Source: an uncultured Clostridia bacterium | GTDB lineage: Bacteria > Bacillota > Clostridia > Oscillospirales > Ruminococcaceae | Length of the DNA: 47,173 bases | Assembly: GCA_945829235.1 (NCBI GenBank) | Contig: CALZUA010000025.1 | Span: 1-47,173, forward strand | Reading direction: 5' to 3' | Shown here: positions 1 to 47,173 of the stretch, in pieces | Position numbering within the stretch: the stretch's first letter is position 1 | Layout of the letters: each line of letters opens with the position of its first letter | The notes under the pieces: model-generated | The model's database searches: none | What the model saw: only the letters and a program-made list of their open reading frames with translations | What the model was told of the DNA's origin: nothing | Position numbers and translations under genes: made by a program

Positions 1-30
1 TCAGCATTCGGGCAATTGCCCGAATGCTGA
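1..30. repeat. Perfect 30-bp palindrome at the window edge
   Basis: All 15 base pairs match (half-site TCAGCATTCGGGCAA). It lies inside the coding sequence of the IS30 transposase remnant, where it encodes ordinary family residues (SIRAIARML), so it may be fortuitous. It may also mark where an assembly stopped, since a self-complementary word folds an assembly graph back on itself. Confidence 0.85.
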
Positions 31-881
31 ACCGGTCGCCGTCTTCGGTGAGCCGTGAATTTAGGAGAAATAGTTATGCTAACGGTACATACGCCGCTCA
101 TCATGCAGACAAACTTTATAAGAAACGCCGAAAAAACTGCGGCAGAAAGCCAAAATTAAAAAGTGGAGCTGCCCGCGCATATGTTCTTGAAAAAATGGCG
201 CTAAGATGGGCGCCTGAACAGATTGCAGGTTGTGCAAAGCGCGATAAAGAACCGTTCAACATATCTTTCCCAACAATTTACCGGGCGATTGACAAGGGAG
301 TTCTGCCACCTCAGCTAAAGAAAATCATGCGTTTCAAATAGAAACACAAAAAAGGATAAACGCGGCAGAATCCCCAATACCACGCCAATAAGCGAGCGCA
401 CGGCAGGTGCAGAAAACCGTACCCGTTTCGGTCATTGGGAGAGCGACACCGTTCTCGGAATGAGAAAGACCGGTTGCTTTGGGACTCATGTTGAACGCAA
501 ATCGGGATTTCTTGTTGCTTTCAGAATTGACGACAGACAGGATAATGCGTTCAATAAAGCTACTATTGAAGCCTTTTCGGTTATTCCCGATAAGTTGAAG
601 AAAAGCTTTACGGTAGACAACGGCAAAGAGTTTGCTGCTCATCAGGAACTTGCCGAAGCAACGGGCATGAAAGTTTATTTTTGTGAGCCTTATTCGCCCT
701 GGCAGCGTGCACGAACGAAAATACCAACGGTCTGCTACGGCATTTTTTCCCGAAAGGCACTTCCTTTGCCAACGTTTCCGATGACGATTTGCAGTTCATA
801 GTCGATTTGATAAACAATCATCCCAGAAAACGCTTGAATTACCTTACTCCCTTTGAGGTGCTTAAAAAATTTTTCTCGTAA
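3..881 (+). pseudogene. IS30-family transposase, 5'-truncated by window edge, two frameshifts
   Basis: Three reading-frame pieces together spell one IS30 transposase. The first piece (3-338) carries the helix-turn-helix segment SIRAIARMLNRSPSSVSREF. A +1 shift near 338 (AAATAGAAAC) moves to the second frame, which has the DDE segment: RFGHWESDTV with the first Asp and TVDNGKEF with the second. A 1-nt loss near 708 (CGTGCACG where the family has CGTGGCACG, WQRGTNENTNG) returns to the first frame, giving TNENTNGLLRHFFPKGTSF with the catalytic Glu and the usual end NNHPRKRLNYLTPFEVL, stop TAA at 879-881. The start lies upstream of the window. With two shifts the gene should be inactive, unless they are sequencing errors. 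An IS30 right end would be expected just after 881. Confidence 0.9.
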
Positions 882-1154
882 TTGTGTTACACTTGTATTG
901 ACAATCTATCATATAATAATTGTGTGAAAATAATGAGTGCCATTTTATTTCGTTTTCCCCCCAAAACACGTCACACTTATGCGCAAGAGCTTGACTTATT
1001 CAATAATTTTACAAATTCTTGTCCGCTATTTGTACACTAAGGTTATAAAAAATTGTTAAATATTAAAAGGGATGAGGTTTTGCTATTCTGCAAAAACGGC
1101 TATAAAATGCGATTTCACTCATTTACGAGAACTTTCAAAAAGCCGAGAGTGATT

Positions 1155-1177
1155 TTCGATTCCCGTACGGGTCACCA
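1155..1177 (+). other. tRNA-Glu 3'-end remnant (possible att site) in a gene-free stretch
   Basis: These 23 nt read TTCGATT (T-loop), CCCGT (T-stem 3' strand), ACGGGTC (acceptor 3' strand), A and CCA. From memory this is the 3' end of Firmicutes tRNA-Glu. The upstream bases do not form the rest of a tRNA: the T-stem partner ACGGG and the 5' acceptor GGCCCGT are missing. A lone tRNA 3' end is what site-specific integration into a tRNA gene leaves at the far end of an element. The rest of 882-1201 holds only AT-rich sequence, presumably the IS30 right end, and no gene I can support. No integrase gene is in the window. Confidence 0.55.
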
Positions 1178-1201
1178 AAGGGTCTGAAAAAGAACACCAC
1201 A

Positions 1202-2704
1202 CTATAGCTCTGTTCTTATCAAGTCCTTGAGAAGAATTGGCTGAGTTTTTATTCCAAGAAAGCTATAAATATCTTTTGCTTTATTGAATAAGATATTGTC
1301 ACATGTTACAAAGAATGTACATTTTGAAGCTAGAGTCATATGGTCAATATCGTAGTAACTGCTTCTGACTTTCCTGAAGCTTTCCTTTCCATATATGGGA
1401 TATACTGCATTTCTATTGTCTTTCTTATTTATTTTGTCTCTGTGCAATCCAATGATATACATAAGTCTTGACAACGATAATATTGAAATTCTGAGTTCAT
1501 GTAATGATAGGTCTTTTTTGACGAAGAGTTCTTCATATTCGTCTATCATTCTCCTATCAATACCAACCATTCCTAGAATACAATTCATATCTTCAATGCT
1601 TGGTAGGTCACGCTCGTAATTTTTATTTTCCGACTGCATTTTCCTTGCATTAGCAACTATTTCTATTAGCGTTTTATTTCCGATATTTGTGCTATACTTC
1701 TCTTGAAATTGTTTTAAAATCGTCTTATTTGTTAATTCAGCACGAATGCATTCTTCAACTTCTGCATAATCATTTATGCTTACATAATTTTGGGCATAAG
1801 CATAAAAAGAATTAATATCGCAAGAATAGAATGCGATCCTATCATTCTTGTCTCCGAATTCCATATATCCTTTGGTCAGATTTTGTATTGCTTCCAGCCT
1901 CTTGTTTTCGTACAACGAATTATTCATGCGAGTGATTTCTTCCAGATGAGATAAACTATATACTATTCTAACTGTCTCCTGATCTGAAAGCTTATCAAGA
2001 GATTCCTTAATATCCTGTAGTTTTTCGTATCTGTCATAAACGTTAAAATCTAAATAATATGTTATGTATTCGGATAGATCTACCTGTGAAAAAGATGGGC
2101 GTTCAAGATATTTTACTTTTTCGTTGCACGCCAATATATTGTCCAGATTAACACAGAATTTCCACGCATAAACGAATTGGTTAAGTTCAGCGATATTCTG
2201 ATTGTCCAGATATTTGGTTAAAGCGCTTGCAATAGCGCGGTAATTAACAAAAGAATCACACCGCTGACAGGAATTCATCATTTTTTCACTTACAATAAGC
2301 AGAAAGACATGAAATTGTAATTCTATGTTTATTTGGTGGAGCTCCTGCTCTTTTTTCAGGCTGCATGTTTCATCCAATAAACAGAATATTTTGTTTGGCA
2401 GGTATTTACATATGTAACATCCCATTTCGCTAGTATCCGGTTCCTGACCATAATATGAAAGTATTCTGAAGTAATTGTGTTTCAGAGTGTTGAATGACAT
2501 TATTTTTTCGTAGCATAAAATATTGCAGCTTTTATTTGCAAACTGGTCAAGAAATTCGGATTGTATCGAATAATAAGCTCTCATTTCTAACAGAAGCGCA
2601 TTGAGAGTTTCAGGATTTGATTTGTTCTTTTCTAAATCGCTCACAATTACTGTCAACCGTTGCCGAAGTAAATCACAATAATCACATTTCGTTAACATTT
2701 CCAT
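1202..2704 (-). CDS. Cys-rich protein with C-terminal PIN-like nuclease domain
   Basis: Predicted 500-aa cytoplasmic protein, not recognised as a named family. The start at 2704 (MEMLTKCDYC) is preferred because GAGGT lies 7-8 nt before it; an in-frame ATG 18 nt upstream has no such site. The N-terminal 150 residues carry Cys pairs (CDYC 7-10, C60/C64, CYIC 96-99, CQRC 147-150) that could bind zinc. From about residue 210 it reads like a PIN domain: YYLDFNVYDRY (Asp219), YSLSHLEEITR (Glu255/256), YDIDH (Asp452/454) and FFVTCDN (Asp469), the four acidic positions expected for a Mg-dependent RNase. The insert between the second and third motifs is longer than in small VapC-type toxins. It follows the XRE-ImmA gene by 133 nt on the same strand, so it may be the effector of that cassette. 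The PIN call is motif-based. Confidence 0.6.
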   Translation of the reverse strand: MEMLTKCDYCDLLRQRLTVIVSDLEKNKSNPETLNALLLEMRAYYSIQSEFLDQFANKSCNILCYEKIMSFNTLKHNYFRILSYYGQEPDTSEMGCYICKYLPNKIFCLLDETCSLKKEQELHQINIELQFHVFLLIVSEKMMNSCQRCDSFVNYRAIASALTKYLDNQNIAELNQFVYAWKFCVNLDNILACNEKVKYLERPSFSQVDLSEYITYYLDFNVYDRYEKLQDIKESLDKLSDQETVRIVYSLSHLEEITRMNNSLYENKRLEAIQNLTKGYMEFGDKNDRIAFYSCDINSFYAYAQNYVSINDYAEVEECIRAELTNKTILKQFQEKYSTNIGNKTLIEIVANARKMQSENKNYERDLPSIEDMNCILGMVGIDRRMIDEYEELFVKKDLSLHELRISILSLSRLMYIIGLHRDKINKKDNRNAVYPIYGKESFRKVRSSYYDIDHMTLASKCTFFVTCDNILFNKAKDIYSFLGIKTQPILLKDLIRTEL

Positions 2705-2837
2705 ATTGGTACCTCGCTTCATTATTTTTTTTGATCTGATTAGAAATAATGCTTTGCCTTAAACAAGCTGACGGCACTGGTGCAAAAATAGAATAAATGC
2801 CTTAATTTATTATATTTACTATAAATTTGAAACATAG

Positions 2838-3986
2838 TCACAAAAGTTTGATTGAAATGTTGGGCTTTCCCGAATTATCATTCAAAGTTCCTTCCGGGAG
2901 GCACAACAATTCCTCTATATCTTTAGGATAGAGAGAAAGATTTTCACACGACATCTCATTGACAAACTCACTTGGAGTAAAAACCCCCTCATCAAAAAGC
3001 AGATTAACGGCAGAGCACAAAATTGATGGTTTTGCAGTTGTAAGTATATCATCAAACGGTTCATTTTTCCTTATTCCCAATTTCTGCATCTTTCTCATAA
3101 GCGATTGATATGTATCATAGTCAATCAATCCAAGAAACCATGAGCGATAAATCATTGCCGCTATGGAAACCTTCCACTTTTTCTTCATCTGATAATAGTA
3201 GTTCAATTTTCCTGCATAGTTTTCAAAATCGCAAATAAAGGCTTCCTTTGGCATTAAAAAAGCAGCGGCAAAATTATTTGCCTCTTTCTCTTTTTGCCTA
3301 AATTCATCGGGAGATAGGCTTTCAATATCCTCATTCCACTCGTGCAATAAAATATGACCTAATTCATGGGCTACATCAAAATGAATTCGCGCAGCTGTAT
3401 TCTTATTCTTCGACAAAGCAATTGTGTATCTAGTGACACCGTCAATCTCAAGGCTCTTGCTAAATGCGTCTATCGTGTCAGATGATGTATAATATGCCGA
3501 TACAATAATTCCATTATCTTCGCATAGTTTTATAATGTTTTCTATTGGTCGTTCTGCAAGATTCCAACACTTTCGCAAAGCTACAGCAGCTTCTTCATAA
3601 TCAGAGTATTCATCTATTGACGGCAAATTGATTTTCGGAAAAGACACATACTCACTGAGAAATGAATATATTCTGCAAATCATTTCAATTTTAGCAGTCT
3701 GTTCATTTCGATATTTTTTGTTTGTTGTAAGTAATGACCGAAAATATGTTGACCTAGCTATTTTAACTTCGCTCAAATCCTGCTCATAAAAGAAGGAAAA
3801 CGGAAAGTCTAAAGCTTTGCTCATAAGAAAAACCCTATCAGATTCCGGTTCAACTTTGTTGCCTTCATATAACGATATCATCTGTCTCTTGACACCTATC
3901 TTTTCTGCCAAATCAGCAACAGTAATTCCCCTGAAAACTCTCGCCAAGCTTAAACGTTCACCGTTAAAGCTCTTTATTCGTTTCAT
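2838..3986 (-). CDS. XRE-family regulator fused to ImmA/IrrE (M78) metallopeptidase
   Basis: 382 aa. Residues about 10-65 form an XRE/Cro-type helix-turn-helix (ITVADLAEKIGVKRQMISLYEGNK). Residues about 160-260 form a COG2856/M78 zinc peptidase, with HELGH at 207-211 and a downstream glutamate in KEKEANNFAAAFLMP near 235. Such proteins act as repressor-proteases of integrative elements (ImmA of ICEBs1 is a stand-alone version) and also occur as antitoxin-like partners. The gene overlaps the upstream gene by 4 nt, which suggests translational coupling, and has AAGGA as ribosome site. A role controlling the neighbouring PIN-like protein is inferred from position only. Confidence 0.88.
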   Translation of the reverse strand: MKRIKSFNGERLSLARVFRGITVADLAEKIGVKRQMISLYEGNKVEPESDRVFLMSKALDFPFSFFYEQDLSEVKIARSTYFRSLLTTNKKYRNEQTAKIEMICRIYSFLSEYVSFPKINLPSIDEYSDYEEAAVALRKCWNLAERPIENIIKLCEDNGIIVSAYYTSSDTIDAFSKSLEIDGVTRYTIALSKNKNTAARIHFDVAHELGHILLHEWNEDIESLSPDEFRQKEKEANNFAAAFLMPKEAFICDFENYAGKLNYYYQMKKKWKVSIAAMIYRSWFLGLIDYDTYQSLMRKMQKLGIRKNEPFDDILTTAKPSILCSAVNLLFDEGVFTPSEFVNEMSCENLSLYPKDIEELLCLPEGTLNDNSGKPNISIKLL

Positions 3987-4744
3987 AGACTGCCTGTCCT
4001 TTCTTCATCTTCCTTACGCAATTCAACGCTCGATAATCCACGTTTCTTCAAACGCTCGCGAGATTTTCCGGTAAGTTTAACCTTGGTCGAACGATCATCT
4101 ACAGGATTATCAGATACGTGCTCAATACGAGCACTAACCTCATCACCAACATCTATGTATCCACGCAAATCGATAGTTTCACATATTTCAAATCTGCCGT
4201 TTACAGCACAAAGTTTTATATCAGTAATAATATGATTGCTTTCGGAAAACAGCACTAATGCAAAACGTTCAACAACCTCACTGGATACATTTATATCGCT
4301 GCAAATCTTCTCAATGGTACGGATAACCTCTTCATCAGGCGTTTCTGCATCAAAACCAGCTAGACGAAATTGATCACTTTCAACATCTGAATTAAAGCAT
4401 TTCGCCAAACAAGTAATGTAATGATGAAATCTTTTCGGCGATTTGGATAACTCCATAAACCTTTTTTCACGCATCACGGCATAAAGAGTATTTGTCGCAC
4501 AATCAAACAGCACAGCTAAATGCCACGGATTACGAACAGTATATCCTACTATAACTGTATTGGAATTGAGCTGCATCATGTTCCCATATACATAATCCCA
4601 TTTTCTCATAGAATAACTGTTTGAATTGCTTCTTGCGAGTCCGGATCTCTCATAGTCGAGAATTATGTCATCGCATAATGCCTTATGTAAACAATTCACA
4701 ATATTTCTATTAAGTTCTTCAGACGGTTTTAAATACTTTCCCAT
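3983..4744 (-). CDS. Conserved hypothetical protein, first gene of XRE-ImmA/PIN cassette
   Basis: 253 aa, start supported by AGGAGGT 5 nt upstream. I do not recognise it with confidence; its middle (SMRKWDYVYGNMM) reminds me of DUF5986-type proteins found beside XRE-ImmA genes, but this is from memory. There is no signal peptide or membrane segment. The C-terminal 60 residues are highly charged (KVKLTGKSRERLKKRG, then an acidic tail). It is the first gene behind a consensus promoter at 4787-4815 and its stop overlaps the start of the XRE-ImmA gene, so the two are probably made together. Confidence 0.7.
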   Translation of the reverse strand: MGKYLKPSEELNRNIVNCLHKALCDDIILDYERSGLARSNSNSYSMRKWDYVYGNMMQLNSNTVIVGYTVRNPWHLAVLFDCATNTLYAVMREKRFMELSKSPKRFHHYITCLAKCFNSDVESDQFRLAGFDAETPDEEVIRTIEKICSDINVSSEVVERFALVLFSESNHIITDIKLCAVNGRFEICETIDLRGYIDVGDEVSARIEHVSDNPVDDRSTKVKLTGKSRERLKKRGLSSVELRKEDEERTGSL

Positions 4745-4786
4745 ATTACCTCCTATTTTTATTTACTGTCTTTAAGGGATATTATT

Positions 4787-4815
4787 ATTATAGCACGTTC
4801 TCCATTTTTTGTCAA
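4787..4815 (-). promoter_or_regulatory. Sigma-A promoter of the XRE-ImmA/PIN cassette
   Basis: On the minus strand TTGACA (4815-4810), 17-nt spacer, TATAAT (4792-4787), a perfect consensus about 40 nt before the start codon at 4744. Confidence 0.85.
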
Positions 4816-4910
4816 GTAGTTTGGACTTTTTTTTATTTTTGTCAAATACTTGATGCTGTTATATGTAATTTGCAAATTGGTTATTATAATATTTGAAGTA
4901 TAAGCACAAT

Positions 4911-4935
4911 AAAAAGAGCGGAAATCAATCCGCCC
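4911..4935 (-). terminator. Intrinsic terminator after the Rpn gene
   Basis: On the minus strand a 7-bp stem (GGGCGGA / TCCGCTC, one G-T pair) with a 6-nt loop and TTTTT, 20 nt after the stop of the Rpn-family gene. A similar hairpin ends the decayed Rpn copy at 30243. Confidence 0.75.
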
Positions 4936-4954
4936 TTTAATCTTATTCAACACC

Positions 4955-5755
4955 TCACGCCGAGCGCTTCTTGATAAGCTCCTCGACCTCGGAGAGAGAC
5001 AAATTTGAAATTTTCGCAATCTGTTCAACCGTAAAAATGCCTTCGTCAATCATACGAAGAGCAGTGTCAATGCGCTCTTTTTGCTTAATTTCCTTGCTCT
5101 CACGCTGAACAATATCATCAATTATCTTGCACATACCTTTTTCATCCTCTCTTTCCTTCGTTAATTTGGCAGTGTCCGAAAGCACCTCATAATGCATTTG
5201 CTCCGGATTTTTGCACTTAAAATCACTCATCAACTTTCCCAAAGCAGTATCATCGGTAATCTGCGAATTCACATATATTATATGTGATTTATCGTGAAAA
5301 ATTTCACCTGTTTCAGCTATCACTCGATTGATTGTGTACAACGGCAGACCTTTTCCCAGAATGTCATTTTCGGTTATAAAAATTACATAGGTTTCCGTCA
5401 AATCCTTGAACTCCGCGCCTTTTTCCACAACATTCGCGTCAATCAAGCTGCTGTTGAAACGCGCTCTTTGCGGCACGGCGTCCTTATCGTTGCGCTGAAC
5501 CTCGATATTCAGATAAGCTCCGGTTTTGTCCCTTGCGAAAACATCAAGCCGCACTGCCCTGCCGTGCAAATTCGTGACCGAATACTGCGTTTTGCACTCG
5601 AGAACCTCGATATCATCACGTTTCAAAATGATTCTCAACACAAGCTCGCAGCAAGCCTTATCCTGCAAAACAGCCGACATAAAATTGTCGTCCATCAGGC
5701 ACATCTCGTCAATTTCCGCTTTGTACTTTTTGCGCAACTCAGAAAAACTCTCCAT
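4955..5755 (-). CDS. Rpn family PD-(D/E)XK nuclease (recombination-promoting / transposase-like)
   Basis: 266 aa from ATG 5755 (MESFSELRKK), chosen because GGGAGG lies 7-8 nt before it; an ATG 24 nt upstream lacks a site. The N-terminal half matches the Rpn / PDDEXK_2 family: RLDVFARDKTGAYLNIEVQ gives catalytic Asp71 and the Glu85-x-Gln87 pair, followed by RARFNSSLIDA and YVIFITENDILGKGLPLYTINR. The C-terminal end (IAKISNLSLSEVEELIKK) is the common Rpn tail. Family members such as E. coli RpnA promote RecA-independent recombination and cleave DNA; some are linked to phage defence. It is a single-gene unit with its own consensus promoter and terminator. A gutted second copy lies at 30243-30404. 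Confidence 0.88.
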   Translation of the reverse strand: MESFSELRKKYKAEIDEMCLMDDNFMSAVLQDKACCELVLRIILKRDDIEVLECKTQYSVTNLHGRAVRLDVFARDKTGAYLNIEVQRNDKDAVPQRARFNSSLIDANVVEKGAEFKDLTETYVIFITENDILGKGLPLYTINRVIAETGEIFHDKSHIIYVNSQITDDTALGKLMSDFKCKNPEQMHYEVLSDTAKLTKEREDEKGMCKIIDDIVQRESKEIKQKERIDTALRMIDEGIFTVEQIAKISNLSLSEVEELIKKRSA

Positions 5756-5783
5756 AGATTTCCTCCCGTGGTTTTCCAACTAC

Positions 5784-5812
5784 ATTATAACACACTTTTT
5801 TACTATAGTCAA
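5784..5812 (-). promoter_or_regulatory. Promoter of the Rpn gene
   Basis: Minus strand TTGACT (5812-5807), 17 nt, TATAAT (5789-5784), then GGGAGG and ATG at 5755. The same spacing and nearly the same spacer (ending TAGTGTGT against AAGTGTGT) is kept in the decayed copy at 30376-30404. Confidence 0.85.
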
Positions 5813-5838
5813 GGGATTTTTACACTTTTCCTCCGCGC

Positions 5839-6003
5839 TTATCTATGTACTAATTTGTCAAGCGCCAGCGCGAGCATCTCGAACTGTAACAATGTTTTCT
5901 GTGAGGGGTCGCCCTCGCGAATGCGCATTGTTCTGCGGATTTCCTTGGGTATGACAATACGTCCGAGGTCGTCAATCCTGCGGACAATTCCTGTTGCTTT
6001 CAT
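5839..6003 (-). CDS. AbrB/SpoVT-type DNA-binding protein, C-terminally truncated, copy 1
   Basis: 54 codons. Residues 1-33 are the swapped-hairpin AbrB DNA-binding domain (MKATGIVRRIDDLGRIVIPK, then EIRRTMRIREGDP). Full-length relatives continue with the second half of the fold and a regulatory region; here the frame runs after GDP into SQKTLLQFEMLALALDKLVHR and stops. The missing beta-strand probably leaves it non-functional or altered. It has an AAGAAAGGAAA ribosome site. The 100 nt in front of it (6004-6103) are almost the same as those in front of copy 2 (26616-26716) and contain a 16-nt palindrome TTTCCG-GTGT-CGGAAA at 6048-6063, a possible self-operator. Confidence 0.72.
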   Translation of the reverse strand: MKATGIVRRIDDLGRIVIPKEIRRTMRIREGDPSQKTLLQFEMLALALDKLVHR

Positions 6004-6136
6004 AGAAAATTTCCTTTCTTGTTTTTATATAGTAATTTCAGATAAGTTTTCCGGTGTCGGAAATATTGTCTGCGTTTTTCGGGAATTTATTCTTTTTTCG
6101 ACAAGATTTAATGCAATTTTATGATATCCGCGCCCC

Positions 6137-6165
6137 TTGACAAAATGTGCAAAACGTGGTAAAAT
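6137..6165 (+). promoter_or_regulatory. Promoter of the Ser-rich lipoprotein gene
   Basis: TTGACA (6137-6142), 17 nt, TAAAAT (6160-6165), 37 nt before the start codon at 6203. Confidence 0.8.
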
Positions 6166-6202
6166 ATAGTTAAATTCACAAAAAATTCAAGCAGGAAACT
6201 CT

Positions 6203-6979
6203 ATGAAAAATATAAAAATTGTTGGAATAGCGGCGCCGGCGGCTTTTTTTCTTGTCGGTTGCGGAGAAAAGTCTGTTGGCGAAACTAGCAAGAGTTCCGT
6301 TGAATCTACAACAAGTTCTTCATCGAGCGTTGAAAGTTCGGTCAAGTCCGAGGAAAGCGAGCCAAACTCGACTTCCGGCGGGCAGAACTCTTCGAGCTCT
6401 GAGGTCGCCGACAACCAAGACATCCTCAAGAAAGGACAGACCTCACAGGGCGACTCAACAACAGATAGTTCTTCGAACTCCAACACCTCAACAGATGTTT
6501 CCACATCCGAACCCGACTCCACGAGCGACACTCATGAGCCCGTCTCATCTAGTAGCAGTTCAGGTGAAACCTCCAAACCAACATCATCTAGCAGTTCGTC
6601 AACCAAGCCCTCAAGCTCTAGCAGTTCCTCCACCACAAGCAAGCCTACATCTAGCAGTAGCAGTTCAGGTGGCAACACCTCGTCCTCATCTAGCAGTCAG
6701 CCCTCCTCATCCTCCACATCGTACGCCACCGCGCCCACCTCAAAATCCTGGAACCCCGACGCCCCCGGCAACAAGCCCGGTCCCTACGGCGGATACTATG
6801 ACGCATCGGGCAAGCTCCATGCTATAAAGGCTAACGTTCCGAAGGATTCTTATGGTTATCCTGTAATATCTTATGAGTACGAGTATGGCGATGGGCATCT
6901 GACCAAGGCCGAAAAGGAAAAGTGGGATGAGGAAGAGCGTCGTATTAGTGCAGAATTTGATAGTCTCCTTGGCTTATAA
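6203..6979 (+). CDS. Ser/Thr-rich lipoprotein
   Basis: 258 aa, start with GCAGGAAA site. Residues 1-20 are a lipoprotein signal (KNIKIVGIAAPAAFFLVGCG) with the lipidated Cys at 20, so it is anchored on the outer face of the membrane. Residues about 25-180 are a low-complexity Ser/Thr/Pro spacer, built at DNA level from repeats of TCTAGCAGT-type codons. The only folded-looking part is the C-terminal 70 residues (YGGYYDASGKLHAIKANV, YEYEYGDGHLTKAEKEKWD). The function is unknown; a surface stalk carrying a small domain is the simplest reading. It is followed after 28 nt by another exported protein, probably in the same transcript. Confidence 0.8.
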   Translation: MKNIKIVGIAAPAAFFLVGCGEKSVGETSKSSVESTTSSSSSVESSVKSEESEPNSTSGGQNSSSSEVADNQDILKKGQTSQGDSTTDSSSNSNTSTDVSTSEPDSTSDTHEPVSSSSSSGETSKPTSSSSSSTKPSSSSSSSTTSKPTSSSSSSGGNTSSSSSSQPSSSSTSYATAPTSKSWNPDAPGNKPGPYGGYYDASGKLHAIKANVPKDSYGYPVISYEYEYGDGHLTKAEKEKWDEEERRISAEFDSLLGL

Positions 6980-7007
6980 CAATTAACCCTCGCAAAGGAG
7001 GAACTAA

Positions 7008-7964
7008 ATGAAATACAAACCAAAAATTAAATATAAACTAATGGCGGCCCTCGTGGCCGCCTTTTCACTATTCTGTCTCACCCTTCCAGCTTCGGCGTAT
7101 CAAGGTAGCAATGGTGGATTTGCAAGTGCCAACTGGTCCGATGCAAACCCACCTATTGGCTATGCAGTTAGTGTTGATAATTTTGCATGGCGAGTAGACC
7201 TTTATGTCTCCTGTAATGCAGATGGAAAAATAAACACAAACACAGATAGTATAGATTATAATCTATGGCCAATGGGTTCACTTCTCTGTACAACAGAGAG
7301 ATTTACTTCATCTAGCAGTACAACCTATATCCAAACTAATTACACAAATGAAACCCGTAACAAATTTAATAGTACCGGACGTACTACATCTAATAGTGAT
7401 GGAGATATCGGAGGTATTCAGTACACCCTCCCCACACTCACAGAGTTCGACCCAGCAGCTGGAATTTACACCTCTTACACCCCCAATGGCACAAAACACA
7501 CCGTCGCCATCGCCGACGCCGGGAGTGTACACCTCTTCAATCGTCAATACAATACTCCTACAGATTTCCAAGATGTACAGGATGGTATCACCAAGGATAA
7601 AGACACGGCTAACGGATATGTTGCTGAAATTATAAAACAGATTATTCTCAAAAGTTACGGTAATGATATAGGTGCCTTTGCCCGCGATATAGCCCAAGTA
7701 ACTGGTAAACCTATTAGAGAAAAACTAATTGAAGTAATGAGTCAGAATATGGACGAGAATGGTAGAGTAAAAACAGAAGCACTGATACCATACGTTTTAC
7801 CAACCAGCCCTGAGTGCCTAGTCGAATGGGCAATTGTTGTTACACCTATGATACAATTCTATACAGACACCCTTTTCTATTGTTCCAAAGACAGCGCGGC
7901 TAGCTTAAAGCACGACGGCTGTGAACTTCCGTATGTATCTAACGGCGAATTCGTTATGCTTTGA
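7008..7964 (+). CDS. Secreted protein of unknown function, C-terminus possibly fused to kinase debris
   Basis: 318 aa with a strong AAAGGAGG site. Residues 1-31 are a Sec signal peptide (KLMAALVAAFSLFCLTLPASA, cleavage likely after ASA). The mature part is rich in Asn, Thr and Ser, with no domain I recognise. Immediately after the stop at 7964 the DNA reads, in another frame, as the ATPase domain of a histidine kinase. The last 40 residues (FYCSKDSAASLKHDGCELPY) look unlike the rest and could already be kinase-derived, in which case the natural C-terminus has been lost at a deletion junction. Confidence 0.65.
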   Translation: MKYKPKIKYKLMAALVAAFSLFCLTLPASAYQGSNGGFASANWSDANPPIGYAVSVDNFAWRVDLYVSCNADGKINTNTDSIDYNLWPMGSLLCTTERFTSSSSTTYIQTNYTNETRNKFNSTGRTTSNSDGDIGGIQYTLPTLTEFDPAAGIYTSYTPNGTKHTVAIADAGSVHLFNRQYNTPTDFQDVQDGITKDKDTANGYVAEIIKQIILKSYGNDIGAFARDIAQVTGKPIREKLIEVMSQNMDENGRVKTEALIPYVLPTSPECLVEWAIVVTPMIQFYTDTLFYCSKDSAASLKHDGCELPYVSNGEFVML

Positions 7965-8394
7965 GCTTTGCGGATTTATTGAAAATGCGGTGAGCGAACT
8001 CGCAGCGGAGCATAACGATGTGCATTTTCAAAAGCCCGATTTTACCGCAGTCGTGAATGCTGACAAAAACAGACTTATGCAGATAACGGAAAATCTTATC
8101 GGCAACTCACGCAAGTATGCAAAAACGGATATCGATGTATTCATCACGCAGTCCGACGGCAATGTACGGATACATTTCCGTGACTTCGGAAATGGTATTC
8201 CCGATGAGGATATGCCGTTTATCTTCGGAAAATTTTATCGGGGGAAAAACTCCGGAAACGAGCAAGGCTCAGGTCTTGGACTTTACATTGTAAAATATAT
8301 CACGGAGCAGATGCACGGAGAATTTCTGCTTTGCAACCACAGTGACGGGCTTGAGGCGACAGTAATTTTACCTGTAATCCGGCAGGGTTCTTAA
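7957..8394 (+). pseudogene. Sensor histidine kinase, only the C-terminal ATPase domain left
   Basis: From FELCGFIENAVSELA onward this is a HATPase_c domain: N-box DKNRLMQITENLIGNSRKYA, G1 box FRDFGNGIPDEDM, F box FIFGKFYRGK and G2 box GSGLGLYIVKYI, ending with VILPV. The sensor segment, membrane helices and phospho-acceptor His domain are missing, and no ribosome site precedes a start. It sits upstream of an ABC transporter, the usual setting for a two-component system that controls a peptide-antibiotic-type exporter. The response regulator gene is also absent. Confidence 0.82.
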
Positions 8395-8423
8395 GTACTT
8401 CTTAATAACTTTTGCGGTAAAAT
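8391..8423 (+). promoter_or_regulatory. Possible OmpR-type operator and -10 box before the ABC genes
   Basis: TTAAG (8391) and TTAAT (8402) are repeated with 11-nt spacing, the helical spacing used by OmpR/PhoB-family regulators. A -10-like TAAAAT follows at 8418-8423, and no good -35 is present, as expected for an activated promoter. The site overlaps the stop of the kinase remnant. Confidence 0.45.
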
Positions 8424-8454
8424 AGTATCATAACTTTTAGAAAGGAACGGACTT

Positions 8455-9216
8455 ATGAAAAATACTATCTTATCGGCAAAAGGACTTTTCAAAAGCTTCG
8501 CCCATAATGGCGGTCAGATACATATTCTCTCCCACGTTGATATGGAGCTTTACGAGGGGGATTTTACCGTCATCATGGGAGCGTCGGGTTCGGGCAAATC
8601 CACGCTTTTGTACGCTCTCAGCGGTATGGACAGAGCAACCGCAGGACAGGTCAGCTACGGCGGAAAAGACCTTGTTAAAATGAACGAAAAAGGTCTTGCA
8701 AGGCTTCGCCACACCGATTTTGGCTTTATCTTTCAGCAAATGCACCTTGTGAGCAATCTGTCGCTTTTTGAAAATATTGCAGTTCCCGGTTATCTTAACA
8801 AGAACAAATCCGCCGCACAGGTAAAGGAACGTACCTAAAAGCTCCTTGAACAAATGGGCATTTCCCACATAAAGACTCATCTGCCATCGCAGGTTTCGGG
8901 CGGCGAACAGCAGAGATGCGCTATTGCAAGAGCGGTCATAAACGAGCCGAAACTGCTTTTTGCGGACGAACCCACAGGCGCGCTTAACCGAAAAAATACT
9001 ACCGAGGTCCTGAATCTTCTCACGGAGCTTAACAGGTCGGGACAAAGCATTTTAATGGTCACACACGATATGAGAGCCGCTCTGCGCGCAACTCGCATAC
9101 TTTATATTGCCGACGGAAATATAATCGGCGAGCTTACTCTGCCTCCCTACTCCCCCGACGAAGAAAAAAGCCGTGAAACGCAGGTCAGCGCCTGGCTGAA
9201 TTCAATGGAATGGTGA
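8455..9216 (+). pseudogene. ABC transporter ATP-binding protein interrupted by a stop codon
   Basis: Two in-frame pieces (8455-8838 and 8839-9216) form one ABC ATPase of about 253 codons. The first has Walker A GASGSGKST and the Q-loop FIFQQMHLV; the second has the signature VSGGEQQRCAIARA, Walker B LLFADEPTG and the switch VTHD. They are separated only by TAA at 8836-8838 (KERT-stop-KLLEQMG), with no shift of frame. Unless the stop is read through or is an error, the transporter has no working ATPase. Family: LolD/MacB/BceA-like partner of FtsX-type permeases. The start has AAAGGAACGG. Confidence 0.88.
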
Positions 9217-9225
9217 GGTGGGTAT

Positions 9226-11586
9226 ATGGAAATTCTTTCTTTGCTGAAAGCAAATATCCGCCACAAAAAAGGCGCGTTTTTAAGCGTTATCCTGCTTATG
9301 ATGATGATTACCCTGTCATTTTCCGTGACTGTCAGCAACAACGACAACGTTCTCGACGGAATAAACCGCGCTCATAAGGCTTCCGATACGGGAGATCTTG
9401 CGGCGTTCATTTCCGAAAGTGAGCTTGACGACAATATTCTGAAAAGCCTTTCGGAAAACGCAAGCACGAAGCGCATTCGTGACGAAAAGTCAATAGCGTT
9501 TTTGTCATACAAGATAGGCGAGCGTGAGGGAAAAACCCCGTATTTTCTTCTTAAATGGGAAAACTCACTGCCCGTTTTCGATGAAAAGCTGAGGGAGTTT
9601 GAAGCGTCCCCCGAGGAATTATCCGAAGGAGAAGTATATATTCCTGCGGCGATGAAAACCGTTTACGGCTGTAAGATTGGCTCGGATATATTTATAAACA
9701 CCAAAAACGGCGAAGAAAAATTTACAGTCAAGGGCTTTGTTGAAGACCCGTTTTTAGGCTCAATGTCTATCGGTATAAAGCAATTTTTCGTTTCCGAAAA
9801 GGATTTTGAACGGCTGTATTCCGAAAATACCGATGACGAAAATTCAGCTTTCAGCCTTCTTTTCCCTTGCAGGATAATACATATTTTCCAAGCCGAAAAC
9901 AGCGGACTTTTCGTAACGGAGTTTAAAAAGGAGCTTAACCGTGAATGCCGGATAGTTGACAAAGCACTCTTTACACAGTCAAGGAAAAGCAACGACGAGA
10001 TAACAACTATCTTCACCGAAACAGGTACAAAAATGCTGTTCGTATATGTTATCCTGCTGGTAATAGTTGTTATGATAGCCATAAACCACAGCATTTTAAC
10101 CACCATTGAAACGGAATATGTGAGCCTCGGTATTTTAAAGGCGCAGGGCTTTACCGAGAATAAGATAAGGCTTATCTACATTATTCAGTATTTCTGTGCA
10201 CTTGCAATCGGGGGCGTGCTGGGAATAGCGGCTTCGTTCCCCCTTACAAAAATACTCGGAAAGCTGTTTCAGCCTATTACGGGAATAATGGTATCCACAA
10301 ATATTTCCGTGGGAAAATGTCTGCTTGTTTCATTGGGAATTATATTTATTTGCACGGTTTATATTATTATCGTTTCCAAAAAAAACGGCAGAATCTCTCC
10401 CGTAAGAGCGATTTCGGGAGGTGCGGAGGAGATATATTTCGACAGCCCCGCAAACATTCCCATTGAAAAAAAGCCCCTATCATTTTTCATTGCGCTTCGT
10501 CAGATAACCTCTCACCCGAAGGCGTATATCGGAACCGCGCTAATTGCTGCACTCCTGATATTCTTTATGATAACCATAACCGTTCTGGCAGACGGAATGT
10601 CATCAAACAGTATGATAGAAGCCTTCGGCGCGCTTAACGGTCAGGTGCAGGCAAAGCCAAACAATCATTTTGAACTTTCGGATATTTCCAAAACAGAAGG
10701 CAGCGTTATGGAACTCGACAAAGATGCCTCGGTGGTATTTTCAAGCACCGCATATATGACTATCGATGAAACGGAAATGTGCTGCACCGTTTACAGCAAA
10801 CCCGATATACTGAAAAGCGTTCTGAAAGGTAAAGCGCCTGTTTACGACAACGAAATAATGATTACGGAAAATGTTTCGGAGGAGATAGGCAAAAAAGTCG
10901 GCGATATGGTGACCGTCAGCTTCGGCGGAGGCAGTGCTGAATATATGGTAACGGGACTTTATCAGTCGGTGCAGGACTTGGGAAGATGCTTTACCATGAG
11001 TTTTGACGCGGCTTCGCGGCTCAGCGATATTACGCCCGGTATTATGTATATCACCCTTTCCGACGACAGCCTTGCAGACAGCGCCGTAAAAATGCTGAAC
11101 GAGAATTACGGTGATATTCTGGAAGCGGAGCTGACCGAGCAGGACGGCTATTCCGACAGTATGACGGGGCTTATTGACACGCTTATGGACGTTATTATCA
11201 TAGTTATCTATTCCGTTTCAGCGATATTCGCTCTTGTGGCGGTTCACATGGTCTGCTCAAAGGCGTTTCTGAGGGAAAGACGTGATTCGGGCATATACAA
11301 GGCGCTGGGATTTACCTCAGGCAGGCTGCAGCTGTGCTTTGCATTGAGATTTCTCATAATATCGGTTGTCGGCGGAGCATTAGGTGTAATTCTTTCGCTT
11401 ATTTTTTCAGAAAAACTTCTCAGTCTGCTGCTGAAAAACATTGGCATTTCCTGCTTCGACTCGAAATTCAACGCTTTTACGGCTTCCGTTCCCGTTCTGA
11501 TGATCTGCCTGTGCTTTTTTGTGTTTGCTTTTCTTTCATCGGGCAAAATCAAAAAAGTCGAGATAAGAGGACTTGTTTCGGAATAA
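9226..11586 (+). CDS. FtsX-like permease of an ABC transporter
   Basis: 786 aa. N-terminal membrane helix at about 18-37 (AFLSVILLMMMITLSFSVTVS), a large extracytoplasmic region, then three helices at about 270-390, a further helix near 435-460 (TALIAALLIFFMITITVLA), a second external region and three C-terminal helices. This two-FtsX-domain layout is that of macrolide/bacitracin-type exporters or LolCE-like permeases in Firmicutes. It starts 9 nt after the split ATPase gene with GAGGTGGG as ribosome site. The frame is intact, although its ATPase partner has a stop codon and its sensor kinase is a remnant, so the system is probably decaying. The substrate is unknown; peptide antibiotics are the usual guess. 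Confidence 0.85.
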   Translation: MEILSLLKANIRHKKGAFLSVILLMMMITLSFSVTVSNNDNVLDGINRAHKASDTGDLAAFISESELDDNILKSLSENASTKRIRDEKSIAFLSYKIGEREGKTPYFLLKWENSLPVFDEKLREFEASPEELSEGEVYIPAAMKTVYGCKIGSDIFINTKNGEEKFTVKGFVEDPFLGSMSIGIKQFFVSEKDFERLYSENTDDENSAFSLLFPCRIIHIFQAENSGLFVTEFKKELNRECRIVDKALFTQSRKSNDEITTIFTETGTKMLFVYVILLVIVVMIAINHSILTTIETEYVSLGILKAQGFTENKIRLIYIIQYFCALAIGGVLGIAASFPLTKILGKLFQPITGIMVSTNISVGKCLLVSLGIIFICTVYIIIVSKKNGRISPVRAISGGAEEIYFDSPANIPIEKKPLSFFIALRQITSHPKAYIGTALIAALLIFFMITITVLADGMSSNSMIEAFGALNGQVQAKPNNHFELSDISKTEGSVMELDKDASVVFSSTAYMTIDETEMCCTVYSKPDILKSVLKGKAPVYDNEIMITENVSEEIGKKVGDMVTVSFGGGSAEYMVTGLYQSVQDLGRCFTMSFDAASRLSDITPGIMYITLSDDSLADSAVKMLNENYGDILEAELTEQDGYSDSMTGLIDTLMDVIIIVIYSVSAIFALVAVHMVCSKAFLRERRDSGIYKALGFTSGRLQLCFALRFLIISVVGGALGVILSLIFSEKLLSLLLKNIGISCFDSKFNAFTASVPVLMICLCFFVFAFLSSGKIKKVEIRGLVSE

Positions 11587-11700
11587 AATATGCTATAATG
11601 TCAAGGGTACGGCAGTATTTTTCTTATGCAATACCACACAAAATTCAAAATATGGTCTTTGTCTATAAATAGTATAAGTCAGATAGGCAACTTAAATAAT

Positions 11701-11733
11701 AACGACCGGAGATGGATTTATCCGGTCGTTTTA
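11701..11733. terminator. Bidirectional terminator between permease and GH31 genes
   Basis: A 10-bp stem AACGACCGGA / TCCGGTCGTT with a 10-nt loop, followed by TT on the plus strand and AT-rich sequence on the minus strand, lying between two convergent genes. The stretch 11587-11700 before it holds no gene. Confidence 0.75.
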
Positions 11734-11754
11734 CATATTCAAACAAGTACAGGC

Positions 11755-13740
11755 TTATCGGCATAAAGCGGATATATTCAGGCTGTTCTCGGGAACAGGC
11801 GAATAGCCGTCGTCAAAATACAGCTCATAATGGCAGTCAGGGTAACCGATAAGCCTAATCGCATTTTTGTCTATCTGCGCAGTATGTTCAACCGCTTTTC
11901 CAAAGGGTATCGCCTTGTTTTTTCTGATAAAGAAAACAAGCTCGTCAAGCGCAATATCAACATAATGATGTCCCTGCGGAAGTATCTCGGTAGTGTAGTT
12001 GTCGCAGGATTTCATTCTTACAAGAAGCATTTCTTCCGGCAGATAAACATAACGACCCTTTGCGTTCTGCTTGTAAACGGGCGCAATCATAACTTCATTT
12101 CCGAGAAGAAGCTGGTCCTCTACCTGCTTTGCCATTTCGTCCTCGGGGAAATCAAAAGCAAGAGGCTTGAACATCATCTCGTCATTGAGCGCTGCCTTGA
12201 GGTACTCGCTGTAAAGGTAAGGGATAAGGCAGTAGCGGATTTTTATCATTTCTGCGGCTACGGCAACGTTGTCAAAGCGGTAAAGCTCCTGCTCCCTTGT
12301 GCCTAAGGCAGAGTGATTGCGGAAAAGCGGTGTAAACAACGAATATTGTAGCCATCGTAGCATTAAATCTTCGGTTGTATCACAACCGAAGCCGCCAGTA
12401 TCCGAGCCGATAAAGAGAAATCCCGCCATATTAAGAGCAGGAAGCTGCTGCATTGACTGGAGTATGTGTGACCACCAGGATTTGTTGTCCCCCTGCCAGA
12501 TACCGCCGTAACGGTGCGCGCCGATATAGGACGAACGGGAGAAAAACAGAGTGCGCTTTTCTGGGCATATTTCCCGCAGCGCTTCATAAGCGGAGCGCGT
12601 CATATTCATTCCGTAAAGATTGTGAACGTCGCTGTGCTTTACCATTCTGCCATTTACATTATGATAAAACTTGTCATAATCGCCTTTGTTTCCGTTAAGT
12701 CCCGCAACCATTCCCGTAAATTCAAAAAACTCGTTTATGCCCATATTTTCCGAGGTTAGCTTTTCGATTTTGGTGCAGGTGTCTTTGAGCCTGTCCTCAG
12801 TGTAAAAAATCGCAGGCTCGTTCATATCGTTCCAGAAGCCCTCAATTCCCAGATTTGTGAGAACAGCATACTTATTGCCAAACCACTTTCTTGCTTCGGG
12901 GTTGAGGAAGTCGGGAAAGTGAACTCTTCCCGGCCATACCGCACCTATAAAATCACCGCCGTCGGCGTTTTTGCAGAAATAGTTTTTCTTCACGCCCTCC
13001 TCGTAAACATCGTAGCCCTCCTCGATTTTAACCCCTGCGTCGATTATGGGCACAAGTTTTATCCCTTGCTCTTTCATATCGTCAGACAGCTTTTTCAGGT
13101 CTGAAAATCGCTCCTTGTCAACGGTAAAATCCTTGTAGCGCTCCATATAATCAATGTCAAGATATATGCTGTCAAGAGGTATTCCTGCGGCTTTGTACTG
13201 CTCTGCTACTTCCCGTATATCCTGCTCATTCTTGTATCCCCAGCGGCTCTGACCGTAGCCGAAAGCCCAGAACGGCGGAATGTAGCTTCTGCCGATAAGA
13301 CCGCGGAACTGCTTTACAATGTCCTTTTCGTTATCACCTGTGATGATATAAACGATATGGTCGCTTGTTTTGGGCGTTATCTTCATCTCGCTTCTTTTCG
13401 TGTAGCCGATGTCAAATTCGATTTCTCCCGCAAAGTCGAAAAATGCGCCGAACGTCTGCTTTCCGCTGATGATTATGAAGTTGTGAGAACCGTAAAGAGA
13501 ACGCGCGTCCTCGTGGTGATTGGGGTTGTCGTAATTCCAGCTTACATACTGCCAGCCGCGCTTGTTGATACCGCGAATCTGTTCACCCAGCCCATATACA
13601 ATATCGTCCTCTGATAACTCATAGCTGAACACTCCGCTGTCGTCCGTTTTAAAAAACGGTAACTTGTCCGAAGATACATCAATACTTCTTACAACAGCCT
13701 CGGTCGGAAAAGGTGTTCCGTAAACATACTTTTTTATCAT
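11755..13740 (-). CDS. Alpha-glucosidase, glycoside hydrolase family 31
   Basis: 661 aa, no signal peptide, so it acts in the cytoplasm. GH31 marks in order: FGYGQSRWGY (about 160), DSIYLDIDYME (about 190), GFWNDMNEPA with nucleophile Asp305, SSYIGAHRYGGIWQGDN with general acid near Asp418, and FIGSDTGGFG. The length is somewhat short for the family. It would release glucose from alpha-glucosides such as maltose or isomaltose-type sugars; exact linkage cannot be told. It is the last gene of the sugar operon, 24 nt after fructokinase, with GAAAGGAAG before the start, and is followed by the terminator at 11701-11733. Confidence 0.9.
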   Translation of the reverse strand: MIKKYVYGTPFPTEAVVRSIDVSSDKLPFFKTDDSGVFSYELSEDDIVYGLGEQIRGINKRGWQYVSWNYDNPNHHEDARSLYGSHNFIIISGKQTFGAFFDFAGEIEFDIGYTKRSEMKITPKTSDHIVYIITGDNEKDIVKQFRGLIGRSYIPPFWAFGYGQSRWGYKNEQDIREVAEQYKAAGIPLDSIYLDIDYMERYKDFTVDKERFSDLKKLSDDMKEQGIKLVPIIDAGVKIEEGYDVYEEGVKKNYFCKNADGGDFIGAVWPGRVHFPDFLNPEARKWFGNKYAVLTNLGIEGFWNDMNEPAIFYTEDRLKDTCTKIEKLTSENMGINEFFEFTGMVAGLNGNKGDYDKFYHNVNGRMVKHSDVHNLYGMNMTRSAYEALREICPEKRTLFFSRSSYIGAHRYGGIWQGDNKSWWSHILQSMQQLPALNMAGFLFIGSDTGGFGCDTTEDLMLRWLQYSLFTPLFRNHSALGTREQELYRFDNVAVAAEMIKIRYCLIPYLYSEYLKAALNDEMMFKPLAFDFPEDEMAKQVEDQLLLGNEVMIAPVYKQNAKGRYVYLPEEMLLVRMKSCDNYTTEILPQGHHYVDIALDELVFFIRKNKAIPFGKAVEHTAQIDKNAIRLIGYPDCHYELYFDDGYSPVPENSLNISALCR

Positions 13741-13764
13741 ATTCTGCGCTTCCTTTCAAAAGCT

Positions 13765-14727
13765 TCAGTATTTGCTGCTTCTCAATTTGTCGATTTCAAC
13801 TTTCTCGGGCATAACCCTGAGTGCGCCTCGTCTGCTTGTAATAATAGAAGCCGCAGCGTTTGCAAAATCAAGCAGTTCGGCAAGCTGCTCTTTATCCGGC
13901 ATAATTCCGTTTTCGCAGATATAATTCAGCGCACAGCCCATAAACGTATCCCCCGCTCCGGTTGTATCCACAACATTCGGATTATCGTAGGAAGGCGCTG
14001 ATACCAAGATACCGTCACAGTACGCTTTGCTGCCTTTTCTGCCCATTGTCGCCAGAACAAGCGAAACGCCAAATTCCTTGCGAATAGCGGCAACTCCCTT
14101 GTCGATATCCCTTTCGCCCGTGAAAAATTCGATTTCGTTATCGGATATTTTCAGAATATCACACACCGAAATGCCAAATTTCATAGCAACCTTCGCTTCG
14201 TCAAGGGACTTCCAAAGCGGCTCGCGGAGATTTGGGTCAAAGGATATCAGCGCGCCGCTTTCCTTTGCGGTGTTTATCGCTGAAACAGTAGCCGCTTTGT
14301 TGACTTCGTGTGTCATTGACAGCGTACCGAAGTGGAAGATTTTCGAGTTGCGTATTAAGTCTGTGTTCACATCGGCTTCCGATAGCATCATATCCGCTCC
14401 CGGTTCTCTGTAAAAGCTGAAATCCCTGTCGCCGTCGGGCTTTTTGTGAACAAAAGCAAGCGTTGTATGAACCTTGCTGTCAAATACAAGCCCCTCTGAA
14501 TCGATACCGCAGCCTTTTATCGTTTCAGCCAGTATTTCTCCGAAGCTGTCTTTTCCAACCTTTCCGATAAAAGCGGTTTTCCTGCCGAGCTTAGAGAGCA
14601 TTGCAAGAACGTTGCAGGGCGCGCCGCCGGGATTGGCTTCAAGCAAAGGATTTCCCTGTTCGCTTATTCCGTTCTCGGTAAAATCAATCAGCAGTTCTCC
14701 CAAAGCGACAACATCATATTTTTTCAT
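13765..14727 (-). CDS. Fructokinase, PfkB/ribokinase family
   Basis: 320 aa. Starts with the PfkB-type strand VVALGELLIDF, the first signature NPGGAPCNVLAMLSKLG (about 32-48) and ends with the second, VVDTTGAGDTFMG (about 250), whose Asp is the catalytic base. The sugar is inferred to be fructose from the operon: sucrose phosphorylase upstream releases free fructose, which this enzyme would turn into fructose 6-phosphate with ATP. It overlaps galT by 4 nt and has GGAGGGAAG as ribosome site. Confidence 0.88.
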   Translation of the reverse strand: MKKYDVVALGELLIDFTENGISEQGNPLLEANPGGAPCNVLAMLSKLGRKTAFIGKVGKDSFGEILAETIKGCGIDSEGLVFDSKVHTTLAFVHKKPDGDRDFSFYREPGADMMLSEADVNTDLIRNSKIFHFGTLSMTHEVNKAATVSAINTAKESGALISFDPNLREPLWKSLDEAKVAMKFGISVCDILKISDNEIEFFTGERDIDKGVAAIRKEFGVSLVLATMGRKGSKAYCDGILVSAPSYDNPNVVDTTGAGDTFMGCALNYICENGIMPDKEQLAELLDFANAAASIITSRRGALRVMPEKVEIDKLRSSKY

Positions 14728-16232
14728 ATCTTCCCTCCGATTGTCAGAGTGTGCAAAAAACTGTCAAAAGCCTGCCTTCCCGCTTCATTTCTCTTGAATA
14801 CGCCCGCGTCAAGCAGTACCTGTTCAAAAGCTCTGCCAACTTCTGCTCGAATAATTTCCGCAGCATTTTCTTTTGAAATATCGGGATTGTTTTGTACAAT
14901 TTCCCGTGCCCATTCTGCGTGACTTGCTGTTAGCGGATTAGCGGTAAGGTCTCTTCCCGTAATAAGTGCGTCCTCAACCGCTTTTAATTCCTCCGCAAGC
15001 CGTGACGGCAGAACCGCAAGTCCCATGACCTCAATCAGACCGATGTTTTCCTTTTTGATGTGGTGGAGCGAGGGATTGGGGTGAAAAACACCGAGCGGTC
15101 GCTCATCTGTTGTAATATTGTTTCGCAGAACAAGGTCGCACTCGTAAATACTGCCGTTTTTTCTTGCAATCGGTGTGATTGTGTTGTGAGGAATGCCGTC
15201 TGTTTCAGCGAAAATAAAAGCGCTTTCGTCCGTGTATCCGCGCCATTTTTCAAGAATGTAAGCACAGCACTCCGAAAGCTGTTTCCTATCCTCGGAAGTG
15301 ACGCGTATAACCGACATTGCCCATTTTACAATTCCCGCTTTAACCTTCGGATATTTTTCAAGAACAAACTCGGTTTCAATCGGTGCTTTCGCCATTGCAA
15401 AGGTGTAATTTCCGCCCTGAAAATGCTCGTGACTTAAAATCGAGCCGCCGACTATCGGCAAATCCGCGTTTGAACCAACAAAATAATGCGGCAAAAAATC
15501 CACAATATCAAACAGTTTTTCAAACACTGCGCTGTCGATTTTCATCGGAACGTGCTTTTCGTTGAACACAATACAATGCTCGTTGTAATAGCCGTAGGGC
15601 GAGTACTGAAACTGCCATTTTTCGCCGTTCACCGTAATCGGCACGGGGCGCAGATTTTGCCTTGCGGGGTGATTTATGTTTCCCGAAAAACCCGCATTTT
15701 CGGGGCAAAGCTGACACTTGGGATAAGCTGTTGTTTGCGCTGTTTTTGCCGCCGCAATATCCTTCGGGTCTTTTTCGGGTTTGGAACGGTTTATGGTGAT
15801 ATCCAGTGTGCCGTATTCGGATTCATAAGTCCACTTCAAGTCCTTTTCAATTCTGCCTTTGCGGACATAATTCAGCTTTTGGCTGAAATCAAAATACCAA
15901 TCCGTTGCGGCTTCGGGATTTTGCTTGTACCGCTTATTAAACTCGGCGATAACCTCTCTCGGCATAGGCGTGAGAATGCCCATAAGTTTAGTATCAAACA
16001 GGTCGCGGGAGTTTGCAGTGTCGCTGATTATCCCGTTTTCACATGCATACTCAATCAGCGGAGCGAGGATTTTATCAATGATTTCGCCGTTGTATTCTTC
16101 GACAGTTTCTTCCCAATCCGAAAGCTGAAACACCTCCATAAACCGATTTCGGATAACATAAATATCATCTTGTGTAATCAGCTCGTTTTTCAAAGCGTAG
16201 CTTATCAGCCGCTGAATATCATCATAAATCAT
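14724..16232 (-). CDS. galT: UDP-glucose--hexose-1-phosphate uridylyltransferase, class 2
   Basis: 502 aa, the long Firmicutes-type GalT without the HPH motif spacing of the E. coli enzyme. Typical segments: YPKCQLCPENAGFSGN (metal-site cysteines), QFQYSPYGYYNEHCIVF, DLPIVGGSILSHEHFQGG with the active-site histidines, and PHNTITPIARK. It transfers UMP from UDP-glucose to galactose 1-phosphate, the second Leloir step. It lies 12 nt after galE with AAGGAG as site and overlaps fructokinase. Most of its sequence is duplicated at 34701-36162, in a mosaic of identical and diverged blocks. Confidence 0.95.
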   Translation of the reverse strand: MIYDDIQRLISYALKNELITQDDIYVIRNRFMEVFQLSDWEETVEEYNGEIIDKILAPLIEYACENGIISDTANSRDLFDTKLMGILTPMPREVIAEFNKRYKQNPEAATDWYFDFSQKLNYVRKGRIEKDLKWTYESEYGTLDITINRSKPEKDPKDIAAAKTAQTTAYPKCQLCPENAGFSGNINHPARQNLRPVPITVNGEKWQFQYSPYGYYNEHCIVFNEKHVPMKIDSAVFEKLFDIVDFLPHYFVGSNADLPIVGGSILSHEHFQGGNYTFAMAKAPIETEFVLEKYPKVKAGIVKWAMSVIRVTSEDRKQLSECCAYILEKWRGYTDESAFIFAETDGIPHNTITPIARKNGSIYECDLVLRNNITTDERPLGVFHPNPSLHHIKKENIGLIEVMGLAVLPSRLAEELKAVEDALITGRDLTANPLTASHAEWAREIVQNNPDISKENAAEIIRAEVGRAFEQVLLDAGVFKRNEAGRQAFDSFLHTLTIGGKI

Positions 16233-16244
16233 AAACTCAACTCC

Positions 16245-17234
16245 TTACGCGTCATAGCCGTTCGGGTGATTTTTGTGCCATTTCCATGCACTTGCAATAA
16301 TTTCTTCAAGACTGTCGTGAACGGGCTTCCAGCCGAGAATTTTCTTCGCCTTTTCGCTCGAGGCAACAAGTCTTGCGGGGTCGCCTGCACGCCGTTCGGT
16401 TTCCACAGCGGGAATAGAATGTCCCGTAACCTTTCTTGCCGTTTCTATTACCTCTCTCACGGAATAGCCAACGCCGTTTCCCAGATTGAAAATATCGCTT
16501 TCGCCGCCGTTCATCAGATATTGAACTGCAAGTATATGCGCCTGAGCTAAATCTGTAACGTGAATGTAGTCGCGGATACAAGTTCCGTCGGGGGTATCGT
16601 AGTCCGTGCCATAAATAGAAATTGCCTCTCGCTTGCCGTTGGGGACTTGCAAAATCAGCGGGATAAGATGACTTTCGGGATTATGGGCTTCTCCGATTGT
16701 ACCGCTTTCGTCCGCTCCGCAAGCGTTGAAATACCGCAAGGAAACATAGCGCAACCCATGAGCGTTCGCCGTCCACTTGAACATCTTTTCCATAGCCAGC
16801 TTGGTTTCGCCGTAAGGATTGGTCGGACAGGTTCTGTCGGTTTCCAGAATCGGAATGTTCTCGGGCTCGCCGTAGGTTGCGGCAGTCGATGAGAACACGA
16901 TTTTTTTGACGTTGTTCTTCACCATCGACTCCAGCAAAACCTTTGTTCCGCAGAGATTGTTGTCGTAATATTTCAGCGGATTAGTAACGCTTTCGCCAAC
17001 CAGAGAAAAAGCCGCAAAATGAATAACAGCGTCAATTTGCTCCGAGCTGAACAGTTTATCCAGAAATTCAGCGTTACGGATATCGCCCTGATAAAATTTT
17101 GCTGCTTTCGGAACAGCGCTGCGGAAACCTGTTACAAGGTTATCCGCAACAATTACATCATGTCCCGCTTTTACAAGCTCCAATGCGGTATGAGAGCCGA
17201 TGTAGCCCGCGCCGCCCAATACCAAAATATTCAT
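16245..17234 (-). CDS. galE: UDP-glucose 4-epimerase
   Basis: 329 aa short-chain dehydrogenase. NAD-binding GGAGYIGSHTALEL at 7-20, catalytic Ser-Thr-Ala segment (FSSTAATYGEPE) and YxxxK in NPYGETKLAMEK, then SLRYFNACGAD and GTCIRDYIHVTDLA as in all GalE. It interconverts UDP-galactose and UDP-glucose, closing the Leloir cycle. It overlaps galK by 4 nt; GGAGGG is the ribosome site. Its last 93 codons recur as a fragment at 36175-36456. Confidence 0.96.
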   Translation of the reverse strand: MNILVLGGAGYIGSHTALELVKAGHDVIVADNLVTGFRSAVPKAAKFYQGDIRNAEFLDKLFSSEQIDAVIHFAAFSLVGESVTNPLKYYDNNLCGTKVLLESMVKNNVKKIVFSSTAATYGEPENIPILETDRTCPTNPYGETKLAMEKMFKWTANAHGLRYVSLRYFNACGADESGTIGEAHNPESHLIPLILQVPNGKREAISIYGTDYDTPDGTCIRDYIHVTDLAQAHILAVQYLMNGGESDIFNLGNGVGYSVREVIETARKVTGHSIPAVETERRAGDPARLVASSEKAKKILGWKPVHDSLEEIIASAWKWHKNHPNGYDA

Positions 17235-18526
17235 AGTAATCCCTCCGTTATTTCAACGCCGCCTACCGAACGAATTTTCAGCACATAACAGCTACCGTCA
17301 CCGTAAACACGATTCATTTCACTTACATATTCGTTCGCCTTATCGGTCGGTACAAAAGCTTGAATTGTTCCCGCAAAACCGCCGCCGTGGACGCGTACAG
17401 CTCCCTTTTCTCCGAGAATCCTTTTGCTTAACATAATGCCGATTGAAAGTGCTTGCTCGGTCGGCTGTGAGCAGGAATACAGATTTTGCAGAAGGTTTGC
17501 GGAGGATTCTCCCGACTGTTTGACAAGATTAAGGAAATAATCCATATTTTCGTCCGAAAGCGCGTTTGCTTCCTGTACTGCGCGTTTGTTTTCCGCAAAG
17601 AAGTGCGCGGCTCTCATAACGGCACGGTCAGAACACTTTTTCCGAAGCTGCGGAATTGCGCCGTAGAAATCGTCTTCGTTTACATCTCTCAAAAATGCCT
17701 TTCCGAACTGCGCCGCAATGCCTTCCATTTCAGAACGAATTGCAACATAATCCTCTGTCAAATCGGCGTGACTTCCCTTCGTGTCGGTAACGCAAAGACA
17801 ATATCCCGCATTTTCAAAGTCAAACGGAAAGCTCTTGATTTTCGGGTTTTGGGTATCGTGAAAATCAATGGAAACAAGCCCGCCCACGGAGCTTACCATC
17901 TGGTCCATAAGCCCGCTTTTCTTCCCGAAGTACACATTTTCTGCATACTGCCCGATTTTCGCTATCTCAACAGCGCCGGCTTTTCCGTTGTTGTAGTGGC
18001 GGTCAATAATTGTGCCTACCAGCACCTCGAATGCAGCTGACGAGGACAATCCGCTTCCGCTTAAAACATCAGAGGTTGTGTATGCGTCAAAACCGCATAT
18101 CTCAACACCCTTTTCGCGGAATTTCGCTGCTATTCCACGGATAAGAGCCGATGAGCTTCCTTTTTCATCATCACGCACGGAAAGGTCGTTTAAGTCAACC
18201 TTGTCGAGGGAATACCCCTCGGACTGCAAACGAATTACACCGTAATTATGAAACGATACAACCGCGATTATATCAAGATTTACAGCCGCCGCAAGCACGC
18301 AGCCGTGCTGGTGGTCGGTGTGATTGCCGCCGATTTCGGTTCGTCCGGGTGCTGAAAACACGGATATCTCCTCACGGTCAGGGAAACATTCGCGGAATTT
18401 CTCAACTGCGTCTAAATATCGCTGCTTCTGCCGTGAAATTGTCTTTTCGCAGCTCCCGTAAAGCGTTTTCATTACTTCATCAAAAGCGCCCTCGCTTAGC
18501 TGCTCCTTGAATTTCTGATAATTCAT
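17231..18526 (-). CDS. galK: Galactokinase
   Basis: 431 aa GHMP kinase. Galactokinase signature SAPGRTEIGGNHTDHQHG (about 60-77), the ATP-binding motif 2 LSGSGLSSSAAFEVLVG and motif 3 VRVHGGGFAGTIQAFVP near the end. It phosphorylates galactose released by the alpha-galactosidase encoded just upstream (14-nt gap). AGGAGG precedes the start. Length is within the range for Firmicutes GalK with an N-terminal extension. Confidence 0.95.
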   Translation of the reverse strand: MNYQKFKEQLSEGAFDEVMKTLYGSCEKTISRQKQRYLDAVEKFRECFPDREEISVFSAPGRTEIGGNHTDHQHGCVLAAAVNLDIIAVVSFHNYGVIRLQSEGYSLDKVDLNDLSVRDDEKGSSSALIRGIAAKFREKGVEICGFDAYTTSDVLSGSGLSSSAAFEVLVGTIIDRHYNNGKAGAVEIAKIGQYAENVYFGKKSGLMDQMVSSVGGLVSIDFHDTQNPKIKSFPFDFENAGYCLCVTDTKGSHADLTEDYVAIRSEMEGIAAQFGKAFLRDVNEDDFYGAIPQLRKKCSDRAVMRAAHFFAENKRAVQEANALSDENMDYFLNLVKQSGESSANLLQNLYSCSQPTEQALSIGIMLSKRILGEKGAVRVHGGGFAGTIQAFVPTDKANEYVSEMNRVYGDGSCYVLKIRSVGGVEITEGLL

Positions 18527-18540
18527 AAGACATCCTCCTG

Positions 18541-20730
18541 TTATGTTTCGGCGGTAAAATGCAATTCAATCGGCGCGTAATCTCCCCAAGTCTTTGGCAA
18601 TAATAAGCCGCCGTTCATCAGGGCTCTTCCCGTATAGCTTTCGCCGCTTTCTGCAAGACGATAGTTCGCTTCGGGCATAAGTCCGCGCAGCTTTATGCGG
18701 TAACGGGTGTGGTTAGGCTCGGTATGGAAAACAACTCCGTTTACAAGTGCTTCTTTGCCGTCATTTGAAACAAATTCCCACGCAGCGAGTTTATCTGTAA
18801 TCGGATTGCTCAAGCGGTAGTAAAGTCCGTTGTGGATAAGTTGACCGTCCTTCTTAAAACGTAAAATCTGATTTTTTACCTGCTGCTTTTCGCTTTCCGA
18901 AAGCGTGTTAAGGTCAAGCTCGTAGCCGAAGCTGCCTGCCATAGCGGTAACCGCTCTTGTTTCAAGCGGTGTTACCCTGCCCGTCTGATGATTGGGTACT
19001 GCAGAAACGTGCGAGCCAACCGCTGAAATCGGATAGAAAAATGATGTTCCGTACTGAATAGTCGTTCTTTCAACAGCGTCGGTATCATCGCTGCACCAAA
19101 TCTGCGGGCAGTAGTAAAGCATTCCCGCGTCAAAGCGACCGCCACCGCCGCTGCATCCCTCGAAAAGTACATCGGGGAAATCGTGGGTAAGCCGCTCAAG
19201 CAGCTCATACAGCCCGAGGACGTATCTATGGGGCATTTCTCCCATTTTTCCGCTTTCAAGGCAAGCGGAATACCAGTCGCATATACTTCTGTTCATATCC
19301 CACTTGATATAGGAGATGTCGGCACTTTTCAGAATACTGCTTATCATCTCATAAAGATACTGACGCACATCAGCTCTTGTCATATCAAGGAGCAGCTGAA
19401 ATCTGCTGCGGTTGGGTTTTCTGTCGGGAATATGTATTGCCCATTCGGGGTGAGCACGGTAAAGCTCGCTGTCCTCGGAAACCATTTCCGGTTCAAACCA
19501 TAAGCCGAATTTCATTCCGAGAGCCTTGATTTTCTCCGCAAGCGTTCCAAGTCCACCGTGGAGCTTATCTGTATTGACGAACCAATCTCCAAGCCCCGAA
19601 CAGTCGTCGTTTCTCTTTCCGAACCAGCCGTCGTCCAACACAAGCAAATCCACACCAAGCTGCGCCGCCTGTGCTGCAATCTTCAGTATTTTCTTCTCGT
19701 CAAAATCGAAATAGGTTGCTTCCCAGTTATTTATCAGAACAGGGCGCTCTGCGAGCTTATACTTTCCGCGGCAGATATGCTCGCGAATTGTTTTGTGGAA
19801 ATTGTGGGAGAGCCGCTCAAAACCGTTTGCGCTGAACGACACAACCGCTTCGGGTGTGCAGAATTTCTCTCCCGATTTCAGCTCCCAGCGGAAAAGCTCG
19901 GGATTTATACCCATAACAAGCCGTGTCTGGTCAAGCTGGTCATATTCAACCTTTGCGGAAAAACTGCCGCTATACATAAGCATAGCGCCGATACAGTTTC
20001 CGTTTGTTTCGGTGCATTCCTTATTGCACAGAATGATACTCGGATTCTGCTGATGGCTTGAAGTACCTCTGCACGAGGAGCTTTCCTGTATTCCGTGAGC
20101 GAGGGGAAGCCGCTCGGCAATTCTCTCCATTGTGTGTCTACCGTGAAAATGTATCCATTCGTCATAACCTCTCGGCAGGTCAAGGCAAAGGCTTGCGGCA
20201 TTTGTGAGAAAAACGCTGCTCTCTCCCTTGTTTTCTATAACTGCGCTTCGTGTTATAATATCAAGCTTTGGAAGCACTCCGTATTTCAGAGTTACGGTAA
20301 TATCAGAGGCAGTGTCTTTCAGATAAATTTCAAGCGTCTGCGCCTCGGAGCTGTCGGCATATACGGCGGGAAGTCCCTCTATCGAATATTTCCCGTCCGT
20401 AATTTTGTAGCCGGTATATCTCAAATCAAGCGCACAGCTTCCGTTGGAATGAACGGCAGATACTGCGCTTATCCTGTAATCTCCGATACCTGCACAGGAA
20501 TATTCCAAAGGCAAGGTATCAAGGGAATAATTGCGGCGATTTCCCGCTTCATAGATGTTTCCGGAAAAGCCGACATCGGGATATTCGCACAGATATTCCA
20601 TACTCATACCCACTTTTTCACCGTACCACAAATGCCGCAGTACGCCGTATTCATCAGCCATAAGCTGATATTCCGAATTGTCGGTTTCTATGATAAATAG
20701 CCTTGATTTTTCATTAACGATAACAGGCAT
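18541..20730 (-). CDS. aga: Alpha-galactosidase, glycoside hydrolase family 36
   Basis: 729 aa from ATG 20730; a GTG 9 nt upstream is the alternative, but AAAGG fits the ATG better. N-terminal beta-sandwich, then the TIM barrel: NNWEATYFDFDE, LLVLDDGWFGKRNDD, GLWFEPEMVS, YIKWDMNRS with the nucleophile near Asp478, and EGCSGGGGRFDAGMLYYCPQIWCSDDTDA with the general acid near Asp548. It removes terminal alpha-1,6-galactose from raffinose, stachyose and melibiose. There is no signal peptide, so it acts on imported oligosaccharides. It sits 12 nt after the sucrose phosphorylase gene, as in msm-type operons. Confidence 0.94.
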   Translation of the reverse strand: MPVIVNEKSRLFIIETDNSEYQLMADEYGVLRHLWYGEKVGMSMEYLCEYPDVGFSGNIYEAGNRRNYSLDTLPLEYSCAGIGDYRISAVSAVHSNGSCALDLRYTGYKITDGKYSIEGLPAVYADSSEAQTLEIYLKDTASDITVTLKYGVLPKLDIITRSAVIENKGESSVFLTNAASLCLDLPRGYDEWIHFHGRHTMERIAERLPLAHGIQESSSCRGTSSHQQNPSIILCNKECTETNGNCIGAMLMYSGSFSAKVEYDQLDQTRLVMGINPELFRWELKSGEKFCTPEAVVSFSANGFERLSHNFHKTIREHICRGKYKLAERPVLINNWEATYFDFDEKKILKIAAQAAQLGVDLLVLDDGWFGKRNDDCSGLGDWFVNTDKLHGGLGTLAEKIKALGMKFGLWFEPEMVSEDSELYRAHPEWAIHIPDRKPNRSRFQLLLDMTRADVRQYLYEMISSILKSADISYIKWDMNRSICDWYSACLESGKMGEMPHRYVLGLYELLERLTHDFPDVLFEGCSGGGGRFDAGMLYYCPQIWCSDDTDAVERTTIQYGTSFFYPISAVGSHVSAVPNHQTGRVTPLETRAVTAMAGSFGYELDLNTLSESEKQQVKNQILRFKKDGQLIHNGLYYRLSNPITDKLAAWEFVSNDGKEALVNGVVFHTEPNHTRYRIKLRGLMPEANYRLAESGESYTGRALMNGGLLLPKTWGDYAPIELHFTAET

Positions 20731-20742
20731 TTTATTCACCTT

Positions 20743-22152
20743 TCACTTTATCTCAAAATTATAGGTTGTCAGGTCAGCGTCAAGCGTGATGGAGTGTTCG
20801 CCGCAGCTTCTTGTAATTACAAGCCTGTCGCCGTCCGTTTGGACCGAAATACTGCCCTCAAGGTCGAATGCGGGGTGGAAATTTCTAAGCTCCATAAGCT
20901 CCTTCAGCTTCTGCACGACAGGTCTTTCCTGCTCTTTTTCAACGTCCTCGGCGGTGTAGTAATGACGGTTGATGTCACGCCCGTTTTTGGTGCGCTCCAT
21001 AAGCTCAATATCATTAGAGCCTGCAAGCATTCCCACATAATAAACCTGCGGTATTCCCGGCGCGAAAAACTGTATCGCTCTTGCAAGAAGATATGCGCTG
21101 TCGTTGTCGCCGAGCGCCGAATAATAGGTCGTGTTTACCTGGTAAATGTCAAGATTGTTGTAGGCTTCGGAGCTGTATATCATCTTTACGTTTGCTCCCT
21201 TTGAGTACATCTGATTTTTGACCTTTTCTATCTCCTCGTCGGGAAGCAGGTCTTTCACGTCAACAATACCGATTCCGTCGTTGGTATCAAGCGTTGTAAA
21301 CTGCTTCATAGGACATTTCAGCAGCCAGTTTTTCAGATATTCTCCCGTGTGATTGTAAAGCGCGTGGAGAGTAAGCACCGGCAAAGCAAAATCGTATATC
21401 CAGAAGCCCTTGTCAGCTATCTTCATCGGGATAGTGTAATGCTCGTGTATCTCCGGAAGAATGTCTGCACCGTCCTCGGAAGCGATTTTTTCAATATCGT
21501 AAAGAAGCTCCCATATATCCGGCTCTATGAAAAAACAGCTTGTTCCCGGCTTTTTAACTGCATAAGCGAATGCGTCCAGCCTTATCACAGACGCTCCTCT
21601 GCGGCACATTTCCCTGATTGTGGTTTTTATGAAATCTTTTGTTCTGCCCTTTGTTATATCTAAATCAATCTGTTCCTCGCAGAATGTGCACCAAACCTTC
21701 TCTGTTGTTCCGTCAGCAAACTTTGCCTCAATATACGGCGCACGGGGCTTGCGCTTATAGATAATGTCGGTCTGCTCGGGGGTAGGCTCGCCGTTCTCCC
21801 AGAAATCCTTGTAGCGGATAAACATATCCTTGTATTCGGACTCGTCCTTTTTTTCAAGAAAATCCTTGAAATACTCCGAGCTTGCCGAGATGTGATTTAC
21901 CATAAAATCAAACATCAGATAGTATTCTTTTCCAAGCTCCTCGATATCATCGAACGTGCCGAAGCTCTCGTCCACAACATCATACCTCATCGGAGCAAAT
22001 CCTCTGTCTGCCGATGACGGGAAAAACGGAAGAATGTGGACTCCGCCAACTGCCTTTTTGTAATGCTTGTTCAGCACGCCGTGAAGCTCTTGGATATTTT
22101 TACCCATGCTGTCTGCGTAGGTTATCAGCATTATCTTGTTCTGTATTTTCAT
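20743..22152 (-). CDS. gtfA: Sucrose phosphorylase, GH13
   Basis: 469 aa from ATG 22152 (MKIQNKIMLITYADSMG), preceded by GGAAAGGAAAAG; the open frame extends further upstream but without a site. GH13 subfamily 18 marks: GGVHILPFFPSSADRGFAP, FDFMVNHIS, VIRLDAFAYAVKK with the Asp nucleophile, DILPEIHEHY with the acid Glu and TLDTNDGIG. It converts sucrose plus phosphate into glucose 1-phosphate and fructose, saving an ATP. In raffinose breakdown it acts after the alpha-galactosidase, or on sucrose itself. It lies 61 nt after the second permease gene. Confidence 0.93.
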   Translation of the reverse strand: MKIQNKIMLITYADSMGKNIQELHGVLNKHYKKAVGGVHILPFFPSSADRGFAPMRYDVVDESFGTFDDIEELGKEYYLMFDFMVNHISASSEYFKDFLEKKDESEYKDMFIRYKDFWENGEPTPEQTDIIYKRKPRAPYIEAKFADGTTEKVWCTFCEEQIDLDITKGRTKDFIKTTIREMCRRGASVIRLDAFAYAVKKPGTSCFFIEPDIWELLYDIEKIASEDGADILPEIHEHYTIPMKIADKGFWIYDFALPVLTLHALYNHTGEYLKNWLLKCPMKQFTTLDTNDGIGIVDVKDLLPDEEIEKVKNQMYSKGANVKMIYSSEAYNNLDIYQVNTTYYSALGDNDSAYLLARAIQFFAPGIPQVYYVGMLAGSNDIELMERTKNGRDINRHYYTAEDVEKEQERPVVQKLKELMELRNFHPAFDLEGSISVQTDGDRLVITRSCGEHSITLDADLTTYNFEIK

Positions 22153-22213
22153 AGCGCTTTTCCTTTCCGTTAGTGCTTTCCCCCACCGTTTGGCAGGGGA
22201 AACGTGTATAAAA

Positions 22214-23143
22214 TCAGCCCTTGACTGCTCCGGTTGCAACTCCGCCGATTATCTGCTTCTGGCAGAAAATATAAAGTATCAGGATTGGCAGCAGCGCCAG
22301 CAGGTACGAAGCAAATGCAAGGTTGTAATTAGTGCCGAACTGCGTCTGGAAATTAAGCTGAGCAAGGGGCAGTGTGGTATTTTCACTTCCCGACATAATA
22401 ACAAGCGGAGTCATAACGTCATTCCATGTTCCAAGGGCGGTAAGAATGGCTACTGTTGCGTGCATTGGCTTCATCATCGGGAAAATTATCGTCCAATAGG
22501 TTCGCCACGCAGAAGCCCCGTCAATATCTGCAGCTTCCTCCATTGCCAGAGGGACATTCTTCATATACCCGCTGTACAGCATAACGTTCATCGGCATATA
22601 GAACACGGTGTAAAGAAGGATTACTCCGAACATATTGTCCAAACCGAGAATTGAAGTCTGCTTAACGAGAGGCATCATAAGTATCGCAAACGGCACGAAC
22701 ATACCGCTTACAATGTAGAAATATATCATCTTGAATTTCTTTTTGCGGTTCATATTTCTGCCGAGAGCATATCCTGCCATTGAATGAATGATAACCGAGA
22801 GAACAATGGACGCGCCTGTTATCAGAACACTGTTTCCGAGAGAGCGCCAGAAATCCGTTACACGCATAGCCTCTGCGAAATTATCAAGACTGAAGTGCTG
22901 CGGCAGGCTCAAAGCACCCGAGATATCGTTTGTCATCTCGGAAGGAGATTTCAGCGCAATTACTATTGTAATATAAAGCGGAAAAAGTATCGTAATGCAG
23001 CCGATTATCAGAAAAGCTGTGATGACAAAGACAGATGCCTTTCTTTTGTTTGTTTTCGGCTTTCGGGAGGGCTTTTTTTCAGTTTCGGTGACAACGGGTT
23101 CGGTCGCAACGGGTTCGGTGACATTTATCATCTTTTCACTCAT
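22214..23143 (-). CDS. msmG: Sugar ABC transporter permease, MalG/MsmG type
   Basis: 309 aa with six predicted membrane helices, beginning after a basic 30-residue cytoplasmic leader (KKPSRKPKTNKRK). The coupling loop EEAADIDGASAWRTYWTIIFPMMKP is the EAA motif that docks onto the ATPase. It pairs with the permease encoded just upstream (4-nt overlap) and the binding protein. The assignment to raffinose-type sugars is from the operon. AAAGGAGGAG precedes the start. Confidence 0.92.
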   Translation of the reverse strand: MSEKMINVTEPVATEPVVTETEKKPSRKPKTNKRKASVFVITAFLIIGCITILFPLYITIVIALKSPSEMTNDISGALSLPQHFSLDNFAEAMRVTDFWRSLGNSVLITGASIVLSVIIHSMAGYALGRNMNRKKKFKMIYFYIVSGMFVPFAILMMPLVKQTSILGLDNMFGVILLYTVFYMPMNVMLYSGYMKNVPLAMEEAADIDGASAWRTYWTIIFPMMKPMHATVAILTALGTWNDVMTPLVIMSGSENTTLPLAQLNFQTQFGTNYNLAFASYLLALLPILILYIFCQKQIIGGVATGAVKG

Positions 23144-24018
23144 AACTGCTCCTCCTTTTTATTTGTAATTACCATCTGGAAAATGGATATGGCAACAATT
23201 ACAATAAAGAACACAACCGCATTTGCGCTCTGGAAGCCGAATTGTCCGCCGTCCATACCGTTCTTGTATATGAGGTAGGAAATTGACTCCGTGCTCTGTG
23301 CGGGACCACCCTTTGTCAATGCCATAATCTGGTCGAATACCATAAGCATATTCTTTGTGCTGAGTATAAGGTTGGTGGTTACAAACGGCATAAGCATAGG
23401 TAGCGTGAGATGTCTGAACTTCTGCCACGGGGTTACGCCGTCTATCATTCCCGCTTCGTAAATATCTGCGGGAATTGTCTGAAGTCCCGATATGTAAATA
23501 ATTGTGTTCATTGCAACCGCTTGCCATACTCCGACGATAAGTACGCCTATCCAAGCGGTGTCCTCGCCGGCAAGAATACTGTTTTCAAGGAAATTTATGT
23601 GAAGCGCAGAGGCAATTGCCGGAATGATGTAGGTGAAGATAAAGCTGAAAATGTAACCTACTACAAGTCCCCCGAGAACGTTCGGAAGGAAGTATACTGC
23701 ACGCAGAGCGCTCTTGAACTTGATTTTGCTGTTAAGTCCCAGAGCAAGAAGCAAGCTCAGTACATTTACAAGCAGCGTTCCGATTATTGCATACTTGAAC
23801 GTGAACAGGTAGGAGTTTCCGACTCTTGCATCGCTGAACAGGTCTATGTAATTTCGCAGTCCCACAAACTCAAAGCTGCCGTAGCCCTTGTAGTTTGTAA
23901 AGCTGTAAAATGCACCGGTTATCAGCGGGATAGTGTTGAATAAAATAAAAAGAATAAGCGCGGGAGCTATCATCACAACATAGGTCATTCGCTTTGATAA
24001 TACCTTCTTGTTTTTCAT
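23140..24018 (-). CDS. msmF: Sugar ABC transporter permease, MalF/MsmF type
   Basis: 292 aa, six helices, first at about 13-34 (VVMIAPALILFILFNTIPLI). EAA-type loop YEAGMIDGVTPWQKFRHLTLPML near residues 190-210. It forms the membrane channel together with the MsmG-like partner. It overlaps both neighbours by 4 nt, so the three transporter subunits are translationally coupled. GGAGGGG lies 5 nt before the start. No ATPase gene is in the operon. Confidence 0.92.
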   Translation of the reverse strand: MKNKKVLSKRMTYVVMIAPALILFILFNTIPLITGAFYSFTNYKGYGSFEFVGLRNYIDLFSDARVGNSYLFTFKYAIIGTLLVNVLSLLLALGLNSKIKFKSALRAVYFLPNVLGGLVVGYIFSFIFTYIIPAIASALHINFLENSILAGEDTAWIGVLIVGVWQAVAMNTIIYISGLQTIPADIYEAGMIDGVTPWQKFRHLTLPMLMPFVTTNLILSTKNMLMVFDQIMALTKGGPAQSTESISYLIYKNGMDGGQFGFQSANAVVFFIVIVAISIFQMVITNKKEEQL

Positions 24019-25304
24019 TTTTGCCCCTCCTCGTATTTCTTCACTCTTGCGATAAGGTCACGGTTATATCTTGTCCATTCTTTGTCGAAGCGCTCAAGGA
24101 ATATCTGCGCCGAGTTATTACTCTTATCCATAAGATAGGTCTGAATCATTGCGTCAACGCTCATTTCGCTGGGGTAGTGATGGTCGTGGAAGTCAGACAT
24201 TCTGTCGTTCTTTATGTACTGCTCCATTCCGCTTAAGAAATCGGGTAGTTCAAAATCCCCCTCCTTGCAGGGAACGCCGCCCTGCTCATCAAGGTATATC
24301 TGCACTGTTTCGTCCTTGAAAAGGAAACGCAGCACTTCATAAACCGCTTCCTTATTCTTTGTGCCTTTCATCACCGAGAAATGCAGGTCGATGCCGGAAT
24401 TGAGAACGTTATCCTCTTCTTTATCGTTTGCCGGAAATGTAAATGAATCTATGTTCATATCGGGATTTACCGAAAGAATCTGCGGTACAGCGTAGCTTCC
24501 GATAGGGAACATAGCCGACTGCCCTCTTGCGAAGGCTGTGCAGGCGTCGTTGTAGCTGTATGCATATGGGTTAGGCTCGGCGTAGTCAAGCAGAACCTTT
24601 ATCTTCTCCGCAACCTCGGAGTATTCCGCCGCAAAGGTTGTTTTCCCTGCATTAACGCTGCTGCACACATCGGAGGGAGCAAGACCAACGGCAAGCGCGT
24701 TCCACGGTGCAAGGCAAGTCCATGTGTCCTTATAGCCAAGATACAGCAGGTCTGTGCCTGTTTTCTTTATCTCATCACATAAAGCAATAAAATCGCTCCA
24801 TGTTTCGGGGATTTCCCAGCCGTTCTCATCGAACATTTCCTTGATGTAGAGTATTCCCGCCGCATTTGACACATAAGGCAGGGCGTATGTACCCTCCTTT
24901 GGAAGAAGCTCAAGTTCCTTTTCCATTTTGAGATACGCCGGCTTTATTTCCCCAATCACCTCAATATCGGAAATATCCTCAAACAAATCGGCATCAAGGA
25001 AGTTGGAGTAGTTCATATCCCCACCAATGCCCACGATATCTGGATAATCCTCTCTGATAAGACGGGTTTTGAGAACGGTCATCGCTTCATTCGGTGATTC
25101 GATTTTAAGCTGAATATCATCGTGAGTTTCGTTAAACAGCTTCTCGATTTTCTCAAAAGCCTTGACTGCTTCGGGCTTGTACTGGAGCATTGTAACAGTT
25201 GTCACTCCGTCCTTGCCGCTGTCTGCAGAACAGCCTGACAACAATGTCGAAACAGATATTGCCGCAGCTGTTAAAAGTGATATTACCACTCTGCTTTTTC
25301 TCAT
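24015..25304 (-). CDS. msmE: Sugar ABC transporter substrate-binding lipoprotein, MsmE type
   Basis: 429 aa. Lipoprotein signal with lipobox LLSGC, Cys at about 25, then a family 1 solute-binding fold (VTTVTMLQYKPEAVKAFEKIEKLFNE, FARGQSAMFPIGSYAVPQI). It captures oligosaccharides outside the membrane for the two permeases. It is the first gene of the operon, with AAAAGGAGGT before the start and a promoter at 25346-25375. The ligand (raffinose family, sucrose, melibiose) is inferred from the enzymes that follow. Confidence 0.92.
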   Translation of the reverse strand: MRKSRVVISLLTAAAISVSTLLSGCSADSGKDGVTTVTMLQYKPEAVKAFEKIEKLFNETHDDIQLKIESPNEAMTVLKTRLIREDYPDIVGIGGDMNYSNFLDADLFEDISDIEVIGEIKPAYLKMEKELELLPKEGTYALPYVSNAAGILYIKEMFDENGWEIPETWSDFIALCDEIKKTGTDLLYLGYKDTWTCLAPWNALAVGLAPSDVCSSVNAGKTTFAAEYSEVAEKIKVLLDYAEPNPYAYSYNDACTAFARGQSAMFPIGSYAVPQILSVNPDMNIDSFTFPANDKEEDNVLNSGIDLHFSVMKGTKNKEAVYEVLRFLFKDETVQIYLDEQGGVPCKEGDFELPDFLSGMEQYIKNDRMSDFHDHHYPSEMSVDAMIQTYLMDKSNNSAQIFLERFDKEWTRYNRDLIARVKKYEEGQK

Positions 25305-25345
25305 ATTAAATTACCTCCTTTTAAATGGGGTTTTCTCTTGTTTAT

Positions 25346-25375
25346 AGTATATCACACCATAATGCGTTCTGTAAA
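25346..25375 (-). promoter_or_regulatory. Promoter of the sugar operon
   Basis: Minus strand TTTACA (25375-25370), 18 nt, TATACT (25351-25346), about 40 nt before the start of the binding-protein gene. It faces away from the regulator promoter 60 nt further right. Confidence 0.75.
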
Positions 25376-25436
25376 TCCCATAAAAACGACAAATTTATAC
25401 CATTTTGCGATTTTTTCTCGATATATAAAAGTATGC

Positions 25437-25465
25437 TTGCATTTTGGTATATTTTGTGATATACT
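25437..25465 (+). promoter_or_regulatory. Promoter of the AraC-type regulator with overlapping palindrome
   Basis: TTGCAT (25437-25442), 17 nt, TATACT (25460-25465). The palindrome GTATAT-6 nt-ATATAC (25447-25464) covers the spacer and -10 box, a position suited to self-repression and, from there, to activation of the divergent sugar operon. Confidence 0.65.
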
Positions 25466-25511
25466 TATAAAAAGATTACCATTCTCCGCTTTGTTCTGTT
25501 GGAGGTTCGTT

Positions 25512-26366
25512 ATGAATGATTTGCTCTTTTCTGTATTCCCCAGCGAAAACTTTGTTGACCTGAGCCTGTTTCAATTTGGACGTGAAAAATGCTCTCCGGC
25601 ACATTCCTTTGGACCAGCCGCTAGAAATCATTTTCTTTTTCACTACGTTATTTCGGGAACAGGCACGCTGTTGGCGCAGGACAGCGGCGGAATAACGAAG
25701 GAATATCACATAAAAAGTATGCAGGGCTTTATGATTTTCCCCGACCAGATAACCACCTATATTGCCGATAAAGATATGCCCTGGGAATATGTCTGGATAG
25801 AGTTTGACGGACTGCGGGCAAAGGCAGTGGTTGACGCGTCGGGCTTCTCCCTCGACCAGCCTGTTTATAAGGCGAAGTCAAAGGAGTTTCGGGAGGAAAT
25901 GATGAAGGAGATGAACTATATCGCTGAAAACGGGAGCTCCTCGCCGTTGCACCTAATAGGACATCTGTATTTGTTTTTAGACTATCTTGCCCGCTCAACC
26001 GAGGGCTTTATGGTTAATCACGGCAGTAAACTCCGTGATTTCTACATTCACGAGGCACTTGTTTTTATCGAGCATAATTTCCAGAATAATATCTCAGTTG
26101 AGGATATAGCCGATGTGTGCGGGCTGAACAGAAGCTATTTCGGAAAGATTTTTAAGAAGGCAGTAGGCAAATCTCCCCAAGATTTTCTTCTGAACTACCG
26201 TATGGTAAAGGCAACGGAGCTTTTGAAGCTAACGCGGCTTTCTGTGAGAGATATAAGCTCTGCTGTGGGATATGATAATCAGATGCATTTTTCACGTGCG
26301 TTCAAAAGTATTTACGGAGTATCCCCCAAAAAGTGGAGAGCGGAGCAAAATCTGAATATAGAATGA
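25512..26366 (+). CDS. msmR: AraC-family transcriptional regulator of the sugar operon
   Basis: 284 aa from ATG 25512, preceded by GGAGG; the open frame continues upstream without a site. N-terminal cupin-like sugar-sensing domain (HYVISGTGTLLAQ, MIFPDQITTYIA), C-terminal double helix-turn-helix: ISVEDIADVCGLNRSYFGKIFKK and LSVRDISSAVGYDNQMHFSRAFK, ending with the family motif GVSPKKWR. It is divergent from the transporter/enzyme operon, the arrangement of msmR, and should activate it in response to raffinose- or melibiose-type sugars. The symbol is given by analogy. Confidence 0.88.
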   Translation: MNDLLFSVFPSENFVDLSLFQFGREKCSPAHSFGPAARNHFLFHYVISGTGTLLAQDSGGITKEYHIKSMQGFMIFPDQITTYIADKDMPWEYVWIEFDGLRAKAVVDASGFSLDQPVYKAKSKEFREEMMKEMNYIAENGSSSPLHLIGHLYLFLDYLARSTEGFMVNHGSKLRDFYIHEALVFIEHNFQNNISVEDIADVCGLNRSYFGKIFKKAVGKSPQDFLLNYRMVKATELLKLTRLSVRDISSAVGYDNQMHFSRAFKSIYGVSPKKWRAEQNLNIE

Positions 26367-26401
26367 TTGGATTTCTGAAAATATCTTTTGTATATAATTA
26401 A

Positions 26402-26432
26402 CAGCAGCGTAAAATCCCGCTGCTGATTTTTT
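26402..26432 (+). terminator. Terminator after the AraC-type gene
   Basis: CAGCAGCG / CGCTGCTG 8-bp stem, 8-nt loop, then ATTTTTT, 36 nt after the regulator stop. Confidence 0.9.
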
Positions 26433-26459
26433 ACCGCGCAAATATGTACTCACACTCCC

Positions 26460-26615
26460 CTACCGTTCTGCCAAGCGCCAGCGTGAGCGCCTCGGACTGT
26501 AACAATGTTTTCTGCAGGGGTCGCCCTCGCGAATTCGCATTGTTCTGCGAATTTCCTTGGGTATGACAATACGTCCGAGGTCGTCTATCCTGCGTAAAAT
26601 TCCTGTTGCTTTCAT
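26460..26615 (-). CDS. AbrB/SpoVT-type DNA-binding protein, truncated, copy 2
   Basis: 51 codons. Residues 1-33 are as in copy 1 except V7L (MKATGILRRIDDLGRIVIPK ... IREGDP). One base fewer just after GDP (CCCCTGCAG against CCCCTCACAG) puts the tail into another frame (CRKHCYSPRRSRWRLAER, stop). Both copies therefore lost the second half of the AbrB fold, with the same short remnant of 3' sequence behind it. The upstream 100 nt, with ribosome site and the TTTCCG-GTGT-CGGAAA palindrome, are conserved. Probably inactive, but the N-terminal DNA-binding part is kept intact. The gap 26616-26780 holds only this leader and the terminator of the next gene. Confidence 0.7.
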   Translation of the reverse strand: MKATGILRRIDDLGRIVIPKEIRRTMRIREGDPCRKHCYSPRRSRWRLAER

Positions 26616-26737
26616 AGAAAATTTCCTTTCTTGTTTTTATATAGTAATTTCAGATAAGTTTTCCGGTGTCGGAAATATTGTCTGCGTTTTTCGGGAATTT
26701 ATTCTTTTTTCGACAGCTTTTTCATCGCGTTTTTGAA

Positions 26738-26770
26738 ACAAAATGCCCGAACGCGCGGAGCGGTCGGGCT
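26738..26770 (-). terminator. Terminator of the BspA-type lipoprotein gene
   Basis: Minus strand GCCCGA / TCGGGC 6-bp stem with a GC-rich loop, then ATTTTGTTTC, 11 nt beyond the stop codon. Confidence 0.7.
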
Positions 26771-26780
26771 TGATTGCTAT

Positions 26781-27866
26781 TTAGTTGCCGTTGATGGCTT
26801 TGTACAAATCGTCGTAGTAATTGTCGGAATTGTAGGTTTTGCCTTTGTAGGTGATTTCTGCGGTGCAGTATAGAAACGCATCATCTCCTATTTCTGTAAC
26901 GCTGTCCGGAATTATTACGCTTGTTAGTCCAGTACAGTGGAAAAACGCATTTTCTCCTATTTCTGTAACGCTGTTCGGAATTATTACGCTTGTAAGTCCG
27001 GTACATCTGTAAAACGCCCTATTTTCTATTTCTGTAACGCTGTTCGGAATTATTACGCTTGTTAGTCCGGTGCAATCTTCAAACGTCTCAATTCCTATTT
27101 CTGTTACGCTATCAGGGATTGTTATGCTTGTAAGTCCGGTGCAACGTTCAAACGCGTAACTCCCTATTTCTGTTACGCTGTCCGGGATTGTTATGCTTGT
27201 AAGTCCGGTGCAACGTTCAAACGCAGAATGCCCTATTTCTGTTACGCTATCAGGGATTGTTATGCTTGTAAGTCCGGTACAGTCATAAAACGCCAAATCC
27301 CCTATTTCTGTAACGCTATCAGGGATTGATATACTTGTAAGTCCGGTACAGCCGCGAAATGCCTCCTCTACTATTTTTGTAACACTGTCAGGTATCGTAA
27401 AATTGCCGATTTTCCCTCCTGGGCAACATATAAGTGAAGTCATATCCTTACTATATAGCACGCCATCTTTTGAAGTATAGCTCGGATTATTGTCGTCTAC
27501 ATTTATTTCAGTAAGAACGGTGCTATCACTAAATGCCCTATCACCTATTGTTGTAACACTTTCAGGAATTGTTACACTTTTAAGTACACCAAGACCGCGA
27601 AACCCTGCTATTTCTGCAACTTTCTTCCCGTCAATTTCCGACGGAATCATCACGACATCATTATTGCCTTTATACCCATTTATTATAATCACGTCACGCT
27701 TTATACTGTACTCACGATAAAAATCGTTTTCAGGAGTTTCGGATATACCGCTTGAAAATGACGAGCTACTTGACCTTTCAGAAGAAGTAGTGCCATTATT
27801 ACATGCAGTCAAAGTCAAAACCATCGCCACCGCAGTAACAGCGCTCAAAATTTTGCTGTTTTTCAT
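26781..27866 (-). CDS. BspA-type leucine-rich-repeat lipoprotein
   Basis: 361 aa. Lipoprotein signal (VAMVLTLTAC, Cys at about 22), a Ser-rich linker to about 45, then LRR_5 repeats of 23 residues (consensus GLTSITIPDSVTEIGxxAF) from about 85 to 345, and the common end ITYKGKTYNSDNYYDDLYKAI. The repeat DNA (about 26890-27365) is a near-perfect 69-nt tandem array, a likely site of copy-number change. BspA-type proteins are surface adhesins or ligand binders. It has its own consensus promoter and terminator. A second protein of this type is at 30526-32196. Confidence 0.9.
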   Translation of the reverse strand: MKNSKILSAVTAVAMVLTLTACNNGTTSSERSSSSSFSSGISETPENDFYREYSIKRDVIIINGYKGNNDVVMIPSEIDGKKVAEIAGFRGLGVLKSVTIPESVTTIGDRAFSDSTVLTEINVDDNNPSYTSKDGVLYSKDMTSLICCPGGKIGNFTIPDSVTKIVEEAFRGCTGLTSISIPDSVTEIGDLAFYDCTGLTSITIPDSVTEIGHSAFERCTGLTSITIPDSVTEIGSYAFERCTGLTSITIPDSVTEIGIETFEDCTGLTSVIIPNSVTEIENRAFYRCTGLTSVIIPNSVTEIGENAFFHCTGLTSVIIPDSVTEIGDDAFLYCTAEITYKGKTYNSDNYYDDLYKAINGN

Positions 27867-27918
27867 TGCTTTTACCTTTCCATAAATTGAATTTTACAAA
27901 TTTTAGATTTCCTATTAC

Positions 27919-27947
27919 ATTATATATCTGTACATTCATATTGTCAA
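27919..27947 (-). promoter_or_regulatory. Promoter of the BspA-type lipoprotein gene
   Basis: Minus strand TTGACA (27947-27942), 17 nt, TATAAT (27924-27919); perfect consensus, about 50 nt before the start codon at 27866. Confidence 0.85.
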
Positions 27948-28340
27948 GGGGGTTTTGGGGATTTTGTCTTTTTTCTCAATTGTTTGTAAGAACAGCGGTG
28001 AGATATTTTTATGACAAGCAAACACTCTCGTTTTCAAATACGGACATTTTTTCAACAGCTGTATCTGTTTCAGCGGAACCTCAGCATTAGATGTCGCGAT
28101 TGCCTTTATAACGTCAACAGGAACGCTTGTCGTACCATTTAAATCGATTGTTTCAAACTTGCCCTCGGAAAGCTTCGCGATATCGCCTGCAACGTTCGTC
28201 ATGGTCTGCGTTTTACCGTCAACCGTAGGATTCTTCGGCGTCTAAAAACCGCCCGAAGATGAACCGCCGCGCTTGTCACAAATGAAACGCAGATATTGTC
28301 CGCAATCTGCGGAATTGCCGCCGAATTTGTCAAAGTGCAT
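27936..28340 (-). pseudogene. Fragment of a Ruminococcus-type surface protein
   Basis: One frame from ATG 28340 reads MHFDKFGGNSADCGQYLRF, a GGSSSGG linker, an in-frame TAG near 28242, then TPKNPTVDGKTQTMTNVAGD and ETIDLNGTTSVPVDVIKAIA. The Gly/Ser linker and the VPVDVIKAIA segment resemble modular extracellular proteins of ruminococci. From about 28050 leftward the sequence (LLKKCPYLKTRV) looks unrelated and runs into the promoter of the LRR gene. No signal peptide or ribosome site is present. I read it as debris of a larger gene. Confidence 0.5.
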
Positions 28341-28382
28341 AAATAATTCTTTTCAGTTTGATAATATTCGCCAAATTGCTGA

Positions 28383-28411
28383 TTGACAAAACGCCCGAAA
28401 TAGATTATAAT
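28383..28411 (+). promoter_or_regulatory. Promoter of the SulP transporter gene
   Basis: TTGACA (28383-28388), 17 nt, TATAAT (28406-28411). The leader before the start at 28479 contains a small hairpin GTCGA-GTTTTT-TCGAC near 28429-28444. Confidence 0.85.
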
Positions 28412-28478
28412 AAATCAGTTGTGTGTCGAGTTTTTTCGACGCATTTCGGGTTGGAATAATTGATGAAGGGTGATTTTG

Positions 28479-30113
28479 ATGTTGATTAAGGATTACGCGA
28501 ATATCCTTAAACGCGAGTTCAAAGGCTACAACGGCAAAAAGTTCGGCAAGGACGTTATGGCGGGAGTTACAGTTGCGGCTGTTGCTCTGCCGCTGGCGCT
28601 TGCTTTTGGTGTAAGCTCGGGCGCAACCGCCGCCGCAGGTCTTGTCACGGCAATCATCGCGGGACTGGTTATCGGCTCGCTTTCCGGCGCGTCTTATCAG
28701 ATAAGCGGTCCTACGGGAGCAATGACGGCAATTCTGGTTTCGCTCGTTGCTCAGCACGGTATTCAGGGCGTGTTTATCGCAAGCTTTATGTCGGGTGTTT
28801 TGCTTTTGTTATGCGGAATTTTCAAGCTCGGCGGGTTGGTTTCTTACCTCCCCTCGCCCGTTATAACAGGCTTTACGAGCGGTATCGCAATAATCATCGC
28901 GCTCGGGCAAATCGACAATTTCACCGGTCTCAAAGCCTCGGGGCTTAACACAATCGAGAAAATCGCGAGCTATTTCACTACCCCGCAGTCGCTCAACCTC
29001 ACATCGCTGATAATCGGCGTGAGCGTGGTTGTGTTTATGATAATCTACCCCAAGAAGCTCGGGAAGTATTTCCCGTCGTCGCTTGCCGCAATCATTATCG
29101 CGACTGTCGTAAACTCAATCTGCAAGTTTGACGTGAGCGTTGTCGGGGCAATTCCCCAGACGCTTCTCCTTGAGGACAGACTTGATTTCTCAACAATCAA
29201 CTTTGATATGCTCAAAGACCTTATTGTTCCCGCAATTTCGATAGCCGCGCTTGGTCTTATCGAGAGCCTGCTCTGCGGCGCTTCTGCCGGTCGAATGAAG
29301 AACGAAAAGCTTAACGCGGACGTTGAGCTCGTGGCACAAGGCGCGGGAAATATGCTCCTCCCGCTTTTCGGCGGCGTACCCGCAACCGCGGCTATCGCAA
29401 GAACCAGCGTTGCCATAAAAAGCGGCGGTCAGACGCGCCTCACTTCCGTAATTCACGCGGTTGTGCTTCTGCTTTCAATGTTCGTGCTCGGCGGCGTTAT
29501 GTCGATGATTCCGCTGTCGGCGCTCGCGGGCGTGCTCATCGTAACCGCGTGGCGTATGAACGAGTGGTCTGCAATCAAATCAATCTTCGGCAAAAAGCTC
29601 AAAACCGCGATTTTCCAGTTCCTCATAACAATGCTGGCAACCGTTATCTTCGACCTCACAATCGCGATTTTAATCGGCGTTGCGTTCTCGCTGATAATGT
29701 TCGTGGTAAAGGTTTCGGATATGCAGGTAACCGTGTCCGAGGTTGACGCGGATAAACTTGACAAAGAGCGAATAAACCCCGAAAAGCTCAAGTACACCTG
29801 CGTTGTGTACATAACCGGCCCGCTCTATTTCGGCACTTGCTCCAAGCTCGAGGAAAAAATCTCCTCGCTCGGCGATAATTACAACATAATTTTCTCGATG
29901 CGCGGCGTCACAACCGCGGATATCTCGGGAATTAACGTTCTCCACGAGTACTGCGAAAAGCTGATTTCACAAGGAAGAATGGTCTTTTTCTCCTGCGTTC
30001 AGCCGCCCGTGATGGACTTGATTGAGCGCACGGGACTTCGCGAGGAGCGCTTCAAGCACGATATGTTCTTCTGGAGCACCGACAAGGTTTTCGAGCACAT
30101 TTCTTCGCTTTAA
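28479..30113 (+). CDS. SulP-family inorganic anion transporter with STAS domain
   Basis: 544 aa from ATG 28479, with GAAGGG 8 nt before; a GTG 9 nt upstream is possible. The N-terminal 400 residues are membrane helices of the SulP fold: GVTVAAVALPLALAFGVSSG, GLVIGSLSGASYQISGPTGAM (the family signature region) and LPLFGGVPATAAIARTSVAIKSG. The C-terminal 110 residues are a STAS domain (YITGPLYFGTCSKLEEKI, MRGVTTADISGINVLHEY). It would carry sulfate, bicarbonate or another anion, driven by a proton or sodium gradient; the substrate cannot be told. Flanked by unrelated surface-protein genes, monocistronic. Confidence 0.93.
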   Translation: MLIKDYANILKREFKGYNGKKFGKDVMAGVTVAAVALPLALAFGVSSGATAAAGLVTAIIAGLVIGSLSGASYQISGPTGAMTAILVSLVAQHGIQGVFIASFMSGVLLLLCGIFKLGGLVSYLPSPVITGFTSGIAIIIALGQIDNFTGLKASGLNTIEKIASYFTTPQSLNLTSLIIGVSVVVFMIIYPKKLGKYFPSSLAAIIIATVVNSICKFDVSVVGAIPQTLLLEDRLDFSTINFDMLKDLIVPAISIAALGLIESLLCGASAGRMKNEKLNADVELVAQGAGNMLLPLFGGVPATAAIARTSVAIKSGGQTRLTSVIHAVVLLLSMFVLGGVMSMIPLSALAGVLIVTAWRMNEWSAIKSIFGKKLKTAIFQFLITMLATVIFDLTIAILIGVAFSLIMFVVKVSDMQVTVSEVDADKLDKERINPEKLKYTCVVYITGPLYFGTCSKLEEKISSLGDNYNIIFSMRGVTTADISGINVLHEYCEKLISQGRMVFFSCVQPPVMDLIERTGLREERFKHDMFFWSTDKVFEHISSL

Positions 30114-30242
30114 GATAAAAAAACGGCGCTGTCAAACGAACGGCGCTGTTTTTACACTTATTACGTTCCCATCTACACAAACCGAATAATTCTATGTCGT
30201 GATTGTGACAGCCGCTTTGCTTATGGTCACGGCAATTCTATG

Positions 30243-30404
30243 AAAAAAGGGCGAAAATAAATCCGCCCTTTAAATTCATTTATTCACCTCGTGCATTTGC
30301 TCAGGGTTTTTGCACTTGAAATCACTCATCAGCCTTCCAAGCGCAGTATCATGGGTAATCTGCGAATTCACACAAATTATAACACACTATTTTCAAATTG
30401 TCAA
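30243..30404 (-). pseudogene. Gutted Rpn-family gene: promoter, 34 codons and terminator
   Basis: On the minus strand the promoter TTGACA-17 nt-TATAAT (30404-30376) is followed at once by mid-gene sequence, VNSQITHDTALGRLMSDF then KCKNPEQMHEVNK and a stop, matching residues about 155-190 of the Rpn protein at 4955-5755. The hairpin terminator GGGCG / CGCCC plus TTTTTT (30243-30270) is kept. Start codon, nuclease domain and C-terminus are deleted. The surrounding gene-free stretch 30114-30525 holds otherwise a direct repeat ACGGCGCTGT after the SulP gene and the terminator of the next gene. Confidence 0.82.
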
Positions 30405-30475
30405 GAAAAATACACAAAACGCGCAAATATGTAATCACCGCTCCCCTGCTGTTCCGCACCGGCGCGTTTTTGCAA

Positions 30476-30508
30476 CAAAAAGCCCGAATGAGCAGGGCGC
30501 TCGGCCTA
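30476..30508 (-). terminator. Terminator of the FecR-LRR gene
   Basis: Minus strand AGGCCGA / TCGGGCT stem (one mismatch), with inner GAGC/GCTC pairs, followed by TTTTT, about 18 nt past the stop at 30526. Confidence 0.65.
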
Positions 30509-30525
30509 ATATTTTTTACTGCTCA

Positions 30526-32196
30526 TCAGGTGTACAATTCGTCATAATTTAATTCGGTGTAAGTTTTGCCTTTGTAAGTGATTTTTGTGTGGCAGCAATA
30601 AAATGCGTCTTTTTCAATTTTGGTAACGCTGTCCGGTATTTCAAGGCTTTTAAGTTGTGTGCAATTGTAAAATGATAATTCTCCAATTGTTGTAACACTG
30701 TCAGGGAGTGTTATACTTGTAAGATGGTAACAATAGTAAAATGCATTATTTCCAATCTCTGTTACACTATTCGGAATTGTAATGCTATTAAGATTGACAC
30801 ATTTAGAAAACGCACCCGTCGAAATAGTTGTTATGCTGTCCGGAAGCGTTATTTGTGTAAGTCTGGAGCAATTTCCAAACGCCTCTTGACCTATTTTGAT
30901 GACGCTGTTCGGGATTGTTATACTTGTAAGACCGGTGCATTCGGCAAATGCGCGTTCTCCTATTTCTGTGACACTCTTCGGAATATTTACGCTTGCTAGT
31001 TTGTTACACCGCTCAAACGCTTCTTTTCCTATTTTTGTGACGCTGTCCGGAATTTCAACATTTTCAAGATTCATACATTGTTTAAACGTTGACTCTTCTA
31101 TTTCTGTAACGCTGTTCGGAATATTTACGCTTGTTAGCTTGATACACCACGAAAACGCTTCTTTTCCTATTTTTGTGACGTCGTCCGGAATTTCAACATT
31201 TTCAAGTTTTACGCATTGTTTAAACGCAGACTCTTCTATTTCAGTAACGCTTTCCGGGATTGATACACTTTTAAGTTCCGAACAAAAAGCAAAAGCATAT
31301 TCTGCTATTGATGTAACACCATTCGGAATTGTAACGCTTGTTGCTTTGATGAATTCAAACGAACTATCTCCGATACATACAACCTTTTCCCCGTCAATTT
31401 CTGCGGGAATATTCACAACTTCATCTTTGCCTATGTATTTTGTAATTTCAATTCCGCCGAGTGCTGAATTGTACCTGTACCAATAATCGCCGAAAGTCAA
31501 TATCTCTCCTGTAACACTCAAATTACTATCATCAGGAGAATTATTACCTCCTGAAGAACTGTTTTCGCTGTTTACGCTCGAATTATCGATGTTTTCAACG
31601 CGGGAAATAACCTCAGCCTTATCTCCTGCATTCAGCGTCTTTATTTCGTCATTGCCTGTACCTTTTTCAGCGAACTCAACAACTCCCTGCTCAACCTCAA
31701 CAACGGTATGACAAAGCCCCGCGTTATCAAAAAATACGTTGACCGTGAAAATCGTGCCGCGAACGGACATCGAAGCGTTCGGGCTTTCCACGACGTAGCT
31801 TTCAGGCGAAAGCAATTTGTTGTCGATTTCGTTAGAAATTGTACCTTTTTCGAGATGAATGACGGTTCGCGAATCTTTTCCCTCAGCACCGAACGCTTCG
31901 ATACTGAATTTCGTCAGCTCGCTTGCAATAACGTGCTTGTCCGAATCAAGAGCTAGCGTTAAAGTCGATTTTTCAAGCACTTCAACGTTATCCCCGCTCA
32001 CGAGATTTTGTCCTTTGAACGCGTCGGAAACGCTCAAAAGTGAGGTTACGCGCGAAGTACCCGTCAAGTCGGCAATGCGAATGTTGCGATAACCTGTATT
32101 AAGCAGTATAATCAGCACGACAACTCCCGCGATTAGCGCTAACGTTACCGCTCCCGCGATGATTTTTCCTTTTGTCGATGAAAGAAAATTTTTCAT
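30526..32196 (-). CDS. Membrane-anchored FecR-domain protein with BspA-type LRR repeats
   Basis: 556 aa from ATG 32196, chosen because GAGGAG lies 7-8 nt upstream. Residues about 10-32 are a signal-anchor helix (AGAVTLALIAGVVVLIILL). Residues about 55-200 resemble the FecR domain (LEKGTISNEIDNKLLSPESY, SMSVRGTIFTVNV, VEVEQGVVEF), which in other proteins senses signals or binds surface ligands. A Ser/Asn linker (about 205-230) leads to about eleven LRR_5 repeats of 23 residues (SVTEIGxxAFxxC) and the same C-terminal end as the 26781 protein (ITYKGKTYTELNYDELY). The mix of FecR and LRR is seen in gut Clostridia surface proteins. It has its own promoter. Confidence 0.85.
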   Translation of the reverse strand: MKNFLSSTKGKIIAGAVTLALIAGVVVLIILLNTGYRNIRIADLTGTSRVTSLLSVSDAFKGQNLVSGDNVEVLEKSTLTLALDSDKHVIASELTKFSIEAFGAEGKDSRTVIHLEKGTISNEIDNKLLSPESYVVESPNASMSVRGTIFTVNVFFDNAGLCHTVVEVEQGVVEFAEKGTGNDEIKTLNAGDKAEVISRVENIDNSSVNSENSSSGGNNSPDDSNLSVTGEILTFGDYWYRYNSALGGIEITKYIGKDEVVNIPAEIDGEKVVCIGDSSFEFIKATSVTIPNGVTSIAEYAFAFCSELKSVSIPESVTEIEESAFKQCVKLENVEIPDDVTKIGKEAFSWCIKLTSVNIPNSVTEIEESTFKQCMNLENVEIPDSVTKIGKEAFERCNKLASVNIPKSVTEIGERAFAECTGLTSITIPNSVIKIGQEAFGNCSRLTQITLPDSITTISTGAFSKCVNLNSITIPNSVTEIGNNAFYYCYHLTSITLPDSVTTIGELSFYNCTQLKSLEIPDSVTKIEKDAFYCCHTKITYKGKTYTELNYDELYT

Positions 32197-32228
32197 ATAA
32201 ATACTCCTCAAAAAGAATATATAATTTT

Positions 32229-32257
32229 ATAATATCACAAATTGTCAGACATTGCAA
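32229..32257 (-). promoter_or_regulatory. Probable promoter of the FecR-LRR gene
   Basis: Minus strand TTGCAA (32257-32252), 17 nt, TATTAT (32234-32229), 32 nt before the start codon. The rest of 32197-32384 shows only AT-rich sequence and a short inverted repeat TTGTAG-TG-CTACAA near 32287. Confidence 0.6.
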
Positions 32258-32384
32258 CTATTATCTTAAACTTTTTGCTTATTAGGTTGTAGTGCTACAA
32301 TAGAAAAAAGAATTAAAAGAAATACCAAAATCTGCTAGAATAAAGTTACCACACAAAATTCAAGTGAAAGAAGGTCAATCTCTC

Positions 32385-33146
32385 ATGGGTATTATAACAC
32401 AAGAAATGCGATTTCGTCAAGCCCTAATGAAATATTGTGAAAAGTATGGTGTAAACAACAAAAGCCGTTCATATATCTATTTTTGGAAGAAACTTTGGGA
32501 CGGAACGATTGAATCGCTTGCCGAACAGTCCAAGCGACCACACCACCATCCAAACGAGCACACGCCCGATGAACTTAAGCTCATCAAAGATATGCGGCGG
32601 CGAAACCCCAAACTTGGTCTTACGGAACTGTGGCACAGACTTCGCAAAAGGGGCTACACACGCCGCGTTGAGAGCCTCTACCGCGTTATAAAAAGGTTGG
32701 CTTTGCTTCCGCAAGCTCCAGCAAAGCCAACCTACAAGCCCAAGTCTTACAAGCAAATGACCTACCCGAGTGAGCGTGTTCAGATAGATATTAAATTTGT
32801 CCCGCTGCGGTGCCTTGTAAATAAAGAACAAAAGCTCCATCAATACACCGCAATCGATGAGTTCACGCGGCTTCGATTTATCTACGGCTACGAGGAACAC
32901 AACACTTATTCCTCGGCAGATTTTTTGAAGCGCGCTGTTGAATGGTACAAGCGGCGCGGAATTAAGGTTGAATGCGTTCAGACCGACAACGAGCCTGAGT
33001 TCACAACGCGGTTTATTCAAGGCTTAAAGGATAAGCCAACGCTGTTCCAGACAACTGCTTCGGCACTCGGTATCCGGCACAAGCTCATTCGATATCGGAC
33101 AAAAAACAAAATCATTCAGAGCAGTGATCATAAGGCTCTTGTATGA
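32385..33146 (+). pseudogene. IS481-like DDE transposase, 3' end lost
   Basis: Start at ATG 32385 with AGAAGG upstream. The N-terminal part has the helix-turn-helix region with an apparent internal loss (YGVNNKSRSYIYFWKK), followed by the family segment DGTIESLAEQSKRPHHHPN. The catalytic core shows YPSERVQIDIKFVP with the first Asp and CVQTDNEPEFTTRF with the second. Homology stops after LGIRHKLIR, where relatives continue with PYTPRHNGKVERSH carrying the catalytic Glu; here the frame runs into unrelated residues and stops. The end coincides with the left edge of the IS110-family element, so that insertion may have cut it. Confidence 0.85.
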
Positions 33147-33252
33147 TATAGTTGAGTACCATATCAAATCCTTTCATAAGATTTACGCTCATCTCCGAAG
33201 TGAAGGAACTGTTCAAATTTTCGGCGAAAACCGACGAAATGTTGCTGAAATG

Positions 33253-33448
33253 TGGTATAATTAGCTTGAACACCGTGGACTTTTTATTGTGCCTTGCCGC
33301 AGGACGGCTAGATGGAGTTTATTGCCACGATTTTATTCAAGATGTTTATAGCTGGATAAAGCCCGTTCAGGTGACTTTTCATTTCACGCAAGGATACGCG
33401 GATAAAATCAAGTGGACAAGCGGTGCTACTTTTTTCGAGGTGATTACT
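33253..33448 (+). ncRNA. Candidate bridge-RNA region of the IS110-family element
   Basis: In IS110-group elements the non-coding left end before the transposase encodes a bridge RNA of roughly 180 nt that pairs with target and donor DNA. Here about 300 nt of non-coding DNA (33147-33448) precede the transposase start, and an extended -10 box (TGG-TATAAT, about 33254-33262) lies about 190 nt before the start codon with no good -35, as expected when the -35 is supplied by the joined right end of the circular form. I did not fold the RNA; the boundaries are estimates. Confidence 0.35.
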
Positions 33449-34727
33449 ATGATTTTTGTTGGAATTGATGTTGCTAAAGACACGCACTATGCCGCCGTTT
33501 CAGACGATTCGGGAGCAGTACTCGTCAAGCCGTTTGCGTTTCAGAACAACGCCGAGGGCTTCTGTCTTTTGCTCAAAAAGCTGTCGGAATTTGACCGTAG
33601 CGAGCTACTTATCGGACTTGAATCCACAGGTATATATTCGGAAAATCTGATATATTTCCTAAACGATTCCGGTTACAAGCTTGCTGTCATCAACCCTATT
33701 CAGACAGCCACTCTTCGCAAAACCAAAACAGACAAGGTTGACACTATGCTGATTATCAAATCGCTGATGGTCAATTCTTATCAACTGTATTCTCATCGTG
33801 ATGCCGATTCTGTTAAGCTGAGAACACTATGCCGTTTTCGTCAGAATCTCAAAAAGTCCAAGACGCGACTGAAAATACAGCTTGCAGGATATGTCAATCT
33901 TGTTTTCCCCGAATTCGGTAAGTTCTTCAAATCCGGAATACATATCGTTGCTTCCTATGCTTTGCTTAAGAAGTATTCTTCACCCTAGGAGATTGCCGCC
34001 GAAATTCAATGCCGTCAGGCATTGAATTTGTGGACAATCAACTTTGTCCACTCTTCTCTCAAAGGTGTCGCGTGGGCGCTTTGGAAAAGATACAGCCGAA
34101 GCTCTAAAAAGTCTGGCTCTCTCCTCAGTCGGGGTGAAGAACCCTTTTATATCCATTCAAATAGCCCAAACCATTGCGCAGATTGAGCTATTGGAACAGC
34201 AAATTAAAGACCTGAATTCTGCCATCGAGGAAGCGATGGAATCCATCAATTCCGTCCTTATGACAGTTCACGGTATCGATGCGGTCAATGCCGCCTGCAT
34301 TCTTGGTGAAAACGGCGATATAAGTCGTTTTTCTAAACCGTGCAAGCTACTTGCCTATGCCGGTCTTGACCCCACCGTTCGCCAATCCGGGCAGTTCACT
34401 GCGAAATCTACCCGTATGTCCAAGTGTGGTTCTGCCTTGCTTCGCTATGCTCTTATCAATTCCGCTTGGCAACTCACGCTGAATGACCCAATCTTCAAAG
34501 CTTATTATGACCTTAAACGCTCTCAGGGACTTAACCATTACGGCGCTCTTGGTCATGTTGCTCACAAGCTCACCAGAGTTATTTTTAAGCTCTTGACTTC
34601 TGATACTCCATCATCCCTGCCAAACTTGTCGCCTAATTTTTGTCAGTTTTGTCTATTGACTCTTCATAGCTGGTCTCCATCGGTAAGCATATTAACAAAT
34701 CTGTCAAAAGCCTGCCATTTCTCTTGA
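33449..34727 (+). pseudogene. IS110-family transposase, disrupted by a stop and a 28-nt insertion
   Basis: Start at ATG 33449 (GAGGTG upstream). The N-terminal RuvC-like DEDD domain is complete: GIDVAKD (Asp7), LIGLESTGIY (Glu58) and KTDKVD (Asp95, Asp98). The C-terminal Transposase_20 domain is also there (MTVHGIDAVNAACILGE, LLAYAGLDPTVRQSGQ with the conserved Ser). Between them, TAG at 33986-33988 (YSSP-stop-EIAA) and a 28-nt hairpin at 34002-34029 break the frame; removing the 28 nt restores it as EIAAGGQSTLSTLLSK. The last codons after about 34620 run into galT-like DNA (34701 on), so the right end of the element lies between. Confidence 0.88.
34002..34051. repeat. Two adjacent perfect hairpins inside the IS110 transposase gene
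   Basis: Hairpin A: 12-bp arms AAATTCAATGCC / GGCATTGAATTT with loop GTCA (34002-34029). Hairpin B directly follows: 8-bp arms GTGGACAA / TTGTCCAC with a 6-nt loop (34030-34051). Hairpin A has exactly the length whose removal restores the transposase reading frame. Confidence 0.9.
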
Positions 34728-36162
34728 ATACGCCTGCGTCAAGCAGTACCTGTTCAAAAGCTCTGCCAACTTCTGCTCGAATAATTTCCGCAGCATTTTC
34801 TTTTGAAATATCGGGATTGTTTTGTACAATTTCCCGTGCCCATTCTGCGTGACTTGCTGTTAGCGGATTAGCGGTAAGGTCTCTTCCCGTAATAAGTGCG
34901 TCCTCAACCGCTTTTAATTCCTCCGCAAGCCGTGACGGCAGAACCGCAAGTCCCATAACCTCAATCAGACCGATGTTTTCCTTTTTTATGTGGTGCAGAG
35001 AGGGGTTCGGGTGAAACAGTCCCAGCGGGCGCTCATCTGTTGTAATATTGTTTCGCAGAACAAGGTCGCACTCGTAAATACTGACGTTTTTTCTTGCAAT
35101 AGGCGTGATTGTGTTGTGGGGAATACCGTTTGTTTCAGCGAAAATATAGGCGCTCTTGTCCGAATAACCGCGCCATTTTTCAAGAATGTAAGCGCAGCAC
35201 TCCGAGAGTTGTTTTCTGTCCTCGGAAGTGACGCGTATAACCGACATTGCCCATTTTACAATTCCCGCTTTAACCTTCGGATATTTTTCAAGAACAAACT
35301 CGGTTTCAATCGGTGCTTTCGCCATTGCAAAGGTGTAATTTCCGCCCTGAAAATGCTCGTGACTTAAAATCGAGCCGCCGACTATCGGCAAATCCGCGTT
35401 TGAACCAACAAAATAATGCGGCAAAAAATCCACAATATCAAACAGTTTTTCAAACACTGCGCTGTCGATTTTCATCGGAACGTGCTTTTCGTTGAACACA
35501 ATACAATGCTCGTTGTAATAGCCGTAGGGCGAGTACTGAAACTGCCATTTTTCGCCGTTCACCGTAATCGGCACGGGGCGCAGATTTTGCCTTGCGGGGT
35601 GATTTATGTTTCCCGAAAAACCCGCATTTTCGGGGCAAAGCTGACACTTGGGATAAGCTGTTGTTTGCGCTGTTTTTGCCGCCGCAATATCCTTCGGGTC
35701 TTTTTCGGGTTTGGAACGGTTTATGGTGATATCCAGTGTGCCGTATTCGGATTCATAAGTCCACTTCAAGTCCTTTTCAATTCTGCCTTTGCGGACATAA
35801 TTCAGCTTTTGGCTGAAATCAAAATACCAATCCGTTGCGGCTTCGGGCGATTGTTCATAATTCCGGCGAAATTCGGCTGTTACCTCTCTCGGCATCGGCG
35901 TGAGAATGCCCATAAGCCTTGTATCAAACAGGTCGCGGGAGTTTGCGGTATCGCTGATTATCCCGTTTTCACAAGCATACTCAATCAGCGGAGCGAGGAT
36001 TTCATCAATGGTTTCGCCGTTGTATCCTTCGACAGTTTCTTCCCAATTCGAAAGCTGAAACTCCTCCATAAACCGATTGCGAATGACATAAATATCATCA
36101 GAAGCTATCAACTCATTTTTCAAAGCGTAGCTTATCAGCCGCTGAATATCATCATAAATCAT
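34633..36162 (-). CDS. galT: Second galT copy with altered C-terminus
   Basis: 509 aa; start, ribosome site AAGGAG and almost the whole protein match the operon galT at 14724-16232. The final part differs: a 10-nt deletion (TTCCCGCTTC present near 14777, absent near 34717) shifts the frame after VFKRN, so the natural tail NEAGRQAFDSFLHTLTIGGKI is replaced by one ending in IDKTDKN read from IS110-flanking DNA. The active-site segments (QLCPENAGFSGN, SILSHEHFQGG) are intact, so activity cannot be excluded. No promoter is visible, because the galE copy in front is only a fragment. Some diverged stretches carry amino-acid changes (GYTDESAF to GYSDKSAY). Confidence 0.85.
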   Translation of the reverse strand: MIYDDIQRLISYALKNELIASDDIYVIRNRFMEEFQLSNWEETVEGYNGETIDEILAPLIEYACENGIISDTANSRDLFDTRLMGILTPMPREVTAEFRRNYEQSPEAATDWYFDFSQKLNYVRKGRIEKDLKWTYESEYGTLDITINRSKPEKDPKDIAAAKTAQTTAYPKCQLCPENAGFSGNINHPARQNLRPVPITVNGEKWQFQYSPYGYYNEHCIVFNEKHVPMKIDSAVFEKLFDIVDFLPHYFVGSNADLPIVGGSILSHEHFQGGNYTFAMAKAPIETEFVLEKYPKVKAGIVKWAMSVIRVTSEDRKQLSECCAYILEKWRGYSDKSAYIFAETNGIPHNTITPIARKNVSIYECDLVLRNNITTDERPLGLFHPNPSLHHIKKENIGLIEVMGLAVLPSRLAEELKAVEDALITGRDLTANPLTASHAEWAREIVQNNPDISKENAAEIIRAEVGRAFEQVLLDAGVFKRNGRLLTDLLICLPMETSYEESIDKTDKN

Positions 36163-36456
36163 AAACTCAACTCCTTACGCGTCATAGCCGTTCGGGTGAT
36201 TTTTGTGCCATTTCCATGCACTTGCAATAATTTCTTCAAGACTGTCGTGAACGGGCTTCCAGCCGAGAATTTTCTTCGCCTTTTCGCTCGAGGCAACAAG
36301 TCTTGCGGGGTCGCCTGCACGCCGTTCGGTTTCCACAGCGGGAATAGAATGTCCCGTAACCTTTCTTGCCGTTTCTATTACCTCTCTCACGGAATAGCCA
36401 ACGCCGTTTCCAAGATTGAAAATATCGCTTTCGCCGCCGTTCATCAGATGTTGAAC
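34701..36456 (-). repeat. Segmental duplication of galT-galE' (source 14761-16526)
   Basis: Direct repeat about 19.9 kb apart, same strand, colinear apart from the 10-nt gap. Blocks with no or almost no differences (14787-15026, 15291-15917, 16190-16526 and their partners at +19930) alternate with clearly diverged blocks (15027-15290, 15918-16189). Confidence 0.92.
36175..36456 (-). pseudogene. galE 3' fragment
   Basis: The last 93 codons of galE (from QHLMNGGESDIFNLGNGVGYS to the stop), differing at only a few bases from 16245-16526. Upstream of 36456 the homology ends abruptly. The 31 codons that extend the frame further are unrelated and there is no GalE N-terminus, so it cannot bind NAD. 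It keeps the 12-nt spacing to galT seen in the operon. Confidence 0.9.
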
Positions 36457-36494
36457 ATACCAAACGGAACAAGGGGCAACCGGTAATTCGACAC

Positions 36495-36542
36495 AAAAAC
36501 TCTCGGATATTCCGCAGATTAGCGAGGTATCCGAGAGTTTTT
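36495..36542. terminator. Strong bidirectional hairpin terminator
   Basis: 15-nt perfect arms AAAAACTCTCGGATA / TATCCGAGAGTTTTT with an 18-nt loop, so it ends in a T-run on both strands. It sits just beyond the break of the galE fragment, in a 527-nt stretch (36457-36983) that otherwise holds no gene I can support, only short open frames without ribosome sites and a second, weaker hairpin (AGAGCG/CGCTCT, 36843-36878) that may end the lipoprotein gene on its right. Confidence 0.75.
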
Positions 36543-36983
36543 CCTTTGACATATTGTTTGATATAGAGTAGGTTGAAAAATGTGATACAGCAATCTGCTT
36601 ATTGCATATTGAAAAATGGAGAGATTATCATGCGTTATGAGCAGAACGACAAGGTTCGTCCAGCTTATGGATTTACTTCCTTGTGGTGATATATTTAGCG
36701 CCTTGCAGTTATCAAGTTGTGGGTATTATATTGTGTTTGCTATTTCAAAATCTGATTTTTCATGTTCTCTCCTTGTCGTCGAAGGACGGTTACGGAATAG
36801 ATCCGTACAATATGTAGTCTGAAAGCACTTCGACATAAAGAAAGAGCGTCCGGAAAGCTTTTGCCTGCTGAGCGCTCTAAAACTGTGCCGGAGTATGCCG
36901 TCCTGCCGCCTATTCTTTTTCGGGCTGCATACCACCGTCACTGTTCTAACCTATAAGCTCTTATTATATCTGCTGTTTGGTGA

Positions 36984-37589
36984 TTAACGATACTCAAAAG
37001 AGATTACGCAAGAAGGGATTGCGTTTTCCGGATTTGAGCTGTCTGTGGCAAAGGGGTTTACTTCAAGGTAAATACCGATCTTCTTTCCTTTATATAAGTA
37101 TTCGCCGTCAAGCATCATTCTGTCATTTCGTTCTTCGTCCCACCCGTTTTCCTTATTGGTCACGAACTCTTCCGTCCACCGGTCGTTGCCGGGCTTCAGC
37201 TTACCGGAATTATTCACAACACCGTCATCGGATATGGATTCCAAATGATTAAGTATTTTTTTAAGCCAAGCATTCATATTATCTGTCCCCAAAAGACTGT
37301 ATACGAAAACACCGACTTTAGTAACATTCCCGGCATCATCATAGCTTAAGGCGTCAACACGGATAACGTTAGCGCATTCCACCTTTGTTGTCGTAAATCC
37401 GAATGTGTTCAGATAGCCCTCGACGGTTGTGGTATCTGCATTTTCGATGATGTCGGAAGAATTTTGATCTGTCTGAACCGAACTTGACGATTTGCCGGTA
37501 CTTTGGCTCGGCTTTTTTTCGTCTTCACCGCAGCCGGTAAGGGAAAGCGCCATAATTGCTGCAAGTGTGAGTGCAATAAACTTTTTCAT
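36984..37589 (-). CDS. Lipoprotein of unknown function
   Basis: 201 aa with GGAGG before the start. Lipoprotein signal with lipobox LSLTGC (Cys at about 20), a Ser/Gln-rich linker to about 50, then a 150-residue mixed alpha/beta domain (VEGYLNTFGFTTTKVECANV, GVFVYSLLGTDNMNAWLKKIL, IPSCVISFEYR) that I do not recognise. It lies 209 nt after the 1080-aa secreted-protein gene on the same strand and may belong to that locus. The gap between them (37590-37798) carries no complete gene; one frame of about 40 codons is open but has no start signal. Confidence 0.8.
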   Translation of the reverse strand: MKKFIALTLAAIMALSLTGCGEDEKKPSQSTGKSSSSVQTDQNSSDIIENADTTTVEGYLNTFGFTTTKVECANVIRVDALSYDDAGNVTKVGVFVYSLLGTDNMNAWLKKILNHLESISDDGVVNNSGKLKPGNDRWTEEFVTNKENGWDEERNDRMMLDGEYLYKGKKIGIYLEVNPFATDSSNPENAIPSCVISFEYR

Positions 37590-37798
37590 AGTGTACCTCC
37601 AAAATTTTATTTACATACTCTGCTCTCCGTCGATTATGCGGTTTGCAGAGGTGCGCTCGTTAATACGGGAAGCAGGGGCGGCATTGGCACAACATGGGTA
37701 GTTAGCTTCTGTTGTACTAATTCAATAAGACCTGCAATGCATTTATCCAAAGCAGCACCGCACAAACCGAGAGTGCAGCTGCGCGGCGCTGCCTCAAA

Positions 37799-40700
37799 TC
37801 ATATTCCCTCAGGCAACGGCGGATCTTTCGGAACATTTATGGGAGCAGGCGCCGCAGGCGGGTCGCCGAAAATCGTTTTTATCAGGTAGGCTCCCAACGG
37901 ACACATCAAAGTACCGAATGTTTCAAGCGTTTTGAGGATATCAAGCTTGAGCTTGAATTTCTCCTCGCCCAAGGTGATGGTCGTTGAGAAATAGAAGCGT
38001 CCTTCATCGGTGATGAAGCCATCAACATCCACCGCTTCGTCAATCATCTCGGATACCTTGCCCGCACCAACGCCGACCAGCTCGGTCACATATTTATCCA
38101 GAATGTCGGTCAGAGCAAGAGACGCTGCTTCGTTAGCGCCTTTCAGGGCGAGGTCTCCGTACAGCTCCTGCCAGCGGTTGTATTGAGCCTGTAAGTTGGG
38201 GAACTGTGTTTCCTTGAAGTAATTCGTAATAAACGGAGCGATTTTCGTCCGGAAGATGTCGCTCTTTTCAATCCATTTTCCGAGAAGCTTGCTTGCGCCC
38301 GCCTTGACGCAATTTATGGTCATATCCGAGAATCCGCCGACAAGCGCGCCCCATAGATCGCTGACGCCTTCCTCATTCCATTTGACCATATAGTTTTTGA
38401 AGGACGCATAAACGAAATAGCAGCCGAGGGTCGCCAGTGCCTTTTTGTAATTCGTAAAGCTGATAGCGTTGCCGAAAATGTTATCGCCTGCTGCCGCCAC
38501 ATTCTTTGAAAACTCAAAATTGTCGAAGGTTTCCAGCGTGAATTTATCCGCGGCGATTATCTCACCGATCGCGCCTACAAAGAAGTCCTTGGCGGGAGAA
38601 ATAACAGCGTCGGCAAGCGGACCTGCATAGACTGTTATCAGCAGGGAGAATGCGCAGTCTCCGAAGAATTTTGCCCACTCCAGAGAGCTTACCATAAAGT
38701 CGTAGAACTTCACATCGCGCATATCCGCATTTCTCTGGCGCGTCCAATAGGTCATATATCTTCTGACAAGGCACTTGCTCACAAGCCTGAGTTCCTCGAT
38801 AGAAACACGCGGTTCAAGTGCGAGGTCATCGAGCTTCTGAATCCAGTATTCCTTATCCTCCTCAAAGGAGAACTTCCGAATACGCTCTTTGAGCTTCTCG
38901 TATTCCTTATCCCATTCCTCCATCGGGTCCATTGGAACGCCCCTCAGGCGAAGCGGTACATCTGCGGTGAACGTTTGTCCGTTATAGCTGATCGAAACGG
39001 GAAGAAGCATCATCATTTTGAAGCCCTGAACCCCGTAGCCGCCCTCATAAAGAGTAGTGTTCGGCTCAAAGTAATAGGTGTGTTGATCGCCATTTTGCAT
39101 TATATCTTCGGAGTATTTATACTTTCGGGCGATAACGTCCATATTTTCGTCTGCGCCCCTAAGGTTTTGCACCTCAATTTCTAAATTCGGGGGATTGATG
39201 ACCGCACCCTCGGCTTCCATTACGGCAAGGTTGAACTTGATATCGGAGCTTTGCCACTTGCTGTCAAGCCCGCCGTAGGTGCCCTTTTCCTTTTCGTAGG
39301 AACGCACCGAAACATACCTGAGATTTGGCTGACTGTTGTCCGTCTGAAGCACTCTCGATTCAACCGAGATTCCCTCGGGATAAAGCGTAACATCCACATA
39401 GCCTTCGGTCGGCTCTGCTTCGCCCTCAACCATAACCGAAACGGTGAGTTCCCTTTCTTCTTTCTTGTTGAAAATATCCCAGTGTGGATCGTTTCCGCCC
39501 GGGTCGCTTGTTCTGTTCGTGATCTGTACGTCATAGACGCCCGGCGTTTCCGTTTCCTCAAAGCTAAGGTCAAAGTCGCTCGCCTCGCTGACGGAAAATG
39601 CGTCCGGCGCAGGGAAAGTAACAGCGTCCTTCAGCCACAAGCGCCGCGTATATGTAAAACCATCGCCGAAAATAGCGTCAAGCCTGCAAGTTCCCCCGCT
39701 GTAAACGCCGTTTTCGTCGAGGAACAGAATTTTCGGATCGCCAATGGCGCGGAAGCGGACGGTGTTGTTAAAGGTGCCGCCCTCGCCCGTAAAGGTAAAG
39801 GTTATGTCAGCAGTCTCTCCCTCATAGTCTTTGGGAATGCCGACAAGCGCCTCGCAGTATCTGCCGAGATTCACGGCACGGTGGATTTCCATTCCGCCGC
39901 CCGAAACGTAGTTTATCTGCGCGGTAAGGTCGTTTCGATCGCGCTCGGTTCCATCCTCGCTCACCTCGGCTATTCTGGCTCGCACCGCAACGGGGTTTGC
40001 GCCCTTTCGAATGGAGTTTCCGAAATCCTTTTGGATATACATTTTGTAGCGCTTCTTTCTGCGCTCGTCCTCGCCGATTTCGCCGCCGTCTGTACCGACA
40101 GACGAGCCTGCCGAGCCTGCCGCAGCTGAGCCTGCTGCAGCCGCACCCGCCGTAGTTGCTGCGCCTGCGCCCAGTACGCCGACCGATCCCACCACGATGG
40201 CAGCGGGAATATTTACGCCGCTGTCCTCGCCGGAGTTTATGTCGGCATTCTGCGTAATGCCGTCACTTGCAATGCCGATGTCAGTGCCGCCGGGGGCAAC
40301 GCCCGGCGCAGTACCGTTCACATTTTTCATCCAATGTCCTTCTTGCCATAAAACGTTCTGTCTATCTTCAAATTTCCTGTGTGTCGGACTGCTACCATCA
40401 CTATCAGTCCTTGTATAGGAACGTTTCTCAACAAACTGATAATAAATGAGACCATACATCTCTACATTATCATCACTAACATTAATGTGTAAAAAGTTAT
40501 TATTATCATTGGATAAGGCTGGCTTTGAAATTATGTAGTCATTTTCATTTGAATACTCGGTGGTATATTCAGAACGGACTTCGGTTTCCTTAAACCTCTC
40601 GTGGATAGTGCCCGTTACAGTGAAGTCTTTTTTTGTTGTCTTTTCCGGAATCTGTGCGCTCACTTCAATCGAATAGTCAAAGTAATGCACCTCATTAGGT

Positions 40701-41041
40701 TCTTCACTTCTATCGGTAACGGTTATTGAACCCGAAGTATTCCCCGATACATTGCCGTTTTCGTCCACTTTAAGTACTATATGATTAATCGCATAATCCA
40801 TAACAAAATCAGTTAAGGCATATCCCTTTTTTTCTGTTGCTTCCAATTCCGCTTTCCAATATTCATCCGCACTGCTGTATCCTTGAGCGATATGTACTTC
40901 CGGTGTATATGTGCCGGCAATGCTTTTATGGAAATCTTCATTTTCATCAGCTCCTTCGGCTCTCGCCGTTAAAGCGGTGAACGGCAAAATATATGCCGAC
41001 AGCATAAAGACAAGCAAAAATCTCGCAAATATTCTTTTCAT
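37799..41041 (-). CDS. Large secreted multi-region protein of unknown function
   Basis: 1080 aa from ATG 41041; GGAGG lies 7 nt upstream, and the stop of the preceding gene overlaps the start (TGATG). Residues 1-29 are a signal peptide (FLLVFMLSAYILPFTALTARA). Region 2 (30-270) is beta-rich with Thr/Ser/Glu. Residues about 278-315 are a hydrophobic Gly/Ala stretch (IPAAIVVGSVGVLGAGAAT) that could insert in a membrane. Region 3 (330-690) looks like several Ig-like beta domains. Region 4 (700-1080) is alpha-helical (KLKERIRKFSFEEDKEYWIQ) with hydrophobic parts (FSLLITVYAGPLADAVISPA), and the end is Pro-rich. The layout recalls large exported effectors or adhesins, but I recognise no family. Confidence 0.75.
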   Translation of the reverse strand: MKRIFARFLLVFMLSAYILPFTALTARAEGADENEDFHKSIAGTYTPEVHIAQGYSSADEYWKAELEATEKKGYALTDFVMDYAINHIVLKVDENGNVSGNTSGSITVTDRSEEPNEVHYFDYSIEVSAQIPEKTTKKDFTVTGTIHERFKETEVRSEYTTEYSNENDYIISKPALSNDNNNFLHINVSDDNVEMYGLIYYQFVEKRSYTRTDSDGSSPTHRKFEDRQNVLWQEGHWMKNVNGTAPGVAPGGTDIGIASDGITQNADINSGEDSGVNIPAAIVVGSVGVLGAGAATTAGAAAAGSAAAGSAGSSVGTDGGEIGEDERRKKRYKMYIQKDFGNSIRKGANPVAVRARIAEVSEDGTERDRNDLTAQINYVSGGGMEIHRAVNLGRYCEALVGIPKDYEGETADITFTFTGEGGTFNNTVRFRAIGDPKILFLDENGVYSGGTCRLDAIFGDGFTYTRRLWLKDAVTFPAPDAFSVSEASDFDLSFEETETPGVYDVQITNRTSDPGGNDPHWDIFNKKEERELTVSVMVEGEAEPTEGYVDVTLYPEGISVESRVLQTDNSQPNLRYVSVRSYEKEKGTYGGLDSKWQSSDIKFNLAVMEAEGAVINPPNLEIEVQNLRGADENMDVIARKYKYSEDIMQNGDQHTYYFEPNTTLYEGGYGVQGFKMMMLLPVSISYNGQTFTADVPLRLRGVPMDPMEEWDKEYEKLKERIRKFSFEEDKEYWIQKLDDLALEPRVSIEELRLVSKCLVRRYMTYWTRQRNADMRDVKFYDFMVSSLEWAKFFGDCAFSLLITVYAGPLADAVISPAKDFFVGAIGEIIAADKFTLETFDNFEFSKNVAAAGDNIFGNAISFTNYKKALATLGCYFVYASFKNYMVKWNEEGVSDLWGALVGGFSDMTINCVKAGASKLLGKWIEKSDIFRTKIAPFITNYFKETQFPNLQAQYNRWQELYGDLALKGANEAASLALTDILDKYVTELVGVGAGKVSEMIDEAVDVDGFITDEGRFYFSTTITLGEEKFKLKLDILKTLETFGTLMCPLGAYLIKTIFGDPPAAPAPINVPKDPPLPEGI

Positions 41042-42351
41042 CACTGTGCCTCCTTCTTTGACTTGATTACGCCTGCTTTCTGCAGTATCATCAGTATAAT
41101 GCCTGCTACCATCAAGACCGCACCTGCAATGATATGTACCAGCATTATCCTTATCTGTCCGAGTGCCGCCGCGCCTGCAAAGCCGACGGTCAGACCCTTG
41201 ATAATACCCGCTGCGCCCTGCCCTAAGGCTGCCTTGCCCTTAGACGTAAACGAGCCGAGTAGGTTCTGCAAAAAGCCCCTGTTAAGACACGCTTTTGCGC
41301 TGAGAAACGCTGCCGCAATGCCTGCCATAAAGCCCGATTTTAGCATACCGCCCGAAACGAACAGGTATATAAACATTGCCGCGCCGATACCCGTGAGATA
41401 CCCACCGAGAGAATCAAGCGACACGCCAAAAACGCCGCTGAAAGTCTCCTTAAGCGACCGTTTTTGCCCTTTGTTTTTCCGAAACAGCGAGTTTATCAGC
41501 GTCACCAACGCACCGGCGAATATTCCCTTGCCGAAAATGCCGCCTATAAATCCCGATACGCTTCCCGACATTCCACCTTTTGCAAAGGTCAGAAACGACA
41601 GCACCTGCGTTGGCACAACATCAATTTTAAGCACCTGTAAAATATCAAGCGCAAGCCACACAGCCGCCAGAATAAGCGGAATGATAAGCTTTTTCGGGTT
41701 CTTAAAAGCGGATTTCAAAGAAACGAAAAACCGCTTGAAGCTCCCCAGCAATACTGTTCCCGTACCGGGGATAAGGCTTGCTGCCGCGCCTATCGGGTTG
41801 CCGAATGAGCCTAGCACTGTCTCGCCGCAGGCGGAGGGCGCAAACTGCCCCGCGAATGTCCCGACAGCCCTTGATACCGCTGTTCTTGCTGTTGATACTG
41901 CCATTCCGCCTATATTTTGCGGTGCTGACTGTACTTGCGGTGCTGGCTGTACCTGTCTCGGCTGCATTTGCTGCGCTGGCTGTACCTGTCTGGGCAGTGT
42001 TTGCGGCGCTGACTGCACCTGTCTCGGCTGCATTTGCGGCGTTGGCTGTACCTGTATTGGCGGCATTTGCTGCGCTGGCTGTACCTGTCTGGGTTGCATT
42101 TGCGGTACTGGCTGTGCTTGTCTGGGCTGCATTTGAGGTACTGGCTGTACCTGTCTTGGCATTTGAGGAGCTGACTGTACCTGTCTCGATATTTGAGGCG
42201 CTGACTGTACCTGTCTGGGTTGCATTTGCGGCGACGGCTGTACTTGTCTCGGCAGATTCGATTGCTCTACAGGTATCTGTTTTCCGCAGACGGTGCAAAA
42301 CCGATATCCCTCCTCTAATGGGCTTCCGCAGTATCTGCAAAATTTCGCCAT
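41041..42351 (-). CDS. Zinc-ribbon membrane protein with Pro/Gln repeat linker
   Basis: 436 aa. Residues 5-22 are a zinc ribbon (Cys5, Cys8, Cys19, Cys22: CRYCGSPLEEGYRFCTVC). Residues about 30-135 are eleven or so copies of an 11-residue unit PRQVQPAPQMQ. The rest is a membrane domain with about five to six helices (KKLIIPLILAAVWLALDIL, GIGAAMFIYLFVSGGMLKSG, IIAGAVLMVAGIILMILQ) and many Gly/Ala. It is first in a two-gene unit with the 1080-aa secreted protein, whose start overlaps its stop, so they probably work together, for example as membrane partner and exported protein. AAGGAGGAA precedes the start. The leader has a hairpin TTGCTGCG/CGCAGCAA (42400-42422) and a -10 box at 42457-42452. 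Confidence 0.8.
   Translation of the reverse strand: MAKFCRYCGSPLEEGYRFCTVCGKQIPVEQSNLPRQVQPSPQMQPRQVQSAPQISRQVQSAPQMPRQVQPVPQMQPRQAQPVPQMQPRQVQPAQQMPPIQVQPTPQMQPRQVQSAPQTLPRQVQPAQQMQPRQVQPAPQVQSAPQNIGGMAVSTARTAVSRAVGTFAGQFAPSACGETVLGSFGNPIGAAASLIPGTGTVLLGSFKRFFVSLKSAFKNPKKLIIPLILAAVWLALDILQVLKIDVVPTQVLSFLTFAKGGMSGSVSGFIGGIFGKGIFAGALVTLINSLFRKNKGQKRSLKETFSGVFGVSLDSLGGYLTGIGAAMFIYLFVSGGMLKSGFMAGIAAAFLSAKACLNRGFLQNLLGSFTSKGKAALGQGAAGIIKGLTVGFAGAAALGQIRIMLVHIIAGAVLMVAGIILMILQKAGVIKSKKEAQ
41930..42265 (-). repeat. 33-nt tandem repeat coding the Pro/Gln linker
   Basis: About eleven imperfect copies of a 33-nt unit. On the plus strand the unit reads as a Cys-rich peptide pattern (CTCLGCIC), creating a long antisense open frame with no start signal, which I take as a by-product of the repeat. 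Confidence 0.85.
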
Positions 42352-42499
42352 ATTAATTCCTCCTTGATTAATGCCGCATAAATGTTCAGCTTTCTAAAAT
42401 TGCTGCGTTTCGTTCGCAGCAACGGGTGATGTATTCTGTATAATTGATTTAATTATAACAATATTTTGAGAAAAATTCTATACATTCTGAAATTTGGTC

Positions 42500-42517
42500 G
42501 TGCCAAATTTTTGGCAC
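42500..42517. promoter_or_regulatory. Palindromic operator candidate in the divergent region
   Basis: GTGCCAAA-TT-TTTGGCAC, 8-bp perfect arms, 19 nt before the -35 box of the plus-strand gene. Extra half-sites TTTGG (42493) and TGCCAAAA (42524) flank it, giving up to four half-sites between the two divergent genes. Confidence 0.6.
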
Positions 42518-42535
42518 ACTTTATGCCAAAATCTG

Positions 42536-42564
42536 TTGACATTTAAATGTAAGTGATGTATAAT
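42536..42564 (+). promoter_or_regulatory. Consensus promoter of the divergent regulator-like gene
   Basis: TTGACA (42536-42541), 17 nt, TATAAT (42559-42564), a perfect sigma-A consensus about 60 nt before the proposed TTG start. Confidence 0.88.
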
Positions 42565-42629
42565 ATAACCGGATGTACTTTGCAAAACTGCGGAGCATAG
42601 CCCGAACAATAATATATGGAGGAATAGTT

Positions 42630-44066
42630 TTGTTTGCAGAACGATTTGACGCGCTGATGAATATCGCCGAGGTTTCCAACAGTCTCCTCGGCAGAGATAT
42701 AAACATGAATCCCGCCCACATCGGGAGATTACGCTCGGGAGCAAGATCGTTAGCAAAAAAGCACGATTATCTGCCGGCGGTATGTACCTACCTTGTCAAG
42801 CATATAACAAAGGAATATCAGATGAATGCGCTGCAAAAACTGACCGGTATTCCCGCATCTGCGCTTTCTCGGGCAGATGCAGCTGCGGTGTATCTTGAGC
42901 GTTGGCTTATCGAAGAAGAAAGGGACGCAGCGTCTGTGGCAAAGCGGCTTATTTCCGGGTTTTCCCGTGTTGCCGCAAGACCCGTTATTCACACGACCGA
43001 TGAATCTATGACCGAAGTACCTATGAATTACTTCTCATATCTTTACGGAAATGCCGGAAAGAGAAAAGCGGTCGAGCAGTTTTTTTATACGATTTTGCAG
43101 GAAAACACACCGCAGACACTTCTGCTTTTCTCTGATGAAAATATGGCATGGCTTTATGAAGACGCCGCCTTTGCCGCACAATGGGCTGAATTATTCAAGA
43201 AGGTTATTGAACGAGGAAACCGCGTTAAGATTATCCACACAATCACCCGCGACATCAACGATATGTTTGAGGCAATCGCAAAATGGATACCCATTTACAT
43301 GACAGGGGCTGTTGAGCCGTATTTTTATCCGAAACTGCGCGATGGGCTTTTTCAGCGGACGCTGTTCATTGCGCCTGATACGGCTGCGGTCATTTCGTCC
43401 TCGGTGCAACAGGACACCGACGGTATGCTAAATATGTTTATCACGGATAAATCCGCTCTCGATGCGCTGAAAATCGAATACGAGCACTATTTGTCGCTTT
43501 GCCGTCCGCTGATGCGCATTTTGACCGAACAAACCCCCGAGGACATTCTGAAAGCGTTTGAAAATCTTGCGTCTGCTGAGGAGGACGCTTTCATCTACTC
43601 TGCAATGCCGCCGATTTTCACTATGCCGGAAAGCGTTATCGAGGAGTTCGCGAAAAAACACAACGCCGATATGCTGATTTCGGCTTGGAAAAGGGCGGCT
43701 GAAATATTCCGCAGTGATATTACAAATCATCGGATTTGTATGACTTTGCTTGACCCGGAGCTTGCTTTGCTCACGCCGGATACGCTTTATCCGCCTATGG
43801 CGGGATTGTTTTGCGCCTCCGATTTTGTTTACACAATGGAACAATACATAGCGACTATTGAGCATATACGGCATTTGGAAAAGGAATATGAAAATGTGAC
43901 CGTCAAATTCTCGGATAATGTCGAGAACAACACTATGATTTATGTTAAGGAAGATGTCGGTGTGTTTATGGCGAAGACCGATTCACCGATTACGGTATTT
44001 ACCATCAGTGAAAGAAATATGACAGGCTCTTTTGGGGATTATATGAAAAACAGCTTGTTTATTTAA
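42630..44066 (+). CDS. Regulator-like protein with N-terminal HTH-like region, TTG start
   Basis: 478 aa. The start is set at TTG 42630, because GGAGG lies 7 nt before it, while ATG 42573 has no site and is almost on top of the promoter. Residues about 15-65 (EVSNSLLGRDINMNPAHIGRLRSGARSL, split here as seen) resemble a helix-turn-helix used by XRE-like regulators. The remaining 400 residues have a fold I do not recognise; segments such as RGNRVKIIHTITRDINDMF and MLISAWKRAAEIFRSDI recall ligand- or nucleotide-sensing domains. It is divergent from the zinc-ribbon/secreted-protein operon with a palindrome between, so it is the likely regulator of that operon. A weak start codon behind a perfect promoter would keep its level low. 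Confidence 0.7.
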   Translation: MFAERFDALMNIAEVSNSLLGRDINMNPAHIGRLRSGARSLAKKHDYLPAVCTYLVKHITKEYQMNALQKLTGIPASALSRADAAAVYLERWLIEEERDAASVAKRLISGFSRVAARPVIHTTDESMTEVPMNYFSYLYGNAGKRKAVEQFFYTILQENTPQTLLLFSDENMAWLYEDAAFAAQWAELFKKVIERGNRVKIIHTITRDINDMFEAIAKWIPIYMTGAVEPYFYPKLRDGLFQRTLFIAPDTAAVISSSVQQDTDGMLNMFITDKSALDALKIEYEHYLSLCRPLMRILTEQTPEDILKAFENLASAEEDAFIYSAMPPIFTMPESVIEEFAKKHNADMLISAWKRAAEIFRSDITNHRICMTLLDPELALLTPDTLYPPMAGLFCASDFVYTMEQYIATIEHIRHLEKEYENVTVKFSDNVENNTMIYVKEDVGVFMAKTDSPITVFTISERNMTGSFGDYMKNSLFI

Positions 44067-44148
44067 GGCAATACAGCGCAATTGAACGACAATAGTTATG
44101 CGGTATTTCCTTAAGCATTTGTGAAAAAATCTTTCAAAACAACAAGGA

Positions 44149-44187
44149 AAAACGAGTTAACCTATTACAATAGTCAACTCGCTTTTT
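44149..44187 (+). terminator. Terminator after the regulator-like gene
   Basis: CGAGTT / AACTCG stem with 17-nt loop, then CTTTTT, about 85 nt after the stop at 44066. Confidence 0.65.
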
Positions 44188-44234
44188 CTAAATAAATAAC
44201 GGCAAAAGGCTCTGAAACCTTAATCCACACTAAA

Positions 44235-44273
44235 GTCCGAGTTTTCGACACAAGGAAACTCGGACAGTTTTTT
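44235..44273 (+). terminator. Second hairpin terminator, possible boundary of the mobile module
   Basis: Perfect 10-bp stem GTCCGAGTTT / AAACTCGGAC, 11-nt loop, then AGTTTTTTC. The gene-free stretch 44067-44463 contains these two hairpins and no gene that I can support; the left end of the mobile module should lie in it. Confidence 0.8.
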
Positions 44274-44463
44274 CGGAAATTGTGGTAACATAAAAAGCAT
44301 CGATATACAACATTATTCGTGGAAATTGAAATGGCACTAGATTTATACTATTGATGTATCTTAATCTGTCGAGAATAATCATATGCGTAATATCATTTTG
44401 CCTAATGCATATACTCAATAGGCAGTCAACGAAAAGGGCGATAAAATTATTTAAACTGAACAT

Positions 44464-45075
44464 TCACTCCCACGGCTTATTATACTCTCTATAAGCCTCC
44501 AAGCTGGCTTTTACCGCTTCCGTCACCCGATTGAGCATATACTGCTTGTAAGCTGCCGCTAAAACCTGATTGCGTTCTTCATCGCAGAGGTCAACATAAT
44601 CCTCCCACGCATTCTCCCATTTTGAGAACTTTTCAAAGTAGCGGAACAGCGAGCCGAGAACGCTTGAAACCTCATCTTCGCCGTTGTAAAAATCATAGTC
44701 CTCGCAAAGCTCTTGGAACAAGTGGTTGATGACAGACAGCTTTTCGTAGTCTTTATCCTTGACAAGCTGCGCCAAAAACTCTGCAGCATTGTCGGACAAC
44801 CCCGTGAATTCGCACACGGTTTTCATCTTTCCTTTTTGGGCGGTTGTATTCGTTCTGCCGATAAGGTAATCGGCGTTCACATTCAGCACATTGGCAATCC
44901 TCGCAAGGATTTCAATATCCGGCATACGCTTGTCGTTCTCGTAATAACCGAGTGTGCTTTTTGAAATGCCCACCATATCTGCGAACTGCTCAATCGTATA
45001 GCCGTTCTCCTTGCGAAGCTCCCTTAATCTTTTTCCAAACACCTGTTCGCAGGTGTTTTTTGCTTGTTCAACCAT
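44464..45075 (-). CDS. XRE-family transcriptional regulator of the mobilizable module
   Basis: 203 aa from ATG 45075 (MVEQAKNTC), with GAGGAGG upstream; the open frame begins further up without a site. Residues about 15-70 are an XRE/Cro helix-turn-helix (LRELRKENGYTIEQFADMVGISKSTLGYYENDKRMP) followed by the usual RIANVLNVNADYLIGR. The C-terminal 120 residues are helical and acidic, perhaps for dimerisation or signal sensing. It is divergent from a small XRE gene; a large inverted repeat (45112-45141) lies just before its start, suited to self-repression. Such repressors hold integrative mobilizable elements silent. Confidence 0.85.
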   Translation of the reverse strand: MVEQAKNTCEQVFGKRLRELRKENGYTIEQFADMVGISKSTLGYYENDKRMPDIEILARIANVLNVNADYLIGRTNTTAQKGKMKTVCEFTGLSDNAAEFLAQLVKDKDYEKLSVINHLFQELCEDYDFYNGEDEVSSVLGSLFRYFEKFSKWENAWEDYVDLCDEERNQVLAAAYKQYMLNRVTEAVKASLEAYREYNKPWE

Positions 45076-45111
45076 AGTAAACCTCCTCATAATGCTGTCA
45101 AAAAGACTATA

Positions 45112-45141
45112 TTTGTGGAAATGCAAACATTTTACCACAAA
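45112..45141. promoter_or_regulatory. Operator candidate between the two XRE genes
   Basis: Outer arms TTTGTGG / CCACAAA (45112-45118, 45135-45141) enclose a nested palindrome AAATG-CAAA-CATTT (45119-45132). It overlaps a -10-like TAAAAT of the minus-strand XRE gene and ends 5 nt before the -35 box of the plus-strand promoter, so one repressor could control both. Confidence 0.65.
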
Positions 45142-45145
45142 CAGC

Positions 45146-45174
45146 TTGACAGGCTAATCGTGAAATGGTATAAT
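45146..45174 (+). promoter_or_regulatory. Promoter of the small XRE gene and mobilization genes
   Basis: TTGACA (45146-45151), 17 nt, TATAAT (45169-45174). It leaves a leader of about 135 nt before the start at 45317. Confidence 0.85.
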
Positions 45175-45316
45175 CACATTACCGCCCACGATAGTCACTC
45201 TTTACACTATACTACCACAATCATCGGTATATGTCAAGCGGTATTTCAAATCTGAAAAAAGAATTTTTCTTTCAGTTTTGCAAACATCTTACTCTATTGG
45301 AAAGGAGGATTTAACT

Positions 45317-45529
45317 ATGATTTCTTACAGACCCTTTTGGTTAACCTTGAGTTGCGACAATGTATCGACCTACACACTCATCAACAAACTTCATATCAGC
45401 AGTAGCACAATCAATCGCCTGCGGCATAATAAGCCCATCAGCACGGAAACCATTGACAAGCTCTGCAAAGCTTTGGACTGTGATATTTATGATATTATTG
45501 AGTACACCAAAAACGAGCAAGAGGCATAG
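45317..45529 (+). CDS. Small XRE-family (HTH_26-like) regulator
   Basis: 70 aa from ATG 45317, with AAAGGAGG upstream. The whole protein is one Cro-type helix-turn-helix domain: TYTLINKLHISSSTINRLRHNK, then PISTETIDKLCKALDCDIYDIIEY, the usual end of these YozG-like regulators. It is the first gene on the plus strand of the mobilizable module, divergent from the larger XRE repressor, an arrangement like the Cro/CI pair of phages and ICEs. Confidence 0.85.
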   Translation: MISYRPFWLTLSCDNVSTYTLINKLHISSSTINRLRHNKPISTETIDKLCKALDCDIYDIIEYTKNEQEA

Positions 45530-45734
45530 CGGCGGTCTGCTCAACAGCTTGACTATATTGCCAACTTGGCTTGATTGAGCGTATGCCCCGCTTGTTGACT
45601 ATTCCACAAACTTGGCTTAAATATTGGTATGCTCAATATATCGGCTACAACGAACTTATGGCTGAAAACAGGCATAGTCGATAAGTGGATTATACCGCAG
45701 ATTTTCTTCGAAAAACAAGCAGGGCATTTTTCCC

Positions 45735-45830
45735 GATATGGTGGTTATGAACAGGGGTTTTAGGGGGATTTTTCCCCCTAACGCAGGCTATTTTGTTGAC
45801 AAAATAGGTAATGCGTTATACCTATTCTGC
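45735..45830. other. oriT-like hairpin cluster before the relaxase gene
   Basis: Three inverted repeats in a row in an otherwise gene-free gap (45530-45924): TTAGGGGG-ATTTTT-CCCCCTAA (45760-45781), CTATTTTGT-TG-ACAAAATAG (45788-45807) and ATAGGTA-8 nt-TACCTAT (about 45804-45825), the last two sharing bases. Transfer origins of MobV-type elements are hairpin-rich and lie just upstream of the relaxase gene, as here. The nick site is not identified. The left half of the gap (45530-45734) shows nothing clear. Confidence 0.55.
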
Positions 45831-45924
45831 GGCGGCTTTCAAATGTGTTAGAAACAACGAAAAAATATAGCCGAAACAGCGACTACAACCGCTTTTTACG
45901 GCTTCAAGAAAAGGAGTGTGAGAT

Positions 45925-47173
45925 ATGAGTAACGATGTAAAAGCCCTGTCGATTTCTTTCCGTTCGGACGACGGGTGCATTGAACACAACAACCGAGATT
46001 TCTTCACGGACAATGTGGATAAATCCCGAACGCCGAACAACATAACCTATGTGAAGCGTGACTTGCGTGAACTATACCACGAGCTTTTTGATGAAGCTCT
46101 CGCCGAGTACAACGCAAGGCAAGAACGCCCCGACCGACAAATCCCCGACTACTACGAACACATCAGAAAGGGCAAAAAAGAAAAACTCTTTCAAGAGATA
46201 ATCGTGATGTTCGGCAATTCCGAGAACTGCGGTGTCGGCTCTGAAAATTGGGAAACCGCCGTTAAGCTGCTTGATGAATATATGCGTGAATTTGAAAAAC
46301 GCAATCCAAACTTGAAATTGTTCAATGCGGTAATGCACCTTGATGAAGCAACTCCGCACCTGCACATTAACTTTGTTCCCGTGTGCTATGGGCAGAAGCA
46401 AGGCTTGTCCACAAGGGTGTCAATGAAACGAGCAATTCAGCAAATGGGATTTACGGCAAGCGGCAAAAAAGAAACCGAAGCGATTTTATGGGGCAGCTCC
46501 GAGCGAGCAAAGCTGACGGAAATTCTGAATAACCACAATATCGTGCGGCAGGTTGTCGGAGCTTTTCACGACCATAAGTCTGTTGAGGAATATAAGCGGT
46601 ATGCTCAAATTATCAGCGATAAGAATGCACATATCAATGCTCTGAAAAAAGAAAACCCCATTGATTTGAGCAGTACAGATGTGGGAGATATTCTCAATCA
46701 GAATGATTTTCTTCGCAATACTGTTACAAGGAAAAATGAAGAAATATCGCAGTTAAAGGCTATGACCAAATCGCAATTTGTGCCGATTGAGATTTACAAC
46801 GACGAGAAGCGGCAGTACATAATTGAGCAGTTACAGCGAGTGAATTGTCCGTTCGTTGAGGAGAACAACGCAATTTATGTTCCCGAATATTATGTACAGT
46901 CGGTTAGGAAAGCGCTTGCCGCATTCAAGCCGATGAACGAACAAACTTACAGTGAACGACTGAAATTCTTTATAGACCGACTTATATATTCGGCAAGGGA
47001 CTTTGAGCATTTCATTCAGCTTTTGGAAGCAAATAAATATGAAGTGCGCCGAAGAAAGTATATTGCGGTTAAGCCGCCGTATGCCCAAAGACCGTTTCGT
47101 CTGAAATCGCTGGGGGCTGATTATTCGGAGAATGCCCTTAAAAAGAGAATTGAGGACAGGCACAAAATCCCCG
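45925..47173 (+). CDS. MobV/Pre-type relaxase (plasmid recombination/mobilization protein), 3' end beyond the window
   Basis: 416 codons from ATG 45925 (MSNDVKALSISFRSDDG), preceded by AAGGAG, and open to the last base. N-terminal segment CIEHNNRDF and the metal-binding histidine motif HLDEATPHLHINFVP (138-152) define the Mob/Pre relaxase family, which nicks oriT and leads the strand into the recipient. The C-terminal part (LRNTVTRKNEEISQLKAM) is coiled-coil-like. It relies on the transfer apparatus of a helper element; no conjugation genes are seen in the window. With the XRE pair it marks the start of an integrative mobilizable element that continues to the right. Confidence 0.9.
   Translation, partial: MSNDVKALSISFRSDDGCIEHNNRDFFTDNVDKSRTPNNITYVKRDLRELYHELFDEALAEYNARQERPDRQIPDYYEHIRKGKKEKLFQEIIVMFGNSENCGVGSENWETAVKLLDEYMREFEKRNPNLKLFNAVMHLDEATPHLHINFVPVCYGQKQGLSTRVSMKRAIQQMGFTASGKKETEAILWGSSERAKLTEILNNHNIVRQVVGAFHDHKSVEEYKRYAQIISDKNAHINALKKENPIDLSSTDVGDILNQNDFLRNTVTRKNEEISQLKAMTKSQFVPIEIYNDEKRQYIIEQLQRVNCPFVEENNAIYVPEYYVQSVRKALAAFKPMNEQTYSERLKFFIDRLIYSARDFEHFIQLLEANKYEVRRRKYIAVKPPYAQRPFRLKSLGADYSENALKKRIEDRHKIP

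What the first reader, a model, noticed from the sequence alone, without database searches (positions are those of the whole stretch)
36984..44066. Unrecognised locus: exported 1080-aa protein, zinc-ribbon membrane partner, divergent regulator, lipoprotein
Two genes overlap (TGATG) and pair a zinc-ribbon/PQ-linker multi-helix membrane protein with a very large exported protein holding a Gly/Ala membrane-like stretch, Ig-like regions and a helical C-terminal third. A regulator-like gene is transcribed away from them with a palindrome between, and a lipoprotein follows. None matches a system I can name. A surface or export machine, or a toxin-like effector with its membrane partner, would fit. 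Seen: gene layout, motifs, overlap. Inference: that they form one system.
Basis: partly seen in the sequence, partly recalled or inferred. Interest (0 to 1): 0.78.

Follow-up and report, generated by a model that had tools for sequence, protein, structure and literature searches.

The report
Unnamed zinc-ribbon membrane protein pair
Two overlapping genes of an uncultured Clostridia bacterium make an undescribed membrane protein pair that recurs, rarely and patchily, in related bacteria, with an outer part that can be exchanged and, in some genomes, a probable DNA-binding regulator beside it; what it does is still unknown.

Summary
The layout is real. The zinc-ribbon gene (ZNR) and the 1080-aa gene (BIG) are one conserved unit. 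Among 394 genomes of the order, all 11 with a confident BIG match carry the ZNR membrane domain, itself found in only 13. Of 34 ZNR-domain genes not cut by a contig end, 28 have a BIG-like partner as the next gene, usually overlapping by 1-4 nt, 5 are fused to one, 1 has neither. Partners share a signal-peptide-like start, outer region and hydrophobic segment, then differ: BIG type, RHS repeats, others. One partner is a chimera joined at that segment. The divergent gene is an HTH regulator found in only some of these genomes; a probable operator lies in the gap, and a palindrome like those before other REG genes precedes ZNR-domain genes on other contigs in two genomes. The lipoprotein is not conserved. 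Pfam, NCBIfam and PADLOC know neither core beyond the zinc ribbon. Best reading, moderate confidence: a membrane recognition complex with an exchangeable outer domain.

The parts
37799..41041 (-). BIG, 1080 aa: signal-peptide-like start, variable outer domain, Gly/Ala hydrophobic segment, conserved core and C-terminal part
   Evidence: ORF; profiles and neighbours; dN/dS
40211..40960 (-). BIG residues 28-277, outer domain: poorly conserved, exported-like amino-acid composition (0.96)
   Evidence: exchange of the corresponding region seen in L131
40154..40210 (-). BIG residues 278-296, start of the Gly/Ala hydrophobic (probable membrane) segment; acidic before, weakly basic after (net +1)
37802..40153 (-). 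BIG residues 297-1080: rest of the segment, conserved core (YKMYVxKDFGD consensus) and C-terminal part ending near KDPPLP; holds a second hydrophobic stretch at residues 796-814; no Pfam family
41041..42351 (-). ZNR, 436 aa: zinc ribbon, Pro/Gln linker, Gly-rich multi-helix membrane domain
42277..42342 (-). zinc ribbon of ZNR (residues 4-25)
   Evidence: PF13240 E 2.6e-6, above cut-off
41053..41739 (-). membrane domain of ZNR (residues 205-433), the family-defining part
42630..44066 (+). REG, divergent HTH regulator, 478 aa from TTG (listed ORF starts at 42573)
42512..42528 (.). probable REG operator TGGCA-N7-TGCCA (arms extend to TTTTGGCA/TGCCAAAA)
42536..42564 (+). promoter-like site for REG, TTGACA-17-TATAAT, 12 of 12 consensus bases
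42452..42457 (-). possible -10 hexamer (TATAAT) for ZNR-BIG without a listed -35; weak
36984..37589 (-). lipoprotein, 201 aa; probably not part of the conserved unit
   Evidence: no homolog beyond its signal peptide in the mapped loci; nothing like it recurs downstream of partners

Best explanation
ZNR and BIG form one membrane complex. Shown: the two genes occur together, lie in overlapping frames and are sometimes fused. Shown: partners of ZNR share a signal-peptide-like start, an outer region and a hydrophobic segment, followed by several kinds of C-terminal part; one natural chimera has exchanged the outer domain at that segment. Inferred: ZNR sits in the membrane with its zinc ribbon inside; BIG's outer domain recognises something variable outside the cell; the signal passes through the Gly-rich helices to BIG's C-terminal part, which I place inside the cell with modest confidence. 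Inferred from palindromes: REG binds the gap and controls its own gene and ZNR-BIG. So it would be a surface recognition or envelope-sensing complex with an exchangeable outer domain.
For: Co-occurrence: 11 of 11 confident BIG genomes have the ZNR domain, which 13 of 394 have (hypergeometric 1e-19, ignoring kinship). Adjacency: 33 of 34 uncut ZNR-domain genes have a next-gene or fused partner. Chimera: L131 partner residues 78-317 are 59% identical to L103, 313-704 are 60% identical to L132. Outer domains score exported-like, median 0.94 of 25. Charge: net acidic before and net basic after the segment in 12 of 17 BIG-core proteins (counted). In L140 a hydrophobic stretch and the Gly/Ala segment are almost adjacent with the core behind, which would bring the core back inside. 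REG: HTH_3 in 10 of 16 members; TTGTCAnTGACAA (up to 1 mismatch) before 9 of 25 REG genes and, in two genomes, before ZNR-domain genes on other contigs than REG.
Against: No experiment and no structure. BIG has a further hydrophobic stretch at residues 796-814 (score 1.74 against 1.78 for the Gly/Ala segment); if it spans the membrane, the topology changes. The C-terminal part has ambiguous composition (median 0.57 of 26; the window's 0.62). After the segment the window's own charge is only +1, and 8 of the 11 partners without a BIG core are not net basic there. Cysteine does not decide: C-parts of 14 BIG-type proteins 0.97% against 1.02% exported-like and 1.68% cytosol-like. RHS repeats in one partner fit a secreted or toxin protein better than a sensor. 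Only 11 of 32 ZNR-domain genomes have a confident REG. In the window genome the palindrome's two other sites are not by zinc-ribbon genes, and TGGCA-N7-TGCCA shows no genome-wide excess (39 against 58 control sites in 14 genomes).
Confidence: 0.4

Rival explanations
1. Polymorphic-effector system: BIG-like proteins are secreted or surface-displayed effectors with exchangeable C-terminal parts, and ZNR is their dedicated membrane partner for export or anchoring.
For: Several C-terminal types behind the same ZNR domain: RHS repeats in L100 (PF05593 6.4e-86), Tcp10_C-like repeats in L134 (PF07202 2.3e-8, 34 bits against a cut-off of 36), an HExxH stretch in L135 seen by eye. Patchy spread. A LuxR-type regulator is 67-83% identical among five genomes of different families or classes, which suggests transfer.
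Against: No conserved immunity gene: of 30 partner genes, 9 with at least 1.8 kb of sequence beyond them have no same-strand ORF within 400 nt, and among the downstream ORFs found only one genus (L137-L139) and one lipoprotein (L103/L131) clearly recur, apart from short zinc-ribbon matches and one weak match. The BIG C-terminal part is conserved, and the demonstrated exchange is of the outer domain. No toxin family for BIG in Pfam, NCBIfam or PADLOC.
Confidence: 0.25
2. Structural cell-surface assembly: BIG is an adhesin or wall-associated scaffold anchored by ZNR.
For: Signal-peptide-like start, exported-like outer domain, surface-type neighbours in some loci (SLH/Big_2 protein in L102; leucine-rich repeat proteins beside REG in L062 and L071).
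Against: Pfam and NCBIfam find no wall-binding domain in BIG; a dedicated regulator and a zinc ribbon are not needed for an adhesin.
Confidence: 0.2
3. Two unrelated genes that happen to be neighbours, with a common HTH regulator beside them.
For: One BIG (L045) and one ZNR-domain gene (L098) lack the expected neighbour; lipoprotein not conserved.
Against: Co-occurrence, conserved overlap and fusions.
Confidence: 0.03

Closest known systems
Polymorphic toxin systems (Zhang et al. 2012, PMC3482391; 11 passages seen)
   Same: Modular exported proteins with exchangeable parts; here one RHS-repeat member; patchy spread
   Different: No conserved downstream immunity gene found here; exchange shown for the outer domain; the passages seen do not mention a multi-helix zinc-ribbon partner
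TcaA-type zinc-ribbon membrane proteins of Firmicutes (recalled; two searches gave no text on it)
   Same: N-terminal zinc ribbon, membrane anchor, exported domain
   Different: ZNR has several Gly-rich membrane helices and the exported domain is a separate overlapping gene, or a fusion behind those helices
Lipocone two-gene system with a single-TM zinc-ribbon or HTH protein (PMC12419801; 4 passages seen)
   Same: Zinc-ribbon membrane protein coded beside a second gene
   Different: That partner is a Lipocone domain protein and the zinc-ribbon protein has one helix; no such family matched here
XRE/Cro-C1 type HTH regulators (Pfam HTH_3, HTH_31)
   Same: REG relatives carry one or two such HTH domains
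   Different: Long C-terminal part with only HTH families matched in Pfam for 16 relatives and no clear PDB-sequence match

Membership tests
ZNR-BIG module (family defined here) | ZNR membrane-domain gene directly followed by, or fused to, a protein with signal-like start, outer region and hydrophobic segment | tested here: met
   33 of 34 uncut ZNR-domain genes, including the window
Polymorphic toxin system | immunity gene just downstream of the toxin gene | tested here: not met
   30 partner genes examined; 9 with at least 1.8 kb beyond them have no same-strand ORF of 70 aa within 400 nt, no conserved downstream ORF otherwise
Polymorphic toxin system | hypervariable C-terminal toxin domain behind a conserved N-terminal part | tested here: inconclusive
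   within BIG the C-terminal part is conserved and the N-terminal part varies, but other ZNR partners have other C-terminal parts
Polymorphic toxin system | toxic activity | not testable with these tools
   needs an experiment
TcaA-type protein (recalled) | zinc ribbon followed by a single membrane helix and an exported domain in one protein | tested here: not met
   hydropathy of ZNR gives four strong helices and the alignment suggests six; the definition itself is recalled
Known anti-phage defence system | match to a PADLOC model | tested here: not met
   no match for ZNR or BIG at E 0.1; REG only one at E 0.039 over residues 24-84
XRE-type HTH regulator (REG) | HTH domain match | tested here: met
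   HTH_3 in 10 of 16 aligned relatives; the window protein itself has none but aligns with them over the HTH
XRE-type HTH regulator (REG) | binding to a palindromic operator in its own promoter region | tested here: inconclusive
   palindromes present; binding itself not tested

The most novel reading that the evidence does not exclude
ZNR and its partners are a new class of transmembrane recognition-effector machine in Bacillota: a constant zinc-ribbon multi-helix core, a swappable outer recognition domain and one of several output parts (BIG type, RHS repeats, others) held on the inside of the membrane until the outer domain is engaged, with expression set in some lineages by a dedicated HTH regulator.
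Probability: 0.2. Interest if true: 0.85.

Novelty: new variant of a known kind. Interest (0 to 1): 0.55.

Why it matters
Two protein families that Pfam, NCBIfam and PADLOC do not know beyond the zinc ribbon form a rare but repeatedly found membrane module in Clostridia and kin. An exchanged outer domain and varied C-terminal parts on a constant membrane partner look like a recognition or conflict system that I found nowhere described in the papers I could search, and a predicted regulator-operator pair makes it testable at once. Zinc-ribbon membrane proteins recur in these loci without known function; this gives one group of them partners and a predicted regulator.

Tried and rejected
Known-family searches gave only zinc-ribbon and HTH matches above cut-off for ZNR, BIG and REG and their relatives, apart from the RHS and other parts named in the report; GrlR hits of BIG (E 0.09 and 0.82) were judged chance. 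Mobile-element origin: BIG has no match in the phage and plasmid collections and no pattern match in viral contigs; the ZNR domain has none in plasmids, REG none in phages; other combinations were not run. Lipoprotein as part of the unit: rejected. Two BIG genome hits near the threshold (G335, G403; E 4.1e-4 and 9.0e-4) were not counted; their loci show no BIG profile match. Left out of the 35-gene ZNR list (E above 1e-10 or partial): second hits in G363, G920 and G938, and the hits in G262 (contig edge; counted in the 13 of 394) and G1015. Zinc-ribbon genes within 4 kb of REG: 9 of 25 against 20 of 99 control genes of the same loci, not convincing alone. TTGTCAnTGACAA genome-wide: 6 exact sites in G476 against 0 control, but in the other 14 REG genomes searched 9 sites against 10 control, and one site each in 7 of 15 genomes without a confident REG. 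TGGCA-N7-TGCCA genome-wide: no excess. Cysteine content and composition for topology: inconclusive for the C-terminal part. Literature: seven searches; five listed nothing, two listed one paper each (PMC12419801, passages seen; PMC1687195, listing only); none describes this pair in what I saw. The library lacks most subscription journals.

Full report
What was checked. The four genes exist as described. ZNR (42351-41041, minus) ends in TGATG, in which its stop and the start of BIG (41041-37799, minus, 1080 aa) share one base. The divergent gene REG is on the plus strand; the listed ORF starts at 42573, but a TTG at 42630 with GGAGG in front is the likelier start, and relatives begin there. A promoter-like site with 12 of 12 consensus bases lies at 42536-42564. 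The gap holds TTTTGGCA-N7-TGCCAAAA. The lipoprotein follows BIG after 209 bases.

Known families. Pfam gives ZNR only a zinc ribbon and gives BIG, REG and the lipoprotein nothing above cut-off. NCBIfam has nothing above cut-off for the four, PADLOC nothing for ZNR and BIG at E 0.1. A PDB-sequence search gives BIG one hit at E 0.82 alone and none as a profile, and ZNR only weak matches, the named ones mostly zinc-ribbon proteins. PHROGs, asked for the REG alignment only, gives mostly transcriptional-regulator families and a few unnamed ones. Of 16 REG relatives 10 match HTH_3.

Distribution. BIG was found in 3 of 197 genomes of the family and 13 of 394 of the order, two of these near the threshold and not confirmed by profile. 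The ZNR membrane domain, searched without the zinc ribbon, was found in 13 of 394 of the order, 5 of 299 of the phylum and 14 of 391 of the class with a wider model, one of those at E 8.5e-4; each count includes the window's own genome. All 11 confident BIG genomes of the order are among the 13 (G262 by a short stretch at a contig edge); the two others (G325, G363) have the domain without a recognised BIG. The chance of this overlap is 1e-19 by a hypergeometric test that ignores kinship. No relatives of BIG were found in the phage and plasmid collections, and no pattern match in viral contigs.

Adjacency. I mapped ORFs in the fetched loci and listed 35 ZNR-domain genes at E 1e-10. One is cut by a contig end. 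Of the other 34, 28 have a partner as the next gene, most overlapping by 4 bases, the window and L102 by 1, L123 by 11; L135 has a gap of 5. Several partners are themselves cut by a contig end behind their start (for example L041, L070, L095, L123). Five ZNR-domain genes are fused to the partner in one ORF: L066, L137, L138, L139, L140; L137-L139 are one genus, and of these I read L137 and L138. One (L098) has neither. The reverse exception is L045, a BIG without a ZNR neighbour in a genome that has a second, paired copy. In G527 the pair is split over two contigs whose ends carry the same letters.

Partner anatomy. Partners have a signal-peptide-like start, an outer region and a hydrophobic segment that is rich in small residues or aliphatic, then differ: BIG type; a BIG core with about 970 other residues behind it (L054, L055); a BIG core with an HExxH stretch seen by eye (L135); a group with WxxFDxxGDI and a helical-looking rest (L096, L117, L131, L132, L133, the cut L070, and more distantly the fused L066); RHS repeats in L100, whose outer region is only about 49 residues; Tcp10_C-like repeats in L134, 34 bits against a cut-off of 36. 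In L140 almost no outer region is left. In L131 residues 78-317 are 59% identical to the L103 partner and residues 313-704 are 60% identical to L132 (336-700: 66% to L133), so the outer domain was exchanged at the segment. On a tree of 33 ZNR domains the BIG label needs 5 changes, fewer than in any of 500 shuffles (mean 11.4), so partner type mostly follows descent; four long branches (L140, L042, L066, L137) make deep parts unsure, and L137 and L140 may join falsely. BIG is under purifying selection: dN 0.09, dS 0.39 against L004. Of 30 partner genes examined for what follows them, 9 with at least 1.8 kb of sequence beyond have no same-strand ORF within 400 nt, and the only clear recurring downstream genes are those of one genus (L137-L139) and a lipoprotein shared by L103 and L131.

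Topology. Hydropathy finds, after the signal-like start of BIG, the Gly/Ala segment (residues 278-296, score 1.78) and a second stretch at 796-814 (1.74), and four strong helices in ZNR; I count six in ZNR from the alignment. In 12 of 17 BIG-core proteins the Gly/Ala segment has net acidic residues before and net basic ones behind it, in the window only +1 behind (counted), which favours an outer domain outside and a core inside; 8 of the 11 other partners of that call are not net basic behind it. In L140 a hydrophobic stretch and the Gly/Ala segment stand almost side by side with the core behind, which fits the same reading. A composition classifier trained on 29 exported-like and 154 cytosol-like ORFs of these loci (cross-validated AUC 0.97) scores outer domains exported-like, median 0.94 of 25, but C-terminal parts 0.57 of 26, the window's 0.62. 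Cysteine content does not decide. The topology of the C-terminal part is therefore inferred, not shown.

Regulation. REG is divergent beside the ZNR domain in the window, G037, G043, G021 and G526. It was found in 16 of 194 genomes of the family, in one of them over residues 21-105 only. Among genomes with the ZNR domain it is confident in 7 of 20 and 4 of 12; the window's own genome and G021 were in that set because they hold REG; the further hits are short stretches over the HTH. In five other genomes a LuxR-type gene, 67-83% identical among them, lies upstream of the ZNR-domain gene. By eye I picked two palindromes from REG upstream regions and then counted them. TTGTCAnTGACAA with at most one mismatch precedes 9 of 25 REG genes; among 492 other genes of the loci it precedes 8, of which four share the gap with REG, three are ZNR-domain genes of two genomes on other contigs than REG (L052, L054), and one shares the gap with such a gene. 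Three of the nine (L041, L061, L095) were among those used to pick it; L154 and L155 are one genus. TGGCA-N7-TGCCA is exact before 3 of 25 (window, L058, L135), the first two of which were used to pick it; the only exact control hit among 492 is ZNR of the window, in the same gap, and 6 more controls have one mismatch. In G476 the first palindrome occurs 6 times in the genome against 0 for its reversed control: before REG, before ZNR-BIG, before another zinc-ribbon gene (Pfam), before an AbrB-like gene (label recalled), and twice inside genes. The other 14 REG genomes searched have 9 sites against 10 control sites, and 7 of 15 genomes without a confident REG have one each, so a genome-wide set of sites is seen in G476 alone. 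In the window genome the second palindrome has two other sites, neither by a zinc-ribbon gene, and over 14 genomes it shows no excess. So control of ZNR genes by REG is well supported in sequence for the first palindrome in two genomes, and for the window by one site.

What it most likely is. A membrane complex of two proteins with an exchangeable outer domain, a constant zinc-ribbon membrane partner, and, in some lineages, its own HTH regulator. I commit to surface recognition or envelope sensing as the most likely role (0.40), with an exported effector system (0.25) and an adhesin-like assembly (0.2) as rivals. That ZNR and BIG belong together is close to certain; that REG controls them is likely; what the complex senses or does is inference.

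Novelty. I file it under modular, domain-exchanging surface systems in general as a new variant, and as a member of no named family: the one downstream-immunity test of polymorphic toxin systems was not met, the C-terminal test is inconclusive, and recalled TcaA-type proteins differ in helix number. Two papers were seen in passages only (PMC12419801; PMC3482391); neither describes this pair there. Seven literature searches found no description, in a library without most subscription journals.

Noticed in passing
window 14724-16232 and 34633-36162; 16245-17234 and 36175-36552: A second galactose-1-phosphate uridylyltransferase gene, 94% identical over 493 residues to the first, with a 101-residue remnant of its neighbour gene at 92%, lies about 20 kb away beside transposase genes: a segmental duplication.
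   Followed up: partly
window 32364-34727: Integrase-core ORF and an IS110-type transposase in two ORFs (Pfam rve, DEDD_Tnp_IS110, Transposase_20) next to the duplicated galactose gene.
   Followed up: partly
L135 11121-14491 and L141 4693-8937: A weak ZNR-domain relative is followed in two genomes by related proteins (53% identical; SPASM match in the L135 one only) and a protein beginning with a FVTNSSST motif: a possible peptide-modification locus.
   Followed up: partly
L065, L069, L098, L050, L061: Other zinc-ribbon membrane proteins with related outer domains lie near REG or near BIG or ZNR-domain genes.
   Followed up: partly
L103 442-1026 and L131 1125-1715: A lipoprotein (DUF4352 match in L103), 62% identical between two distant genomes, lies downstream of the partner gene in both.
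   Followed up: partly
L096, L102, L103, L131, L133: LuxR-type regulator of about 470 aa (Pfam tested for L103), 67-83% identical in five genomes of different families or classes, upstream of ZNR-domain modules: suggests horizontal transfer.
   Followed up: partly
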